Shown here: positions 1 to 50,902 of the stretch, one piece after another
How positions within the stretch are numbered: position 1 is the first letter of the stretch
Layout of the letters: the number at the start of each line of letters is the position of its first letter
From: Actinomycetota bacterium
GTDB lineage: Bacteria > Actinomycetota > Geothermincolia > Geothermincolales > RBG-13-55-18
DNA: 50,902 nucleotides
NCBI GenBank assembly: GCA_013178005.1
Contig: JABLXL010000024.1
Span: forward strand, 1 to 50,902
Direction of reading: 5' to 3'
Notes under the pieces: generated by a model
Database searches by the model: none
What the model was told of the DNA's origin: nothing
What the model saw: only the letters and a program-made list of their open reading frames with translations
Position numbers and translations under genes: made by a program

Positions 1-340
1 CCCCCGTCAAGTTCCATTCCCCCTTCGCCTACATCATTCGTGACGAGTGCATGCATCGATCTGCTGATGATGCAGCTCCCCACATGGAAAAGAATTCGAA
101 ATATTGCATTCCAATGAAGTGGTGCTAAAACATCACCTTCTGGGAAAAGAATAAAGAAGCAAGCGGCCTTGCGGATTATCGGGCAAAGCATTCAAACGCG
201 CAGCAAGAGCAAGACACCGGATCCAATATATGAAGGGTTGCATTCATGCATAGGGATCCGGTGGCGACATGGTGGGCAGTTGCCAGAAAGGTTGTCGCCC
301 CCAAGCATGATACAAGGACGGCAAAGGGAAGGGGTGCCGG
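1..340. other. No gene recognised at the left edge
   Basis: Short open frames occur on both strands here, but none has a convincing ribosome-binding site, codon bias or recognisable motif. Bases 60-170 are somewhat AT-richer than the rest. I see nothing functional to assign. Confidence 0.5.
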
Positions 341-377
341 AAAAAGCCGGCGCGGACACCGTCAAGGCGTCCGCGCC
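341..377 (-). terminator. Rho-independent terminator of the hsp20 operon
   Basis: Read on the minus strand, a perfect 9-bp stem (GGCGCGGAC pairing with GTCCGCGCC, positions 349-377) with an 11-base loop is followed closely by a five-T run (341-345). It lies just downstream of the hsp20 stop codon at 404, where the operon should end. Confidence 0.7.
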
Positions 378-403
378 TCGGACTCTTCCCCATCGGCACA
401 CGA

Positions 404-847
404 TCAGGAGGACGTGATGGGGATCTTCTTCCTTCCCTCTATGGACTTGCCCGCGCCCTTCACGCGGATCTCCAGGACGCCGTCCTTGAGGCTGGCCGAG
501 ATGTCTTCCTCCTTGACCTCGCCGGGAAGGGGCACGCTGCGCGTGAAAGACCCGGCGACGCGCTCCCGGCGGTAGTAGTTCTTTTCCTCCACCTTCTCCT
601 CGCGCTCGTGCCTGCCGCTTATGGTCAAGGTGGAATCGTGCAGGTCGATGCTCACGTCATCTGCCTTGAACTCAGGCAGCTCCATCTTGACCACCATGTC
701 ATCCTTCTCGGAGTAGACATCCATGCTCGGCCAGTCATGGAAGGTGGGGAAGAGCGTGAAGTCGTCCATATCGCTCCAGAACCACCCCCTCGGCGTCCAG
801 TCCCTAAACGCTGCGGGGAAGAACGGCCTCCACCTTACGATGGACAT
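404..847 (-). CDS. hsp20: Small heat-shock protein, Hsp20/alpha-crystallin family
   Basis: This ATP-independent holdase chaperone binds unfolding cytoplasmic proteins. The protein is about 147 residues, normal for the family. An N-terminal arm rich in Trp/Phe precedes a typical alpha-crystallin domain (DMVVKMELPEF, then TISGRHERE, then a C-terminal GVLEIRVKG strand). The tail 'KKIPITSS' carries the I-x-I motif used in oligomer assembly. ATG at 847 is preferred because AAAGGAGG lies 8 bases upstream; an upstream in-frame GTG at 856 overlaps that site. It is the second gene of a two-gene unit, 42 bases after the small zinc protein, and is followed by a strong terminator. The divergent HspR-like gene suggests heat-shock repression. 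Confidence 0.93.
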   Translation of the reverse strand: MSIVRWRPFFPAAFRDWTPRGWFWSDMDDFTLFPTFHDWPSMDVYSEKDDMVVKMELPEFKADDVSIDLHDSTLTISGRHEREEKVEEKNYYRRERVAGSFTRSVPLPGEVKEEDISASLKDGVLEIRVKGAGKSIEGRKKIPITSS

Positions 848-889
848 CTCACCCACCTCCTTTCAGGTCATGGTCTCGTTTCCCGGCGC

Positions 890-1102
890 TCACGCCGGCA
901 GGGAGCTCAGCGCATATCCCATCTCCGAGCCCCCAAGGCCGTACTCGTCGTCGAGTCCAGCTTCGGATATCCTGAGCGCCCCACCGATCTCCGCGCCCAT
1001 CTCTTCTCTAAACTTCGCGTAATCGAACAGGCAGACCTGGCACATGTCGAATTCGATGGAACCGGCGCTTCCGCAAATAACACATCTCTGGCTTTTCTCC
1101 AA
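890..1102 (-). CDS. Small double-CxxC zinc-binding protein
   Basis: A protein of about 70 residues with no recognised family. It has CVIC near the N-terminus and CQVC about 17 residues later, a treble-clef or zinc-ribbon-like arrangement, followed by an acidic, glycine-rich tail. The start is probably TTG at 1102, 8 bases after AAGGAGGAGG; GTG codons at 1108 and 1123 are also in frame but sit too near or before that site. It is first in the operon with hsp20 and shares its promoter, so a redox- or heat-stress role is a guess from context only. Confidence 0.7.
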   Translation of the reverse strand: MEKSQRCVICGSAGSIEFDMCQVCLFDYAKFREEMGAEIGGALRISEAGLDDEYGLGGSEMGYALSSLPA

Positions 1103-1148
1103 GGGCACCACCTCCTCCTTCACGCTTAGGTCTTATATTTCACTAATT

Positions 1149-1177
1149 ATGTTAGATTTATTATAATTAATTGTCAA
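1149..1177 (-). promoter_or_regulatory. Promoter of the zinc protein-hsp20 operon
   Basis: On the minus strand TTGACA (1177-1172) is separated by 17 bases from TAACAT (1154-1149). It lies in the AT-rich gap shared with the divergent regulator, and its -35 box is one arm of the inverted repeat described there. Confidence 0.6.
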
Positions 1178-1198
1178 GTATTATCATCACGTTTGACA
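1172..1198. promoter_or_regulatory. Inverted repeat formed by two divergent -35 boxes (candidate HspR-like operator)
   Basis: TGTCAA (1172-1177) and TTGACA (1193-1198) form an inverted repeat with a 15-base centre. Each arm is also the -35 element of one of the two divergent promoters, so one bound repressor could close both. The sequence is not the classical HAIR element (CTTGAGT-N7-ACTCAAG), so assigning it to the neighbouring regulator is inference. Confidence 0.45.
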
Positions 1199-1221
1199 TA
1201 TTAAATGATCCGGGATATAAA
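1193..1221 (+). promoter_or_regulatory. Promoter of the HspR-like gene, probably leaderless
   Basis: A perfect TTGACA (1193-1198) is spaced 17 bases from TATAAA (1216-1221). Transcription would start about seven bases after the -10 box, on or next to the A of the ATG at 1228. There is no Shine-Dalgarno sequence upstream of that ATG, which supports a leaderless transcript. Confidence 0.7.
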
Positions 1222-1227
1222 TAAATC

Positions 1228-1563
1228 ATGGCCCAAGAAAGAGGGACGGCGGGATACGGAGATTCGGAGCCCCTCTATACCATCGGGGTGGTATCCAGGC
1301 TCCTCGCCTGCGAGCAGAGCACGCTGAGGCGCTACGAGAGCGCGGGCTTGGTCACGCCAAGCCGGACGGAGGGAAACACCCGGCTTTATTCCAACGAGAA
1401 CATCGAGACCTTGAGGACCGTGCACCGCTTGATCGATGGGGAGAAACTCAACGCCAGGGGAGCGCGCATGGTGATGAGCATGCAGCGCGAGATAGACGAG
1501 CTCAAGGCGAGGATAGAGGAACTGGAGGAACGCCTGCGCGAACTGCAGGAGGGCTCCTCGTAG
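1228..1563 (+). CDS. hspR: MerR-family heat-shock regulator, HspR-like
   Basis: A DNA-binding protein of 111 residues. The N-terminal winged helix (residues ~14-80) contains LRRYESAGLV-PSRTEGNTRLYS, very close to the HspR recognition-helix and wing signature. A charged coiled-coil (residues ~85-108) follows for dimerisation. HspR represses chaperone operons and is relieved on heat shock; here it is divergent from hsp20 and separated by about 125 bases that hold both promoters, fitting that role. No metal-binding cysteine tail is present, which argues against a metal-sensing MerR. Unlike classical actinobacterial hspR it is not in a dnaK operon, so the regulon may be limited to this small heat-shock gene. 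Confidence 0.85.
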   Translation: MAQERGTAGYGDSEPLYTIGVVSRLLACEQSTLRRYESAGLVTPSRTEGNTRLYSNENIETLRTVHRLIDGEKLNARGARMVMSMQREIDELKARIEELEERLRELQEGSS

Positions 1564-1682
1564 GACACTCCCCGCTTTCTCCCAAGACCCCACGCCCACA
1601 CCCGCACCCAAACCTTTTCGGAACCTGCCGGAAAACGAATCCCGATGCATGGGATCTCAATCCCGAGAAGATGCCCTTTCAC

Positions 1683-1789
1683 TGCGAGCGTGGAAGGCGG
1701 GGTCCTTAAGTCCACGTTGACGCGGGCAATGGCCTCGTCGCAACCGATGATCTCTCAATGCGAGCGACAGGAGCGGGGTCCTTAAATCC
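1683..1789. repeat. Pair of 31-bp direct repeats, 76 bp apart
   Basis: Positions 1683-1713 and 1759-1789 share TGCGAGCG, seven variable bases, then CGGGGTCCTTAA and TCC; 24 of 31 bases match. They lie in the gene-free stretch 1564-1967, where I see no convincing gene or terminator. The function is unknown. Confidence 0.6.
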
Positions 1790-1967
1790 GGACGATAAGT
1801 TAGGTCATCCCACCCTCCATGCTTCGCAGCCGCCTCCTACGGGAAAGGGCAGCGTAGCCATCCCGCAGGGGCCGCGTGCCTCCATTACGGTTTGACCGAA
1901 AAACACCGAACCGAGGCCCGCCCTCATGCGAAGGCGGTACGCGAAGCACACGCTCGATATCAGCGGG

Positions 1968-2090
1968 CTATTTCTTGCCGCCCTCTTCCTTTTTCTCAAA
2001 AGCGTTTTGCGCGTCGCAATTCGGGCACTTCTTCGGCTTGCAGCGCGAATCCCTCACGTAACCGCACTTGTTGCAGACCCATTCCGCCAT
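1968..2090 (-). CDS. Rubredoxin-like zinc-ribbon miniprotein, 40 residues
   Basis: A 40-residue protein starting MAEWVCNKCGY and ending in a Lys/Glu-rich tail. Two knuckles, CNKCG and CPNCD, are 13-14 residues apart, resembling the rubredoxin-type domain found at the end of rubrerythrins and in many stand-alone ribbons. The ATG at 2090 is preceded by AAGGAGG with 7 bases of spacing, one of the best ribosome-binding sites in the window, so the short frame is almost certainly real. It may bind Fe or Zn; without aromatic and Pro spacing typical of true rubredoxin, electron transfer is only a possibility. It stands alone with no obvious partner. Confidence 0.75.
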   Translation of the reverse strand: MAEWVCNKCGYVRDSRCKPKKCPNCDAQNAFEKKEEGGKK

Positions 2091-2325
2091 GATCCAACCT
2101 CCTTCGTCGATGTCGACCTCATGCTTTCCCTGAAAATCAAAGGATCGGCCCATGGCCCGGTTCAGGCAACCCCGTTTCAACGGGGCCCGCCAAGAGCCCG
2201 CTCTCGGCATTAGCGCCAACCCGCGCCATCGCCGTCGCCATGTCGCTCAAGCTTGAAGGCGACCGAAGATTATTCTCCCCAACCTCCATGGCACCCTAAC
2301 GCCTATTGCAACATGGAATAGGGGG

Positions 2326-2772
2326 TCAGCGCAGGCCCTCGTAGCGCTCCTTGAAACGGTTAAGCAGTTCGGACAGGTCATCCAGGTTCGACATCCACAT
2401 GTCGAGGACCTCCCTGCCCTCAGGGGTCAGGCTATAGACCTTTCGAGCCGGACCGGAGCCCGTGTCGTCCAGTGAGCTCTCGGCCATCCCGGACCTCTCC
2501 ATGACCCGGAGCAACCTGTAGAGCATGGAGGGATCCATCCCGCCCAAACCGATGCCGAACTCCTTCAGCCTCCCCATGAGCTCGTACCCATGCATGGGCC
2601 GCTCCGCGAGGAGCAGGAGAACCGCCGGCCTCAGGAAGCGCCGCGTGGGGTCCCAGCTCAGACCGGGCAAATCCAGCGGCATGCCGCCATGGGCGTGCCC
2701 CGGGCGCATCATCGAGAAAAGGCGTGGGCCTTCTGCCGGTCTCCTGCACTCCCTCTCGTGTTCTCTGAACAT
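2326..2772 (-). CDS. PadR-family transcriptional regulator
   Basis: A 148-residue regulator. After a Gly/Pro/His-rich leader (~40 residues) comes the PadR winged helix: LRPAVLLLLAERPMHGYELMGRL, then PSMLYRLLRVMERSGM, then the wing with RKVYSLTPEGREVL. A C-terminal helix (residues ~120-148) would dimerise it. ATG at 2772 follows GGAGG. PadR proteins usually repress their own gene and adjacent transporter or resistance genes until a ligand binds; no transporter adjoins this gene, so it appears solitary. A perfect palindrome at its predicted transcription start is the likely autoregulatory site. The ligand is unknown. Confidence 0.88.
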   Translation of the reverse strand: MFREHERECRRPAEGPRLFSMMRPGHAHGGMPLDLPGLSWDPTRRFLRPAVLLLLAERPMHGYELMGRLKEFGIGLGGMDPSMLYRLLRVMERSGMAESSLDDTGSGPARKVYSLTPEGREVLDMWMSNLDDLSELLNRFKERYEGLR

Positions 2773-2792
2773 TTTTCACCTCCGTTCAATAG

Positions 2793-2805
2793 TGTCATTA
2801 TGACA
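2793..2805. promoter_or_regulatory. Palindromic operator of the PadR gene
   Basis: TGTCAT-T-ATGACA is a perfect 6-bp-arm palindrome placed at the predicted transcription start of the PadR gene, where a bound repressor would block initiation. Confidence 0.55.
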
Positions 2806-2811
2806 ATATTG

Positions 2812-2840
2812 ATATTAAATATTTATTTGCGATATGTCAA
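2812..2840 (-). promoter_or_regulatory. Promoter of the PadR gene
   Basis: On the minus strand a perfect TTGACA (2840-2835) and TAATAT (2817-2812) are 17 bases apart in an AT-rich pocket. Transcription would start near 2805, inside the palindrome at 2793-2805. Confidence 0.75.
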
Positions 2841-2882
2841 CATCAATCGCCCCTGAATGGATCCACACGCAGTCGACCTTGC

Positions 2883-3059
2883 TCATGCCTCGGCATGATG
2901 CGTACGGATTCGATCTTTATCACACCTCTGCCGGATATATGCGGATCCGATCCCAGCCATGCCTCACCGGGATGCGCTGAAGGAGTTGTCGCGAAAAGGC
3001 CGAAGAAGGGTTTGGATGCAACATTAAATCCGCGCCGTGGCATGGTGGTTTCCACCATG
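2883..3059. repeat. Two perfect hairpins at the front of the chemoreceptor leader
   Basis: TCATGCC-TC-GGCATGA (2883-2898) and CATGGTGG-ttt-CCACCATG (3041-3059) are perfect inverted repeats. Neither is followed by a T-run on either strand, so they are not simple terminators. They precede the degenerate tandem array upstream of the chemoreceptor gene. Confidence 0.6.
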
Positions 3060-3533
3060 AAAGAGACCTTGGTCGGCGTCAGCGAAAAAAGGCGCGATGG
3101 GGGTGAAGTGATGCGGGAACATTTGAGAGGGCTGTCGATCCGGCTGGCCAGGTTCCGCCGCCGGCGTGGCCAAAGGCCTCCCATAAGCGGTAGGGGATTT
3201 TCCGTTCGATATGGGTCAGGCCGGCGTAACTCCGCCTTCGTCGGATGCAAGGAAGCCGGGGCGGTGGCGAATGGCACATCCCGATGATGTCGATCCGGTG
3301 GGCGAGGGTCCGCTTTCGGCGGGGCCAAGGCAGCAGCACCCGGATAAGCAGCTAAGCGGGGTGTATATCGATCCAGGAAAGGAGGCCATGAGCGTCGCGA
3401 GCCCACGGAGACGACGATTCTTTGCAATGCAGCGCGCTATCTTCGGGCTGGAAAAGGAAACCTTCCGGGTCGCAAGTTCCCGAAAACGACGGTTCCATGG
3501 AGCGGGCCTCCCAGGCCAGTCGGAAGGACAGCG
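3060..3533 (+). repeat. Degenerate tandem array of ~75-base units upstream of the chemoreceptor gene
   Basis: No gene is visible between about 2860 and 3533. Units begin with TCGAT or TCGGG at 3135, 3206, 3290, 3368 and 3443 (spacings 71, 84, 78 and 75). The last two units align best: 3394-3420 and 3469-3495 match at 20 of 27 bases, and the units at 3135 and 3290 share GTCGATCCGG and a GGCCAA core. A weaker copy starts near 3060. The array ends at the ribosome-binding site of the gene at 3534. It could be a structured leader RNA, a protein-binding array or a decaying repeat; I do not recognise a known riboswitch. Confidence 0.5.
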
Positions 3534-4832
3534 ATGAGGCTCAGCGAGCAGGCCGCAAGGAGGTTCCGTCGAGAGGTGGCGTTGCTCATGGCCAAGATGC
3601 TGGCCATCGCCATCCCCATAGCCCTCACCGGGATAGCCATCATCGTATACCTGGCCCTTTCCATGGAGAACGGCTTCCTGATAGCCGTGTTTGCCCTCGG
3701 CGTCCCCGTGATCCTCGCCGCGGTTTTCTTCTGCGTGCTCTTCGCCGCCAACACCTACATCAAACCCCTGATACGCATAGACGAGTTCTGCTCCCGGCTT
3801 AGGGCCGGCGACTTTTCACGGATCGAGGACGTGGAGGGGGCGGGCGTGATGCGCGAGGTGGCGTCCACCCTCAACGAGATGAGCGACGCACTCGCCGCCT
3901 TTATCGAGCAGGCCGGCGAAAGCTCGGCAAAATTGGCCGAGGCCAGCGAATCGCTGCTCAAGATAACCGACAACAGCAACGCAAACCTGCAAGATATCTC
4001 GAACTCCGTGGTCGACCTATCCAGGGAGGCCGAGGAACAGCACCAGGGGATTTCGCGGCTGGAATCCTCCATCGATGAGCTATTGCGGGATATAGGTGGG
4101 GTGGAGGAAGCCGCCGAAAGGGCCCGTGGTTTCTCGGATGAGGTGGAATTCACCGTGAACCAGGGCGTGGAGGCGGTGCGCGAGGCGGCGGGGAAGATGG
4201 GAGGGATCCGGGAAACCGCCGCAAACCTGGAGAGGTTGATAGGTGAGCTCGACGAGCATTCCGGAGAGATCGGCCTGATCATCGAGGTCATCTCCTCCAT
4301 CGCCGACAAGACCAAGCTCCTGGCCCTCAACGCGGCCATAGAGGCGGCGAGGGCGGGGGAACAGGGCCGCGGTTTCTCCGTGGTGGCAGCCGAGGTGCGA
4401 AAACTGGCCGAGGATTCCTCCGACGCCGCGGGACGCGTCGAGAGACTGGTGAACGAGATAAGGAACATGGTGGCAAAGGCCGCCGCGGCCATGCAGGAAA
4501 CCAGCGTAAGGGTGGGAGAGGGAATGCAGGCGAGCGACAGGGTGCAAGGGTTCCTGTCCCAAGTCGACTCCGCCGCGCGTGAGATAACGCATCAAATTCT
4601 GGCGGTGATCGAAGCCGCCGGGGCAACCGAACCTACCAGCAGGCAGATGCGCGAGGCAGCCAGTTCCGTGTCCGCCATCTCCGAGTCGGTGACGGGCAAC
4701 ATGCAGGAGATATCCTCCTCCCTGCAGGAACAAGCCGCCGCCATGCAGGAGATAACCGCGCTTATGCACGAGCTTGACCAGATCGCCTCTGACTTGAGGG
4801 CGGTGATCGAAAACCACTCGCCCGAGCGCTGA
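3534..4832 (+). CDS. Methyl-accepting chemotaxis protein without external sensor domain
   Basis: A 432-residue chemoreceptor that would signal to CheA/CheW. Two hydrophobic helices (residues ~17-42 and ~46-72) are joined by only a few residues, so there is no periplasmic ligand domain. A HAMP region (~73-125) and a long helical signalling domain follow. The hairpin tip (residues ~254-295) is well conserved ([20 protein letters not shown]), though the usual QTN is KTK. There is no C-terminal CheR/CheB docking pentapeptide. Start ATG 3534 follows GGAAGGACAGCG. No che genes lie in the window, so the receptor probably joins arrays encoded elsewhere. The input could be membrane state or an intracellular signal sensed by the HAMP region. 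Confidence 0.9.
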
Positions 4833-5151
4833 AAACCCGTTTGCCTCTCCATCTATGTATCCGAATGTGCATCAGGTGTATGGATGCTTCCATGCTGTCC
4901 CTAAAGGTCAGGCAGCGCCGCCGCGCGCACTTCGCCCGCAACCTCTTGACCGAGGTGCCCGCGGTCGTTTTCCGGGCTTGATTCCTCTGCCACATATATC
5001 ACCGGGCTGGACCTACACGCATCGACGCACATTCGACTTCAGGTAGGGGTACGGCGGGACTATAATGGGCACGTCAAGGCTTTGCGGGAGGGAGACCGGC
5101 AGCTCGTTGCCGCTGACCGAAGAACTCCATCCACGAAGGAAAGGGGTAAGC
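4833..5151. other. Gene-free stretch before the nitronate monooxygenase gene
   Basis: The only notable element is TATAAT on the plus strand at 5061-5066, about 86 bases before the start at 5152. No good -35 box lies at the correct distance, so it is a weak promoter candidate. I found no terminator or small gene. Confidence 0.4.
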
Positions 5152-6300
5152 ATGGGTAAGAGAGTTCTGCGCACCAAGCTATGCGACATGCTGGGTATCG
5201 AGTACCCCATATTGAGCGCGGGCATGGGGCCCAACCTGCTCGGCGAGGAAACCGGGGCGCCGGTGGACCTGGTCGTCGCGGTATCCGAAGCCGGCGGCCT
5301 CGGTGTCCTGGGAGCGAGCGGCTACTCGGTGGACGAGATGCGCGACGCCATCCGCGAGATCAAGTCGCGCACCGACAAGCCCTTCGGCGTCGACCTGCTG
5401 CTGCCCAAGAACATCACCGAGCTGCCGGACACCGGCGCCCCCGGGGAAGTGCCCCTGGACGAGCTGTTGAAGAACCTCCCCCAGTCCCACCAGGACTTCA
5501 TCGCCAAGGTGAAGAAGGACCTGGGATTGCCGGACGTGGAGATCATGGTGAAGATGAACTCGACCACCATGATGCCCCACGAGGCCATAAGGGTCTGCCT
5601 GGAGGAAAAGGTCCCGCTCTTCGCGGCGGGGTTGGGCAATCCGGGCTTCATGGTGGAGGACGCCCACGCGGCCGGGACCAAGGTGTTGGCCATCACCGGC
5701 AATATCAAGAACGCCAGGCGCATGGCGGATGCGGGCATCGACCTCCTGGTGGCCCAGGGCCACGAGGCGGGCGGGCATACCGGCCGTATCGGGACCATGG
5801 CCCTGGTGCCCGGGTGCATCGACGCCGCTTACCCGGTCCCCGTCCTTGCGGCGGGGGGCATCGGAGACGGTCGCGGCCTGGCGGCGGCGCTGGCCATGGG
5901 CTGCGTGGGCGTTTGGGTGGGCACGCGCTTCCTCGCTACCGACGAGGGAGGCGCCCCCGCGGTGATCAAACAGCACATCGTGGAGGCCAGCGACGAGGAC
6001 ACGCGGGTGAGCACCATGTTCACCGGCAAGACCCTGCGCTCCATAAAGAGCCGTTTCATGGACCTCTGGGACGAGTCGGGCCTGCAGCCCCTGCCCTTCC
6101 CCCTGCAGATGCTCATCGCCTCCGCGTTGCTCGCCGCCTTCATCAAGGACAACCGGGATGAGTACATCGGCGGCTTCGCGGGGCAGGTGGCGGGCATCGT
6201 CAAGGAGATCAAGCCCGCCGGGCAGGTGCTGGAGGAGATGGTGGAGGAGGCGGCTGACATCCTCACCCGGAGGCTCCCCGAGAGCGTGACGGTGGAATAG
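5152..6300 (+). CDS. Nitronate monooxygenase / 2-nitropropane dioxygenase-like flavoenzyme
   Basis: A 382-residue FMN enzyme with a TIM-barrel fold, expected to oxidise alkyl nitronates such as propionate 3-nitronate to the carbonyl compound and nitrite. The conserved AQGHEAGGHTG segment (residues ~201-211) contains the catalytic His region, and AAGGIGDGRGLAAALAMGC...VGTRF (~233-260) is the phosphate-binding loop of FMN. ATG 5152 follows GGAAAGGGG; upstream in-frame codons lack a site. Some family members are enoyl reductases (FabK-like) or of unknown function, so the substrate is inferred. The last 46 codons are duplicated immediately after the stop codon. Confidence 0.88.
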   Translation: MGKRVLRTKLCDMLGIEYPILSAGMGPNLLGEETGAPVDLVVAVSEAGGLGVLGASGYSVDEMRDAIREIKSRTDKPFGVDLLLPKNITELPDTGAPGEVPLDELLKNLPQSHQDFIAKVKKDLGLPDVEIMVKMNSTTMMPHEAIRVCLEEKVPLFAAGLGNPGFMVEDAHAAGTKVLAITGNIKNARRMADAGIDLLVAQGHEAGGHTGRIGTMALVPGCIDAAYPVPVLAAGGIGDGRGLAAALAMGCVGVWVGTRFLATDEGGAPAVIKQHIVEASDEDTRVSTMFTGKTLRSIKSRFMDLWDESGLQPLPFPLQMLIASALLAAFIKDNRDEYIGGFAGQVAGIVKEIKPAGQVLEEMVEEAADILTRRLPESVTVE

Positions 6301-6437
6301 TACATCGGCGGCTTCGCGGGGCAGGTGGCGGGCATCGTCAAGGAGATCAAGCCCGCCGGGCAGGTGCTGGAGGAGATGGTGGAGGAGGCGGCTGACATCC
6401 TCACCAGGAGGCTCCCCGAGAGCGTGACGGTGGAATA
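6162..6437 (+). repeat. 138-bp tandem duplication of the 3' end of the nitronate monooxygenase gene
   Basis: Bases 6162-6299 and 6300-6437 are identical except C6268 versus A6406, a synonymous Arg change (CGG to AGG). The junction turns the original ...GAA TAA into GAA TAG, so the gene ends normally at 6300 and an untranslated second copy of its last 46 codons follows. The near-identity implies a recent event. Confidence 0.95.
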
Positions 6438-6501
6438 ATAAGACTATAAAACATATATAAGGAGCGATGGAGGCTGACGAGGCGGATTCGGGACTGATTC
6501 G

Positions 6502-7566
6502 TCACTTCCTGGCGAGAGCGATCTCCAGGTAACCCTCCTTCTCCTCCAGACCGCCCAGCGCGAAGGAGGCTCCCTCGAAGACCTCGAGCATGCCCCAGAT
6601 GCGCCCCGCGAGTATGGGGGTCGAGTAGGGGTTCACGACTCCCAGTCGGCAGCCCTCATCCCCGCGCTTGAACCGCGCCGGCCTTCCCCAGCTGCGCAGG
6701 GGGAACTTCAGCAGCTCCGCGTCCAGGGAAGTCTTGTCCTTGAAGGACGCGTAATAATCGCGGGCATAGTCGCACGATATCTCCGTGATTATCTCGTCCA
6801 CCTCGCCTCCGAGCTCCTCGTGCAACACCCTCACCACCGCGGCGATACCGTTGGTGTTGTGCAGGATGAAACGCTTGCCGCTCAGCCTTTCCAGGACGAG
6901 GGCCTCTTCGGCGTTCCAGTCGAACTGGCGAGAGATCTCCACGGGCACCCCGCACTCCGCGCAGTGTTCGTAGCGCAGATCGCCTTCCTCCGTGAAAGGT
7001 ATCCCCAGCTCCACCTCCTGTTCGATACGCTCTTCCAGCTCAGGTTCACCCTCCACCGCCGTTACCTCGATGTAATCGCGCCCCCCTTCCTCCTGCCAGT
7101 GCGGCTCTCCCCTTCTGCCCTCCATGGCCTCGAAGACCCCCGCCCAGTCCCCCATGGCCATGGGCTCGCTGTAGGTGTTACCGGTCTCCAGCACCAGGAG
7201 CTCCCCCTCCCGGTATTCCCTGACGGAAGCGAGGCCAAGCCCCCAGTTGGCGCAGAAGCGCGAGATCAAACCGTAAACCTCCATGGGAGTTGCCTCCCTT
7301 CCCGCCGCCCGCAGGTTGCGGGCCAGGGACCCGGCGTAACGCTTCCCGTCCTTGCGCTTGCCCTCCACCACCAGGCGGGTGATATCGAATCCTATGCGCG
7401 CGGAAAGAGCGGGGAAAAGGGCGTTGAGCTCGTCGACGTCGTAGAGGGTGCCCCTGATATGCGGTGGGTAAGCCGCGGTTATGACCCCGTTGGCGTGCCA
7501 TACGTTGCCTTTCCCTATGCCCCTGGGAAGGCCACAGGTGCCGCAGGTCTTCTTCCCCTCCGCCAT
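6502..7566 (-). CDS. Protein A: uncharacterised tandem zinc-ribbon/'NPY' domain protein
   Basis: A 354-residue soluble protein built of two related halves. Half 1 (~7-175) starts with CGTCGLP, then W-x-x-NG-x-IT, a helix ending GFDITRLVVEG, and later GNTYSEPMAMGDW. Half 2 (~205-354) starts CAECGVP, has an LGGEVDEIITE segment, and ends NPYSTPILAGRIWGMLEVFEG. The same order recurs twice in protein B at 40651-41736, so this is a family with an internally duplicated module. The fold order vaguely recalls V4R-type ligand-binding domains, but that is a guess. No signal peptide or membrane segment is visible. ATG 7566 follows AAAGGAGGGG. It stands alone as a transcription unit; function unknown. Confidence 0.85.
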   Translation of the reverse strand: MAEGKKTCGTCGLPRGIGKGNVWHANGVITAAYPPHIRGTLYDVDELNALFPALSARIGFDITRLVVEGKRKDGKRYAGSLARNLRAAGREATPMEVYGLISRFCANWGLGLASVREYREGELLVLETGNTYSEPMAMGDWAGVFEAMEGRRGEPHWQEEGGRDYIEVTAVEGEPELEERIEQEVELGIPFTEEGDLRYEHCAECGVPVEISRQFDWNAEEALVLERLSGKRFILHNTNGIAAVVRVLHEELGGEVDEIITEISCDYARDYYASFKDKTSLDAELLKFPLRSWGRPARFKRGDEGCRLGVVNPYSTPILAGRIWGMLEVFEGASFALGGLEEKEGYLEIALARK

Positions 7567-7648
7567 CCTAAAACACCCCTCCTTTTGATGTTTTCTTTTT
7601 CGCCCAAAGAGGTCTTCCGACCTTCCCTACATCGGGGTCAGGACTTCG

Positions 7649-7716
7649 TCGGCGTCAACGTTCCCGCTGAGCGTTCCCTGCCTCCCCGGTATCGGCGCCA
7701 CCGTTCCCGCCGAGCG
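7649..7716. repeat. Two 25-bp direct repeats, 43 bp apart
   Basis: 7649-7673 and 7692-7716 match at 22 of 25 bases (TCGGCG, then CGTTCCCG in both). They lie in the 225-base gap between the SDR stop codon and the protein A start. The role is unknown. Confidence 0.6.
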
Positions 7717-7791
7717 CCAGGCGGCACCTGCTTTCCCGGCATCGCGGCCGGGCGCCGTCCCCTGCCCGTGAGTCGCGGGGGCCAGGTCGGG

Positions 7792-8610
7792 TCAAGCGAT
7801 CTTCGCATCGCGCATCGGCTTCATCAATCCCCGGCTGAAGACCGCGCGCACCAGCCCGGGGCTCAGGCGCTGCATGATCCAGAAAGCCCGGGCCAGGGCG
7901 GTTACGACGATGATGGCCCGGTTGCGCTCCACGCCGCGCAGGATGGCGCGGGCGCACTTGTGCGGGGGCAAGCCCTCGGGGGCCAGCTCCATCATCTTCC
8001 CACGGTCCAACCCGATGAGCTCGCAGCTCTCGTAGATGGGGGTGCGGATGAACCCCGGGCAGACCACGCTGACCTTGACCCCGTAATGGGCCGCCTCGGC
8101 GCGCAACGCGTTGGAGAGGCCGACCACGCCGTACTTGCTGGTGGTGTAGGAGATCTCTCCCGTGGCCGGGACGAGTCCCGCCAGGGAAGCGGTGTTCACG
8201 ATGTGTCCGTGCCCCTGCTCCACCATCAGCGGGTAGGCGGCCATCACGCCGTGGACCACGCCATAGAGGTTGGTGTCGATGACGCGGCGCCAGTCGCTGT
8301 AAGAGAAATCCTGGGCCTCTCCCGCGATGACGATGCCGGCGTTGTTGAACATGTAGTCCAGTCGCCCGCGCGCGCGGACGGTATCCTGCACCACCTTTTT
8401 CACCGCCTCGAGCTCGGTGACGTCCAGGGGCGCCCCCACCGCATCGTATCCCCGTCCCGCCAGCGCGCCCACCGTCTCCTCCAGCAGGGAAGCGTTGATG
8501 TCGGCCAGGGTGACCAGCGCCCCGCGACGGCACAGCTCCTCGGCGAGAGCGCGCCCTATGCCCGAGGCCCCGCCGGTTATGATGGCCGTCTTGCGAGCGA
8601 ATGGGTCCAC
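7792..8610 (-). CDS. Short-chain dehydrogenase/reductase (SDR), classical type
   Basis: A 272-residue NAD(P)-dependent oxidoreductase of the classical SDR family. The Rossmann glycine motif TGGASGIG is at residues 12-19, NNAG at 89-92, and the catalytic Ser/Tyr/Lys are in NTASLAG and YTTSK (Tyr155, Lys159). An Asp after the second strand (LADIN) favours NAD(H). A C-terminal extension with a hydrophobic patch (AIIVVTALARAFWIMQRL) may contact membrane or lipid substrates, as in SDRs acting on acyl or sterol-like compounds. GTG 8610 follows AGGAGGAGGCAG. Substrate unknown. It is probably downstream of the ferredoxin gene but 179 bases away. Confidence 0.9.
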   Translation of the reverse strand: MDPFARKTAIITGGASGIGRALAEELCRRGALVTLADINASLLEETVGALAGRGYDAVGAPLDVTELEAVKKVVQDTVRARGRLDYMFNNAGIVIAGEAQDFSYSDWRRVIDTNLYGVVHGVMAAYPLMVEQGHGHIVNTASLAGLVPATGEISYTTSKYGVVGLSNALRAEAAHYGVKVSVVCPGFIRTPIYESCELIGLDRGKMMELAPEGLPPHKCARAILRGVERNRAIIVVTALARAFWIMQRLSPGLVRAVFSRGLMKPMRDAKIA

Positions 8611-8789
8611 CTGCCTCCTCCTTGATCCTCCGGGCCGCGGTTAGTGAGATACCGAGACGCAAGTTATCTATCGACTATCTCCCCAGCCTTGTTAACGGCG
8701 GCACGCGGACAAGATCCAGTTTTACGAACTGCGCCGCGGGAGGTTTTCCCGCATGCACATGCCTCTCCACCAAAGCACCTGCCGGGGTC

Positions 8790-9605
8790 TCAGTCGAACT
8801 TGACGTGGGCGCGGATCTTGGCGTAGGCCTTCTCCAGGAACTCGGGGTCGTCCATGCGTATCTCGATGGCGTTTTCGGGACAGACAGTGGCGCACCTTCC
8901 GCAGGCGCGGCAACGGTCTCCGATCGCCGCGCGCCCGTCCACCACCTCGATGGCCTCGATGTAGCAGTGCCTGGCGCACTTCCCGCACCCCGTGCACGCC
9001 TCCCCCACCGTGATGGATATTCCTTCCAGGCGGGGTTGAATGGGCTCCAGCCATTCGACCGGCACGTAACGAGTGTAGCGGGTTATGCAGCAGCACTCGC
9101 AGCAGAAACAGGTGGTGAGCATGCGCGAGCGGTCCTTGACGTCGAAGATGAAGTTGTCCACCCTCGCTTTCCCCACCACGGGTACCAGCCCCGCCTCCAC
9201 CGCCTTGCGGGCGTGCGCCTTGGCCTCTTCCACGCCCACCTCGTGGCCGGGGAAGCGCTTGATGAGGAGAGCGTCGTCGCCCATCATCAGGCAGCCGATG
9301 TCGCGCGGGTAATGATTGCACTTCCACCCCTCCCGACAGCCGCAATAATCCACGATCACGCGGTGTGAGGCCTCTTCGATGAAGCGTTCGAGAAGCGCCA
9401 GGGGCATCGGGATGTCCCCGGGCATGGAGATATCCGCGTTGATGGGCAGCCAGCGCATCTCGGACTTCTCGGGGCGCAGCCAGGGGTGCACCCTGTTCAG
9501 GCCCGGCATCTTCATCGCCGCGCGCAGGGTGAACTCAGCCGCCCGCACGATTCCTTTGCCCAGCCCCTTCCTGATCGCGCCGTCGGACCTCGACACCTCA
9601 GCCAT
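8790..9605 (-). CDS. Cysteine-rich 2[4Fe-4S] ferredoxin-type protein
   Basis: A 271-residue cytoplasmic iron-sulfur protein. The C-terminal third carries two ferredoxin motifs, CTGCGKCARHC (residues ~204-214) and CRACGRCATVCP (~232-243). Before them are two unusual clusters: CGC...C...C (~88-105) and CFCCECCC (~166-173), giving at least twelve more-or-less ordered cysteines beyond a simple ferredoxin. This layout occurs in uncharacterised anaerobe proteins annotated only as 4Fe-4S-binding. It probably passes electrons to an unidentified partner. ATG 9605 is chosen because GAGGGAG lies 8 bases upstream; earlier in-frame starts lack a site. No partner enzyme is fused or directly coupled. Confidence 0.85.
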   Translation of the reverse strand: MAEVSRSDGAIRKGLGKGIVRAAEFTLRAAMKMPGLNRVHPWLRPEKSEMRWLPINADISMPGDIPMPLALLERFIEEASHRVIVDYCGCREGWKCNHYPRDIGCLMMGDDALLIKRFPGHEVGVEEAKAHARKAVEAGLVPVVGKARVDNFIFDVKDRSRMLTTCFCCECCCITRYTRYVPVEWLEPIQPRLEGISITVGEACTGCGKCARHCYIEAIEVVDGRAAIGDRCRACGRCATVCPENAIEIRMDDPEFLEKAYAKIRAHVKFD

Positions 9606-9804
9606 GATCATCACTCCCTCGCAGCCGCCGAGAACGCCTCGCACCCATTATAATTTGGGAAGGCGCGCGTGTAACGTGGTCATGCAGACGGCCATGACAT
9701 GGCAACGCTGGCGGCTATCCACGACGCCTCAACGATCTTTGGAGGCCCGGGCTCTCGTATGGCCGATCACGACCCACCGGTCCATGCTCATGGGAGGAAA
9801 GGAG

Positions 9805-10290
9805 ATGGGCTTGAGGATAAGGAAGGCCACCCCCGCCGACCACGTCGACCTGGCAAGGCTTCGCATCATCATGCTGGAACACATCACCGGCGAGAAATTT
9901 CCGCCTGAGTACCTGCATGAGATGGATTTGTACTTCCAGGAATGGAACGGCGAGGAGCCCCTGTGCCTGGTCGCGGAGGAAGGCGGGCGCATATTGGGAA
10001 GCGTCGCCGTCTCCTTCTCGCTTATCTTTCCCGGCCCTAAGAACCCTACAGGCAGAAAAGCGGAGGTGCATAACCTGGCGGTGTATGAGGAATACCGGAA
10101 CAGGGGCGTGGGCAGGGCCCTCCTCGCCGCCGTGTTGGAGGAGTGCCACACCAGGGATGTAGGCCGCATATCCCTTTACGCCTCGGACATGGGTCGCCCC
10201 TTATACGAGAGTTTCGGCTTCGTCGAGGAGACCATCACGTGCCCGGAGATGCGTTTGTACCCAAAGAGATCGGGCCGCCCGGGACCTTGA
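9805..10290 (+). CDS. GNAT-family N-acetyltransferase
   Basis: A 161-residue acetyl-CoA-dependent transferase. The family's motif A is clear: VHNLAVYEEYRNRGVGRALL, where RGVGRA binds the CoA pyrophosphate. This is followed by LYASDMGRPLYESFGF, the usual C-terminal strand and Tyr region. GGAGGAAAGGAG precedes ATG 9805. An N-terminal insert around residues 25-55 (EKFPPEYLHEMDLYF) resembles the GNATs with a LRxxMxxD-type start, which modify small molecules. The substrate cannot be predicted. It is a monocistronic gene between divergent and convergent neighbours. Confidence 0.88.
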   Translation: MGLRIRKATPADHVDLARLRIIMLEHITGEKFPPEYLHEMDLYFQEWNGEEPLCLVAEEGGRILGSVAVSFSLIFPGPKNPTGRKAEVHNLAVYEEYRNRGVGRALLAAVLEECHTRDVGRISLYASDMGRPLYESFGFVEETITCPEMRLYPKRSGRPGP

Positions 10291-10481
10291 TCTCCCTCTC
10301 GCCCCACGATTATCCCCCGGTAAGCCCTTTCGCGCCTTTTTATAGAGGCTCCCAACCGGGTCACCGCCATGAGCGCGCGCTTTTCGGCTCCATGTGAAAA
10401 GGCGTCGACGGCAAGTGTTTTTCGTCGCCCAGGACATCACGCTGGAGCGATGTGCGCGACCGCCTGTTAACCGGCACGGGC

Positions 10482-10973
10482 CTACTGGCTCCGCACCTTC
10501 ATGAAGGTGGCCATGCTCCTGGCCACGAGGACGTCCTTTTCATCGCGCACCTCCGCTTCGCAGACGGCCACCTCCCCGTCCTCCGCCACCACGCGGCCCC
10601 TTCCCATGAGCGCCCCCTCTCCCGCCGGCGCGACGAAGTTGACCTTCATCTCCACCGTCACCACCCGGCGCGATCCACGGTGAAACATGGTGGCAAGGGA
10701 AACGCCCGATGCCGCGTCCGCCAGGGCGAAGATAACGCCGGGGTGGACGCTTCCACTTTCATCCAGGTGCGCGGGGCCGGCCTCCAGCCTTATAAGGGCG
10801 CCCCCGCGCCACAGCGCCGCGACCTCCATGCCCATCAGGCGGTAGAAGGGCGCGTGTTTCGCGCGGTCCTCGATTATCTCGCGGAACCCATCGTCGAGCT
10901 CGGGATCCACGCCAGGTTCATGTGTCGGGAACCCCTCCGATTGCGCGCTCCCTCCAGCCCTACATGATCTCAT
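10482..10973 (-). CDS. PaaI-type hotdog-fold thioesterase
   Basis: About 163 residues with a hotdog domain. The conserved stretch HPGVIFALADAASGVSLATM corresponds to the HGG...D/E active-site loop and central helix of PaaI thioesterases, with Pro replacing the first Gly. VVTVEMKVNFVAPA is the following strand pair. PaaI enzymes hydrolyse aryl- or acyl-CoA thioesters. The start is uncertain: ATG 10973 overlaps the upstream gene's end by 14 bases, suggesting translational coupling, while a GTG at 10910 would give a shorter protein whose first residues begin just before the conserved domain. It is in an operon with the small cysteine protein. Confidence 0.82.
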   Translation of the reverse strand: MRSCRAGGSAQSEGFPTHEPGVDPELDDGFREIIEDRAKHAPFYRLMGMEVAALWRGGALIRLEAGPAHLDESGSVHPGVIFALADAASGVSLATMFHRGSRRVVTVEMKVNFVAPAGEGALMGRGRVVAEDGEVAVCEAEVRDEKDVLVARSMATFMKVRSQ

Positions 10974-11259
10974 CGAAAAGACGCTTCTCCTCCTCGAGCA
11001 GGGCCTTGAGCTCCTCCCCGCATCCCTCGCTGCACACCATGAAAATGAGGTCCCACCCCTCCTGTTTGGCTTGCGACCCGTCCGCGACCACAAGGCATTC
11101 CAGCTCTCTTCCCCCCACCGATATCTGGACAAGGGTGGCGCTCCCCACGCCCTCACGGTACTTGAAATCCTCCGCCAGGCGCGCGCCGAGGCCATAGACC
11201 TCCGCCCCTGAGGGGATCTTCTTACGACAACAAGCGCACCTGTACACCTCTTCCTCCAT
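10960..11259 (-). CDS. Small cysteine-rich (zinc-binding) protein of unknown function
   Basis: A 99-residue acidic protein. An N-terminal CACC followed near the C-terminus by C-x3-C (VCSEGC) could form a split four-cysteine metal site, with a beta-rich middle (SATLVQISVGGRELECLVV) and a C-terminal helix. I do not recognise the family. ATG 11259 is preceded by GGAGGAAAGGCGGGG. The gene overlaps the thioesterase gene at its 3' end, so the two are likely co-translated, and it could act with the thioesterase; this is inference. Confidence 0.75.
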   Translation of the reverse strand: MEEEVYRCACCRKKIPSGAEVYGLGARLAEDFKYREGVGSATLVQISVGGRELECLVVADGSQAKQEGWDLIFMVCSEGCGEELKALLEEEKRLFDEIM

Positions 11260-11575
11260 CGCGCCCCGCCTTTCCTCCTCGCCGCGGCGTCCCTCCCCGC
11301 CTCTCTTGCCCGGAGCGAATCACGCGGTTCGGGCGATACGTCCTCGCTTTCTGCCGGTCCGCGCGCGGACCACTTTCCTTTGTCGCCCTGCTCCACCTCA
11401 AGGCCTTCATGACCATCCATTCAACCATAGAATAAATGCCCGCATCGTTCAAACCAGGGGCCGGGATGGATGAGAGGTTTATCTCCCAACCTTTTTCAAC
11501 CTGGAGAGCGCCTGCCGAAAGGTGGCGCATGATCCCACTGGCTTGTGCCCACCGTGCAGTGAACCAGGCACGGAC
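11260..11575. other. Gene-free divergent region
   Basis: This region separates the minus-strand small cysteine protein from the plus-strand MBL-fold gene. Open frames here lack sites and motifs. A promoter candidate for the MBL gene is at 11576-11603; no comparable minus-strand promoter was seen. Confidence 0.4.
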
Positions 11576-11603
11576 TTTACGTTAAAGGGAATATGCCTAT
11601 AAA
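11576..11603 (+). promoter_or_regulatory. Candidate promoter of the MBL-fold gene
   Basis: TTTACG (11576-11581), 16 bases, then TATAAA (11598-11603), about 44 bases before the start codon at 11647. The -35 box is imperfect. Confidence 0.45.
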
Positions 11604-11646
11604 CTCTTCGTATGTATTTCGCAGGCGCGGGGAAGGAGGATGTGGC

Positions 11647-12603
11647 ATGGGAGAAATAAAGACCCCCAGGGAAGTGGACCAGGTGGAGATACTCTCCCTA
11701 TCGGACAACTACAACGACCTGGTGTCCATGGACTCCAACGAGATCGTCACCCGGGCGTTGCCCGTGAAGGACCTGCAGGTCAGGGGCTCCGTCCTGGCCG
11801 AGCACGGTTTCTCGGCCCTGGTGAAGACGGTGGCGGAGGAAGGGCCTCACGAACTGCTCTTCGACTTCGGCCTCTCGCCGGTGGCCGTTCCCTACAATGT
11901 GGAGCAACTGGGAATCGACCTATCCAGCGTGGAGGTGGCGGTGCTCTCCCACGGGCACATGGACCATTTCGGAGCCCTTATCCCCACCCTGCAAAGCCTG
12001 CCCCAGAAGCCCGTCCCGCTATACGTGCACCCTTCCGCTTTCAAGGAGAACCGTTACCTCAAGGTGGGAGAAATAAGGGTGAAGTTCCCGCCCGCCGACC
12101 GCGCCGCGTGGGAGGAGGCGGGCGCGAGGATAACCGAGAGCCGGGGCCCGACCCTGCTGGCGGACGGCACCGTCCTCTTCCTGGGCGAGATCGAGCGCGT
12201 ATCGGAATTCGAGCGGGGCATGCCCAACGCCTACTGCGAGAAGGACGGAGAGGAATGCTGGGACCCCATCGAGGAAGACACCGCCATCGTCATGAACCTG
12301 CGGGGCAAGGGCCTTGTGGTTCTCTCGGGCTGTGCCCATTCCGGCATCGTGAACACGGTGGCGTACGCCAGGAAGGTCACCGGGGTGGAGAGGGTGCATG
12401 TGGTCATGGGCGGCTTCCACCTCACCGGTCCCGCCTTCGAGCCCATTATCGAGAAGACCATCGAAGGCCTGCGCTCCTTCGACCCCGACTACGTGGTCCC
12501 AACCCATTGCACGGGACGCAAGGCGGTGATGGCCTTCGAGGAGGCCATGCCCGACCGGTTCCTCCTCAACATGGCGGGCACGCGCCTTACCTTCCGCGCC
12601 TGA
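11647..12603 (+). CDS. Metallo-beta-lactamase-fold protein, COG1237 / methanopterin-synthase-like type
   Basis: A 318-residue di-metal hydrolase-fold protein. The metal motif SHGHMDH (His102, His104, Asp106, His107) is followed by LSGCAHSGIVNTV, MGGFHL and PTHCTG, a set typical of the COG1237 branch related to archaeal dihydropterin (MJ0301-type) enzymes. Bacterial members are mostly uncharacterised; despite the common annotation, there is no evidence here for methanopterin synthesis. ATG 11647 is placed 7 bases after AAGGAGGA. No signal peptide, so cytoplasmic. It is a single gene and its 3' flank is filled by 86-bp repeats. Confidence 0.87.
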   Translation: MGEIKTPREVDQVEILSLSDNYNDLVSMDSNEIVTRALPVKDLQVRGSVLAEHGFSALVKTVAEEGPHELLFDFGLSPVAVPYNVEQLGIDLSSVEVAVLSHGHMDHFGALIPTLQSLPQKPVPLYVHPSAFKENRYLKVGEIRVKFPPADRAAWEEAGARITESRGPTLLADGTVLFLGEIERVSEFERGMPNAYCEKDGEECWDPIEEDTAIVMNLRGKGLVVLSGCAHSGIVNTVAYARKVTGVERVHVVMGGFHLTGPAFEPIIEKTIEGLRSFDPDYVVPTHCTGRKAVMAFEEAMPDRFLLNMAGTRLTFRA

Positions 12604-12607
12604 AACA

Positions 12608-12821
12608 GGCCAAGGGGTCAGGGCTGGCCATAGGCCTAAGGCCTGGGGGCCAGGGCTATCGGCCGATTCAAGCTGTCATAAGAACGCTTTTTCGGCCAAG
12701 GGGTCAGGGCTGGCCATAGGCCTAAGGCCTGTTTCGGCCAAGGGGTCAGGGCTGGCCATAGGCCTAAGGCCTGGGGGCCAGGGCTATCGGCCGATTCAAG
12801 CTGTCATAAGAACGCTTTTTC
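12608..12821. repeat. Cluster of identical 86-bp repeats with a truncated middle copy
   Basis: 12608-12693 and 12736-12821 are identical 86-bp units. Between them 12694-12731 is a 38-bp copy of the unit's start followed by TTTC, so the whole is a 128-bp unit plus a second 86-bp partial. Each unit contains the palindrome TAGGCCTA flanked by GGCC and a TGGCC/GGCCA stem, and ends in GCTTTTTC. It starts five bases after the stop codon of the MBL gene and may act as a terminator or be a repetitive mobile fragment. Confidence 0.9.
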
Positions 12822-13196
12822 TATTGTGTGAAGCAGATGAGAGGCAGGCGGACGTATCGAGGATTATGGTTCTTCTCCTGGAAGTGGGGGTAGAAGAGAC
12901 GGTCGGGCCAGTCGCTGGCCGAGGGATAACCGGTGGTTAAGCTACAGGCATGGGGCGAAAAACAAGAGGCGAAGCGTATGGCCAATACTTTGCGGCGAAG
13001 AGAAAAAATTTCTGGATGGGGAAGAATCCTGCCCTCACGTTTACCCGCACGAGCTCAGCCAGCCTGCTATCGAGGGCTGCAATTGTTGGATGGGGAAGGA
13101 TCCGGCAACCACACCGGAGGCGCCTGGGTTTTCCCTGATTGCGCACATGAACGCGGTCGTCTCCGCGCGCTTTAACCCTTGTGCGGAGGCAAGCGC
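12822..13196. other. Gene-free stretch with a 74-bp-spaced repeat
   Basis: Two related motifs, TGGATGGGGAAGAATCCTGC (from 13013) and TGGATGGGGAAGGATCCGGC (from 13087), lie 74 bp apart and each can form a short GGAT/ATCC hairpin. On the minus strand the first is followed by AAATTTTTTC (near 13002-13011), so it may help terminate ilvD transcripts. No coding gene is evident. Confidence 0.5.
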
Positions 13197-14840
13197 TCAT
13201 TCCAGCACGGCGCCGCGGGAGGCGGACCCCACCAGCTTGACGTATCGGCGCATGAAGCCGGGAGGGACCTCCCGCTCGCCGGGCCGACGTTCCGCGAGCC
13301 GCGCGGCGATCTCCTCCGGGGACAGTTTCACTTCCAGCGAACGGCCCGGGATGTCGATGCTTATCTCGTCTCCGTCCCGCAGCGCGGCTATCGGACCGCC
13401 CACCGCAGCCTCCGGAGAAACATGCCCGATGCAGGGTCCCGAGGTGGCCCCTGAGAAGCGCCCATCGGTGATCAAGGCCACGCGCGTAAAGCCGTGCAGC
13501 TCCAACCCCATGGTCACCGCGAGGGTCTCCGGCATCCCCGGTCCCCCCTTGGGCCCCTCGTTGCGGATCACGATCACCTCTCCCTCGCGCAGGGTTCCCT
13601 CCCTGAGGGCGGCCAGGCAACCGGATTCCGACTCGAAGACCCTCGCGGGGCCCGCGAACCGCCTCATCCCGGGATCCACCGCCGACTGCTTAACCACCGC
13701 TCCCTCCGGCGCCAGGTTTCCATAGAGGACAACCGTTCCTCCTTCAGGGAAATAAGGATTCTCCCGGGAGCGGATGACCCCAACGTCCTTCACCTCGGCC
13801 GCTTCCACCACCTCCATAAGCCTCTGCCCCATGACGTTCACGCTGTCGAGGTGAAGATCCTCCGCTAAGACCTTCATCACCGCAGGCACCCCTCCGGCCC
13901 GGTAGAGGTCCTGGATGCCGTGGGGACCGTTGGGGGCGATCGAGCATAGGGTCGGGATGCGCCGGTTGAGGTCGTTGAAGCGGGAGAGGGGAAGCTCATG
14001 TCCCAGCTCATGGGCGATGGCCGGCAGGTGCAAGGCGGAGTTTGTTGAACCTCCGATGGCCAGGTCCACCATGAGGGCGTTCTCGATGGATCTTTCGTCG
14101 AGGACGCGCCGCGCCGTCAACCCCTCCTCCACCATCTCCACCACCCGCTTCCCCGCCCTCCGGGCGAAGAGCAGCTTCTCCGAGAAGTAGGCGGGCACGT
14201 TGGCGGAACCGGGGATGGTAAGGCCCATGGCCTCCGCCAGGCACTGGAAGGTGTTCGCGGTCCCCATCAGCTCGCACGACCCGCACGTGGCGCAAGTCGC
14301 CGTCGCCAGCTTGTCGAGCAGGTCCGGGTAGTCCTTATGGAAAATGCTACCGGTGCTTCGCGCGGAAAACCTGATGGCGAAAGCGCCCGGCCCGCCCGTG
14401 AGCATGACGGTGGGCAGGTCCAGTCGCGCGGCCGCCATGATCATGCCGGGGATGATCTTGTCGCAGGACGCTATGAGCACCATGCCGTCGAAGAGCATGC
14501 TGCGCGCGTACGTCTCCACCATGTCCGCGATGATCTCTCGCTGGGGCAGGACGTAGCGCATTCCCTCGTTTCCCTCGGTGAAACCGTCGCAGGGCGCGGG
14601 GACGTTGAACTCGAAGGGAATGCCTCCCGCGGCGTGCACTCCCTCCTTCACGCGCTCCGCCAGCGTCCTCAGATGCATGTGTCCGGGGTTCATTTCGGTG
14701 TGGGAACTGGCAACGGCGATGATAGGCTTGGCCTTGAGCTCGTCGATGTCCACTCCCAGACCTTGCATGATGGCGAGACGGGCCACGCTCACGGGGAAGT
14801 CGCTCTCGTCGAAAATAGGACTGCTTTTAGGCTTGCTCAC
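13197..14840 (-). CDS. ilvD: Dihydroxy-acid dehydratase family (IlvD/Edd)
   Basis: A 547-residue iron-sulfur dehydratase, normal length for IlvD, which makes 2-keto acids from 2,3-dihydroxy acids in branched-chain amino-acid synthesis. Signatures seen are SHTEMNPGHMHL, ASCDKIIPGM (Cys126), CATCGSCELMGTANT (183-197), IGGSTNSALHL and TDGRFSGATSGPCIGHVSPEA. The first region has NPGH rather than PCN-H, as in archaeal and clostridial members. Some residues differ from typical IlvD (DGFTEGNEGM for DGIAMGHEGM), so a sugar-acid dehydratase is possible. GTG 14840 follows AAGGAGGA. No other ilv or leu genes are nearby, weakening the biosynthetic assignment. Confidence 0.85.
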   Translation of the reverse strand: MSKPKSSPIFDESDFPVSVARLAIMQGLGVDIDELKAKPIIAVASSHTEMNPGHMHLRTLAERVKEGVHAAGGIPFEFNVPAPCDGFTEGNEGMRYVLPQREIIADMVETYARSMLFDGMVLIASCDKIIPGMIMAAARLDLPTVMLTGGPGAFAIRFSARSTGSIFHKDYPDLLDKLATATCATCGSCELMGTANTFQCLAEAMGLTIPGSANVPAYFSEKLLFARRAGKRVVEMVEEGLTARRVLDERSIENALMVDLAIGGSTNSALHLPAIAHELGHELPLSRFNDLNRRIPTLCSIAPNGPHGIQDLYRAGGVPAVMKVLAEDLHLDSVNVMGQRLMEVVEAAEVKDVGVIRSRENPYFPEGGTVVLYGNLAPEGAVVKQSAVDPGMRRFAGPARVFESESGCLAALREGTLREGEVIVIRNEGPKGGPGMPETLAVTMGLELHGFTRVALITDGRFSGATSGPCIGHVSPEAAVGGPIAALRDGDEISIDIPGRSLEVKLSPEEIAARLAERRPGEREVPPGFMRRYVKLVGSASRGAVLE

Positions 14841-14886
14841 GGGTATCCTCCTTGGGAAGTTCGTGCCCCTTCATCTCGGCACACGG

Positions 14887-15717
14887 CTAGAAGACGCTGT
14901 AGTTCCTGAGGTCCTTCGCCCGCTCCAGGACGCGGGGGAGCACCTCTCCCGTTTTCCCCACGATCCCAACCTCCAGGAGATCCTGGAAATAGCAACCGGT
15001 GGCGTTTATCTCCACCAGGCGGGCCCCCGCCTTCCTCGCGTACTCGGGGATGTAGGCCGCCGGGTAGACCATGCCCGAAGTGCCCAGTATGAGCAACACG
15101 TCCGCCCTCTGCGCCTCGCTTATCGCCCGCGGCATGTCCTGCACGGGTTCGCCGAAACCCACCACGTCCGGCCTGCACACACCCCCGCACCCGCACCTGG
15201 AGGCCACCTTTATGATCCCCTGGATGTCTCCCGCACGCAGCATCTCCACCAGCTCCCGCCCCATGGCGAATAGCTCTTCACGCTCGAGCATGAAGCGATT
15301 GCCGCATACCATGCAGGCGAGACGGTATATATTCCCGTGCACCTCGATGACGTCGGTGTTGCCGGCCTCGCGGTGCAGGTTGTCGATGTTCTGGGTGATG
15401 ACGGTGCGCAGTATTCCCATGCGCTCCAACTCGGCAAGGGCCAGATGACCGGGGTTGGGATGAGCGCGTTCCAGCACCTCCACCATCTCGGAAACGAAGC
15501 CTATCGCCGCTTGTGGCACCTTCGCGCCGCTGAAAAGGGAAGTGAAGATGTCGCCTCCGCCCAGCTCCACGGGATCGAAGCGGTCCCAGAGGCCGCCGGG
15601 GTCGCGGAAGGTGGGTATGCCGCTCTCCGCCGAAACCCCCGCCCCAGTGAAGGCCACCAGCTTCCTCGCCCTCGCGATGTAGGTCGCCGCTTCCTCGATA
15701 AGCCTGTTCTGATCCAA
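14887..15717 (-). CDS. Sir2-family NAD-dependent protein deacylase
   Basis: About 276 residues. Sirtuin motifs are all present: GAGVSAESGIPTFR (residues ~25-38), TQNID (108-112), the catalytic His in VHGNI (127), and the zinc site CMVC (135/138) with CGCGGVC (175-181). The enzyme removes acyl groups from protein lysines using NAD, yielding O-acyl-ADP-ribose and nicotinamide. No Ala-Tyr-Arg desuccinylase signature was looked up, so acyl preference is open. TTG 15717 is chosen, with GAGG 8 bases upstream; GTG three codons earlier is the alternative. A GNAT acetyltransferase is encoded divergently about 195 bases away, so the two might act as an acetylation pair. Confidence 0.88.
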   Translation of the reverse strand: MDQNRLIEEAATYIARARKLVAFTGAGVSAESGIPTFRDPGGLWDRFDPVELGGGDIFTSLFSGAKVPQAAIGFVSEMVEVLERAHPNPGHLALAELERMGILRTVITQNIDNLHREAGNTDVIEVHGNIYRLACMVCGNRFMLEREELFAMGRELVEMLRAGDIQGIIKVASRCGCGGVCRPDVVGFGEPVQDMPRAISEAQRADVLLILGTSGMVYPAAYIPEYARKAGARLVEINATGCYFQDLLEVGIVGKTGEVLPRVLERAKDLRNYSVF

Positions 15718-15912
15718 GCCAAGCACCTCGCTACGATAACCGCTTCGGGTTTCATGACAGCCGACGCCAATATGATAACATGCCGCCGCACCGACGCCGG
15801 GGTGATGGGGGCGGTTGTCCACAAACGTGCACCCGCCCTCTATTCGCCACCCGGCCGGCCGGGGAGATATACTATATACCGGCAAGCGCTTTACCGGAAG
15901 GGAGGTGGGCCG

Positions 15913-16365
15913 GTGCTGGAGATCAAGACGGCTTCTTTAGAGGACGAACAGGATATATTCCGACTGGTGAGAGAGCTGGCGGACGCGGTGGGGTTCGCGG
16001 AGCAGTCGCCCCTGATCGACATCGGCATATGGTCGAGGACCCTGGAGAAAATGCTATCCTCTCCGGACTGGGTCTTTCTTATCGCCCGCGAGGGAGGCGA
16101 GGCGGTGGGGCTCCTGATTTTCTTCATCCGCCCCACCTTGGCCAGCGGCCTGAACCGCGCCACCATCACCGAGATGGTGGTAACCGAGCAAGCGCGGGGC
16201 AAGGGAGTGGGGCGCAGGCTGATTGAGGAAGCGAAGAGGATCGCGCTGGAGAGGGGTTGTACCATCTTCGACGTCTCGACGGAACTCGACAACGCGGGCG
16301 CAGAGGGTTTTTATTCCAAGATGGGCTTCACGCGCCGCCGCAATTACTACGAAGCCCAGCTTTAA
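15913..16365 (+). CDS. GNAT-family N-acetyltransferase
   Basis: A 150-residue acetyl-CoA transferase. The motif A segment ITEMVVTEQARGKGVGRRLIEEA carries the pyrophosphate loop R-G-K-G-V-G-R, and the C-terminal part reads GFYSKMGF, both typical of GNATs of the RimI/PhnO kind. GTG 15913 follows GGGAGG with 7 bases of spacing. It is divergent from the Sir2 gene. The target (protein lysine, N-terminus or small amine) cannot be told from sequence. Confidence 0.88.
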   Translation: MLEIKTASLEDEQDIFRLVRELADAVGFAEQSPLIDIGIWSRTLEKMLSSPDWVFLIAREGGEAVGLLIFFIRPTLASGLNRATITEMVVTEQARGKGVGRRLIEEAKRIALERGCTIFDVSTELDNAGAEGFYSKMGFTRRRNYYEAQL

Positions 16366-16777
16366 ACGGCGTTTACGGCAGGTCGCGCCACCGGCGAACT
16401 CCGTCCCCTGGTTTTATCCCGGAAAAGTGGCATTATCCGGGGTCGCTTGGCGGGCACGCGGACTCGCCCTCTTCCCCGGCCTCCCTGAAAAGCTCAGTCG
16501 CTCATCGGCCGATGGCCATACCCGCGGCATTTCGCCCGCCGTTGGCCAACGCCGGTGAAATAAAAAGCTTTTCACTAAAGGCGTTTTTCCCGCGGCGCAA
16601 GTCCATTTTCACCCCTGTTCGACCGTGGCGCCGCCCTTTCCCCTAATCCCATATATTACCATATCAACGAGGTAACGGTTACTCACTTCGCCTGAACTTG
16701 GTTAAAGAGGGCATGAAGCTTATCCGATATTACTGACGTTGGAAGCAAGTCGCCGACACAACGGTGGGGTGATTGGA
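16366..16777. other. Gene-free stretch with two short palindromes
   Basis: CGTTGGCCAACG (16540-16551) is a perfect 12-bp palindrome. GTAAC-G-GTTAC (16672-16682), extendable to GAG...CTC, is a possible operator about 95 bases before the HAMP protein gene. I see no clear promoter pair or gene. Confidence 0.4.
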
Positions 16778-17716
16778 TTGAGCGATTTTAGCACGCATTC
16801 CTCCAGGACTTCCGGAAGGGCACGCATCCTCTACCTCGTGACCACCCTGGTGATCGCCGTTTTCGTCGTCTACGGCCTCGTGTCGTGGCTGACCTTTCGC
16901 GGCTCCCAGAGCCGCCTGATCGAAAAGAGCCGCGAGAAACTCATCCAGACCCAGGTACAAAGCATCACCTCCACGGCCGACTATCTCAGCTCCATCTTCA
17001 TCGCCATGTTCGAGGAAAAGCTGGACCAGTTGAAACCCGAGGAGATAGCCATAGCCCTCGCCAACCGGGAGATAACCGAGGCGCAGAAAGCCCTGGTGGA
17101 TGAGTTCAAGAAGGTGACGGAAAAGGGGTTGCAGGGGCAGGAGTTGCTGCTGGTCATCCTCATGCCCACACCCCTCAACCCCGAGCCCACGGTCATCATC
17201 TCCAGCGATGAAAACCTGATATACGAATGGAAGGTGCCCGATTACCTGGCCAAGGCCATAGATGAACGCGACTCCTATATCTGGATGGAGGAGGGCATCC
17301 CGGAACTCGACCTGCAGGGAGAATACGTCATGGTCATCAGCAGGTTCGACGACCAGGAAACCGGCAGCACCACCGCTAGCGTATCCGTGAAATCCATGAA
17401 GGAGGAGCTCGCTGACATCGAAGAATTCTTCGACCAGGAGAGGAGCCACATAAACCTGGTTCTGGGCGCGGTGGTCTTGGGCTCCGTGCTGGTCGTCTTC
17501 GTCATCACTTTCTTCGTCCTGAGCTACCTCATTCGCAAGCGCATAACCGAGCCGGTGGAGGAGCTCGCCGCGGCGGCGGGAGAGGTGATGGAGGGCAACC
17601 TGGACGTGGAGATAAAGGTACACCAGGGCGGCGAGTTCGATGTCCTGGAGCGCGCCTTCAAGGAGATGGTGGAGAGCTTCCGGAAATACATCGCCAGATC
17701 CGTCGGAGAGGATTGA
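16778..17716 (+). CDS. Membrane sensor protein with extracytoplasmic domain and HAMP but no output domain
   Basis: About 312 residues. TM1 (residues ~17-37) and TM2 (~226-252) enclose an extracytoplasmic region of ~185 residues that begins with a helical stretch and may be a PAS/Cache-like sensor. A HAMP domain follows (residues ~253-305: KRITEPVEEL ... GNLDVEIKV ... GEFDVLERAFKEM), and the protein stops some ten residues later. Such HAMP-only proteins lack a kinase, cyclase or MCP domain. TTG 16778 follows GGTGGGGTGA; an upstream in-frame ATG at 16739 has no site. The AT-rich island begins right after it, so a lost C-terminal output domain is possible. Confidence 0.78.
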   Translation: MSDFSTHSSRTSGRARILYLVTTLVIAVFVVYGLVSWLTFRGSQSRLIEKSREKLIQTQVQSITSTADYLSSIFIAMFEEKLDQLKPEEIAIALANREITEAQKALVDEFKKVTEKGLQGQELLLVILMPTPLNPEPTVIISSDENLIYEWKVPDYLAKAIDERDSYIWMEEGIPELDLQGEYVMVISRFDDQETGSTTASVSVKSMKEELADIEEFFDQERSHINLVLGAVVLGSVLVVFVITFFVLSYLIRKRITEPVEELAAAAGEVMEGNLDVEIKVHQGGEFDVLERAFKEMVESFRKYIARSVGED

Positions 17717-17844
17717 GAGACCCGCGTTCGAAAATAAACCGTCGAGCATGGAGGGGCGACATACACGCGCGGCAAGTTTATGTGCCACTTCTTATGGAAT
17801 GCAAAGATCGGTATTAGGACGCCTCAGCCAAATAAGAAGGCATA

Positions 17845-18447
17845 TTATATATCCATAGGATTATTCATATTTATCTCTTCGTATAATGCCCTCAAATCCG
17901 TGCACAGCTTTCTGAAAGACCGACATTTACGAAAAGCCAAATTGATGTCCATTCTCGCAGCAAGAGCTGGCTGATCGTCTACCTCAATATATCTTCTACC
18001 AATCATATTCCTTGACAAATGTTCTTTCGCCCCTCTGATGTTTTCTGGGTCTGCAGGGATTTCGGCATCAATACGAATTCCCCTTATCCCACGAAGGGAT
18101 GTCTTAGAACCAAGGAACCAAGCTTCGAATTCTCTATTAGCAATAACAACGCGAGTCGGAATATTTGTGCAGCGCCTGCATCTTCCTAGCAAATCCATAC
18201 CAAGCTCAACGGGGCAATCATCATCTGCATCGAGTAATACAAGGATGCAATCAATATTGCGTCGGTCTCTGACCAATAAACTGATTGCGTTTTCCAATTT
18301 ACCTTCTCTGACAATGCTATTGCGTGCTACCCGGAATGGCCTCGCAACTTCTACATAATCCAATTCAAGATACTCAAATATTCGCTGGAGTAAAATCCTG
18401 GTGGATTCAACCTCGGATCTCCCTTCTACAATCAGACCAATTACCAT
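17845..18447 (-). CDS. TOPRIM-like DUF4276-family protein, partner of the ATPase
   Basis: A 200-residue protein. An N-terminal IVEGRSEVE (Glu8) and a later ILVLLDADDDCP (Asp73-Asp76) are the Glu and DxD motifs of a TOPRIM fold, and REFEAWFLGS is the conserved DUF4276 motif. TOPRIM enzymes cut or rejoin nucleic acids with Mg2+. Its ATG overlaps the ATPase stop codon (TAATG), showing translational coupling. An ATPase followed by a separate TOPRIM subunit parallels OLD-family nucleases and PARIS-like systems (AriA ATPase plus AriB), so an anti-phage role is likely but inferred. The gene is much AT-richer than its surroundings, indicating transfer. I see no promoter of its own. Confidence 0.82.
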   Translation of the reverse strand: MVIGLIVEGRSEVESTRILLQRIFEYLELDYVEVARPFRVARNSIVREGKLENAISLLVRDRRNIDCILVLLDADDDCPVELGMDLLGRCRRCTNIPTRVVIANREFEAWFLGSKTSLRGIRGIRIDAEIPADPENIRGAKEHLSRNMIGRRYIEVDDQPALAARMDINLAFRKCRSFRKLCTDLRALYEEINMNNPMDI

Positions 18448-19670
18448 TATTGATAATCACTTTCGATCTTAGGTTGTCCAAATAGATTCAGGCGCTTGCT
18501 GAGATTTTGTGCAATCTCAAGATCGGGCTGAAGTTCATCAATTCTTAATAGTTCACCAGGGGTATATAACTTTTCTTTGATTGCTTCCTTGCTTGAATCC
18601 GCTAAAGGAGCAATTTTTGTATTCCCCTGTTCCATAATAACTACACGGATCTGTTCATCCTTAAGCTCTTTATAATCCAAAATATCGGGACTATGCGTGG
18701 TGATTAGAATCTGCTTTTCAAGAGATGCATCTCTGAGAACCTGCATTATTAATTCTGTAACTGCTGGATGTACCGTAGATTCTGGTTCTTCGATAGCAAC
18801 TAAAGAGGTTTTTCCAGATTGATATACCGCTAGAAGCAGGCCAAGAACTCTCAATGTCCCATCTGACATGTTTAAAGCTTCGAAAGTCCAGAGATTCCTT
18901 AAGCCGATATCTTGCTTGAATTGGAGTGTTTCCTTCTGACCGACTTGCCTATATTCTACCCTTTCAATGCCACTAGCTACTCTTGATAGCAATCTGCAAA
19001 TACGATCGTACTTATCTGTTGTCCTGGCTTCCTCGTACAATCTCTTTAGAATGGTAGCAGCATTACTTCCATCACGCTTAAGAAATTCTCCCGGATCAGG
19101 GCTCTGTAATTCGCGAATTTGGTTTGGGACTATTGAATAGAAGCGCATTCTTGATAGGAAGTCATACACTGGTCCAAACTCATCAGTTGCAGAAGCAGCA
19201 TAAAGGGCTAGCCTGCCTGGAGGCATCTTAGGTCTTATTCCAGATATCTCCTTTATAAATTCTCCTTTCTCAAGTTCATATTCATACTCATTCTGCATGA
19301 AGGGTTTAACATAACAGCGCTCTTTTGCAACATAGAAGTTTTCGCGGGGTTTTGCGGCAATCTCGAAACTATACTCTGCATAATCCCTATCTTTTAGGTT
19401 TAGGATTATACGAAAACCGATATTGGTTGGATGTCCCCCTGAACGTCTGCGTACTGCTCCAATTCCCCCTCTATTGGTAAAGGCATACTCAATTGATTCG
19501 GAAACACACTCCTGAACAAATGCTAGCGAATCAATGAAATTGCTCTTACCAGAACCATTTGGGCCTACAAATACCGTTAGAGGAGTCAGTTTGACCGTGG
19601 TTGGTGCAATGCTCTTATAGTTCCGTATCTGGACTTCTCTGATATATGACGAATCGAGATAATTCCTCAT
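18447..19670 (-). CDS. AAA ATPase of the RecF/OLD (AAA_21) type
   Basis: A 407-residue ABC/SMC-like ATPase. Walker A is FVGPNGSGKSN (residues ~34-44), the Q-loop region follows, a signature-like LNMSDGTLRVLGLL comes late, Walker B is LVAIEEPEST and the H-loop is ITTHSPDIL. A coiled middle section (~110-260) replaces the long SMC arms. These ATPases are the sensor or motor of defence modules (OLD, Septu, PARIS, Abi types). It is coupled to the TOPRIM gene downstream. ATG 19670 follows AGGGGTAGGG. The AT-rich upstream region (19671-19790) has several -10-like boxes but no unambiguous promoter. Low GC suggests recent acquisition. Confidence 0.9.
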   Translation of the reverse strand: MRNYLDSSYIREVQIRNYKSIAPTTVKLTPLTVFVGPNGSGKSNFIDSLAFVQECVSESIEYAFTNRGGIGAVRRRSGGHPTNIGFRIILNLKDRDYAEYSFEIAAKPRENFYVAKERCYVKPFMQNEYEYELEKGEFIKEISGIRPKMPPGRLALYAASATDEFGPVYDFLSRMRFYSIVPNQIRELQSPDPGEFLKRDGSNAATILKRLYEEARTTDKYDRICRLLSRVASGIERVEYRQVGQKETLQFKQDIGLRNLWTFEALNMSDGTLRVLGLLLAVYQSGKTSLVAIEEPESTVHPAVTELIMQVLRDASLEKQILITTHSPDILDYKELKDEQIRVVIMEQGNTKIAPLADSSKEAIKEKLYTPGELLRIDELQPDLEIAQNLSKRLNLFGQPKIESDYQ

Positions 19671-19790
19671 AACCCTACCCCTATGTCATATTAATTCGTT
19701 ATATGCATAATAGCTCTTATTAATTCAATATTTCAGTACTATTATCTTATCATCCTTTAGGATTGGACGAGGGTATTATAGCCCTCTGTA

Positions 19791-20870
19791 TTAGTAATGC
19801 AATGCTGCGTTTAAAAAAGGGGCAGCTGCGAACCGTGGACGCAAGCCCGCAGTTTCGACTGTGAAGAAGCGATATCGTCAAGCGCGTACAGCAGGTGGTC
19901 CTCGAGTTCGTCTAAGTCATCGGGTCTACCGTTGGCCAGGGCTCCCTTCATCTGTGACTATACGCCTTCGTCGGGGTTGAGCTCAGGGGCATAGGGAGGA
20001 AGGCACTCCAGGTGCAGACGAGGGCGGGAGCGCTCCAGGTCCTTCACCACCTTGGCCCGGTGGGTGTTGCTGTTGTCCCAGGTGACGATGAGGTGCCCAG
20101 GGACTGCCCGCAAGAGCCCGCACAGGAACCCCGCCGCGCCATCTGCGCGTATATCTTTTCGAGAGAGCTTGAAATAGAGAGACAGGTGTTTGCGTGCGGG
20201 GCTTACCGTAATCGCGGAGATGACGCTCAGGCGGCCGTGCGAGAAACGATGGACGGTTTTGTCGGGGTCAAGCCTCTGGGCGCCCAGGTGCGCCTGACCG
20301 AGGGGATGAGGAGAAAGCCCGATTCGTCTACGAAGGCTATGTGGGCGTGGAGCTTCTGGGCGGTTTTTTTACCCTGGGCCAATCATTCTTGACCCAGTCG
20401 GCTATTCTAGCCTCGTCGCGCTGCGACGATCTTCGCTCGGGCTTCTGGTGGCTCCAGCCCATCTGGTGAAGGAGCCTGCCGATGTGGTCGCGGTGGTAGC
20501 GTACACCGAATTTCTGCTCTATGACCTCGGCGACGCGGGCGGTCGTCCACAGGTCGGTGCGGTATCCTGCCTTGATCGGCCCCTCAAGCAGGATCTTCTC
20601 CAGGGCGCGCTTCTGCTTATCGGTCAGTTTGGGGGGCCTGCCCGAGGCCGTCTTGACCTTCAGCGCGTCACTCCCGCCACTGTCACGCATGTTCCTCCAG
20701 CGCATGACGGAAGAAGGGGCGCAGCCGAGCAGTCTGGCTACTTCGTTTAAGGACCGGTCCTCGTCGAGAAGTTCCAAAGCCCTGTTGCGCCGGTATTCCA
20801 ATACTTCCGCAGACCCTGCGACTCGCATGATAGACACCACCTCCTGGTATCTATCACATTGCATTACTTA
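19791..20870 (-). mobile_element. IS630-type insertion sequence, degenerate
   Basis: Short inverted ends AGTAATGCAATG (19793-19804) and CATTGCATTACT (20857-20868) bracket a single transposase gene. Preceding and following TA dinucleotides fit the TA target of IS630/Tc1-mariner elements. The element borders the AT-rich ATPase/TOPRIM island on one side only. The transposase is inactive, so the copy cannot move by itself. Confidence 0.75.
19811..20828 (-). pseudogene. IS630-family DDE transposase, inactivated
   Basis: The N-terminal part (HTH, then GYRTDLWTTARVAEVIE and MGWSHQKPERR) runs to a stop at 20337. A run of seven A's (20364-20370 on the plus strand as T's) allows a -1 shift into a frame encoding FVDESGF, RTWAPRG and so on, a translational shift known in this IS family. 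Two further lesions look like true damage: a second frame change near 20250-20270, before FSHGRLSVISAITVSP, and TAG replacing the Trp expected after NPDEGV (19958-19960). The catalytic residues D...D (VTWDNSNTHRA)...E remain recognisable. The reading frame after the nonsense codon continues 49 codons to 19811. Start ATG 20828 follows GGAGG. Confidence 0.85.
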
Positions 20871-21120
20871 TGCAGCCGTCAATAAATAGCGTTGCAAGTT
20901 CGTTGCAGCCATGCGTAAATCCCGCTTCGCCGCGCGCCATCCGGCCTTCCGCCAATGGTATGGGTGGAGCATCGCGGTCGGAACGGCGAACCTCGACGGC
21001 ATGGCTGTGATATCATTTCACCCGAAGGGGATAGAGGCCATGGCGCGGAAAGCCCTCCCGTCAGCGTCGTATGAGGCGGGGTCGCTGATCGGCGCCGCGA
21101 GGAAAGGTCCTGGAAGCCGC

Positions 21121-21933
21121 ATGGATAAAGCCAACGCCAGGGGAACTTACAAGTGGGACGCCGCCGATTACCGCGACAGCTCCTCCCAGCAGAAGAAATG
21201 GGGGCGGGAGCTGCTCTCCAAGCTGGGCCTCCGCGGCGACGAATATGTCCTCGACATCGGCTGCGGCGACGGCGTTCTGACCGCGGAGATAGCAGAGCTC
21301 GTGCCCGGGGGGCGCGTGGTGGGCATCGACAGCTCGCCGGAGATGATCGACCTGGCGCGCGAGAGCTACCCGCCCCGGGATTACCCCAATCTTTCCTGGG
21401 AGGTTATGGACGCCATGGAGATCCGCTTCGAGAACGCCTTCGACGTCGCCTTCTCCAACGCCGCGCTGCACTGGGTGCCCGACCAGCTCGAGGTGTTGCG
21501 GGGCGTAAAGCGCTCCCTCAAGCCCGGAGGAAGGGCGCTCTTCCAGCTGGGGGGAAGGGGAAACGCCTCGAACGTGGTGCGAGCCCTCGCAGAACTGCTC
21601 GCGCGCGGAGACTGGGGCCGCTATTTCGAGGATCTTCGCCTGCCCTACCGTTTCTGCTCTCCGGAGGAGTACCAGGCGTGGTTGGGGGAGGCCGGGCTGG
21701 TTCCCGTGCGCGTGGAGTTGGTTCCCAAGGACATGGTCCACGAGGGACGCGAGGGCCTGGAGGGGTGGATCCGCACCACCTGGCTGCCTTTCACGCAATG
21801 CGTGCCCGAGGAGAGGAGGGAAGAATTCGTCGCCCTGCTCGCCTCCTGCTACCTCGAGCTCTATCCCCCCGACGAGAACGGCATGGTGCACGTGAACGCC
21901 GTGCGCCTGGAGGTCGAGGCGCAGAAAACCTAG
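21121..21933 (+). CDS. SAM-dependent methyltransferase, trans-aconitate methyltransferase-like
   Basis: A 270-residue class I methyltransferase. SAM motif I is VLDIGCGDGVLTAEIA, followed by GIDSSPEMIDLAR (acidic ribose-binding residue), and FDVAFSNAALHWV with LKPGG, the pattern of Tam/UbiE-type enzymes. These methylate small carboxylic acids or lipids. ATG 21121 is chosen as the point where the conserved domain begins (KWDAADYRDSSSQQ); an in-frame ATG at 21040 with AAGGGGATAGAGG would add 27 residues of low-complexity leader. It is alone between the IS630 copy and the fetAB cassette. The substrate is unknown. Confidence 0.85.
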   Translation: MDKANARGTYKWDAADYRDSSSQQKKWGRELLSKLGLRGDEYVLDIGCGDGVLTAEIAELVPGGRVVGIDSSPEMIDLARESYPPRDYPNLSWEVMDAMEIRFENAFDVAFSNAALHWVPDQLEVLRGVKRSLKPGGRALFQLGGRGNASNVVRALAELLARGDWGRYFEDLRLPYRFCSPEEYQAWLGEAGLVPVRVELVPKDMVHEGREGLEGWIRTTWLPFTQCVPEERREEFVALLASCYLELYPPDENGMVHVNAVRLEVEAQKT

Positions 21934-22181
21934 GGGAGAAAGTCTGCATCGGGGCTTTCCGTTCCCGAGACCGGCGGATTCCCATAAAACAGAAGACCCC
22001 GGGCGTGGCGCAAGCGCGCGGGCGAACGAGGCCCCTCCGTCACTCACGGTTCCCGGCAGCGCCCGGCGCCACCAACCAGCGGCGCCTCGTTCCTCGAGAT
22101 ATAGTGCCGGCCGCGCCTCCGCCGCCCTTCGTGGCATCGCCTCCGCTGAAGCCCTTCACCGTGGGAAAGTTCGCGGAAGCT

Positions 22182-22994
22182 TTACGAGGGCCCTCGGCGT
22201 TTGGCTCGGAACGCGTCCCTTCTCATGTTCCCATAGGCGTCGAAGCTCACCCCCAGGGCCAGGAGCAGCGTCAGGGCTACGGTGAGCGAGACGCATACAA
22301 AGATGGCGATGACGATGGCGATCTGGTAGCGCACCGCGAGGAGCGGAGGTTCCCCGCTCAGGATCTGGCCGGTCATCATCCCCGGCAGGAACACCAATCC
22401 CATGGTGGCCATGTTGGCCAGCGCGGGCTTGAGGGCCATGGCCATTCCCCTGCGGAGGTGGTCCGATAAGGCCTCGAATCGCGTTGCCCCCAGGGCCAGG
22501 CGGTACTGGTACCTTTTCTCGTCGCGGGCAAGGCTCTTGAAGAAATCCCCCACTCCCACGATGACGCCGCCGAGGGAATTCCCGAGCAGCATGCCGGTGA
22601 TGGCAATCGCGTACCTCGCCTCGAGCAGGTTGTCCAGGCCGATGACCAGCCCGTTGAAATAGGCCAGCACCAGCGATGCCGAGACCAGGAAGGACGCCAG
22701 CACTATCCATATATAGACGCGGTACCTCAACCCCGTGCTTCCCACCACCGAAAGCGCGGCGAATGCCACCATCAACAGCAACCATGCCGCGTTTACCAGG
22801 GGCTTGTCCCAATCGAAGATGTACACGAGGAAGACGCCTACCAGCAGCAACTGAGCGGTCATCCTCGCCGCCGACCACAACAGGGAGCCGACGAGCTTGA
22901 CGCGTAGCATGAGGAAAAGAACCAGGGGGACAACGAGCAGGAGGAAGGCGAGCCCCAGCGACCACCAGGATATGCCCTGCGCGCCCACGCTCAA
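22182..22994 (-). CDS. fetB: ABC transporter permease, FetB/YbbM (UPF0014) family
   Basis: A 270-residue integral membrane protein with about seven hydrophobic segments. The cytoplasmic loop RYQYRLALGATRFEALSDHLRRGMAMALKPALANMATMGLVFLPGMMTGQILSG is the family hallmark (read here only as order of residues ALGAT, then LPGMMTGQILSG). E. coli FetAB exports iron under oxidative stress. It starts with TTG 22994, sharing TTGA with the FetA stop codon, so the two are translationally coupled. The last gene of the PadR-fetA-fetB operon. Confidence 0.88.
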   Translation of the reverse strand: MSVGAQGISWWSLGLAFLLLVVPLVLFLMLRVKLVGSLLWSAARMTAQLLLVGVFLVYIFDWDKPLVNAAWLLLMVAFAALSVVGSTGLRYRVYIWIVLASFLVSASLVLAYFNGLVIGLDNLLEARYAIAITGMLLGNSLGGVIVGVGDFFKSLARDEKRYQYRLALGATRFEALSDHLRRGMAMALKPALANMATMGLVFLPGMMTGQILSGEPPLLAVRYQIAIVIAIFVCVSLTVALTLLLALGVSFDAYGNMRRDAFRAKRRGPS

Positions 22995-23614
22995 TCACCC
23001 AGTTTGACGACCCGCATGCCGTCGGCGCGCAGCCAGGTCTCGTCATGTGAAACCGCGAGAACCGTTGCCGCCTCCAGGGTGCTGAAATACCCCACGATCC
23101 TCGCTTTCATCTCCAGGTCGACGGTGGAGGTCGCCTCGTCCAGGAGGAAGACGTCCCTTCCCAGCGCAACGGCCAGGGCGAGGGCGAGCCTCTGCTTCTC
23201 GCCGCCCGAGAGGTCGGCCATCTCCTTGTCGAGAAGATCACGGCCCAGCTCCAGCCAGTCCATGGTGACGCGCATTTTCTCCCGGCTTCTCCCACAGGCC
23301 TGGTTTGCCTTGATGGAAAAGGCCCATTCCAGGAAATCGCCCGCCTTGCCGTCGGAGATATCCAGGTCCTGGCTGACGTATGCCACCCTCCTGCGCACCT
23401 CCCAAACGGTCTTGCGGTCCACCTCCCTCCCGTCGAAAAAGACAGCTCCCGTTTCCGGGCGGACAAAACCCAGCAACATCTTCAGGACGGACGACTTGCC
23501 CGTTCCGGACTTGCCGTAGATGATAACCTTCTCCCCCCTGCCCACCTCCAAGCCGAAGCTCTTGAGCACCGGCTGCCCGGCGGGCGAGAAGCCGACGTTC
23601 TCATACCTGATCAC
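22991..23614 (-). CDS. fetA: ABC transporter ATPase, FetA-like
   Basis: A 207-residue ATPase with Walker A GKSGTGKS (residues ~34-41), signature LSGGEKQR, Walker B VFLLDEATST and H-loop VSHD. The short length and absence of extra domains match FetA/YbbL. It pairs with the permease encoded immediately after it. GTG 23614 lies right after AGGAGGCCG and overlaps the PadR stop codon by two bases. The presumed function is metal (iron) efflux driven by ATP; the substrate is taken from the family and not shown by sequence. Regulation is through the PadR gene's promoter. Confidence 0.9.
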   Translation of the reverse strand: MIRYENVGFSPAGQPVLKSFGLEVGRGEKVIIYGKSGTGKSSVLKMLLGFVRPETGAVFFDGREVDRKTVWEVRRRVAYVSQDLDISDGKAGDFLEWAFSIKANQACGRSREKMRVTMDWLELGRDLLDKEMADLSGGEKQRLALALAVALGRDVFLLDEATSTVDLEMKARIVGYFSTLEAATVLAVSHDETWLRADGMRVVKLGD

Positions 23615-23970
23615 CGGCCTCCTCTCCCTCTTTTCCCGTCCCGGCGTGCCACCGGGGCGTCCTCCTCCGAGAGCACCTCGTTCACGAGCTCCCGGATCTT
23701 GTCTTTCGACGCCCTGAGGGCCTGTTTTCCTTTCCCGGTGAGCGTGTAGTACCTCCTGGCCTTGCCTTCGACAACTTCCCGGCTGGACCTCAGGTAACCC
23801 TGCTCCTCGAGGGCATGGAGCACCGGGTAGAGTGTCCCGGGGCTCATCCGGTAACCGTGCCTGGCGAGTTCCTCCATCAACCACTGTCCGTACACCGGCT
23901 TCTCGGAAGCATGGTGCAGGATGTGTATTTTTATAAATCCCAGAAAGAACTGCCTGTCCACGTCAAGCAT
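23611..23970 (-). CDS. PadR-family regulator of the fetAB-like operon
   Basis: A 119-residue winged-helix protein: FIKIHILHHASEKPVYGQWLMEEL, then MSPGTLYPVLHALEEQGYL and ARRYYTLTGKGKQAL, followed by a dimerisation helix and a basic tail. It is first in an operon with the ATPase and permease, and its stop overlaps the ATPase start. The promoter carries a double overlapping inverted repeat exactly at the predicted transcription start, so autorepression of the whole operon is likely. ATG 23970 follows AAAGG. Linking PadR to a FetAB-type exporter is unusual compared with E. coli, where the locus is regulated by oxidative stress; the inducing ligand is unknown. Confidence 0.88.
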   Translation of the reverse strand: MLDVDRQFFLGFIKIHILHHASEKPVYGQWLMEELARHGYRMSPGTLYPVLHALEEQGYLRSSREVVEGKARRYYTLTGKGKQALRASKDKIRELVNEVLSEEDAPVARRDGKRGRGGR

Positions 23971-23971
23971 T

Positions 23972-24001
23972 ATATCGCCTTTCGATATCGGTTTTCGATA
24001 T
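23972..24001. promoter_or_regulatory. Double overlapping inverted-repeat operator
   Basis: ATATCG-N5-CGATAT (23972-23988) and ATATCG-N5-CGATAT (23985-24001) overlap by sharing ATCG bases in the middle, giving two dimer sites out of one 30-bp sequence. It covers the predicted start of transcription and touches the -10 box. Confidence 0.7.
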
Positions 24002-24028
24002 TATAGCCGGGAGCCGAAAGACCGTCAA
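24000..24028 (-). promoter_or_regulatory. Promoter of the PadR-fetA-fetB operon
   Basis: On the minus strand TTGACG (24028-24023), 17 bases, and a perfect TATAAT (24005-24000). Transcription should start near 23993, inside the operator. Confidence 0.8.
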
Positions 24029-24293
24029 CCGGGAAAGCGAGAAAGCTGGCCGTCCCCCCAACCGCGGGAATGACCATCCGGTGGATACCGAGTGGGCTTG
24101 TCGCCACACGTACTCACCGCACGCCAGCCGGCCTGCGGCGCCCGAAGGATCGTGAGCGGGAACCCGGGAGGTCCGGATACCCGCCACACCCCAGGCCGGC
24201 GCCCTCCCGGCGTCGCGGCGCATGGAAAGATCTGGTTGCTTTACGTTTTTCCTTCGCGCGCCCCTAAAGGCCGAATACGGCTTTTCCCCTATC
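24029..24293. other. Gene-free stretch between pruA stop and the fetAB promoter
   Basis: Nothing coding is apparent. I did not find a hairpin followed by a T-run for either gene. Together with the promoter and operator at 23971-24028 it makes up the 323-base gap. Confidence 0.4.
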
Positions 24294-25925
24294 TCATTCC
24301 TCCGCCAGGAAGGGATAGCGGTAATCCGTGGGCGGAAGGAAGTTCTCCTTGATCACGCGGGTGGATACCCAGCGTTCGAGGTTGAGCCAGCTCCCCGCCT
24401 TATCGTTGGTGCCCGAGGCGCGTGAGCCGCCGAAGGGCTGCTGCGCCACCACCGCCCCCGTGGGTTTATCGTTGATGTAGAAGTTCCCCGCAGCGTGGCG
24501 CAGCTTCTTGGTCGCCTGTACGATGGCGAAGCGGTCCTGGGCGAAGATGGCGCCGGTGAGGGCATAGGGGCTGGTGGTGTTGCAAAGCTCCAGCGTCTCT
24601 TCGTACTGCTTCTCGGGATAGACGAAGACGGTGACCACGGGGCCGAAGATCTCCTCCACCATGAGCTTGGAGCGAGGGTCCCTTGTCTGCACCACCGTGG
24701 GCTGGATGAAATAACCATGCGAGTCGTCGTAGGTGCCCCCGCACAGTATCTCGAGGTTTGGATCCTGGCGGGCGAACTCGATGTAGCCGGCGATCTTGTC
24801 GAAGGCGTCCTTGGCGATAACCGCGTTCATGAAGTTGGAGAAGTCGCACACGTCTCCGACCTTGATGGTGGCGATCTCGTCCAGCATACGCTCCTTCACT
24901 TTAGGCCATATGCTGTCGGGAATGTACACGCGGCTGGGGGCGGAGCACTTCTGTCCCTGGTATTCGAATCCCCCGCGCACGATGGCCGCCACCAGGGCCT
25001 CGATGTCCGTTGAGGCGTGGGCGAAGATGAAGTCCTTTCCTCCCGTCTCTCCCACGATACGCGGGTAGGAAAAGTACTTGCGGATGTCCGAGCCTATGGT
25101 CAGCCAGATGGTGGAGAAAACGTAGGTGGAGCCGGTGAAGTGCACCCCTCCCAGGTCCAGGTGGTTGAGCACGGGCGGGGCCACCGAGGGGCCGGGTCCC
25201 GGTATCATGTTGATAACGCCGTCGGGCATTCCCGCTTCCTTGAGGATCTTCATGATGTAATAGGCGGGGAGGACGGCGTCGGAGGAGGGCTTCCAGACCA
25301 CGGCGTTGCCCATGAGCGCGGGCGCGGTGGGCAGGTTGCCGCCGATGGAGGTGAAGTTGAAGGGGGTGATGGCGAAGACGAACCCCTCCAGCGGCCGGTG
25401 TTCCATGTAGTTGAGCACGCCGTGGGTGGAGATGGGCTGGTCGTCGTAGATCTGGGTCATGAAATAGGGGTTGAAGCGCCAGAAGTCGATGAGCTCGCAG
25501 GCCGAATCTATCTCCGCCTGGTGGCAGGTCTTGCTCATGCACAGCATGGTGGCGGCGTTGAGCACCTGGCGGTACTTGCCGCTGAGCAATTCCGCCGCCT
25601 TGAGCAGCACCGTTGCCCGCGATGACCAGTCGATCTCGCTCCAGGCCAGCTTGGCCTCGTTGGCGGCGTCGATGGCCATCTCCGCCTCCCTAACGCCGGC
25701 GCGGTGATAGGACCCCAAAACCTGCGAGAGGTCGTGGGGACAGCGCATCTCCACCAGATCCCCAGTGGTAACCTCTCGCCCGCCGATGATGCAGGGGACC
25801 TCCACGGGGTTGGCCAGCATGTCCTTCAGGGCGGCCTTGAGTTCCGCCCTCTCCTTGCTGCCCGGCGCGTAGGAAAGCACCGGTTCGTTCTCCGGCTTGC
25901 GGATGTGAAATATCCCGTTGAACAT
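24294..25925 (-). CDS. pruA: Delta-1-pyrroline-5-carboxylate dehydrogenase
   Basis: A 543-residue aldehyde dehydrogenase of the P5CDh branch, oxidising glutamate-5-semialdehyde to glutamate with NAD+ in proline and arginine breakdown. Evidence includes the starting segment of the eukaryote/actinobacterial type (NEPVLSYAPGSKERAEL), the catalytic Cys327 in GQKCSAPSR, the base Glu293 in VGETGGKDF, and PFGGSRASGTNDKAG near the end, all characteristic of this branch. Length is as expected for the stand-alone enzyme. ATG 25925 follows GGGGAGGAAGG. No proline dehydrogenase lies next to it, so the pathway partner must be elsewhere. It is a single-gene unit. Confidence 0.93.
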   Translation of the reverse strand: MFNGIFHIRKPENEPVLSYAPGSKERAELKAALKDMLANPVEVPCIIGGREVTTGDLVEMRCPHDLSQVLGSYHRAGVREAEMAIDAANEAKLAWSEIDWSSRATVLLKAAELLSGKYRQVLNAATMLCMSKTCHQAEIDSACELIDFWRFNPYFMTQIYDDQPISTHGVLNYMEHRPLEGFVFAITPFNFTSIGGNLPTAPALMGNAVVWKPSSDAVLPAYYIMKILKEAGMPDGVINMIPGPGPSVAPPVLNHLDLGGVHFTGSTYVFSTIWLTIGSDIRKYFSYPRIVGETGGKDFIFAHASTDIEALVAAIVRGGFEYQGQKCSAPSRVYIPDSIWPKVKERMLDEIATIKVGDVCDFSNFMNAVIAKDAFDKIAGYIEFARQDPNLEILCGGTYDDSHGYFIQPTVVQTRDPRSKLMVEEIFGPVVTVFVYPEKQYEETLELCNTTSPYALTGAIFAQDRFAIVQATKKLRHAAGNFYINDKPTGAVVAQQPFGGSRASGTNDKAGSWLNLERWVSTRVIKENFLPPTDYRYPFLAEE

Positions 25926-26299
25926 TCCTTCCTCCCCTTCTCCTTAAGAATCCGGGTCCATCAACAAGGTCTGTCATGAAAGTGCCTGTCATATAATACA
26001 TCAACCCGGGGAATGGGCAGAACTTCCGCAACGGCGGAGGAACGCCCTCGGCGTCCAGGAAGATCCATCTTTACGAGCCTGACTTACAAGGCGGAGAGGA
26101 CTTTAATTCACCCAACCAGGGCATGGGGGGGCACGCGTCATGCACCTGGCACTTGTAATCGCTCTGGACGGAGGAAACAGGTCCCGTGGCCAGCCTGGGC
26201 TAACTTTCCCCGGCGCATGTCGCGTGCATGACCGTACAGGCTTCGCGGGGCGGGAAGTATACCCTGCCGGTTTTTGGTAACCGCCTCGATAGGCAGCCC
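25926..26299. other. Gene-free stretch upstream of pruA
   Basis: Two direct CTGTCAT repeats (25971-25977 and 25986-25992, 15 bases apart) lie about 50-65 bases upstream of pruA and could bind a regulator. The next segment has ATATAATAC, but no good -35 match. No gene is seen. Confidence 0.35.
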
Positions 26300-28837
26300 T
26301 CAACCCGGCGACCCATCGCTTCCCTCACGAGGGGGAAAGGCGTAACCCGATGGCCACTCAGCATTGACCCCACGGATATCCGGCTCCACGGAGATCCTCG
26401 GCTCGCCACCCTCCACCCACGCCTTCAGCCCGTAAGACGTCCCTTCGTCCTCGAGCAGGTACGCGGCGGAGCCGTCGGGGCGAGGGAAGATCACGAGGAG
26501 AAGGCCGTCGGCGAGACCCTTCTCCCCCACGTACTGCATCACCGGTCCCAGCGGCAGGATGGTCCCCTCCCGCCCGAATACGGGCACGCGCTCGATGGGA
26601 CAGGTATAGGAAATCCACCTCGGACCCTCGAAACGTTCGCCCGTCCAGAAATCGTACCATCCTCCTTCCGGGAAATATATCCTGCGCTCGTCCTCCTCGG
26701 TGAGGATGGGAGCGGCGAGGAGGTTCCTCCCGAACAGGTACTCGTCATCCAGGTTGTAGACATTGGGGTCGTGGGGAAACTCCAGCACCAGGTGCTGGAT
26801 CATCGGCAACCCCCGGGCCGCCAGGTGTCGGGCTTCCGAGTAGATATAAGGGATGAGGCGGTACCGGAGCTCCAGGAGGCCTCTCACTATATCCTGCGTT
26901 TCCGGCTCGTAATTCCATGGTTCCCGGAAACGCGGGCCGCCGCCATGGTAGCGGATATGGGAGTTGAGCATGCAGAGCTGGGTGAAACGGATGTAGAGCT
27001 TATCGGTGGGGGTGCCGGTGAAGCCGCCACAATCCTGCGCCCAGAAGGTGAAGCCGCACAGGCCCAGGCTGAGGCCGCCCCGCAGAGAACACAAGAGGTC
27101 GTGGAAAGTGCTGGAGTTGTCCCCCGACCAGTGCACGGGATAGCGTTGCGACCCGGCGTACGCGCTTCTCGCCCATATGATACCCTCGCCCCTCGCCGCC
27201 TCCGTCACCTCGAACACGGCGCGGTCATAGAGGAGGGGGTAGAGGTTGTGCATCTCCGAGCCCGAGTAGCGCTGGAAGACCTGGTGGCGCTCGATGCCCT
27301 CGCCGAAGTCCACTTTTATGCAGGAGACCCCGAGGTCCAGGAGGGCGCGCAGCTTCTCCTGGTACCATTCCACCGCCTCCGGTTTCGAGAGGTCGATCAC
27401 GTGCGCGGGGTAGATGATGAAGAAGAAGGGGCCGCGGTTTTCCGCCAGCACCCCTTTCTCGCGCGCCTCCTTCGCCACCTCCAGCTCGTCCACCACGTAA
27501 GGAGCCTGCCAGAGGCTGGCCCTGAAGTTCATCTCCGCCAGTTCCCCGAACATGCCCGCCGGGTCCGGAAATCTCTCTGGGTTGAATTTCCAGTCGCATT
27601 TCCAGTCCTCGTCGAACCAGTTGGTGTCGATGTGGATGAGGTCGCACGGGAAGCGCCCTTCGCGAAGCTTCCTGGCGGTGTCGAGCACCTGTTCCCTGGT
27701 GACGTAGGAAATGCGGCTCATCCAGGTCCCGAAGGACCACTTGGGCGGGACGGCCGGCTTCCCGGTGAGGTCCGTGTACGCCTCCAGCACGTCCCCGGGT
27801 GTCCCGGCGAAAAAATAGTAATCGACGAGGTCTCCCTCGACGGCGAAGACGTTCTTGCATATCTCGCGCGTTCCAATCCAGAACTGTATGGGCTTGCTTT
27901 CATTCACGAAAACGCCATAACCCCGCGAGCTGATAAAAAATGGCACGTGCTTGTACGCCCTCCAGGTGGTGTTGCCGATGCCCTCGCAGTTCCATAGCCC
28001 GATACTCTGCCCTACCCGGTTTATGGCGGAGAACTTCTCCCCCAGGCCGTAAACGGCCTCACCGGGGTAGAGCACGAAGGACTCCACGCCGTAGGTCCTC
28101 CCCGACTTTCTGTCCCGCACGAAACCGAGGGGCCAGGAATCCATGGCCAGCGCCCACTCGTTCTTGGTCTTGCCTCCCGATTCGGTGATCATCCTGCCGG
28201 AGGCGTCCCTTATCATGATGCGAAAGTCCTTCTTGTGGATATCGAGCCGGAGCGCCTCCGTCACGATGCTGTACATGCCGTTTTCCTCGCGGAAATCGAC
28301 GTGCGTGTCGCGGGCGATATCGCCGCAAACCATTTCCGTGGCGTGCTCGGGAACCTGTTTGCCTTCGGCGAGCCTCAACCGGTAAGCATCGGGGCGCAAC
28401 ACGTCGATGCGCAAGGTGAGCTCCTTGAACCTGGTGCGCTTTCCGACATGATAGGTGTGGGAACCGGCGGTCATGTTGGTGCCGCGGAGGGTATAGACGT
28501 TGTAACCCCTGGCGCCGAAAACGAATGAGTTTCCGATTCTTTCCAGGAACTCAACTGAAAGGACGCAGGCCGCCTTCTTCCCCACCAGCTTCTCCAGGAA
28601 GGAAAAGGGCTCGGAAATCTGGCCGCCGCCGCGATCAAGGGGGTGGTCGGTCAAGCCAAACCACACTTGCGGCTCACCGGTCCAGAACACCCTTTTCCTT
28701 ATATCGAGAGGATAGCGCAGCAGGTTCTTTCCGACCACCGCCAGCAGGCGAATCACATCGGCGGGCTTGAGCCGGTTTTCGATCACTTCCTCCCCAATGG
28801 ATCCATGCGTCATAACCTCGTCGTGCCCTTCACCCAT
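26300..28837 (-). CDS. Glycoside hydrolase family 31, alpha-xylosidase/alpha-glucosidase type
   Basis: An 845-residue retaining alpha-glycosidase. An N-terminal beta-sandwich, the (beta/alpha)8 barrel and a distal beta domain can be followed. The nucleophile is Asp510 in IKVDFGEG (KVDFGE is the alpha-xylosidase/YicI-like variant), and the acid/base is Asp573 in HWSGDNSST. LIHIDTNWF and YGLGEKF support the family. There is no signal peptide, so the enzyme is cytoplasmic and would need imported oligosaccharides; no sugar transporter is nearby. ATG 28837 follows GGGAGGAAACGAG. A strong promoter lies about 110 bases upstream. Substrate choice between xyloside and glucoside needs assay. Confidence 0.92.
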   Translation of the reverse strand: MGEGHDEVMTHGSIGEEVIENRLKPADVIRLLAVVGKNLLRYPLDIRKRVFWTGEPQVWFGLTDHPLDRGGGQISEPFSFLEKLVGKKAACVLSVEFLERIGNSFVFGARGYNVYTLRGTNMTAGSHTYHVGKRTRFKELTLRIDVLRPDAYRLRLAEGKQVPEHATEMVCGDIARDTHVDFREENGMYSIVTEALRLDIHKKDFRIMIRDASGRMITESGGKTKNEWALAMDSWPLGFVRDRKSGRTYGVESFVLYPGEAVYGLGEKFSAINRVGQSIGLWNCEGIGNTTWRAYKHVPFFISSRGYGVFVNESKPIQFWIGTREICKNVFAVEGDLVDYYFFAGTPGDVLEAYTDLTGKPAVPPKWSFGTWMSRISYVTREQVLDTARKLREGRFPCDLIHIDTNWFDEDWKCDWKFNPERFPDPAGMFGELAEMNFRASLWQAPYVVDELEVAKEAREKGVLAENRGPFFFIIYPAHVIDLSKPEAVEWYQEKLRALLDLGVSCIKVDFGEGIERHQVFQRYSGSEMHNLYPLLYDRAVFEVTEAARGEGIIWARSAYAGSQRYPVHWSGDNSSTFHDLLCSLRGGLSLGLCGFTFWAQDCGGFTGTPTDKLYIRFTQLCMLNSHIRYHGGGPRFREPWNYEPETQDIVRGLLELRYRLIPYIYSEARHLAARGLPMIQHLVLEFPHDPNVYNLDDEYLFGRNLLAAPILTEEDERRIYFPEGGWYDFWTGERFEGPRWISYTCPIERVPVFGREGTILPLGPVMQYVGEKGLADGLLLVIFPRPDGSAAYLLEDEGTSYGLKAWVEGGEPRISVEPDIRGVNAEWPSGYAFPPREGSDGSPG

Positions 28838-28954
28838 GCTCGTTTCCTCCCAGGTTTATGTCTCCACAGGACGGACGAGGAACGGTTGTCCGGCACGCCC
28901 CTGTGTCTCTCCCCACCCGAAAAGCACGTCGCCCCAAATCATCCTCAGGTTTGA

Positions 28955-28983
28955 TTATACGCCGGTCGCTTTCTTTCGACAAG
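28955..28983 (-). promoter_or_regulatory. Promoter of the GH31 gene
   Basis: On the minus strand TTGTCG (28983-28978), 17 bases, then a perfect TATAAT (28960-28955). The leader would be about 110 bases. The rest of the gap 28838-29162 holds no recognised gene. Confidence 0.65.
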
Positions 28984-29162
28984 ACTTATTTCCTGTTGTC
29001 TCCGCGATGTGTCTCTCCAGATCGCGCGCCGGTACGCAAACCAGTCGCCTCGTGGTCGGCTCTCCCAGTGGTCGAGCGTGGTAAGGCGAAGATGGGCGTT
29101 TTTAGGGTATATCATCCATATCCTGGCGCTCCCCATCAACCGCTGATGGAAGGCGGCGGGGG

Positions 29163-29276
29163 CTACAGGTCATCTACCGGAACGACCGCGCCGACCAGGT
29201 TCATCAGCGACGTGAAGATCGCCCTGATGATACGCTGCACCGCGCGTTCGCTCATGCAGCGGGCAAGGGCCCGCCG
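29163..29276 (-). pseudogene. Relic of a TauE/SafE permease: last ~37 codons only
   Basis: Translating 29276 down to TAG at 29163 gives CMSERAVQRIIRAIFTSL followed by MNLVGAVVPVDDL, clearly homologous to the end of the intact TauE/SafE protein at 32185 (YMSERMESRTVRALFTGV, VLVGAVILVQAL). No upstream part remains; it begins at the stop codon of the DUF2284 gene. It is probably what was left after a deletion or a DUF2284 replacement. Nucleotide similarity to 32185-32290 is also visible. Confidence 0.85.
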
Positions 29277-29786
29277 TCAATCTACGAGCACCATACCCCA
29301 GGACTTGTAGCCCTCTCCTGTTGCCGCCAGTCTGCGCTCTATTCCAGCTCTTTCCAGGGTGGCGAAGACGTTTATCCCCAACCCGGACATGGAGGGGCGT
29401 GCGTTGAGCGGGTCGCGGCAGGGCTCGCCCGCGGGCACGCATTCATCGCACAAAGAGCAGCGATGCCCCTTTAGCCCCATGGCCAGGTAGTAACCCCGCC
29501 GCATGGCCTCCCTCTCCACCTCAACCACCAGGCGGTTCAGATCCCCAGTGTCGCATTCCAGCAGTATGGCCCAACCATAACTGCGCAGCGCTTTCTCGAA
29601 CTCCGAGGGCGCCGGCGTGAAGGGAGGGCAGGTGAGGTAGCGCCCGTAGGAGGGACAGCCGTAGCGGCACTTGAGGACGGTGCGCTCGTCAAAGACCACC
29701 TCGCCCGCCGGTATCACCACCGCACATATAGCCCCCAGCGTCAAGGCATATCCCTTGAGCTCCTCGAGGTCCTCTGTCATGGACAC
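29277..29786 (-). CDS. DUF2284 putative metal-binding protein
   Basis: A 169-residue cytoplasmic protein. Cysteine motifs are KCRYGCPSYGRYLTCPPF (residues ~39-56) and CSLCDECVPAGEPC (~110-123), the two signatures of DUF2284. The family is widespread in anaerobes and thought to bind an Fe-S cluster or metal, with no proven reaction. GTG 29786 is used, 7 bases after GGAGAAGGG; an ATG two codons later is possible. It follows the ADC-like gene by about 60 bases, so they may be co-transcribed. The sequence ends next to the TauE/SafE relic. Confidence 0.88.
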   Translation of the reverse strand: MSMTEDLEELKGYALTLGAICAVVIPAGEVVFDERTVLKCRYGCPSYGRYLTCPPFTPAPSEFEKALRSYGWAILLECDTGDLNRLVVEVEREAMRRGYYLAMGLKGHRCSLCDECVPAGEPCRDPLNARPSMSGLGINVFATLERAGIERRLAATGEGYKSWGMVLVD

Positions 29787-29847
29787 GGCTACACCCTTCT
29801 CCGGAACAGGAAACCGCCGTTTTCCTTACTATGACCGCGAACCAACC

Positions 29848-30687
29848 TTACGGCAAGGGTTTCGCCCATTCCTCTCCCTCCACCGTGTAGGGCATGGGCG
29901 GGGTCTCGTGCTCCGCCACGGGCACGCCGGGATGCAGCTTGGTGCGCAGGGCGTCGGAGCACATGGCGCCCCAGGGCTTCGCCGTACCCAATCCGAGTTC
30001 ACGCGCGTTGCGCGCCAGACGGTGGTCGCTCTTCCCAACCTCGATCCTCACGTCCTTCACCATGCAATTCCTGTACCATCCGTCCACCTCGGTTATGGTC
30101 TTGAGGATCTTTCCGTCGTGGTTGCTGAAAGAAACCATGTCAAACGCCGGCAGTTTTATCCCCGGGGTTTCCTTGGCGCTCACCTTGACAAGGGTTTCGC
30201 CGTTCTCGGGGTCAAAGACTGAGTATTCAAAGCGGCGCCCGGAGAGCCGGAAGGGGATCTCGGTTTCGAACTTGGGGTATCCCCATATCTCCCTCCCCGC
30301 CGCCCGCGCCTGGGGTATGGTGACCGGCATCTCCAGCACGTAGCCGCCCATTGTCCACCTTGCTCCCTGCAACCTCAGAAAATTCGCGTATGGAAAACGC
30401 GGCTTGGGGAATCCCATGGGAACGACCATGATGGTTATGAATACCTCGTCGTAGCCGCCGATGCTCACCTCCCGATACTGTAGAAACGCCAGGCTCACCA
30501 ACGCTTTGTCTCCGAAGAACCGCACCGGCTCCAGTCCGGTTCCCTCCAGCATGGGAAGAGTTCCGCCGGCTTCCACGAAGAAGTTGATTATGCGAGCCGA
30601 TACATCGTAGAAGAACATGGGCAGGTCCACCCTGCCCTGGGTGGTCATCACGCCCGTGCGCGGGACGTCGAAAAAGTAATCCTTCAT
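29848..30687 (-). CDS. Acetoacetate decarboxylase-fold protein
   Basis: A 279-residue member of the ADC family. The active-site Lys is in REIWGYPKFETEIPF (Lys139). In the clostridial decarboxylase two Lys are adjacent (PKK): the first is catalytic and the second lowers its pKa. Here the second is Phe, so efficient acetoacetate decarboxylation is doubtful and another Schiff-base reaction (aldol, dehydration or cyclase-like, as known in the superfamily) is possible. Other conserved family segments, such as the N-terminal FFYDVS and the C-terminal beta-barrel strands, are present. ATG 30687 follows AAGGAGG. An SDR gene lies 154 bases upstream on the same strand. Confidence 0.87.
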   Translation of the reverse strand: MKDYFFDVPRTGVMTTQGRVDLPMFFYDVSARIINFFVEAGGTLPMLEGTGLEPVRFFGDKALVSLAFLQYREVSIGGYDEVFITIMVVPMGFPKPRFPYANFLRLQGARWTMGGYVLEMPVTIPQARAAGREIWGYPKFETEIPFRLSGRRFEYSVFDPENGETLVKVSAKETPGIKLPAFDMVSFSNHDGKILKTITEVDGWYRNCMVKDVRIEVGKSDHRLARNARELGLGTAKPWGAMCSDALRTKLHPGVPVAEHETPPMPYTVEGEEWAKPLP

Positions 30688-30841
30688 GTCACCTCCTTAT
30701 CTGGTAATGCTCGCCCGACACGAAATCCAAACCCCCGTAACTGCTGCGACCGGCGTTCTATAAATCACCATGCGGCAGGAGAGATTGCGCGGGCCGGACA
30801 CGCCACCAATCCATCGTGGCGGGATCTCTTGGGGCGGCACG

Positions 30842-31660
30842 CTACCCGCGGCCCCTTCCCATCCAGTCGCGCATCATCACGTAGGCGACCATGGCTACGC
30901 TCTCCCGGGCGGAAAGGCGCGGCAGCACACCGTGTAGAAAATAGTTGCGCCAATCCGTGAAGTGGAAGGCGCGCCCGCGCTTCAAGGCCTCGAGCGCCTC
31001 CGCCGCCATGTCCGTGGGCTCCGCCAGCGGGACCAGCTTGAACCACGGGAGGTCGGGGAGGCCTTTCATCATGGGCGTGCGGGTGGTGGGAGGGTTGATG
31101 GTGCACACCTTCACCCCGTATTTGCGTACCTCCTGGCGCACCGCCTCGCTGAAGCTCTGCACGAAAGCCTTGGAGGCGGCGTAGACCGCCTCGTTGGCGG
31201 TGGGCTGGAAAGCGGCGGTGGAGCTGAAGTTGAGGATGCGGCCGTCGCGGCGAGCGATCATGCCGGGCAGAAAGAGGTGGGTCAGGGACATCAGCGCGGT
31301 CGCGTTTACCTCCACCAGCAGCTCCTGCCGGTCAAGCGGCAGTTCGTGAAAGTCTCCGTAGGCGTAGAGTCCCGCGCAGTTTACGAGGATGTCGACATAC
31401 GGAAAGGCATCAAGGGCGCGGTCGCGCAGCTCGACGCGCCCCGCGGGCTCCGCCAGGTCGACCGCCACCGGAAACGCCTTGACACCATAGCGCTCCGCGA
31501 GCTCTCCGGCGTGGCCCTCCAGCATGTCCTTCTCGCGCGGCAGGGCCGCCAGGACCAGGTTTGCTCCTTCCTTCGCCAGCAGGCGCGCCAGCTCCTTGCC
31601 CATGCCGGAAGACGCCCCCGTGACCACGGCGTTGCGGCCCTGGATCCGGTATCCCCTCAC
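30842..31660 (-). CDS. Short-chain dehydrogenase/reductase
   Basis: A 272-residue classical SDR. Rossmann motif TGASSGMG (residues ~14-21), NCAG (94-97) and catalytic Ser146-147, Tyr160 and Lys164 (YAASK). A helical, basic C-terminal extension (FTDWRNYFLHGVLPRLSARES) is shared in type with SDRs of the DltE/YqjQ kind that act on lipids or ketones. GTG 31660 follows AAGGAGG. As the neighbour upstream of the ADC-like gene it could supply or consume a keto acid for it, but this is inferred from position only. It differs in sequence from the SDR at 7792. Confidence 0.9.
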   Translation of the reverse strand: MRGYRIQGRNAVVTGASSGMGKELARLLAKEGANLVLAALPREKDMLEGHAGELAERYGVKAFPVAVDLAEPAGRVELRDRALDAFPYVDILVNCAGLYAYGDFHELPLDRQELLVEVNATALMSLTHLFLPGMIARRDGRILNFSSTAAFQPTANEAVYAASKAFVQSFSEAVRQEVRKYGVKVCTINPPTTRTPMMKGLPDLPWFKLVPLAEPTDMAAEALEALKRGRAFHFTDWRNYFLHGVLPRLSARESVAMVAYVMMRDWMGRGRG

Positions 31661-32184
31661 GCTATTACCTCCTTCCTCTTAGTCTGCTCCAGGCCATTGT
31701 CGATTAGGCGCGCCCTGCGATCCACCCGGCGTTCCCCTCCAACTTGACCCGACAAGGCCCGCGCTTCCTCCGCATTTCATTGACACCATCCGGGTGTTCG
31801 CCGCTCAATCCCGCTCATCTCTGCGTGGATCAACCCGCTCCTTCTGCCATCCGAGTAATTTTACTTCCGTGGCATTAATTCGACAAGTATACTTTTCTCT
31901 TGTTAAAGCATTGGATCGGATGCTGCGAAGCCCCAGGATGGAATGAAAACCCGTGCATGGAAACCCGGCGCCGCCCTCTCCGCCGCGTCTTTCCGCGAAT
32001 CACCCGGCATGGCGTTTTCCAGTGGCTTGAAATCTGCGACACGCCGGAATGGCGTAACAGCGGTGAGCGCGCGGGGAGGTGCCGCACTGGAAAGCCCTTT
32101 CTCCGTCATGACCTGATTAGCGACACCCGTGGCCATATATCTTTAGGCGATCCCCATATACCGTTGAAGGAGCACGATGGGGCG
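31661..32184. other. Gene-free stretch, nothing recognised
   Basis: Some open frames of up to about 75 codons lie in this region, but none has a site, motif or codon pattern like the real genes. An AT-rich patch at about 31855-31910 could contain a promoter; no clear -35/-10 pair was found. Confidence 0.4.
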
Positions 32185-32931
32185 CTAGAGCGCCTGGACC
32201 AGGATGACCGCGCCAACCAGGACCATCACCCCCGTGAAGAGCGCCCTGACAGTGCGCGACTCCATGCGTTCGCTCATGTAGCGGGCGCCCGCCTGGGATC
32301 CCGCCAGGCTCGCCAGGGCGACGGCCAGCAGCGTGACCCAGCTCGCGGTGATGTCCACGGCGTGCACCCCGAAGGCCACCAGGCACCCCGCCGCCACGAT
32401 CACCGGGGCCGTCCCCGCCGCCTCTCTCGCATCTATGCCCATGAGCACCAGGACGGCCATGGTGAAAGGACCTCCGTCGCGGGCGATGAACCCGATCATG
32501 AAGCCGATGCCCAGACCCACGACCATCCCCGTTATCCGCTCCCCCCGCCGCGAAAGCCCCTCTCCCGCAAGGCTGCGCCCTCGCAGCACCAGCAGTCCGA
32601 CCACGATATTCACCACCGCGAAGGAGATCATCAATGCGCGGGACGAGGTCGGTCGCGCCAGCAACGCCCCCAGGGGGCTCCCGGCGAGCACGGCCAGGGC
32701 GAAGGGCCAGGCGGTGGATAGGCGCACCAGGCCGCGCCTCCAGTAAAGCCCGCCCGCCGACAGGCAGGTTATCGCCGCCGCCAGGAGGCCAACCGGTATG
32801 GCCCCGGTCTTGAAATCCAACCCCAGCCAGTACAGCACCGGAACCAGTATCTGGGACCCGCCCGCGCCCATCATGGAAAAGACGAAAGAAACCGCCAGCG
32901 CCGCCAGGGCGATGGTGAAAACCTGCATCAT
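32185..32931 (-). CDS. TauE/SafE-family membrane permease
   Basis: A 248-residue polytopic membrane protein with about eight hydrophobic helices in two repeats. The N-terminal repeat holds FVFSMMGAGGSQILVPVL, and the second half begins with GFIGFIARDGGPFTM-like residues (IGFMIGFIARDGGPF) characteristic of the family. Members export or import sulfite, sulfoacetate or related sulfur compounds; the substrate here is unknown. The start ATG 32931 is used; the second ATG is the next codon. It is followed upstream by 70-base repeats. A relic of a second copy is at 29163-29276. Confidence 0.85.
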   Translation of the reverse strand: MMQVFTIALAALAVSFVFSMMGAGGSQILVPVLYWLGLDFKTGAIPVGLLAAAITCLSAGGLYWRRGLVRLSTAWPFALAVLAGSPLGALLARPTSSRALMISFAVVNIVVGLLVLRGRSLAGEGLSRRGERITGMVVGLGIGFMIGFIARDGGPFTMAVLVLMGIDAREAAGTAPVIVAAGCLVAFGVHAVDITASWVTLLAVALASLAGSQAGARYMSERMESRTVRALFTGVMVLVGAVILVQAL

Positions 32932-32932
32932 T

Positions 32933-33072
32933 CCTTCCCTACTCTATCCTTGGGAGGCCCAATGCGGAATCGCTCGAGTTCCTTTCTTGTTTCCCTCACG
33001 CCTTCCCTGCCCTACCTCTGGGAGAGGCCCGATGCGGACTCACTCGAGTTCCTTTCTTGTTTCCCTCACGCC
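32933..33072. repeat. Imperfect ~70-bp tandem duplication at the 3' end of the MBL gene
   Basis: 32933-33002 and 33001-33072 are nearly the same, sharing a 31-base identical run that starts CTCGAGTTCC and ends CTCACGCC (copies end at 33002 and 33072). The MBL protein stop codon is inside the downstream-coordinate copy; the other copy lies in the intergenic space before the TauE/SafE start. The difference of a few bases and an AG insertion suggest an older event than that at 6162-6437. Confidence 0.85.
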
Positions 33073-34275
33073 CCCCAGGAAGATGTTCCTGGCGATGAAG
33101 CTGGCCTCGGCCGCGGCCAGCGCCTCCAGCAATTCGGCCTTGAGCTCCAGGGCTTCCCGGCGCGGCTCGGCGCCGGCATCCAGGACGAAATCGACCAGGT
33201 GCAGGGCGAGTTGGGGGTCACCGTCGCCCGCGAGCGACCGCGCCCTTTCAAGGATCCTGCGCGATCCGCCCGCGAGGTCCAGCACCTGTTCCGCTATCTT
33301 TCCCCTCCCGGAGGGGAAGACGTGCGAGGGATTGCCGTCGTACCATCCATGGTACTGGCGCAGCAGGGCCTGCACCACGAAATGGGGGTGACCGTAAATG
33401 GGAGCCAGGTAGGGGCTGTCGGCGAACTCCTGGGGCCAATCATAGGAGGTAAGGATTTCCTCCTGCCACATGCCCCGGTTGAGCATATCCACCACTTGCT
33501 CGTCGAGGTGCCTAAGCGCTCGCGCCACGGTATCCAGGGCTTCGGCGATATCGGCCCCGCCGCGCATGGCGGATCCGTGTCCCGGCAACATCAGCTCCGG
33601 ACCTAGCCCGGCCATCTCCTCCAGGGCCTGCGCCCATTCCAGCGCATACCGTTGCACCTTGAAGGGATTCCCCACGTTGGGGCATGACCATACCCAGAAA
33701 TCGGACGTGCACAGCGCCCTGCGTTCCGGCACCCACATCCACACGTGATCGTCGGTCTCCCCGCGCGCGTGGCGCAGCTCGAAGGTCAGCCCTCCCAGGC
33801 TCAAGGTCAAGGCGTCGCGGAACACCTCGTCCGGGTAGATATAATCCCATGGAAACGCGGGTATCCCTTCGGGAATGGCGAATTGGATGCGGTTGATGTG
33901 CTCGTTGTAGGGAAGCATCCTGCGGTAACGGTCGAAACGCGCCGGGAGGTTCTCGTGGGCGACGATCACGGGCCGGGGGTGGCCACGCTCCTCGGCGTCC
34001 TCGAGCAGCGCCCTGGTGCCGAAGGCGTGGTCGGCGTGCCCGTGCCCGTAAACGATGTAGCGAACCGGCGCATGGGTGAAGGAGCGCAGCTCTCCCACGA
34101 TGCGGTGGCCGTCTATGGGCAAACCAACATCGAAAACCACCACCCCTTCGCCGGTTTCCACCAGGCAGACGTTGGCGAAGAGCTGCAGCATCCGCAGGCC
34201 TTCCCCGAAATCCCTCACTGCCCCCTCGGCCGAGAAGAGACCCTGGCTGCCCAGGGAAGTATCCCCACCCATCAT
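33040..34275 (-). CDS. Metallo-beta-lactamase-fold hydrolase, alkylsulfatase-like
   Basis: About 411 residues. The zinc motif YGHGHADHAFGT (His78, His80, Asp82, His83) and later GHGSAM identify the MBL fold; a C-terminal alpha-helical domain (residues ~270-400, starting around DIAEALDTVARALRHLDEQVVDMLNRG) resembles the dimerisation domain of SdsA1-type alkylsulfatases. The family also includes hydrolases of unknown function. No signal peptide, so it may be cytoplasmic. ATG 34275 is chosen (GGAGG 5 bases upstream); ATG 34272 is next. A sulfate-ester role would fit the TauE/SafE gene next door, but that is inference. Confidence 0.84.
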   Translation of the reverse strand: MMGGDTSLGSQGLFSAEGAVRDFGEGLRMLQLFANVCLVETGEGVVVFDVGLPIDGHRIVGELRSFTHAPVRYIVYGHGHADHAFGTRALLEDAEERGHPRPVIVAHENLPARFDRYRRMLPYNEHINRIQFAIPEGIPAFPWDYIYPDEVFRDALTLSLGGLTFELRHARGETDDHVWMWVPERRALCTSDFWVWSCPNVGNPFKVQRYALEWAQALEEMAGLGPELMLPGHGSAMRGGADIAEALDTVARALRHLDEQVVDMLNRGMWQEEILTSYDWPQEFADSPYLAPIYGHPHFVVQALLRQYHGWYDGNPSHVFPSGRGKIAEQVLDLAGGSRRILERARSLAGDGDPQLALHLVDFVLDAGAEPRREALELKAELLEALAAAEASFIARNIFLGGVRETRKELE

Positions 34276-34646
34276 GTCCACCTCCAGTCCAACAGCAGGG
34301 ACAGGTCGCCATAACGGCCTGGATATCGCGAAGTTCGTCCCATTCCGAAGCCGAAACCGTGACCAAATTATAGCAACTCGCAGTGACCGCGCGGGGCACA
34401 GATCCTCGCCATTTTCCTCAACCTCCACTGCTTCCAACACGCCCCGACCATGCGCATCACAGGGCACCGGCTTCCGCGCCAAAGGGATCCCCAGGAGCCC
34501 CGTCACCAGGAGCAAAGCCGGGAGGTTGCGCCACACGGGAGGCATAGAGGGGCGCGGGGAGGGGGCATTGGGAATGTGGCAAAGTGTAATAGAAAAACTC
34601 CCGGGGGGAAAAATATCCTCGCGCATCTTGCAAGTGGGAGAAAAGC
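34276..34646. other. Divergent gap between the MBL and ferric-reductase-like genes
   Basis: A minus-strand TATAAT (34367-34372) sits about 92 bases before the MBL start, with GTGACC repeats on either side, but no convincing -35. No promoter for the plus-strand gene was found beyond AT-rich bases around 34580-34600. No gene is evident. Confidence 0.35.
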
Positions 34647-35281
34647 ATGGCGAAGAAGCTGGACGGGGCCACGCGCTTCGCGGCGCAGGCGTCGCTCACC
34701 CTGCTCGCCCTGGGGGCCTTGGCGGTGCCTCCGGCGGCAGTCGCCAGCTCGGGCACGGCGGGGATCGACGCCACCTGGACCGCCCTGCGCATCATGGGCC
34801 TTTATGCCCTCACGCTTCTTTTCCTAAACGTCGCCACCGGGTCCTTCCGCCCCCTGTTGAACGGAGTCTTTAAGCCCAAGCTGCTCTTCAGGCTGCATAA
34901 TTCCACCGGGCTGGTTGGTTTTTCCATGGCCGTCGCCCACATGATCCTGGTGATCGCTTTCGGCATCGGGCGGGTTTCCGCAAGCTCGGACCGGTTACGA
35001 TTTACATCTTCACCGCCACCACCATGGCCATTCTGCTGAGAAGATATATGAAGAAGTGGTGGCGGTCGATCCACCGTCTGAACTACGTGGTCTTCGCGGT
35101 GGCCCTGGTGCACGCCTTCCAGGTGGGCACGGATCTGCGGGACGGTGGCTTCCTTGCGATATTGCTCTACCTCTACGCCGCCCTGGCTGCCGCCGGATTG
35201 ATCTACCGCGTTCAGTTCGAGGCACGTGCACGCCTCGCGAGGAGGGCGGGGGGCAAGGCAAGGGGGCCAGGGGCGGAGTGA
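34647..35281 (+). pseudogene. Ferric reductase-like heme membrane protein, frameshifted
   Basis: The first frame (34647 to ~34985) encodes helices: RIMGLYALTLLFLNVATGS, HNSTGLVGFSMAVAHMILVI. From about 34985 the other frame continues as LGPVTIYIFTATTMAILLRRYMKKWWRSIHRLNYVVFAVALVHAFQVGTD (here given as segments: TIYIFTAT, then RSIHRLNYV, then VHAFQVG). Histidines in HNST, AHM, HRLNY and VHAF are the heme ligands expected. A one-base indel between ~34965 and 34990 splits a gene that would be ~210 residues; without it this would be a ferric-reductase/cytochrome-b-like transmembrane domain. It may be a sequencing error or a decayed gene. Confidence 0.8.
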
Positions 35282-35390
35282 TTCGCAAAAGAGGCTCGCA
35301 GAAGGGTCGCGGTACGGAGAACGCGCTCCGCGCATGTGCTATCCTGCTCAAAGGAGGCACGCGAGCGAGCCGAAGCGAGAGTAAGGACGC

Positions 35391-36689
35391 ATGAAGGTAC
35401 TTCTCATCAGCGAGAACCGGTGCCGCGAGAACCTGGTGCCCTTTCCCCTCGGACTGGCGTGCGTCGCGTCGGCGGCGATGCGGGCGGGGCACGAGATCTC
35501 TTGCCTGGACCTGATGTTCTCGCAGGATCCGGTGGCGGACACCATCGGCAGCGTGCGCGCTTTCCGGCCCGACTGCATCGGGCTCTCGGTACGCAACATC
35601 GACAACCAGGATATGCATCGCAGCGAATTCTACCTTCCCGGCGTCAAGGAGATAGCCGACGCCATCAAGGGCGAGACATCCGCCCCCATCGTCGTCGGGG
35701 GCGCGGGGTTCACCATCTTTCCCCTGCGTTGCCTGGAATACCTGGACCTGGAAATGGGCATCGTGGGCGAGGGGGAGCGGGCCTTCGCGGAGCTTCTCCG
35801 CCGCCTGGATGCCGGCCTGCCCATCGCCGACCTTCCCGGCCTGGCTTTACGCAAGGGTGAAACGGCGCGCGTGAACCCGCCCGGACCCCATGCCTGGCCC
35901 GGGCTCTTCCCCCTCCCGGAACGCGAACTTCTCGACGTGCGGCGCTACGACTTCGTGCCGGGCGCTTCCCCGTCCTTCGTGGCCAACCTGCAATCCCGCC
36001 GCGGTTGCCATATGCGCTGCATCTACTGCACCTCCCCGACGGTGGAAGGCCGTTCCATACGCGTGCGCGAAGCCGGGGAGGTGGCGGACGAGCTGCTCTC
36101 CCTTCAGGAACGATATAGCCTGGGCTTCGCGGCATTCGTGGACTCCCTCTTCAATTACCCGCGCGATTACACACGCGATCTGTGCGCGGCCATAGCGTCT
36201 AAAAAACCGGAGATACGGTGGTACGCGAACCTCAACCCGCTCTACTGCGACCGCGAAACCTTGCGCCTCATGCGCCGGGCCGGCTGCGTCGGCCTGAGCA
36301 TAGGAAACGAGAGCGGCTCGGAGGATATCCTCCTTTCCCTCCGCAAGGGCTTCACCAAAAGGGACGTGATCTCTGCGGTAGGCGACGCCCGCCGGTTGGG
36401 CTTCCGCATCAACTGCTTTCTCCTGCTGGGCGGCCCGGGGGAAAACGAGCGCACGGTGAAAGAGAGCGTCGAGCTCATGGGGGAGCTGGAGCCGGACATG
36501 CTCTCGGTCACCGTGGGGATAAGGATCTACCCCGGATGCGAGCTGCAAGAGATCGCCCTGCGCGAGGGAGTGATAGATCCCGACCAAGACCTTCTCTTCC
36601 CCGCCTTCTACCTCTCGCCCGACGTGGAGCCGTGGCTTTACGACTACATGAAGGAGGCATGTGAGGCCCACGCGGGCTGGAGCCTTTGA
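35391..36689 (+). CDS. B12-binding-type radical SAM enzyme
   Basis: A 432-residue enzyme. The N-terminal half (1-150) is a Rossmann-like cobalamin-binding domain (MKVLLISENR..., PLGLACVASAAMRAGHE, GLSVRN, VVGGAGFTIFP, VGEGERAF), although the DxHxxG lower-ligand motif is not visible. The radical SAM motif is CHMRCIYC (Cys206, Cys210, Cys213), followed by strands of the TIM barrel including GLSIGNESGSEDIL. Such proteins do methyl transfers or other radical reactions in cofactor or natural-product metabolism; no biosynthetic neighbours are present. ATG 35391 has AAGGACGC before it. A YihY gene follows by 83 bases. Confidence 0.88.
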   Translation: MKVLLISENRCRENLVPFPLGLACVASAAMRAGHEISCLDLMFSQDPVADTIGSVRAFRPDCIGLSVRNIDNQDMHRSEFYLPGVKEIADAIKGETSAPIVVGGAGFTIFPLRCLEYLDLEMGIVGEGERAFAELLRRLDAGLPIADLPGLALRKGETARVNPPGPHAWPGLFPLPERELLDVRRYDFVPGASPSFVANLQSRRGCHMRCIYCTSPTVEGRSIRVREAGEVADELLSLQERYSLGFAAFVDSLFNYPRDYTRDLCAAIASKKPEIRWYANLNPLYCDRETLRLMRRAGCVGLSIGNESGSEDILLSLRKGFTKRDVISAVGDARRLGFRINCFLLLGGPGENERTVKESVELMGELEPDMLSVTVGIRIYPGCELQEIALREGVIDPDQDLLFPAFYLSPDVEPWLYDYMKEACEAHAGWSL

Positions 36690-36772
36690 GCGCCCGGGCA
36701 TGCGTCGCCGCCGTACGCGCGCAACCCCCGCCAGGGGAAGGACAGCGCCGGCGGCGAGTGGAAAGAAAGGAC

Positions 36773-37654
36773 ATGGAAGGGAGCTCCGGGTCCGAGCACG
36801 CCGCCTGGAACGCCGCGCGCCGGCACGTGTCCGGGATATGGGAGGAGTTCAAGCGCAACAACGGCCCCCAGGCCGCGGCGGCCTTCGCCTTCTTCTGCTT
36901 CCTCTCCCTTTTGGCGCTGCTCTTCTTCTCCGGCGCGGTCCTCGGCATGCTGCTGAAAGATAACCAGCAACTCCTGCAACGCATCCTCGACTACATCTCC
37001 AAGAACACTCCCGGGCTGACGGACACCATCTCCGAGGCCCTCCAGGCCTCCATAAGGATGAGGGGCGTGCTCAGCATCGGAGGCGCCCTCGGCCTTCTCT
37101 ACACCTCCACCAAGGTGGCGGATTCGCTGCAGATCTGGCTGTGCGGGATGTGGGGCGTGGATGCCCCCGGCTTCCTCAGGCGCAAGGCGAAAAGCCTGGC
37201 GATCCTGGTTTTCATCGGACTCATGATCGCGCTCGGGTTCGGGGTCCATGTCGCCCTGCTCCTCGCGGGGAGATGGCACAGCTGGCTTAACCTCTTCGCG
37301 GGCGCGTTCGCCTTCGCGCTCTCCACCTCGATCCTCTTCGCGGTCGCCCTCTTCATCTATTCGTACGCCGTGGAAGAGGCGCGGCCTGGCTGGAGGAGCG
37401 CGTGGAAGGGAGCGCTGTTCGCGGCCCTTCTCGTCAACCCTGTGCAATTGTTGCTCACCTGGTACTATTCCAACCTAGGGGATTACTCAGCCGTTTACGG
37501 CTCCTTCGCCGGGGTGGTGCTCACGGTCATCATCATCTACTATACCGGCTATATAATCTTCCTGGGGGCGACGCTCAACCGCTACCTCGAAAACCTGTCC
37601 CGGCCCCCCGGAGAAGGCAGCGAAAGGCTTTGCGCGGGAGACGGAGACGCTTAA
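36773..37654 (+). CDS. YihY/RbnN-BrkB family inner-membrane protein
   Basis: A 293-residue membrane protein with about six hydrophobic helices, including AAFAFFCFLSLLALLFFSGAVLGML and a cluster in residues ~130-250, and the family's usual C-terminal TVIIIYYTGYIIFLGATLNRYL. YihY-family proteins (BrkB, formerly called ribonuclease BN) have no well-established activity; roles in membrane transport or lipid homeostasis have been proposed. ATG 36773 follows GAAAGAAAGG. It lies 83 bases after the radical SAM gene and 103 bases before the peptidase gene on the same strand. Confidence 0.85.
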   Translation: MEGSSGSEHAAWNAARRHVSGIWEEFKRNNGPQAAAAFAFFCFLSLLALLFFSGAVLGMLLKDNQQLLQRILDYISKNTPGLTDTISEALQASIRMRGVLSIGGALGLLYTSTKVADSLQIWLCGMWGVDAPGFLRRKAKSLAILVFIGLMIALGFGVHVALLLAGRWHSWLNLFAGAFAFALSTSILFAVALFIYSYAVEEARPGWRSAWKGALFAALLVNPVQLLLTWYYSNLGDYSAVYGSFAGVVLTVIIIYYTGYIIFLGATLNRYLENLSRPPGEGSERLCAGDGDA

Positions 37655-37757
37655 AGCGATGGTCGGGCGCCGAAGCGCCACAACGATGGGAATAGGGTTC
37701 CGGCCTATCCCGCTCGAAAGACAAAAGCAATGTCTTGAGGCGGAAAAAGGAGGGGAG

Positions 37758-38954
37758 ATGGCGACGCAAGGTCACACCGGATATATGCACGGGCTAGTGG
37801 ACCGGGTGATGAAGGAAATCGGCCCGCGGGAGTCATGCGGCGAGGCGGAAAAGCGTTTGGGGCGCCTTTTCGCGCAGGAGATAGAGCCCGCCTGCGAGCG
37901 CGTGGAGGTGGAGGAATTCACCTGCGCCCCCAAGGCCTTCCTGGGATTCTTTCCCTACCTGGTTCTGCTCTACCTCGCGGGAGTGGTCATGTATTACGTC
38001 CTGCCCCCGGTGGCGCTGATCCTCTCCGCCATCGGCGCGGGAGTGCTTTTTTTCGAAGTCGTCCGCTACCGGGAGCTCATCGACCCCTTGTTTCCCAAGC
38101 GCACGGGAGAAAACGTGGCCGGCATAGTGAAACCAAGAGGTGAGACCAGGAAGAGGGTCATCGTCTCGGCCCACCTCGATTCCGCGTACGAGTTCAAGGT
38201 CTGGTACTGGCTCAAGGGGCTGTCGGTTCCCGCCATGGCCCTGGCCTTCCTTGCCCCCCTGCTCCTGCTCGGCGCCAGCCTGGCCCGGACCATCGCCGAT
38301 TCCCGCGGCGTTCCCGACAACGCCGCATACGCCGCGTTGGGCATCGCCTGCATCGCCCTCTCCCCCCTGGTGGCGGTCTTCGCGTTCTTTCACACCGGGG
38401 ACGTGGTCCCGGGGGCCATGGACGACATGGCGGGCATCGCGGTGCTGGCGGGGCTGGGGAAGCACTTCGCGGAGGCGAGGGAAGGCGGGGGGTTCTATCC
38501 CGAGAGCACCGAGGTCGTTCTGCTCGCCCTGTCCTCCGAGGAGGCGGGGTTGCGGGGCGCCAAGCGCTACGCCGCCCGGCACAAGAAGGAGTTCTTGCGC
38601 GTTCCCACCTATGCCATCTTCCTGGACGGAATATACGACGAGGGTTTCCTGACCGTCTTCAGAAAGGAGCTCTGGTGCGGGGCCAAGATGGACCCATACC
38701 TCGTCGGCCTCGCCGTGGAAGCCGCGGACGCGTGCGGCTTCCCCATCAAGAACACGGTTATGCCGGTCGGCGCCACCGACGGCAGCGCCTTCGCCCGCGA
38801 GAGCATCGCGTCGGTTTCCATATGTTGCCAGGACACCAGCCGCCTGGTACCCAACTACCATACCCGCCATGACACCATAGAGCACGTGCGGCCGGAATCG
38901 CTCGAGGTCACTCTTCGCCTGGTGCTGGAGATGTTGCGCCGCATCGACGCCTGA
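37758..38954 (+). CDS. M28-family zinc peptidase with membrane segments
   Basis: A 398-residue aminopeptidase-type protein. Metal ligands: His139 in VSAHLDSAY, Asp222 in MDDMAG, Glu261-Glu262 in SSEEAGLRG, Asp290 in FLDG, and the His of NYHTRHDT. Predicted hydrophobic stretches lie at ~63-100 and ~157-212, the first before and the second within the catalytic domain, so it may be membrane-anchored. It likely cleaves amino acids from peptides. ATG 37758 follows AAAGGAGGGG. Its last 47 bases overlap the 3' end of the convergent flavoprotein gene. No signal peptide is evident other than the membrane segments. Confidence 0.86.
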   Translation: MATQGHTGYMHGLVDRVMKEIGPRESCGEAEKRLGRLFAQEIEPACERVEVEEFTCAPKAFLGFFPYLVLLYLAGVVMYYVLPPVALILSAIGAGVLFFEVVRYRELIDPLFPKRTGENVAGIVKPRGETRKRVIVSAHLDSAYEFKVWYWLKGLSVPAMALAFLAPLLLLGASLARTIADSRGVPDNAAYAALGIACIALSPLVAVFAFFHTGDVVPGAMDDMAGIAVLAGLGKHFAEAREGGGFYPESTEVVLLALSSEEAGLRGAKRYAARHKKEFLRVPTYAIFLDGIYDEGFLTVFRKELWCGAKMDPYLVGLAVEAADACGFPIKNTVMPVGATDGSAFARESIASVSICCQDTSRLVPNYHTRHDTIEHVRPESLEVTLRLVLEMLRRIDA

Positions 38955-40254
38955 GCAGCGAGGCCAACCCTCCCACCTCCCGCCACCAACCCGGGAAGGT
39001 GGCCGCCATGTCGCGGAGGGCCATGCCCCAGAACCCGGCGGAGTAGAAGACCCGGCCGTCCATGTTCCCGGAGAAAACGGACGCGTAGTAATCCACCACG
39101 TTGGGCACGCCCGCCGATTTTTCCATGGTCGCCATGTTGAAGAAAAAGCTGGGCTGCAGGTGGTTGTTCTGCAGGCAATAGGTCTTGCCCACGAAGTAGA
39201 GGGGGAAGAAAGGGGCGGCAAGGAGCCTGCGCGCGTAGCCGCGGAAAGAGAAGTCCCCCGTGTCCAGCGCCTCCGCGATCTCCCGCGCCGCCGCCTCCGC
39301 CGAGTCCGCGCACACCGCGAGCCCCTCGCCGGTGAAGGGGTCCACCCCCACCTGCTCGCCCACGAAGAGCACGCGCTCCAGGGATACGCGCTGAAGAGGG
39401 GTGTATTCCCTCTCCGGGTAGGGTTTGAAACGTAAATTTCCGGGCACCATGGCCTCGATTTCGGGGTGATGACGCAGGATGGCGAAAAAAGCCTCCTTGA
39501 GGCGGATATAGGAGCCCCTGTGGAAAGGCCCCCCGGAGATGCCCGCGTTGACCACCGGTTCTCCACGATCCCCGATGGAGGGAAAGAACCATGCGTAGCC
39601 CGGGATGCCGTACTTGGGAGCGCTGAAATCCATCATCAGGCAATCCCGCGGAGCCGCGGCGTCGGGGTCGCGGGGAAAATCAACCTGGAGGAGGAGGCTC
39701 TTTCGGCCCCGGTGCGGGGCTCCGAACCAGTGCCTGCTGGCGCCGTTCACCCCATCGGCCCCCACGAGCACATCCGCGCGATGGGTGTTCCCTTGTCCGT
39801 CCAGGACCACTATCCCCTGTCGCTCGCGGTACGCGCCCTTCGCCGACGTGCCGGTGCGCACCTCGGCTCCCCTCTCGGCGGCAAGCTCCAGGAGAAGGCG
39901 GTCGAAATCGCTTCTCCTGGTCACGAAGCACTTTTCGTTCCCGAAGGAGGGGCTGCATATCTCCCGCTCGAAATGGACGGAAAATTTGCTCACCGTAACC
40001 TTCGGCAGGTCTTCAATAGGTATGCCAAGCTTTTCCAGGGAAGCGGTTACCCTGCCGCTCACGCCACCTCCGCATACCTTCTCCCTGGGAAATCCCCGCG
40101 CTTCCAGGATAAGGACGCATCCCGCGAGCTCCGGTCGGAGGCGCAGGAGCCATAGGGCGGTGAGGGAACCCGACGGCCCACCTCCCACGACGATGACCTT
40201 ATACCTCTTGGTATCGGCGCCTCGAACCGCCTCTTGCCCCTTTGAGTCGCTCAC
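38908..40254 (-). CDS. Geranylgeranyl-reductase-family FAD oxidoreductase
   Basis: About 448 residues. The dinucleotide-binding VVGGGPSGS (residues ~22-30) and the family motif VCGGGVS plus VGEQVGVDPFTGEGLAVC (FAD-ribityl region, D-x3-x-GEG) identify the ChlP/GGR/digeranylgeranylglycerophospholipid reductase group, which reduces isoprenoid double bonds. The sequence resembles the bacterial homologues with C-terminal region around residue 350-430 rich in aromatic residues. GTG 40254 follows AGGAGG; ATG 40287 upstream lacks a site. It is alone, convergent with the peptidase gene and overlapping it. Confidence 0.87.
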   Translation of the reverse strand: MSDSKGQEAVRGADTKRYKVIVVGGGPSGSLTALWLLRLRPELAGCVLILEARGFPREKVCGGGVSGRVTASLEKLGIPIEDLPKVTVSKFSVHFEREICSPSFGNEKCFVTRRSDFDRLLLELAAERGAEVRTGTSAKGAYRERQGIVVLDGQGNTHRADVLVGADGVNGASRHWFGAPHRGRKSLLLQVDFPRDPDAAAPRDCLMMDFSAPKYGIPGYAWFFPSIGDRGEPVVNAGISGGPFHRGSYIRLKEAFFAILRHHPEIEAMVPGNLRFKPYPEREYTPLQRVSLERVLFVGEQVGVDPFTGEGLAVCADSAEAAAREIAEALDTGDFSFRGYARRLLAAPFFPLYFVGKTYCLQNNHLQPSFFFNMATMEKSAGVPNVVDYYASVFSGNMDGRVFYSAGFWGMALRDMAATFPGWWREVGGLASLLRRRCGATSPAPGEE

Positions 40255-40314
40255 TTTGCCTCCTCTTTGAGCCCTCCGTATCGCCACGCCAACGCACAGT
40301 CCAACGCGCCGCAG

Positions 40315-40344
40315 ATTCTACCAATCGAATGCTCGCTTTTTCAA
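40315..40344 (-). promoter_or_regulatory. Candidate promoter of the flavoprotein gene
   Basis: On the minus strand TTGAAA (40344-40339), 18 bases, then TAGAAT (40320-40315). The remaining gap 40255-40650 is otherwise gene-free; TTGACA on the plus strand (40383-40388) has no good -10. Confidence 0.45.
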
Positions 40345-40650
40345 TAAAAACCACGCAACTTCTTTATCGACACTTCTCCCCGTTGACATTTAAACGTGAC
40401 TGGTAAACGCGCAGAGGCATGAAATGCTGTCCTTGGGTTTCCGAAAAAGGCGCGAGCCAGGGCGGCACTGACCGCAAACAGCGCAAGGCCGTTCCAGACA
40501 CTCCTAAATACGTCTTGCTTTCGTGCCGAGAAAACATTGAGAGTAGAGGTTCCACATCGCGTATCGCGGCAGGCTCGGATATATAGCGGCGCGAAGCTTG
40601 GCCGGAAGGGCGCCGGGCAGGGCGGGCACGATCCGGGAAAGGACCACGAG

Positions 40651-41736
40651 TTGCGTATATTCAAGTGTCCACGGTGCGGGTTCCCCTTCATGTTCTCGCG
40701 CATCATAAGGTGGAACGATAACGGCACCATCACCGAACGCATGATGCCCGACCTGCGCGCCGTGCTCCTCGAGGCCGACTTGTTCAACACCCTCTTCGCC
40801 CGCATCGAGGAGAAGATGGGCATCTCCATATCGCACCTCGTTTTCGAAGCGCAGAGAAACGCGGCCAAGGAAGTCATAGACGGCGTGCTCAATCGCTTCC
40901 CCTTCTCCCTCGCCCGGCTCGGCCCGAACCGGAGGGTGGTGGTGCGGGTTTTCTGCGCCGTGGCCGTGGTGACCGGACAGTCTTACGCCAGGGCCGTCAG
41001 CTACCGGCCGGGGAGAGACGGAGAGGCGATCATACGCAATCCCTACAACCGGGAGCTCATGGCGGCCATAGTGCTCGGGGCCTTCGAGAGCCTGGAGCGC
41101 AAGCCCTTCGAGCACACCTGGGCGCAGATCGACGGGGATGACTGCATTGTGATCACGGCCTCCGACCAGAAGCCGGAGTTCTCGGATCGCCTCGCGGTTC
41201 ACATGCCTCCCCTGAAGGCCGGCAACCTCTCCTTCCCGCGCTGCCGCGTGTGCGGCGTCCCCAGGGAGCTATCCTACCTGGAATGGCGGGAGGACGAGGG
41301 CATAATCGTGGACACCCGACGCGACGTTCGCATGGCCTTCCTGGACGGTTTTACCCCGACAACCGTTTTCCGGGAACTGGAAAAGGAGCTAGGCGAGGAC
41401 ATCTACCCCCTGGTAATCACGGCCCAGAAAGAAGCCACGCACCGCCACCTGGATGAGCTGAAGCTGGTTACCCGGGAGGACAGGATGTCACCCGGAGGCA
41501 ACCGCTCCATCTACGAGAAGATCCTCGCTTCCCTGCCCCTCTTCGGCCAGGGAAACCCCGTATCCATGAGCATGGAAGGAAACCGCCTCGAGGTTACGGT
41601 GGAGAACCCTTACAACGAGCACCTCCTGGCCGGGCACATGGCGGCTATATATGAGGCGGTGGAGGGCACGGAGTCGGAGGTGGAGTGGAGGAAGCCGGAC
41701 CCTTTGACCGTCGTCTTCACCGTGCGGCCCGGTTAG
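40651..41736 (+). CDS. Protein B: second uncharacterised tandem zinc-ribbon/'NPY' domain protein
   Basis: About 361 residues, equal in size and plan to protein A at 6502. Half 1: CPRCGFP, RWNDNGTIT, GISISHLVFEAQRNA and NPYNRELMAA. Half 2: CRVCGVP, LEWREDEGIIV, LGEDIYPLVITAQK and NPYNEHLLAG, then YEAVEGTESEVEW. So each half has a CxxCG zinc-ribbon, a Trp plus NG/EG turn, a helical strand ending before a Glu/Gln-rich region and the NPY[NS]xxLxAG motif. There is no recognised domain. TTG 40651 is preferred (GGAAAGGA 7-8 bases upstream); an earlier in-frame start at 40537 lacks a site and gives a longer low-complexity leader. Divergent from the flavoprotein gene. Confidence 0.83.
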   Translation: MRIFKCPRCGFPFMFSRIIRWNDNGTITERMMPDLRAVLLEADLFNTLFARIEEKMGISISHLVFEAQRNAAKEVIDGVLNRFPFSLARLGPNRRVVVRVFCAVAVVTGQSYARAVSYRPGRDGEAIIRNPYNRELMAAIVLGAFESLERKPFEHTWAQIDGDDCIVITASDQKPEFSDRLAVHMPPLKAGNLSFPRCRVCGVPRELSYLEWREDEGIIVDTRRDVRMAFLDGFTPTTVFRELEKELGEDIYPLVITAQKEATHRHLDELKLVTREDRMSPGGNRSIYEKILASLPLFGQGNPVSMSMEGNRLEVTVENPYNEHLLAGHMAAIYEAVEGTESEVEWRKPDPLTVVFTVRPG

Positions 41737-42100
41737 CGGGGAACGCCGCGTAGGCGAGCCCGGCCCGAGGCGTCCCCCACGTCTACGCCGCCGACATAGC
41801 AGGCATTTCATTCCATACCATAAGCCTACTTTCCGTGGGAAACATATTTACCGCACCTCTTGTTATCTTTGTGGACCCTCTCATTGAAGCGCGGTTAAAA
41901 GCATGGAGACGATCAAGGAGAACGCTGGAAAGAGGGAAAGGGAATGGGTGGCCGATGACACCGGTAGACTATCGAAGATCGTATGCAAGAAGCCGACTGC
42001 CCACATTTTAAAGAGACGGTCTATATTTATAGTCAAAGGTGGCTGTGTGTTCACCGTCCCGGCCCGCCCGACCGGGGCATGTTCGTGAAAGGAAAGGTCC
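41737..42100. other. Gene-free stretch before the cysteine hydrolase gene
   Basis: A CTATA-TT-TATAG inverted repeat lies at about 42019-42030, 70 bases before the next gene, and could be a -10 region or operator. Elsewhere nothing coding is visible. Confidence 0.35.
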
Positions 42101-42769
42101 ATGGACAAGCGCTACGAGAACCTGGAGACCCCTTATACGCGGTTGAACCCCGAAAGTTGCGCCCTCCTTACCGTGGACGTCCAGAACGACTGGGGTGACC
42201 CTGGGGGAGCCAGGCCCATGCCTGACCTCGACCGGGTTATCCCCAACATACTGGAGGTGGTCGACTCCTTCCGCCGAGCCGGCCGTCCCATTGTCCACGT
42301 GGTTCGCATCTACCTGGAGGACGCCAGCAACGTGGATTACTGCCGCCGGTGGCAGTTCGAACGTGGGGAGGCGCGCGCGGTGGTGGCGGGGAGCTGGGGA
42401 TCACAACTCGTGGCATCCCTCAATCCCACCGGCGAGGAGCTCGACGTGCCCGCGTTGCTGGACGGCCGCATGCAGGAATTGACGCACACCGAGTTCGTGA
42501 TGTACAAGCCGCGCTTCGGCGCCTTCCATGGCACGCCGCTGAAGGATTTCCTTGAGGAGAAGGGCATCGACAGCGTGGTCATCGTGGGCATAACCTTCCC
42601 CAACTGCGTGCTGGCCACCCAACTGGGCGCCACCGACAACGATTTCCGGGTTGGCCTTGTCCCCGGGGCGTGCACCCAGGTCGATGAAGCGGGGCTGCGC
42701 GCCATGCAGAACAAGGGCGTGCAGCTCATGAGCGTGGGGGAGCTCAAGGATTTCCTGGGCATCGCCTGA
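42101..42769 (+). CDS. Cysteine hydrolase, isochorismatase/nicotinamidase superfamily
   Basis: A 222-residue alpha/beta hydrolase of the isochorismatase-like fold with the catalytic triad Asp26 (VDVQNDW), Lys136 (YKPRFGAF) and Cys169 (FPNCVLATQL). The Cys means amide or C-N hydrolysis (nicotinamidase, ureidoacrylate or biuret hydrolase type) and not isochorismate hydrolysis. ATG 42101 follows AAAGGAAAGG. The neighbourhood has three amidohydrolases, so an amide or ring-opening catabolic pathway is plausible. The exact substrate is unknown. Confidence 0.88.
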   Translation: MDKRYENLETPYTRLNPESCALLTVDVQNDWGDPGGARPMPDLDRVIPNILEVVDSFRRAGRPIVHVVRIYLEDASNVDYCRRWQFERGEARAVVAGSWGSQLVASLNPTGEELDVPALLDGRMQELTHTEFVMYKPRFGAFHGTPLKDFLEEKGIDSVVIVGITFPNCVLATQLGATDNDFRVGLVPGACTQVDEAGLRAMQNKGVQLMSVGELKDFLGIA

Positions 42770-43186
42770 AAGGAAGCCGCGACGCGCAACCCGATGGGTC
42801 AAAGGGTGGACGCCGGTATGGGAGTGATTTCCAACTAACGGGGCCAGGTCTTGTTTTTTGCATGCTTTGCTCAGCAGCAGCGCGTCGCCACGACATAATG
42901 CGCCTCGGGTACTCCATGGCTGCCCGCATCCCCGGTGGTGTCGCGTCCGCTCGGCATGGAGAACTGGCGCCAGGAATTAATTGATAGAGGTTCTTTGCCC
43001 TGAAGTATAGGTAGAGGAAGCGTTCGATCTTCGCGCTTGCAATTGAATAGCTGGTAGCCAAGCGCATCCATGCCGTCAACAAAAGATAAAAGCACCCTAT
43101 CCATGCTCCATAGCGAAGAGCATCTTTTCTCTTAGATCCCGCGCAACCAGGCTGATGCCAGGACGGACGCCCGCCTTCTCCACCCC
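42770..43186. other. Gene-free stretch between convergent genes
   Basis: A 77-codon minus-strand frame at about 42871-43104 has no ribosome-binding site or recognised motif, so I do not call it. No terminator hairpin with a T-run was found. Confidence 0.4.
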
Positions 43187-44062
43187 TCAGCCTTTCGCGA
43201 TGCCAAGGAAGTTCTCGGCGAGGACGCGCTCGAGATCCCGCTCGCGCAGGGGCAGCCTCTCCACCCAGCCCTTGATCATGCCGTAGTCGTAATCCTCCCC
43301 CGGCTTCTGCTGCCCGTAGGGACCGTCGGTCCCGTAGAGGCACTTCTCCGCCCCCAGGAATTCGACCGCCCGCCTCACCAGTTCCTGGTCCAGGTAGGGG
43401 CTGGAGAGGTCTATGAAAACGTTCTTCATGTCCCTGGCATATGACCACAGCTTGGCGAAGTAGGGTATGCCGGCATGGGCGTAGAGGACCTTGAGGTCCG
43501 GGTACTTCTCGGGCAGGCTGCGGTAATCCCCACTACCTCCTCGGCAGCCCAGGTGTATGAGCAGCGGGTAGCCGTGCGCCTGGCACCACGCGGCTACGCG
43601 GTCCAGCTCGCTTACGGGATAGCGGTGCCAGAAGGGGTGGGCCTTCACCCCCACCATGCCGGGCTGGGCGCTCCACTTCTCAACCTCCTCCACAGGATCC
43701 CCACCTGCGGCCGGGTTGACGAAGATCCAGCCTACGAAGCGGTCGGGGTGCCTGGCCACCGCTTCCGCCACCGGGGCGTTGTCGGGCTTCTCGTATATAC
43801 GGTATTTTTTTCCAAGGAGGACGAAGTTGCCCTTGCTGTCGATGGTGGTCATGTAGGCGACCTGGCCCAGGGGGTTGGCGCGCATGAGGGTGTAGCGGAG
43901 CAGGCCGCTTGCCGCCTGCTTCGCCTTTCCGTCCAGGTAAAAAGGCTCCACCATGGTGGCGATGAGGGCGGCCTTATCGACTCCATGCCGGTCCATGCAG
44001 GCCAGCATGTTATCGAGGGTCAGTATCTCCGGGTCGAAGTGGATGTGGCAATCGATGACCAT
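43187..44062 (-). CDS. Metal-dependent amidohydrolase (amidohydrolase_2 family)
   Basis: A 291-residue TIM-barrel hydrolase. The metal site begins with CHIHFDP (His6, His8) and includes KAHPFWHR, LLIHLGC, YAHAG, and ends with LYGTDGPYG, where Asp is the general acid/base. This family includes ACMSD and related decarboxylases or lactonases for aromatic and heterocyclic acids. ATG 44062 follows GGGGAGG. It is on the opposite strand to the FixC-like gene and could provide an intermediate for it. A specific substrate cannot be predicted. Confidence 0.86.
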   Translation of the reverse strand: MVIDCHIHFDPEILTLDNMLACMDRHGVDKAALIATMVEPFYLDGKAKQAASGLLRYTLMRANPLGQVAYMTTIDSKGNFVLLGKKYRIYEKPDNAPVAEAVARHPDRFVGWIFVNPAAGGDPVEEVEKWSAQPGMVGVKAHPFWHRYPVSELDRVAAWCQAHGYPLLIHLGCRGGSGDYRSLPEKYPDLKVLYAHAGIPYFAKLWSYARDMKNVFIDLSSPYLDQELVRRAVEFLGAEKCLYGTDGPYGQQKPGEDYDYGMIKGWVERLPLRERDLERVLAENFLGIAKG

Positions 44063-44536
44063 TACCCTACCTCCCCATGATCTCCCTGAGCAAACCACGC
44101 CGTGACGATTTTTGACGATATTATAGGACACTATGTAACGCCATCGCAGGCGAGGGAGCACGCGCTGTTCCTCGTCGCGGCCTTTCCGCCGCGATGCCGG
44201 ATATGCCCAGCACCCTGTCCAGCAGGTACTGTCCCGTCCCCCCCTCCAGCACGTTGGGCTGGCAGAAAACATGGCCCCGCACCGCCACATCCCACGGCAT
44301 CAGCGCGATTCTCCAAGAGTGAACATGGAGACCAAGCAGACCGACCTGGAACAAACCAAGGCTTGCCTGTAGAATAGACGCGTCGGAGGTGCGTCCCGGT
44401 AACGCCGGATAAGGGGAACAAGTCTCGCAGCAGAAAGAGGCCGCCGGTGCCGCGGCAGGCCTGCATGCCATCGCGCCACTCTCGCATCCGTCCGGAGCGT
44501 CACGGGGATCCCAGGGAACCGCAACGGGAGGGGGTT
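44063..44536. other. Divergent region between amidohydrolase and FixC-like genes
   Basis: A minus-strand TATAAT (44120-44125) lies about 58 bases before the amidohydrolase start; no clear -35 is at 17 bases. On the plus strand TTGACG (44112-44117) has no matching -10. No further gene is visible. The FixC-like gene's ribosome-binding site (GGGAGGGGG) is at 44526-44534. Confidence 0.4.
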
Positions 44537-46213
44537 ATGCAGGAATACGACGTGGTGGTCATCGGCGCCGGCTTCGGCGGGCCGGTGGCGGCCAAGAAAT
44601 GCGCGGAGGCGGGTTTCCGCACCCTCATGCTGGAGAGGTCCGCGAAGGTGGGGGAGAAGGTCATCTCCGGCCTCACCATCCCCTTCTACGGCTTCCTCTT
44701 CGGGCCGGCCTTCATCCGGGACGGCAATCCCCCCATAGAGAGGCCGGTGGACGGCATCGTCAACTACATCATCAAGGACATCGAGGCGGGCGACATGGAG
44801 ATCGACGACTCCCTGCGCATCCCCAAGCCCCTCTCCCCCATCCTCGCCTTCGGCTACAACGCCTACTGCCAGCCCTTCTGCCAGTGGGAGGCGGAGAAAG
44901 CGGTGGAGTCCGGGGTGGAGCTGCGCACCTCTACCACGGTGGTCGAGCTCCTCAGGGAGGACGGGCGCGTGGTGGGGGTGAGGACGGACAAGGGCGAGGA
45001 GATAAGGGCGCGGCTGGTCATAGACGGCGAGGGCTCCCAGGGCCTGCTGGCGGTGGGGGCGGGGATCCGCGAGAAGTACCCGCCGGAGGTAATCTCCCTG
45101 GCCGACGTCTACGACTACGAGATGGCCAAGGAGGACGTGGACGAGATCTTCGGCTATACCCTGCGCTTCTGCTGGGGGTGGGACGAGCAGAAGATCGCGC
45201 CGCCCCTGGGGCACGGCAACGGCCTCATGGTGTGGCCCTACCGCGAGAGCGTCCACTTCTGCCAGGACCAGTGCCTGGCCATGGACGACGGCAAGGTCCC
45301 CAACCTGCGCAAGCTCTTCGAGGAGTACCACCGCAACCTCACCTCACACCTGCCCTGGTGGAAGGAGGAGATCGAGCCCCGGGCGAGGCTGCGGGCGAGG
45401 GTGTTCGAGAACTTTGAGATCTTCGTGGGCCTGAACGAGAGGCTGCGCGCCATGCCCAACCACGCCGACGGCATCATCCTCATCGGCGACGCCGCCGGGC
45501 TGGAGAGCACCGAGTTGTGCGATGGCGTGCCCGCGGCCTGGTTCTCGGCGGACATCGCCGCCGACGTGGCCATCGAGGCGCTGCGGGCGGGAGACGTCTC
45601 CGCCTCCTTCCTCTCCCGCTACGACGAGCGGGTGCGCGCCCACCCCATCATCCAGTGGTCCATCACCGCCCCCCACCGCTATAACCTGCGCTTCGCCCAG
45701 GAGCACCACAGCCTGGAGGAGCTGCGCCGCTACGTGCACGACGGCTGGGGGCTGGGCGGGTTCGCCTTCATGAGCACGGCGCTGGTGAGGATGATCCTCC
45801 AGGCGGTCCGGGAGGACCCCGGGATCATCGCCTCCTGGCTGCGCATGTTCCCACGCTATTACTACAACTGGCTCCACGAGAGGTACGACTACAGCGGGGG
45901 CAAGGGCGAGCCCCCGCGCGACCCGTCACGCGAGCCCAGGGCGGCCCAGGCGGTGGTGCGCGGAGGGCTGCGGCTGATGGACGCCGCCCTCGCCCTGGGC
46001 GCCCCCCTGGTGAGGGCGGCGGCGGGCTTGCTCGAGCCCGCGGCGCGTTTCGCCAACCCTGCCATGAAGCTGCTGCTCCCCGGCATTGAGGCGCTGATGC
46101 GGGGATGGAAGAAAGTGGAACCGGCGTTCGTTCCGCTGAGCGACAGGATCATCCGTTTCGTGGGCCGGGCGGACCCGGCCACATTCGCGGCACCTGAGAG
46201 GGGAGGTCGTTGA
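44537..46213 (+). CDS. FixC-like FAD-dependent oxidoreductase (ETF-QO/FixC family)
   Basis: A 558-residue flavoprotein. The FAD motif VVIGAGFGGPVAA (residues ~8-20) and a second FAD motif ILIGDAAGLESTELCDGVPAAW (~313-335) resemble FixC and the electron-transfer-flavoprotein:quinone oxidoreductases. It lacks the C-terminal 4Fe-4S domain of ETF-QO; that is supplied by the ferredoxin encoded next, as in FixC/FixX. A C-terminal extension (~430-558) with amphipathic helices is longer than FixC. It probably oxidises a substrate and passes electrons to a ferredoxin or quinone. ATG 44537 follows GGGAGGGGG. Confidence 0.87.
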   Translation: MQEYDVVVIGAGFGGPVAAKKCAEAGFRTLMLERSAKVGEKVISGLTIPFYGFLFGPAFIRDGNPPIERPVDGIVNYIIKDIEAGDMEIDDSLRIPKPLSPILAFGYNAYCQPFCQWEAEKAVESGVELRTSTTVVELLREDGRVVGVRTDKGEEIRARLVIDGEGSQGLLAVGAGIREKYPPEVISLADVYDYEMAKEDVDEIFGYTLRFCWGWDEQKIAPPLGHGNGLMVWPYRESVHFCQDQCLAMDDGKVPNLRKLFEEYHRNLTSHLPWWKEEIEPRARLRARVFENFEIFVGLNERLRAMPNHADGIILIGDAAGLESTELCDGVPAAWFSADIAADVAIEALRAGDVSASFLSRYDERVRAHPIIQWSITAPHRYNLRFAQEHHSLEELRRYVHDGWGLGGFAFMSTALVRMILQAVREDPGIIASWLRMFPRYYYNWLHERYDYSGGKGEPPRDPSREPRAAQAVVRGGLRLMDAALALGAPLVRAAAGLLEPAARFANPAMKLLLPGIEALMRGWKKVEPAFVPLSDRIIRFVGRADPATFAAPERGGR

Positions 46214-46214
46214 G

Positions 46215-46484
46215 ATGGCCAGGACCTTCGAGGAGTTCCCGGGCGTGGAATGGGTGGAAGGCGCGGGCTTGTTCATCCGGGTCATCGAGGAGAGGTGCGA
46301 CGGTTGCGCCAACTGCGTCAAGGTCTGCCTGGCGGACTGCTACGAGATCTCGGGAAAGAAGGCGCGGATCCGGGACCTGGACAAGTGCATGGAGTGCGCC
46401 TCCTGCTGGTACGTCTGCCCCCGGGACGCCATCGAGTTCTCCTGGCCGCCGGGGGGGACGGGGTTCCGCACCGACTGGGGATAG
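46215..46484 (+). CDS. FixX-like ferredoxin
   Basis: An 89-residue 2[4Fe-4S] ferredoxin with CDGCANCVKVC (residues ~28-38) and CMECASCWYVCPRDAIEF (~58-75). The layout and the C-terminal EFSWPPGGTGFRTDWG match FixX, the electron-acceptor subunit for FixC. Its ATG comes one base after the FixC stop (TGAGATG), so the genes are translationally coupled. It lies between two FixC-like genes and could serve either. The electron source may be FixAB/ETF encoded elsewhere; none is in the window. Confidence 0.9.
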   Translation: MARTFEEFPGVEWVEGAGLFIRVIEERCDGCANCVKVCLADCYEISGKKARIRDLDKCMECASCWYVCPRDAIEFSWPPGGTGFRTDWG

Positions 46485-46617
46485 ATCCATGGTGGTTTGC
46501 CGAGCGGTGACCCCTCTCCCACCGAGGCGGGGAGCGACCCGCGCGCATGGAGAACCGGTGGTGAGATGATATGGCGTGCTTCCGGAGCGGGCGCGGCGCG
46601 CGCGTGCAAGGGGGATG

Positions 46618-47987
46618 ATGGCGGTGTCCTTCGACGAGACGTTCGACGTGGTCGTGGTCGGCGCCGGCTTCGGCGGGCCGGTGGCCGCGAGGAGGTGCGC
46701 CGAGGCGGGCTTGAAGACCCTCATGCTCGAGAGGGCGCGGGTCCCAGGGGAGAAGGTCGTCTCGGGCCTGGTCATACCCATCTACGGTTTCCTCTACGGA
46801 CCGGAGTTCATCCGCAAGGGCAATCCCCCCATCGAGAGGCCCATCTGCGGGGTGGTCAACCGCCTGGTCAAGGACGGCGAGATCCTCTTCACCGACCGCT
46901 CTTTGCGCGTCCCCAAGCCGTTGGCCCTGGGCTACGCCGCCTACTGCAAGCCCTTCTGCACCTGGCTGGCCGACCGCGCCGTGGAGGTGGGGCCGAGCTG
47001 AGGACCTCGACCACCGCCGTGGACGTCGTCCAGGAGGGTGGCTCGGTGAGGGGGGTGGTGACCGACTCAGGCGCCAGGATCGGGGCCCGGGTGGTCATCG
47101 ACGCCGGGGGCACGCAGAACCAGCTCGCCATCAAGGCGGGCATCAGGGAGAGGTTCACGGCGGAGTCCATCGAGCTCTACATGATCTGGGATCACGAGAT
47201 GGCCAGGCGAGACGTGGACGAGGTCTTCGGCCACACCATGGAGTTCTTCCACGCCTTCCCCGAGGAGGGAATCGGGGCGCCGCTAGGCTACGGCTCCACC
47301 CTCTATATCTTCACCTACCGCGACAGCATCCACCCCGGGCTGGGGCAGTTCCTGGTCACCCAGGGGGACGTCCCCAACCTGGCCAAGCTCCTGCCGCGCT
47401 ATTTCGAGACCTTCACCGGCAGGCTGGAGCGCTGGAAAAAGGACATCGCCCCCCGGGCGAGGCTGCGCGCGGTGATGTGGGACGTCTGCCCCATCTACGC
47501 CGGCCTCATCCCGGAGACGCGCCGCATGCCCTTCCACGGAGACGGCATGCTCATCACCGGCGACGCCGCGGGCTTCGAGGCCTCCGCCTTCGGCGACGGC
47601 GTCCCCAACGCCTGGTTCTCAGCGGACATCGCTGCCGGGGTGGCCATCGAGGCGGTGAGAGCCGGCGATGCCTCCGCCTCTTTCCTCGCCAGGTACGAGA
47701 GGCGGGTGCGCGCCCACCCCTTCATCATCCACACCATCTCCGACCGGCGCAGGTGGAACATGCGCGACCTGCTCGCGGGCAGGGACATGCGGGAGTTCAA
47801 GGCGAAGGTGCGGGACCACTGGGGCATCGGGGCCTTCCGTTACCGCAACATGGGGGGGCCGGTGCTCAAGGCCTCTCTCGCCGCGCTCAAGGAGCGCCCT
47901 GCGGTGGCGGCGGAGTGGGCGGAGATGTTCCGCCGCTACTTCCGCAACTGGGAGGAGAACCGCTTCGACCCGCTTTCCGCCTCCTGA
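46618..47987 (+). pseudogene. Second FixC-like FAD oxidoreductase, one-base frameshift
   Basis: The first part (46618-46998) encodes VVVVGAGFGGPVAARRCAE and stops at TGA 46999-47001. In the next frame the remainder starts with GAELRTSTTAVDVV and includes ITGDAAGFEASAFGDGVPNAW and ends at 47987. The two fit together if one G is inserted in the GGGG run at 46989-46992. The total would be about 457 residues, similar in domains to the 44537 gene but without its C-terminal extension. A homopolymer sequencing error or a true inactivating deletion are both possible. ATG 46618 or GTG 46624 are plausible starts after AAGGGGG. Confidence 0.85.
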
Positions 47988-48152
47988 CCGGTTGGACACG
48001 GTGGGATGGGATCGAATGGGCCACGTCAGTCGGCCAACATGTCATATAGCGACGCCAAAGGCCAGTCCTTCATCTCCACATTTCACTCTATTCTTTCGGG
48101 ATAGAGAGTTCATGCGTACCCGATGTAACCATGCTCAGAAACGATCGACGTC

Positions 48153-49352
48153 TCACGTCTCGTTCCATACCTGCTTCACGAAAGGCTGGTTGGGAGCCCG
48201 CAGGATATCCGCACCCTTTTCGTCGCCCTTGAGATAGAGGTCAAAGAAGGCCACGGAGTAATCCTTGTATGCCTGGGCTTTCTCCTGAAAATGCCGCTTG
48301 AACCTGGGCAGCCGCAGCCTGCTGAGGATATTGCGGGACCTCATCCACATATCGCAGATCACGTAATGGTCGGTGTCCCGGATGACCACGAAATGCTTGG
48401 GGGGCGGCGCGCTGTCGTACACCTCCTTCTGGCGGTGGATGGTAGCCTCCCACCTCTTGTCGTCGCCGGTGAGGAACATGAGTGGCACCTTGATCTCCCC
48501 GGCGTTGTCGGGCACATGGTGATGGAAGATCGGCGAGGCCATGGGGAGAATGGCCTTGACCCTTTCGTCCCGCAGCGCGAAGGGGCTCTCCAGGGACCTG
48601 GCGGACCGGGTGCAGACGGGGTCGTGGTCGGCGATGCATCCCCGGTTGATGTCGATATCGCCCTCACACAGGCGCTCGTCATGCTTGAGGGACATGCCCC
48701 CGAGGAGGAGGGTCGTCCATGCCCCGAGGGAGTGTCCGGTCATGCCGATGCTGCCGGTGTCGATCATGCCGTGCAGCGGCGACGAGGCGTCTTCGTTCCA
48801 CGCGGCGGCGCTGTCGATCACCAGCCTCGCCTCATGCGGCCGGTACTTCAGCCCGAACTCGGTCCGGCGAAAGTGAGCGGTGAACATCAGCAGCACCGTT
48901 TCGCTCGGATTGCGCGCGGCGAACTCCTTGAGCATCCTGGGAAAAAAGCGAATGAGGTTCTTCCAGTTCCCGTCCAGCGCGATCAGGTCCAGACGGTTCG
49001 CGTCCAGATGATCGACGGCCACGGCGACATAGCCGTGACTTGCCAGGTTCTGGGTGTAGAACACCGAGGCGTCCGCGGGAGCGGTCAGGGCCGGCGAGTA
49101 GAATATCATGGGGTAGGGCGCCCCCGATCTGTCGGGCGGGGCGTCCATCGCCGCCGCCCCTTTCACCGCCGCCCCCAGCTCTTCGCTCTTGAACACATAA
49201 GGTTCGGCTCCCTCCGCCTCCAGGGCGGGGTACCAGATCAGCACGCGCATGGCGCGCCCCTCGTGCTCCAGCCACTCCGTCCTCACCCCCACCGGGTAGG
49301 GGCCGTCCGGAGGCGCCGTATGGAATACCTCGATTGTCTTCACTATCCGCAC
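48153..49352 (-). CDS. Alpha/beta hydrolase, PAF-acetylhydrolase/dienelactone-hydrolase-like
   Basis: A 399-residue hydrolase with the nucleophile motif TGHSLGAW (Ser208), an oxyanion region at PYPMIFYSPAL, and a late His in RDTDHY (around residue 330). The architecture resembles plasma platelet-activating-factor acetylhydrolase family proteins. It probably cleaves esters; the physiological substrate is unknown. GTG 49352 is used, with AAGGGAG adjacent; GTG 49343 (3 codons later) gives a better spacing. It is upstream of the convergent FixC-like cluster. No signal peptide is evident, so it is probably cytoplasmic. Confidence 0.82.
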   Translation of the reverse strand: MRIVKTIEVFHTAPPDGPYPVGVRTEWLEHEGRAMRVLIWYPALEAEGAEPYVFKSEELGAAVKGAAAMDAPPDRSGAPYPMIFYSPALTAPADASVFYTQNLASHGYVAVAVDHLDANRLDLIALDGNWKNLIRFFPRMLKEFAARNPSETVLLMFTAHFRRTEFGLKYRPHEARLVIDSAAAWNEDASSPLHGMIDTGSIGMTGHSLGAWTTLLLGGMSLKHDERLCEGDIDINRGCIADHDPVCTRSARSLESPFALRDERVKAILPMASPIFHHHVPDNAGEIKVPLMFLTGDDKRWEATIHRQKEVYDSAPPPKHFVVIRDTDHYVICDMWMRSRNILSRLRLPRFKRHFQEKAQAYKDYSVAFFDLYLKGDEKGADILRAPNQPFVKQVWNET

Positions 49353-49443
49353 TCTCCCTTCATGAGCATTCTCATCTCCGCCATGACCGGCCTGCGTTCC
49401 CGCATGTATCGGAACCCCTCGCCATGCCCGCCGCGGCTCCCCT

Positions 49444-50400
49444 TCAGGTCTCGCGCAGGCAGGGGAACAGGGAAAGGGCGTTCCCGCTCTTGATCGCTCC
49501 TATCTCCTGCTCGTCGAACCCGCCGTAATCCTCCAAGCCTTTGATGGTGATCGCGGCCGCCGCCTCGGGAGCGAAGGGGTAGTCGCTCCCGAAGACGATG
49601 TGGGAGCAGTCGACCAGCTCCTGCAGCGAGCGAAGGGCCGTGGGGGAGGCCGAGAGGGCGGTGTCGTAGTAAAGGCGGCCCAGATACGACGCGACCCCCT
49701 CCGGCACTTTCTCCTGCAAGCCGGGGAGGAACTGCCCCAGGGACAGCCTGAACAGCAGGAAGGGAACGGTCCCGCCGGCGTGGGCCAGGATGAAACGGAT
49801 GTCGGGGCACCTCTGCAGCGTCCCGCTGAAGAGGAGGTTGGCCACGGCCCGGGTGGTGTCGAAGACGAACTCCACGAGGAAATGCGGCAGGTCCAGCCGC
49901 GGGACGTCGCTTCCCGGCGGCACCCCGGGGTGCACGAACACCGCCGCCTTGCGCCGGTTCAGCTCGTCGAACAGCCCATCGAAAGCGGGGTCGCCCAGGT
50001 AGCGATCGCCGACGCTCGCGGGCAGGGCGACGCCGTCGAGCTTCAGGGTATCGAGCGCGTAACCCAGTTCCGCCAGCGCGGCGTCCACGTCGGGCAGCGG
50101 GACGGTGGCGAAGGCCCCCCACCGCCGGCCTTTCTCCCCACTGAGCTCCGCGGCGTACTCGTTGCACATGCGGGCGAGGTCACGGGCAAGTCCCAGGTCT
50201 CCGAAATAGACCCCCGGGCACGAGAGCGACGCGACGGCGGCCCTTATCCCGTGCCTGTCCATGAGCGTGAGCGAGTCCTCGGGGGTCCAGGCGGGGAAGG
50301 GACGGCCCGCGAACTCGGTGATGCCCATCTTCCCCAGGGTCGACAGATATTCCCGGGGAAGGAAATGGTGGTGAACGTCAATGAGATTTTCCGGCGACAT
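49444..50400 (-). CDS. Amidohydrolase_2 family, ACMSD-like decarboxylase/hydrolase
   Basis: A 318-residue TIM-barrel metal-dependent enzyme. It starts with LIDVHHHFLP, the H-x-H metal motif of the aminocarboxymuconate-semialdehyde decarboxylase (ACMSD) group, and has VFVHPGVPPG, FILAHAGGTVPFLLFRL and IVFGSDYPFAP further on, the last carrying the catalytic Asp. ACMSD homologues decarboxylate or hydrate aromatic or ring-cleavage acids. ATG 50400 is 6 bases after AAAGGGG; GTG 50403 is the alternative. A partial third amidohydrolase gene lies 161 bases upstream on the same strand, so a catabolic operon is likely. Confidence 0.88.
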   Translation of the reverse strand: MSPENLIDVHHHFLPREYLSTLGKMGITEFAGRPFPAWTPEDSLTLMDRHGIRAAVASLSCPGVYFGDLGLARDLARMCNEYAAELSGEKGRRWGAFATVPLPDVDAALAELGYALDTLKLDGVALPASVGDRYLGDPAFDGLFDELNRRKAAVFVHPGVPPGSDVPRLDLPHFLVEFVFDTTRAVANLLFSGTLQRCPDIRFILAHAGGTVPFLLFRLSLGQFLPGLQEKVPEGVASYLGRLYYDTALSASPTALRSLQELVDCSHIVFGSDYPFAPEAAAAITIKGLEDYGGFDEQEIGAIKSGNALSLFPCLRET

Positions 50401-50561
50401 CACGAGCCCCTTTCCTTATCTTTACCGTCCCCCCGACGCGAGCACCAGATTCAACGGACCCCGCCCCCCCCAAGCGATTGCCCCGCGCCGAGGGCAGGAG
50501 ACGAAGGGCGCGAGGAATCCGCTCTCGGGCCTCCTCCCCAGGCCGCCGTCCAGTCCGCGCT

Positions 50562-50902
50562 CTAGGCGTTGACCCGCCGCCGCGAAGCGTCCACCCCCAG
50601 CAACCCCGCCAGGTTGAGGCCGAAGATCTTGGCGCGGTCCTCGTCGGTCAGGGCGGGGTAGCCGTAGCCCTCCTGCATGTCTTCGGGGAACTGGAACTCG
50701 CGCAGGCCCTGCACCGCGGCCTTGATCTGCGCCCCGAAGCCGGCGTAGTCCGTCCCCCAGATGATGCGGTCGGATCCCACGAAGCGCATGGCCTCCCCCA
50801 GGATCCTCGCGAACTTGCGGGGGGCGGAAAGGGCCCAGGGGATGAGCAGGGAGAGGCAGGGGTAGACGTTGGGGTGCCCCATGGCCACCATGTTGAGGTC
50901 GT
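50562..50902 (-). CDS. Amidohydrolase_2 family protein, 5' end beyond the window
   Basis: The visible C-terminal part (~113 residues) includes HPNVYPCLS, FVGSDRIIWGTDYAGFG and KIFGLNLAGLLGVD, which match the last strands of amidohydrolase_2 enzymes with catalytic Asp in WGTDY. The reading frame continues past the edge of the window, so length and start are unknown. It is on the same strand as the gene ending at 49444 and probably in its operon. Confidence 0.85.
   Translation of the reverse strand, partial: DLNMVAMGHPNVYPCLSLLIPWALSAPRKFARILGEAMRFVGSDRIIWGTDYAGFGAQIKAAVQGLREFQFPEDMQEGYGYPALTDEDRAKIFGLNLAGLLGVDASRRRVNA

Follow-up and report, generated by a model that had tools for sequence, protein, structure and literature searches.

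Proteins A and B, two paralogs encoded on the 50,902-nucleotide contig of an Actinomycetota bacterium of the class Geothermincolia that was analyzed here (the window), belong to a family that is restricted to this class when set against 271 other Actinomycetota genomes, is heavily expanded and is new within a known superfamily. The doubled architecture and the cysteine motif are new; the fold of the superfamily, which serves to sense oily or aromatic small molecules, is known. We hold with moderate confidence that A and B are class-specific soluble fused V4R-like pseudo-dimers with a predicted shared zinc, which would act in trans as sensors, carriers or regulators dealing with hydrophobic ligands. 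Our best guess for their role is that of cytosolic fused pseudo-dimer sensors or carriers of hydrophobic metabolites.

Both open reading frames (ORFs) proposed in the initial annotation are present, A on the minus and B on the plus strand. Protein A (354 aa; positions 6502 to 7566, minus strand) matches the family profile with an E value of 7.9e-102, and a strong Shine-Dalgarno sequence (AAAGGAGG) precedes its ATG, in a region read from the sequence as AAAGGAGGGG (approximately 7573 to 7586, minus strand). Its first repeat (approximately 7024 to 7566, minus strand; repeat profile E 1.1e-30) carries a CGTCG knuckle, a Trp and NTYSEPMAMG, so that NTY indeed stands there instead of NPY as previously read; the second one (approximately 6505 to 6984, minus strand; E 8.9e-20) carries a CAECG knuckle, a Trp and NPYSTPILAG. 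Protein B (361 aa; 40651 to 41736, plus strand) starts with a TTG, a codon also used by its orthologs in L027 and L034. Its repeats are located at 40651 to 41199 (CPRCG knuckle, W21, NPYNRELMAA) and 41212 to 41733 (CRVCG knuckle, W212, NPYNEHLLAG), both on the plus strand, and match the repeat profiles with E values of 1.6e-67 and 6.3e-63, respectively, these profiles having been seeded with the same two repeats.

The initial annotation had described A and B as paralogs, each an internal duplication, and this is fully borne out. Aligned over 351 aa, the two proteins are 26% identical (E 9e-33); additional half-against-half alignments have E values of 3e-8 and 1e-7. Profiles of the first and second halves built from 39 members match each other with a probability of 99.8% (E 1e-29, 159 columns). 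Furthermore, 34 of 34 half-repeats share one alignment frame, in which C6, C9, P12, G25, G57 and G109 are invariant and G10, W21, I27, R36, E53, N130 and E146 nearly so. Because of these alignments and profiles and of the common frame, the internal duplication is, at the level of sequence, far beyond chance. The 157 complete members sampled are double without exception, and no single-repeat protein was found among them; likewise, all repeat-level matches in the genome of the window lie within double ORFs or decayed tails. The NPYxxLxAG motif does not hold as the signature of the family: the N of NPY is found in 52% of the members in repeat 1 and in 94% in repeat 2, so NPY occurs frequently without being universal, and the first half of protein B reads LMAA and not LxAG. 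Conservation is higher at a G/A-x3-G/A pair and a Glu on the helix that bears NPY. Invariance over the 157 members is strongest at Gly, Cys, Pro, Trp and Arg residues and at a single Glu located in a helix.

Each repeat very probably belongs to the V4R/Bet3 superfamily by its fold, without being a member of PF02830 by threshold, since structural matches, a profile match and a conserved helix pair all point there. The AlphaFold model of full-length B (18 sequences; pLDDT 89.2, pTM 0.86) predicts for each repeat helices followed by a beta-beta-alpha-beta-beta unit, and the five helices and the twisted four-stranded antiparallel sheet of V4R/Bet3 proteins are found according to both AlphaFold and Foldseek. 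The top PDB structures retrieved by Foldseek with full-length B were PoxR (5frx; E 7.8e-4, probability 1.0), YslB, BET3, MopR and H-NOX; this E value is modest and, since each match covers a single repeat, the query TM reaches only about 0.33. One repeat modeled alone (pLDDT 82.7) matched PoxR, DmpR and MopR with E values from 1.5e-6 to 2.8e-4 and query TM of 0.59-0.68. The repeat-2 profile matched the V4R proteins of the class itself with a probability of 94% (E 1.4e-7, 136 columns) and XylR_N with a probability of 42%, the G-x-I...RM segment being in register. The repeat-1 profile gave weaker values (62% to V4R and a negligible 2.6 to XylR_N). In 120 control comparisons with unrelated neighbor families, the best probability was 31%. 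The resemblance to V4R-type ligand-binding domains, which had initially been noted as slight, is thus supported by structures and profiles alike. Helix 5 of V4R/Bet3 proteins carries a Gly-x3-Gly pair (PMC2253512), and helix 2 carries another. In the 157 members, the helix-5 pair is kept as small-x3-small, with G, A or S at positions 139 and 143 (97% and 100%) and at positions 328 and 332 (97% and 99%); at the helix-2 positions, a small residue, rarely Gly, is found in about 80% (position 67) and about 62% (position 71).

Searches of Pfam, NCBIfam, PHROGs, PADLOC and PDB sequences gave no convincing match, at best zinc-finger fragments below cut-off. In particular, zf-Mss51 and other zinc-ribbon Pfam families weakly match the CxxCG-x-P knuckle in 22 of 39 members (best E 5e-6), and protein B scores 25.8 bits, under the curated cut-off of 27 bits. 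PF02830 is not among the 25 Pfam families listed for these 39 members and has no match in the genome of the window, despite its 23 family members. XylR_N was not found in the relatives; as the control genomes also lack it, this absence is not proven. A strong match to a characterized family, which would have spoken against the initial annotation, did not appear at the sequence level.

Each repeat has one CxxCG knuckle, and the whole protein thus has four conserved cysteines. All four are kept in 155 of the 157 members, the remaining two being one without one Cys and one cut by a contig end. The sole complete member of the 157 that lacks a knuckle Cys (L110, 6386-7552) reads CPEGG in place of CxxCG. 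Twelve members contain exactly four Cys. Outside the knuckles, the 157 members have no conserved Cys, and a conserved His is absent throughout: no His column exceeds 48% of the members and none is invariant. With the four knuckle cysteines as the only conserved Cys or His positions, one Zn(Cys)4 site common to both repeats is the simplest and likely reading of these sequences. A zinc ribbon in each repeat, as first proposed, does not fit: each has one CxxC knuckle, and two knuckles within one domain were not found. The V4R zinc of MopR/DmpR-type sensors is held by three Cys and one Glu, and a His, together with a Trp, anchors the phenol hydroxyl in aromatic sensors (PMC10715001, PMC7264223). 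Neither these zinc ligands nor the phenol-anchoring His were found in the 157 members, and the pocket may therefore differ or be lost. The proximal heme His of H-NOX has no counterpart either, as no His is conserved in these members.

The genome of the window (3.6 Mb) contains 26 stretches matching the family: 23 intact two-repeat ORFs, in addition to split matches and decayed tails. Each of the 31 genomes sampled from the class has the family, with 2-53 matches per genome, counts that can include fragments. In a draw of Actinomycetota genomes, all 25 members of the class were positive and none of the 271 other genomes was, a result reproduced with a single-repeat profile. A scan of the genomes of 84,980 species with peptide patterns of protein B, which reaches only close relatives, retrieved 15 loci, all from Actinomycetota MAGs including Candidatus Solincola, a genus assigned to Candidatus Geothermincolia by NCBI. 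In a tree of the 157 members, supported clades span several taxonomic families; therefore, part of the expansion is old. The family proposed in the initial annotation is undescribed, no database match being convincing, but it is not a pair of paralogs: at least 23 intact members occur in this genome alone and the family is present class-wide. Truncated C-terminal pieces lying directly downstream of intact copies (L055, 6039-6305; L054, 7763-7882) are remnants of tandem duplication and decay. Two members, found in two relatives (L141, 6016-7112; L155, 6904-8013), are split by a frame change or an in-frame stop, and may be assembly errors or pseudogenes. Five others (L044, 5745-6869; L089, 3554-4717; L103, 12027-13229; L109, 277-1437; L095, 1681-2820) form a sub-group with a C-terminal tail of 23-31 aa that mostly ends in LPF. 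This sub-group adjoins a response regulator and a large ORF that are kept across genera, the clearest stable neighborhood seen.

The family genes are mostly monocistronic, with variable neighbors. An upstream gene of the same orientation lies 60 bp or less away from 16 of 142 of them, versus a background of 27% for other genes, and 29 of 142 have another family member as neighbor. No neighbor cluster is enriched beyond orthologous synteny, no operon partner is shared and no consistent pathway emerges from the neighboring genes. Response-regulator genes account for 9 of 130 immediate versus 3 of 130 distant neighbors; otherwise, the Pfam classes are similar. Protein A itself remains 64-74% identical in eight other genomes of its taxonomic family (45-50% in the order) and its neighbors change between genera. 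A methyl-accepting chemotaxis protein (MCP) and a nitronate monooxygenase were considered as partners of A and rejected: of 11 loci, 5 have the monooxygenase close to A, and in others it is replaced. A duplicated MCP-monooxygenase block shared by A and its nearest in-genome paralog was also discarded: the MCPs are 30% alike and the monooxygenase is absent from the second locus. Elsewhere in the window, IS630-type transposase-like fragments in several frames (pieces of the DDE region and a helix-turn-helix N-terminus) were recognized by eye at 19811-20828. Two genes encoding FAD-dependent oxidoreductases with similar N-termini, the second split into two calls, lie at 44537-47987, with a small ferredoxin-like ORF (46215-46484) between them. 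Related oxidoreductase/ferredoxin-like clusters occur near other family members in L033, L034 and L102.

These data can be brought together in the following scheme. Two V4R/XylR_N-superfamily domains would be arranged head to tail, one chain thereby equaling the homodimer of PoxR, MopR or DmpR, and each repeat would have gained an N-terminal CxxCG knuckle. The four cysteines probably hold one structural zinc that clamps both halves. In the DmpR dimer, the N-terminal segments of the two protomers interlock (PMC7264223). The matching segment of the family sits right behind each knuckle, which makes a zinc-clamped fused pseudo-dimer plausible by analogy. Small hydrophobic or aromatic metabolites, which would differ between paralogs, are the probable ligands of the V4R pocket. 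With neither a fused output domain nor a shared operon, the proteins probably work in trans, as independent sensors, carriers or regulators. A role as scaffold or adaptor would also fit the large copy number. More tentatively, and with less confidence than we place in the scheme itself, this entire uncultivated class could rely on these proteins as its principal set of sensors for small molecules (or of binders for hydrophobic metabolites): fused V4R pseudo-dimers with a split Zn(Cys)4 site, present as tens of ligand-tuned paralogs per genome and acting in trans via a partner.

Among the rival explanations, DNA-binding regulators come first, followed by pure carriers, enzymes and selfish elements. 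The members could be zinc-dependent transcription regulators in which the knuckles contact DNA or RNA and the V4R-like domains serve as ligand switches. V4R/XylR_N domains are commonly found within regulators (PMC2253512, PMC7264223), the family genes are monocistronic with their own upstream regions, and the somewhat higher frequency of response-regulator genes among immediate neighbors also agrees with this reading. However, this excess is small and partly results from shared synteny, domain searches detected no helix-turn-helix or other known DNA-binding domain in the family, and no conserved operator-like sequence was seen upstream of the protein B orthologs. We therefore consider direct binding to nucleic acid as possible but rather unlikely. 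A slightly lower probability is given to carriers or chaperones of hydrophobic intermediates (acyl, polyketide-like, isoprenoid or aromatic CoA derivatives) without any signaling function, comparable to V4R/Bet3 proteins with a lipid pocket. Bet3-type structures, one of them with bound palmitate, are among the fold matches, and genes encoding acyl-CoA dehydrogenases, SDR, thiolases and acyltransferases are located nearby. Such genes are, however, equally common far away (4 of 130 near and 6 of 130 far for acyl-CoA dehydrogenases), and the lack of any neighbor cluster beyond orthologous synteny also argues against this reading.

Enzymes of a new family, with catalytic zinc knuckles or a catalytic Asn/Glu, are quite improbable: the Cys are invariant and Arg36/Arg227, Asn319 and Glu146/Glu335 are highly conserved, but polar residues are conserved at few, scattered positions, no catalytic-looking invariant constellation appears among the 157 members, no characterized enzyme matches and the fold matches are binding proteins. 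Selfish or phage/defense-related repeats spread by mobile elements are hardly credible and already largely refuted, since the high and variable copy number and the local tandem copies have to be set against the lack of any PHROG or PADLOC match, a plasmid search that found no match, the universal presence in the class and the conservation of the A ortholog across genera.

Sensors or carriers built as fused pseudo-dimers thus remain our preferred reading. Every sampled genome of the class carries the family, in up to 53 copies, and yet Pfam and NCBIfam do not see it. It adds an architecture of fused dimers and a shifted metal site to the V4R/Bet3 superfamily, the prokaryotic ancestor that has been proposed for the vesicle-tethering subunit of eukaryotic TRAPP. 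Moreover, it supplies a ready-made set of candidate sensors of hydrophobic metabolites from bacteria of thermal and subsurface habitats, and it leads to a clear prediction on structure, namely one zinc between the two repeats.

Compared with known systems, the likeness to zf-Mss51 and other zinc-ribbon families consists of the CxxCG-x-P knuckle, present once per repeat. According to Foldseek, TRAPP Bet3, YslB and H-NOX belong to the same superfamily; unlike H-NOX and Bet3, the family has no heme His or other conserved Cys, and no heme or vesicle context was seen. Stand-alone V4R proteins (COG1719, e.g., Methanocaldococcus MJ1460 and BchJ) share with the family the fold and the helix-5 pair of small residues, in agreement with the profile match to the V4R proteins of the class, but have a single domain and another zinc site, whereas the family is double and below Pfam V4R detection. 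V4R genes separate from the family were retrieved from 13 searched genomes, roughly one in three within the class, but not from that of the window; the ordinary V4R proteins of the class are often encoded as adjacent pairs (L064-L088). The best fold match, for the whole protein as for one repeat, is with the sigma-54 activators PoxR, MopR, DmpR and XylR (XylR_N + V4R; PF06505/PF02830). These aromatic sensors function as dimers that interlock via the N-terminal region (PMC7264223). They have a V4R zinc site made of three Cys and a Glu, and DmpR anchors phenol by His100; the family has an N-terminal CxxC knuckle instead and no conserved His. It carries two repeats per chain without the AAA+ or HTH output of these activators. 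The N-terminal G-x-I....RM segment (XylR_N) and the C-terminal half (V4R) of these sensors align with the family in the same order.
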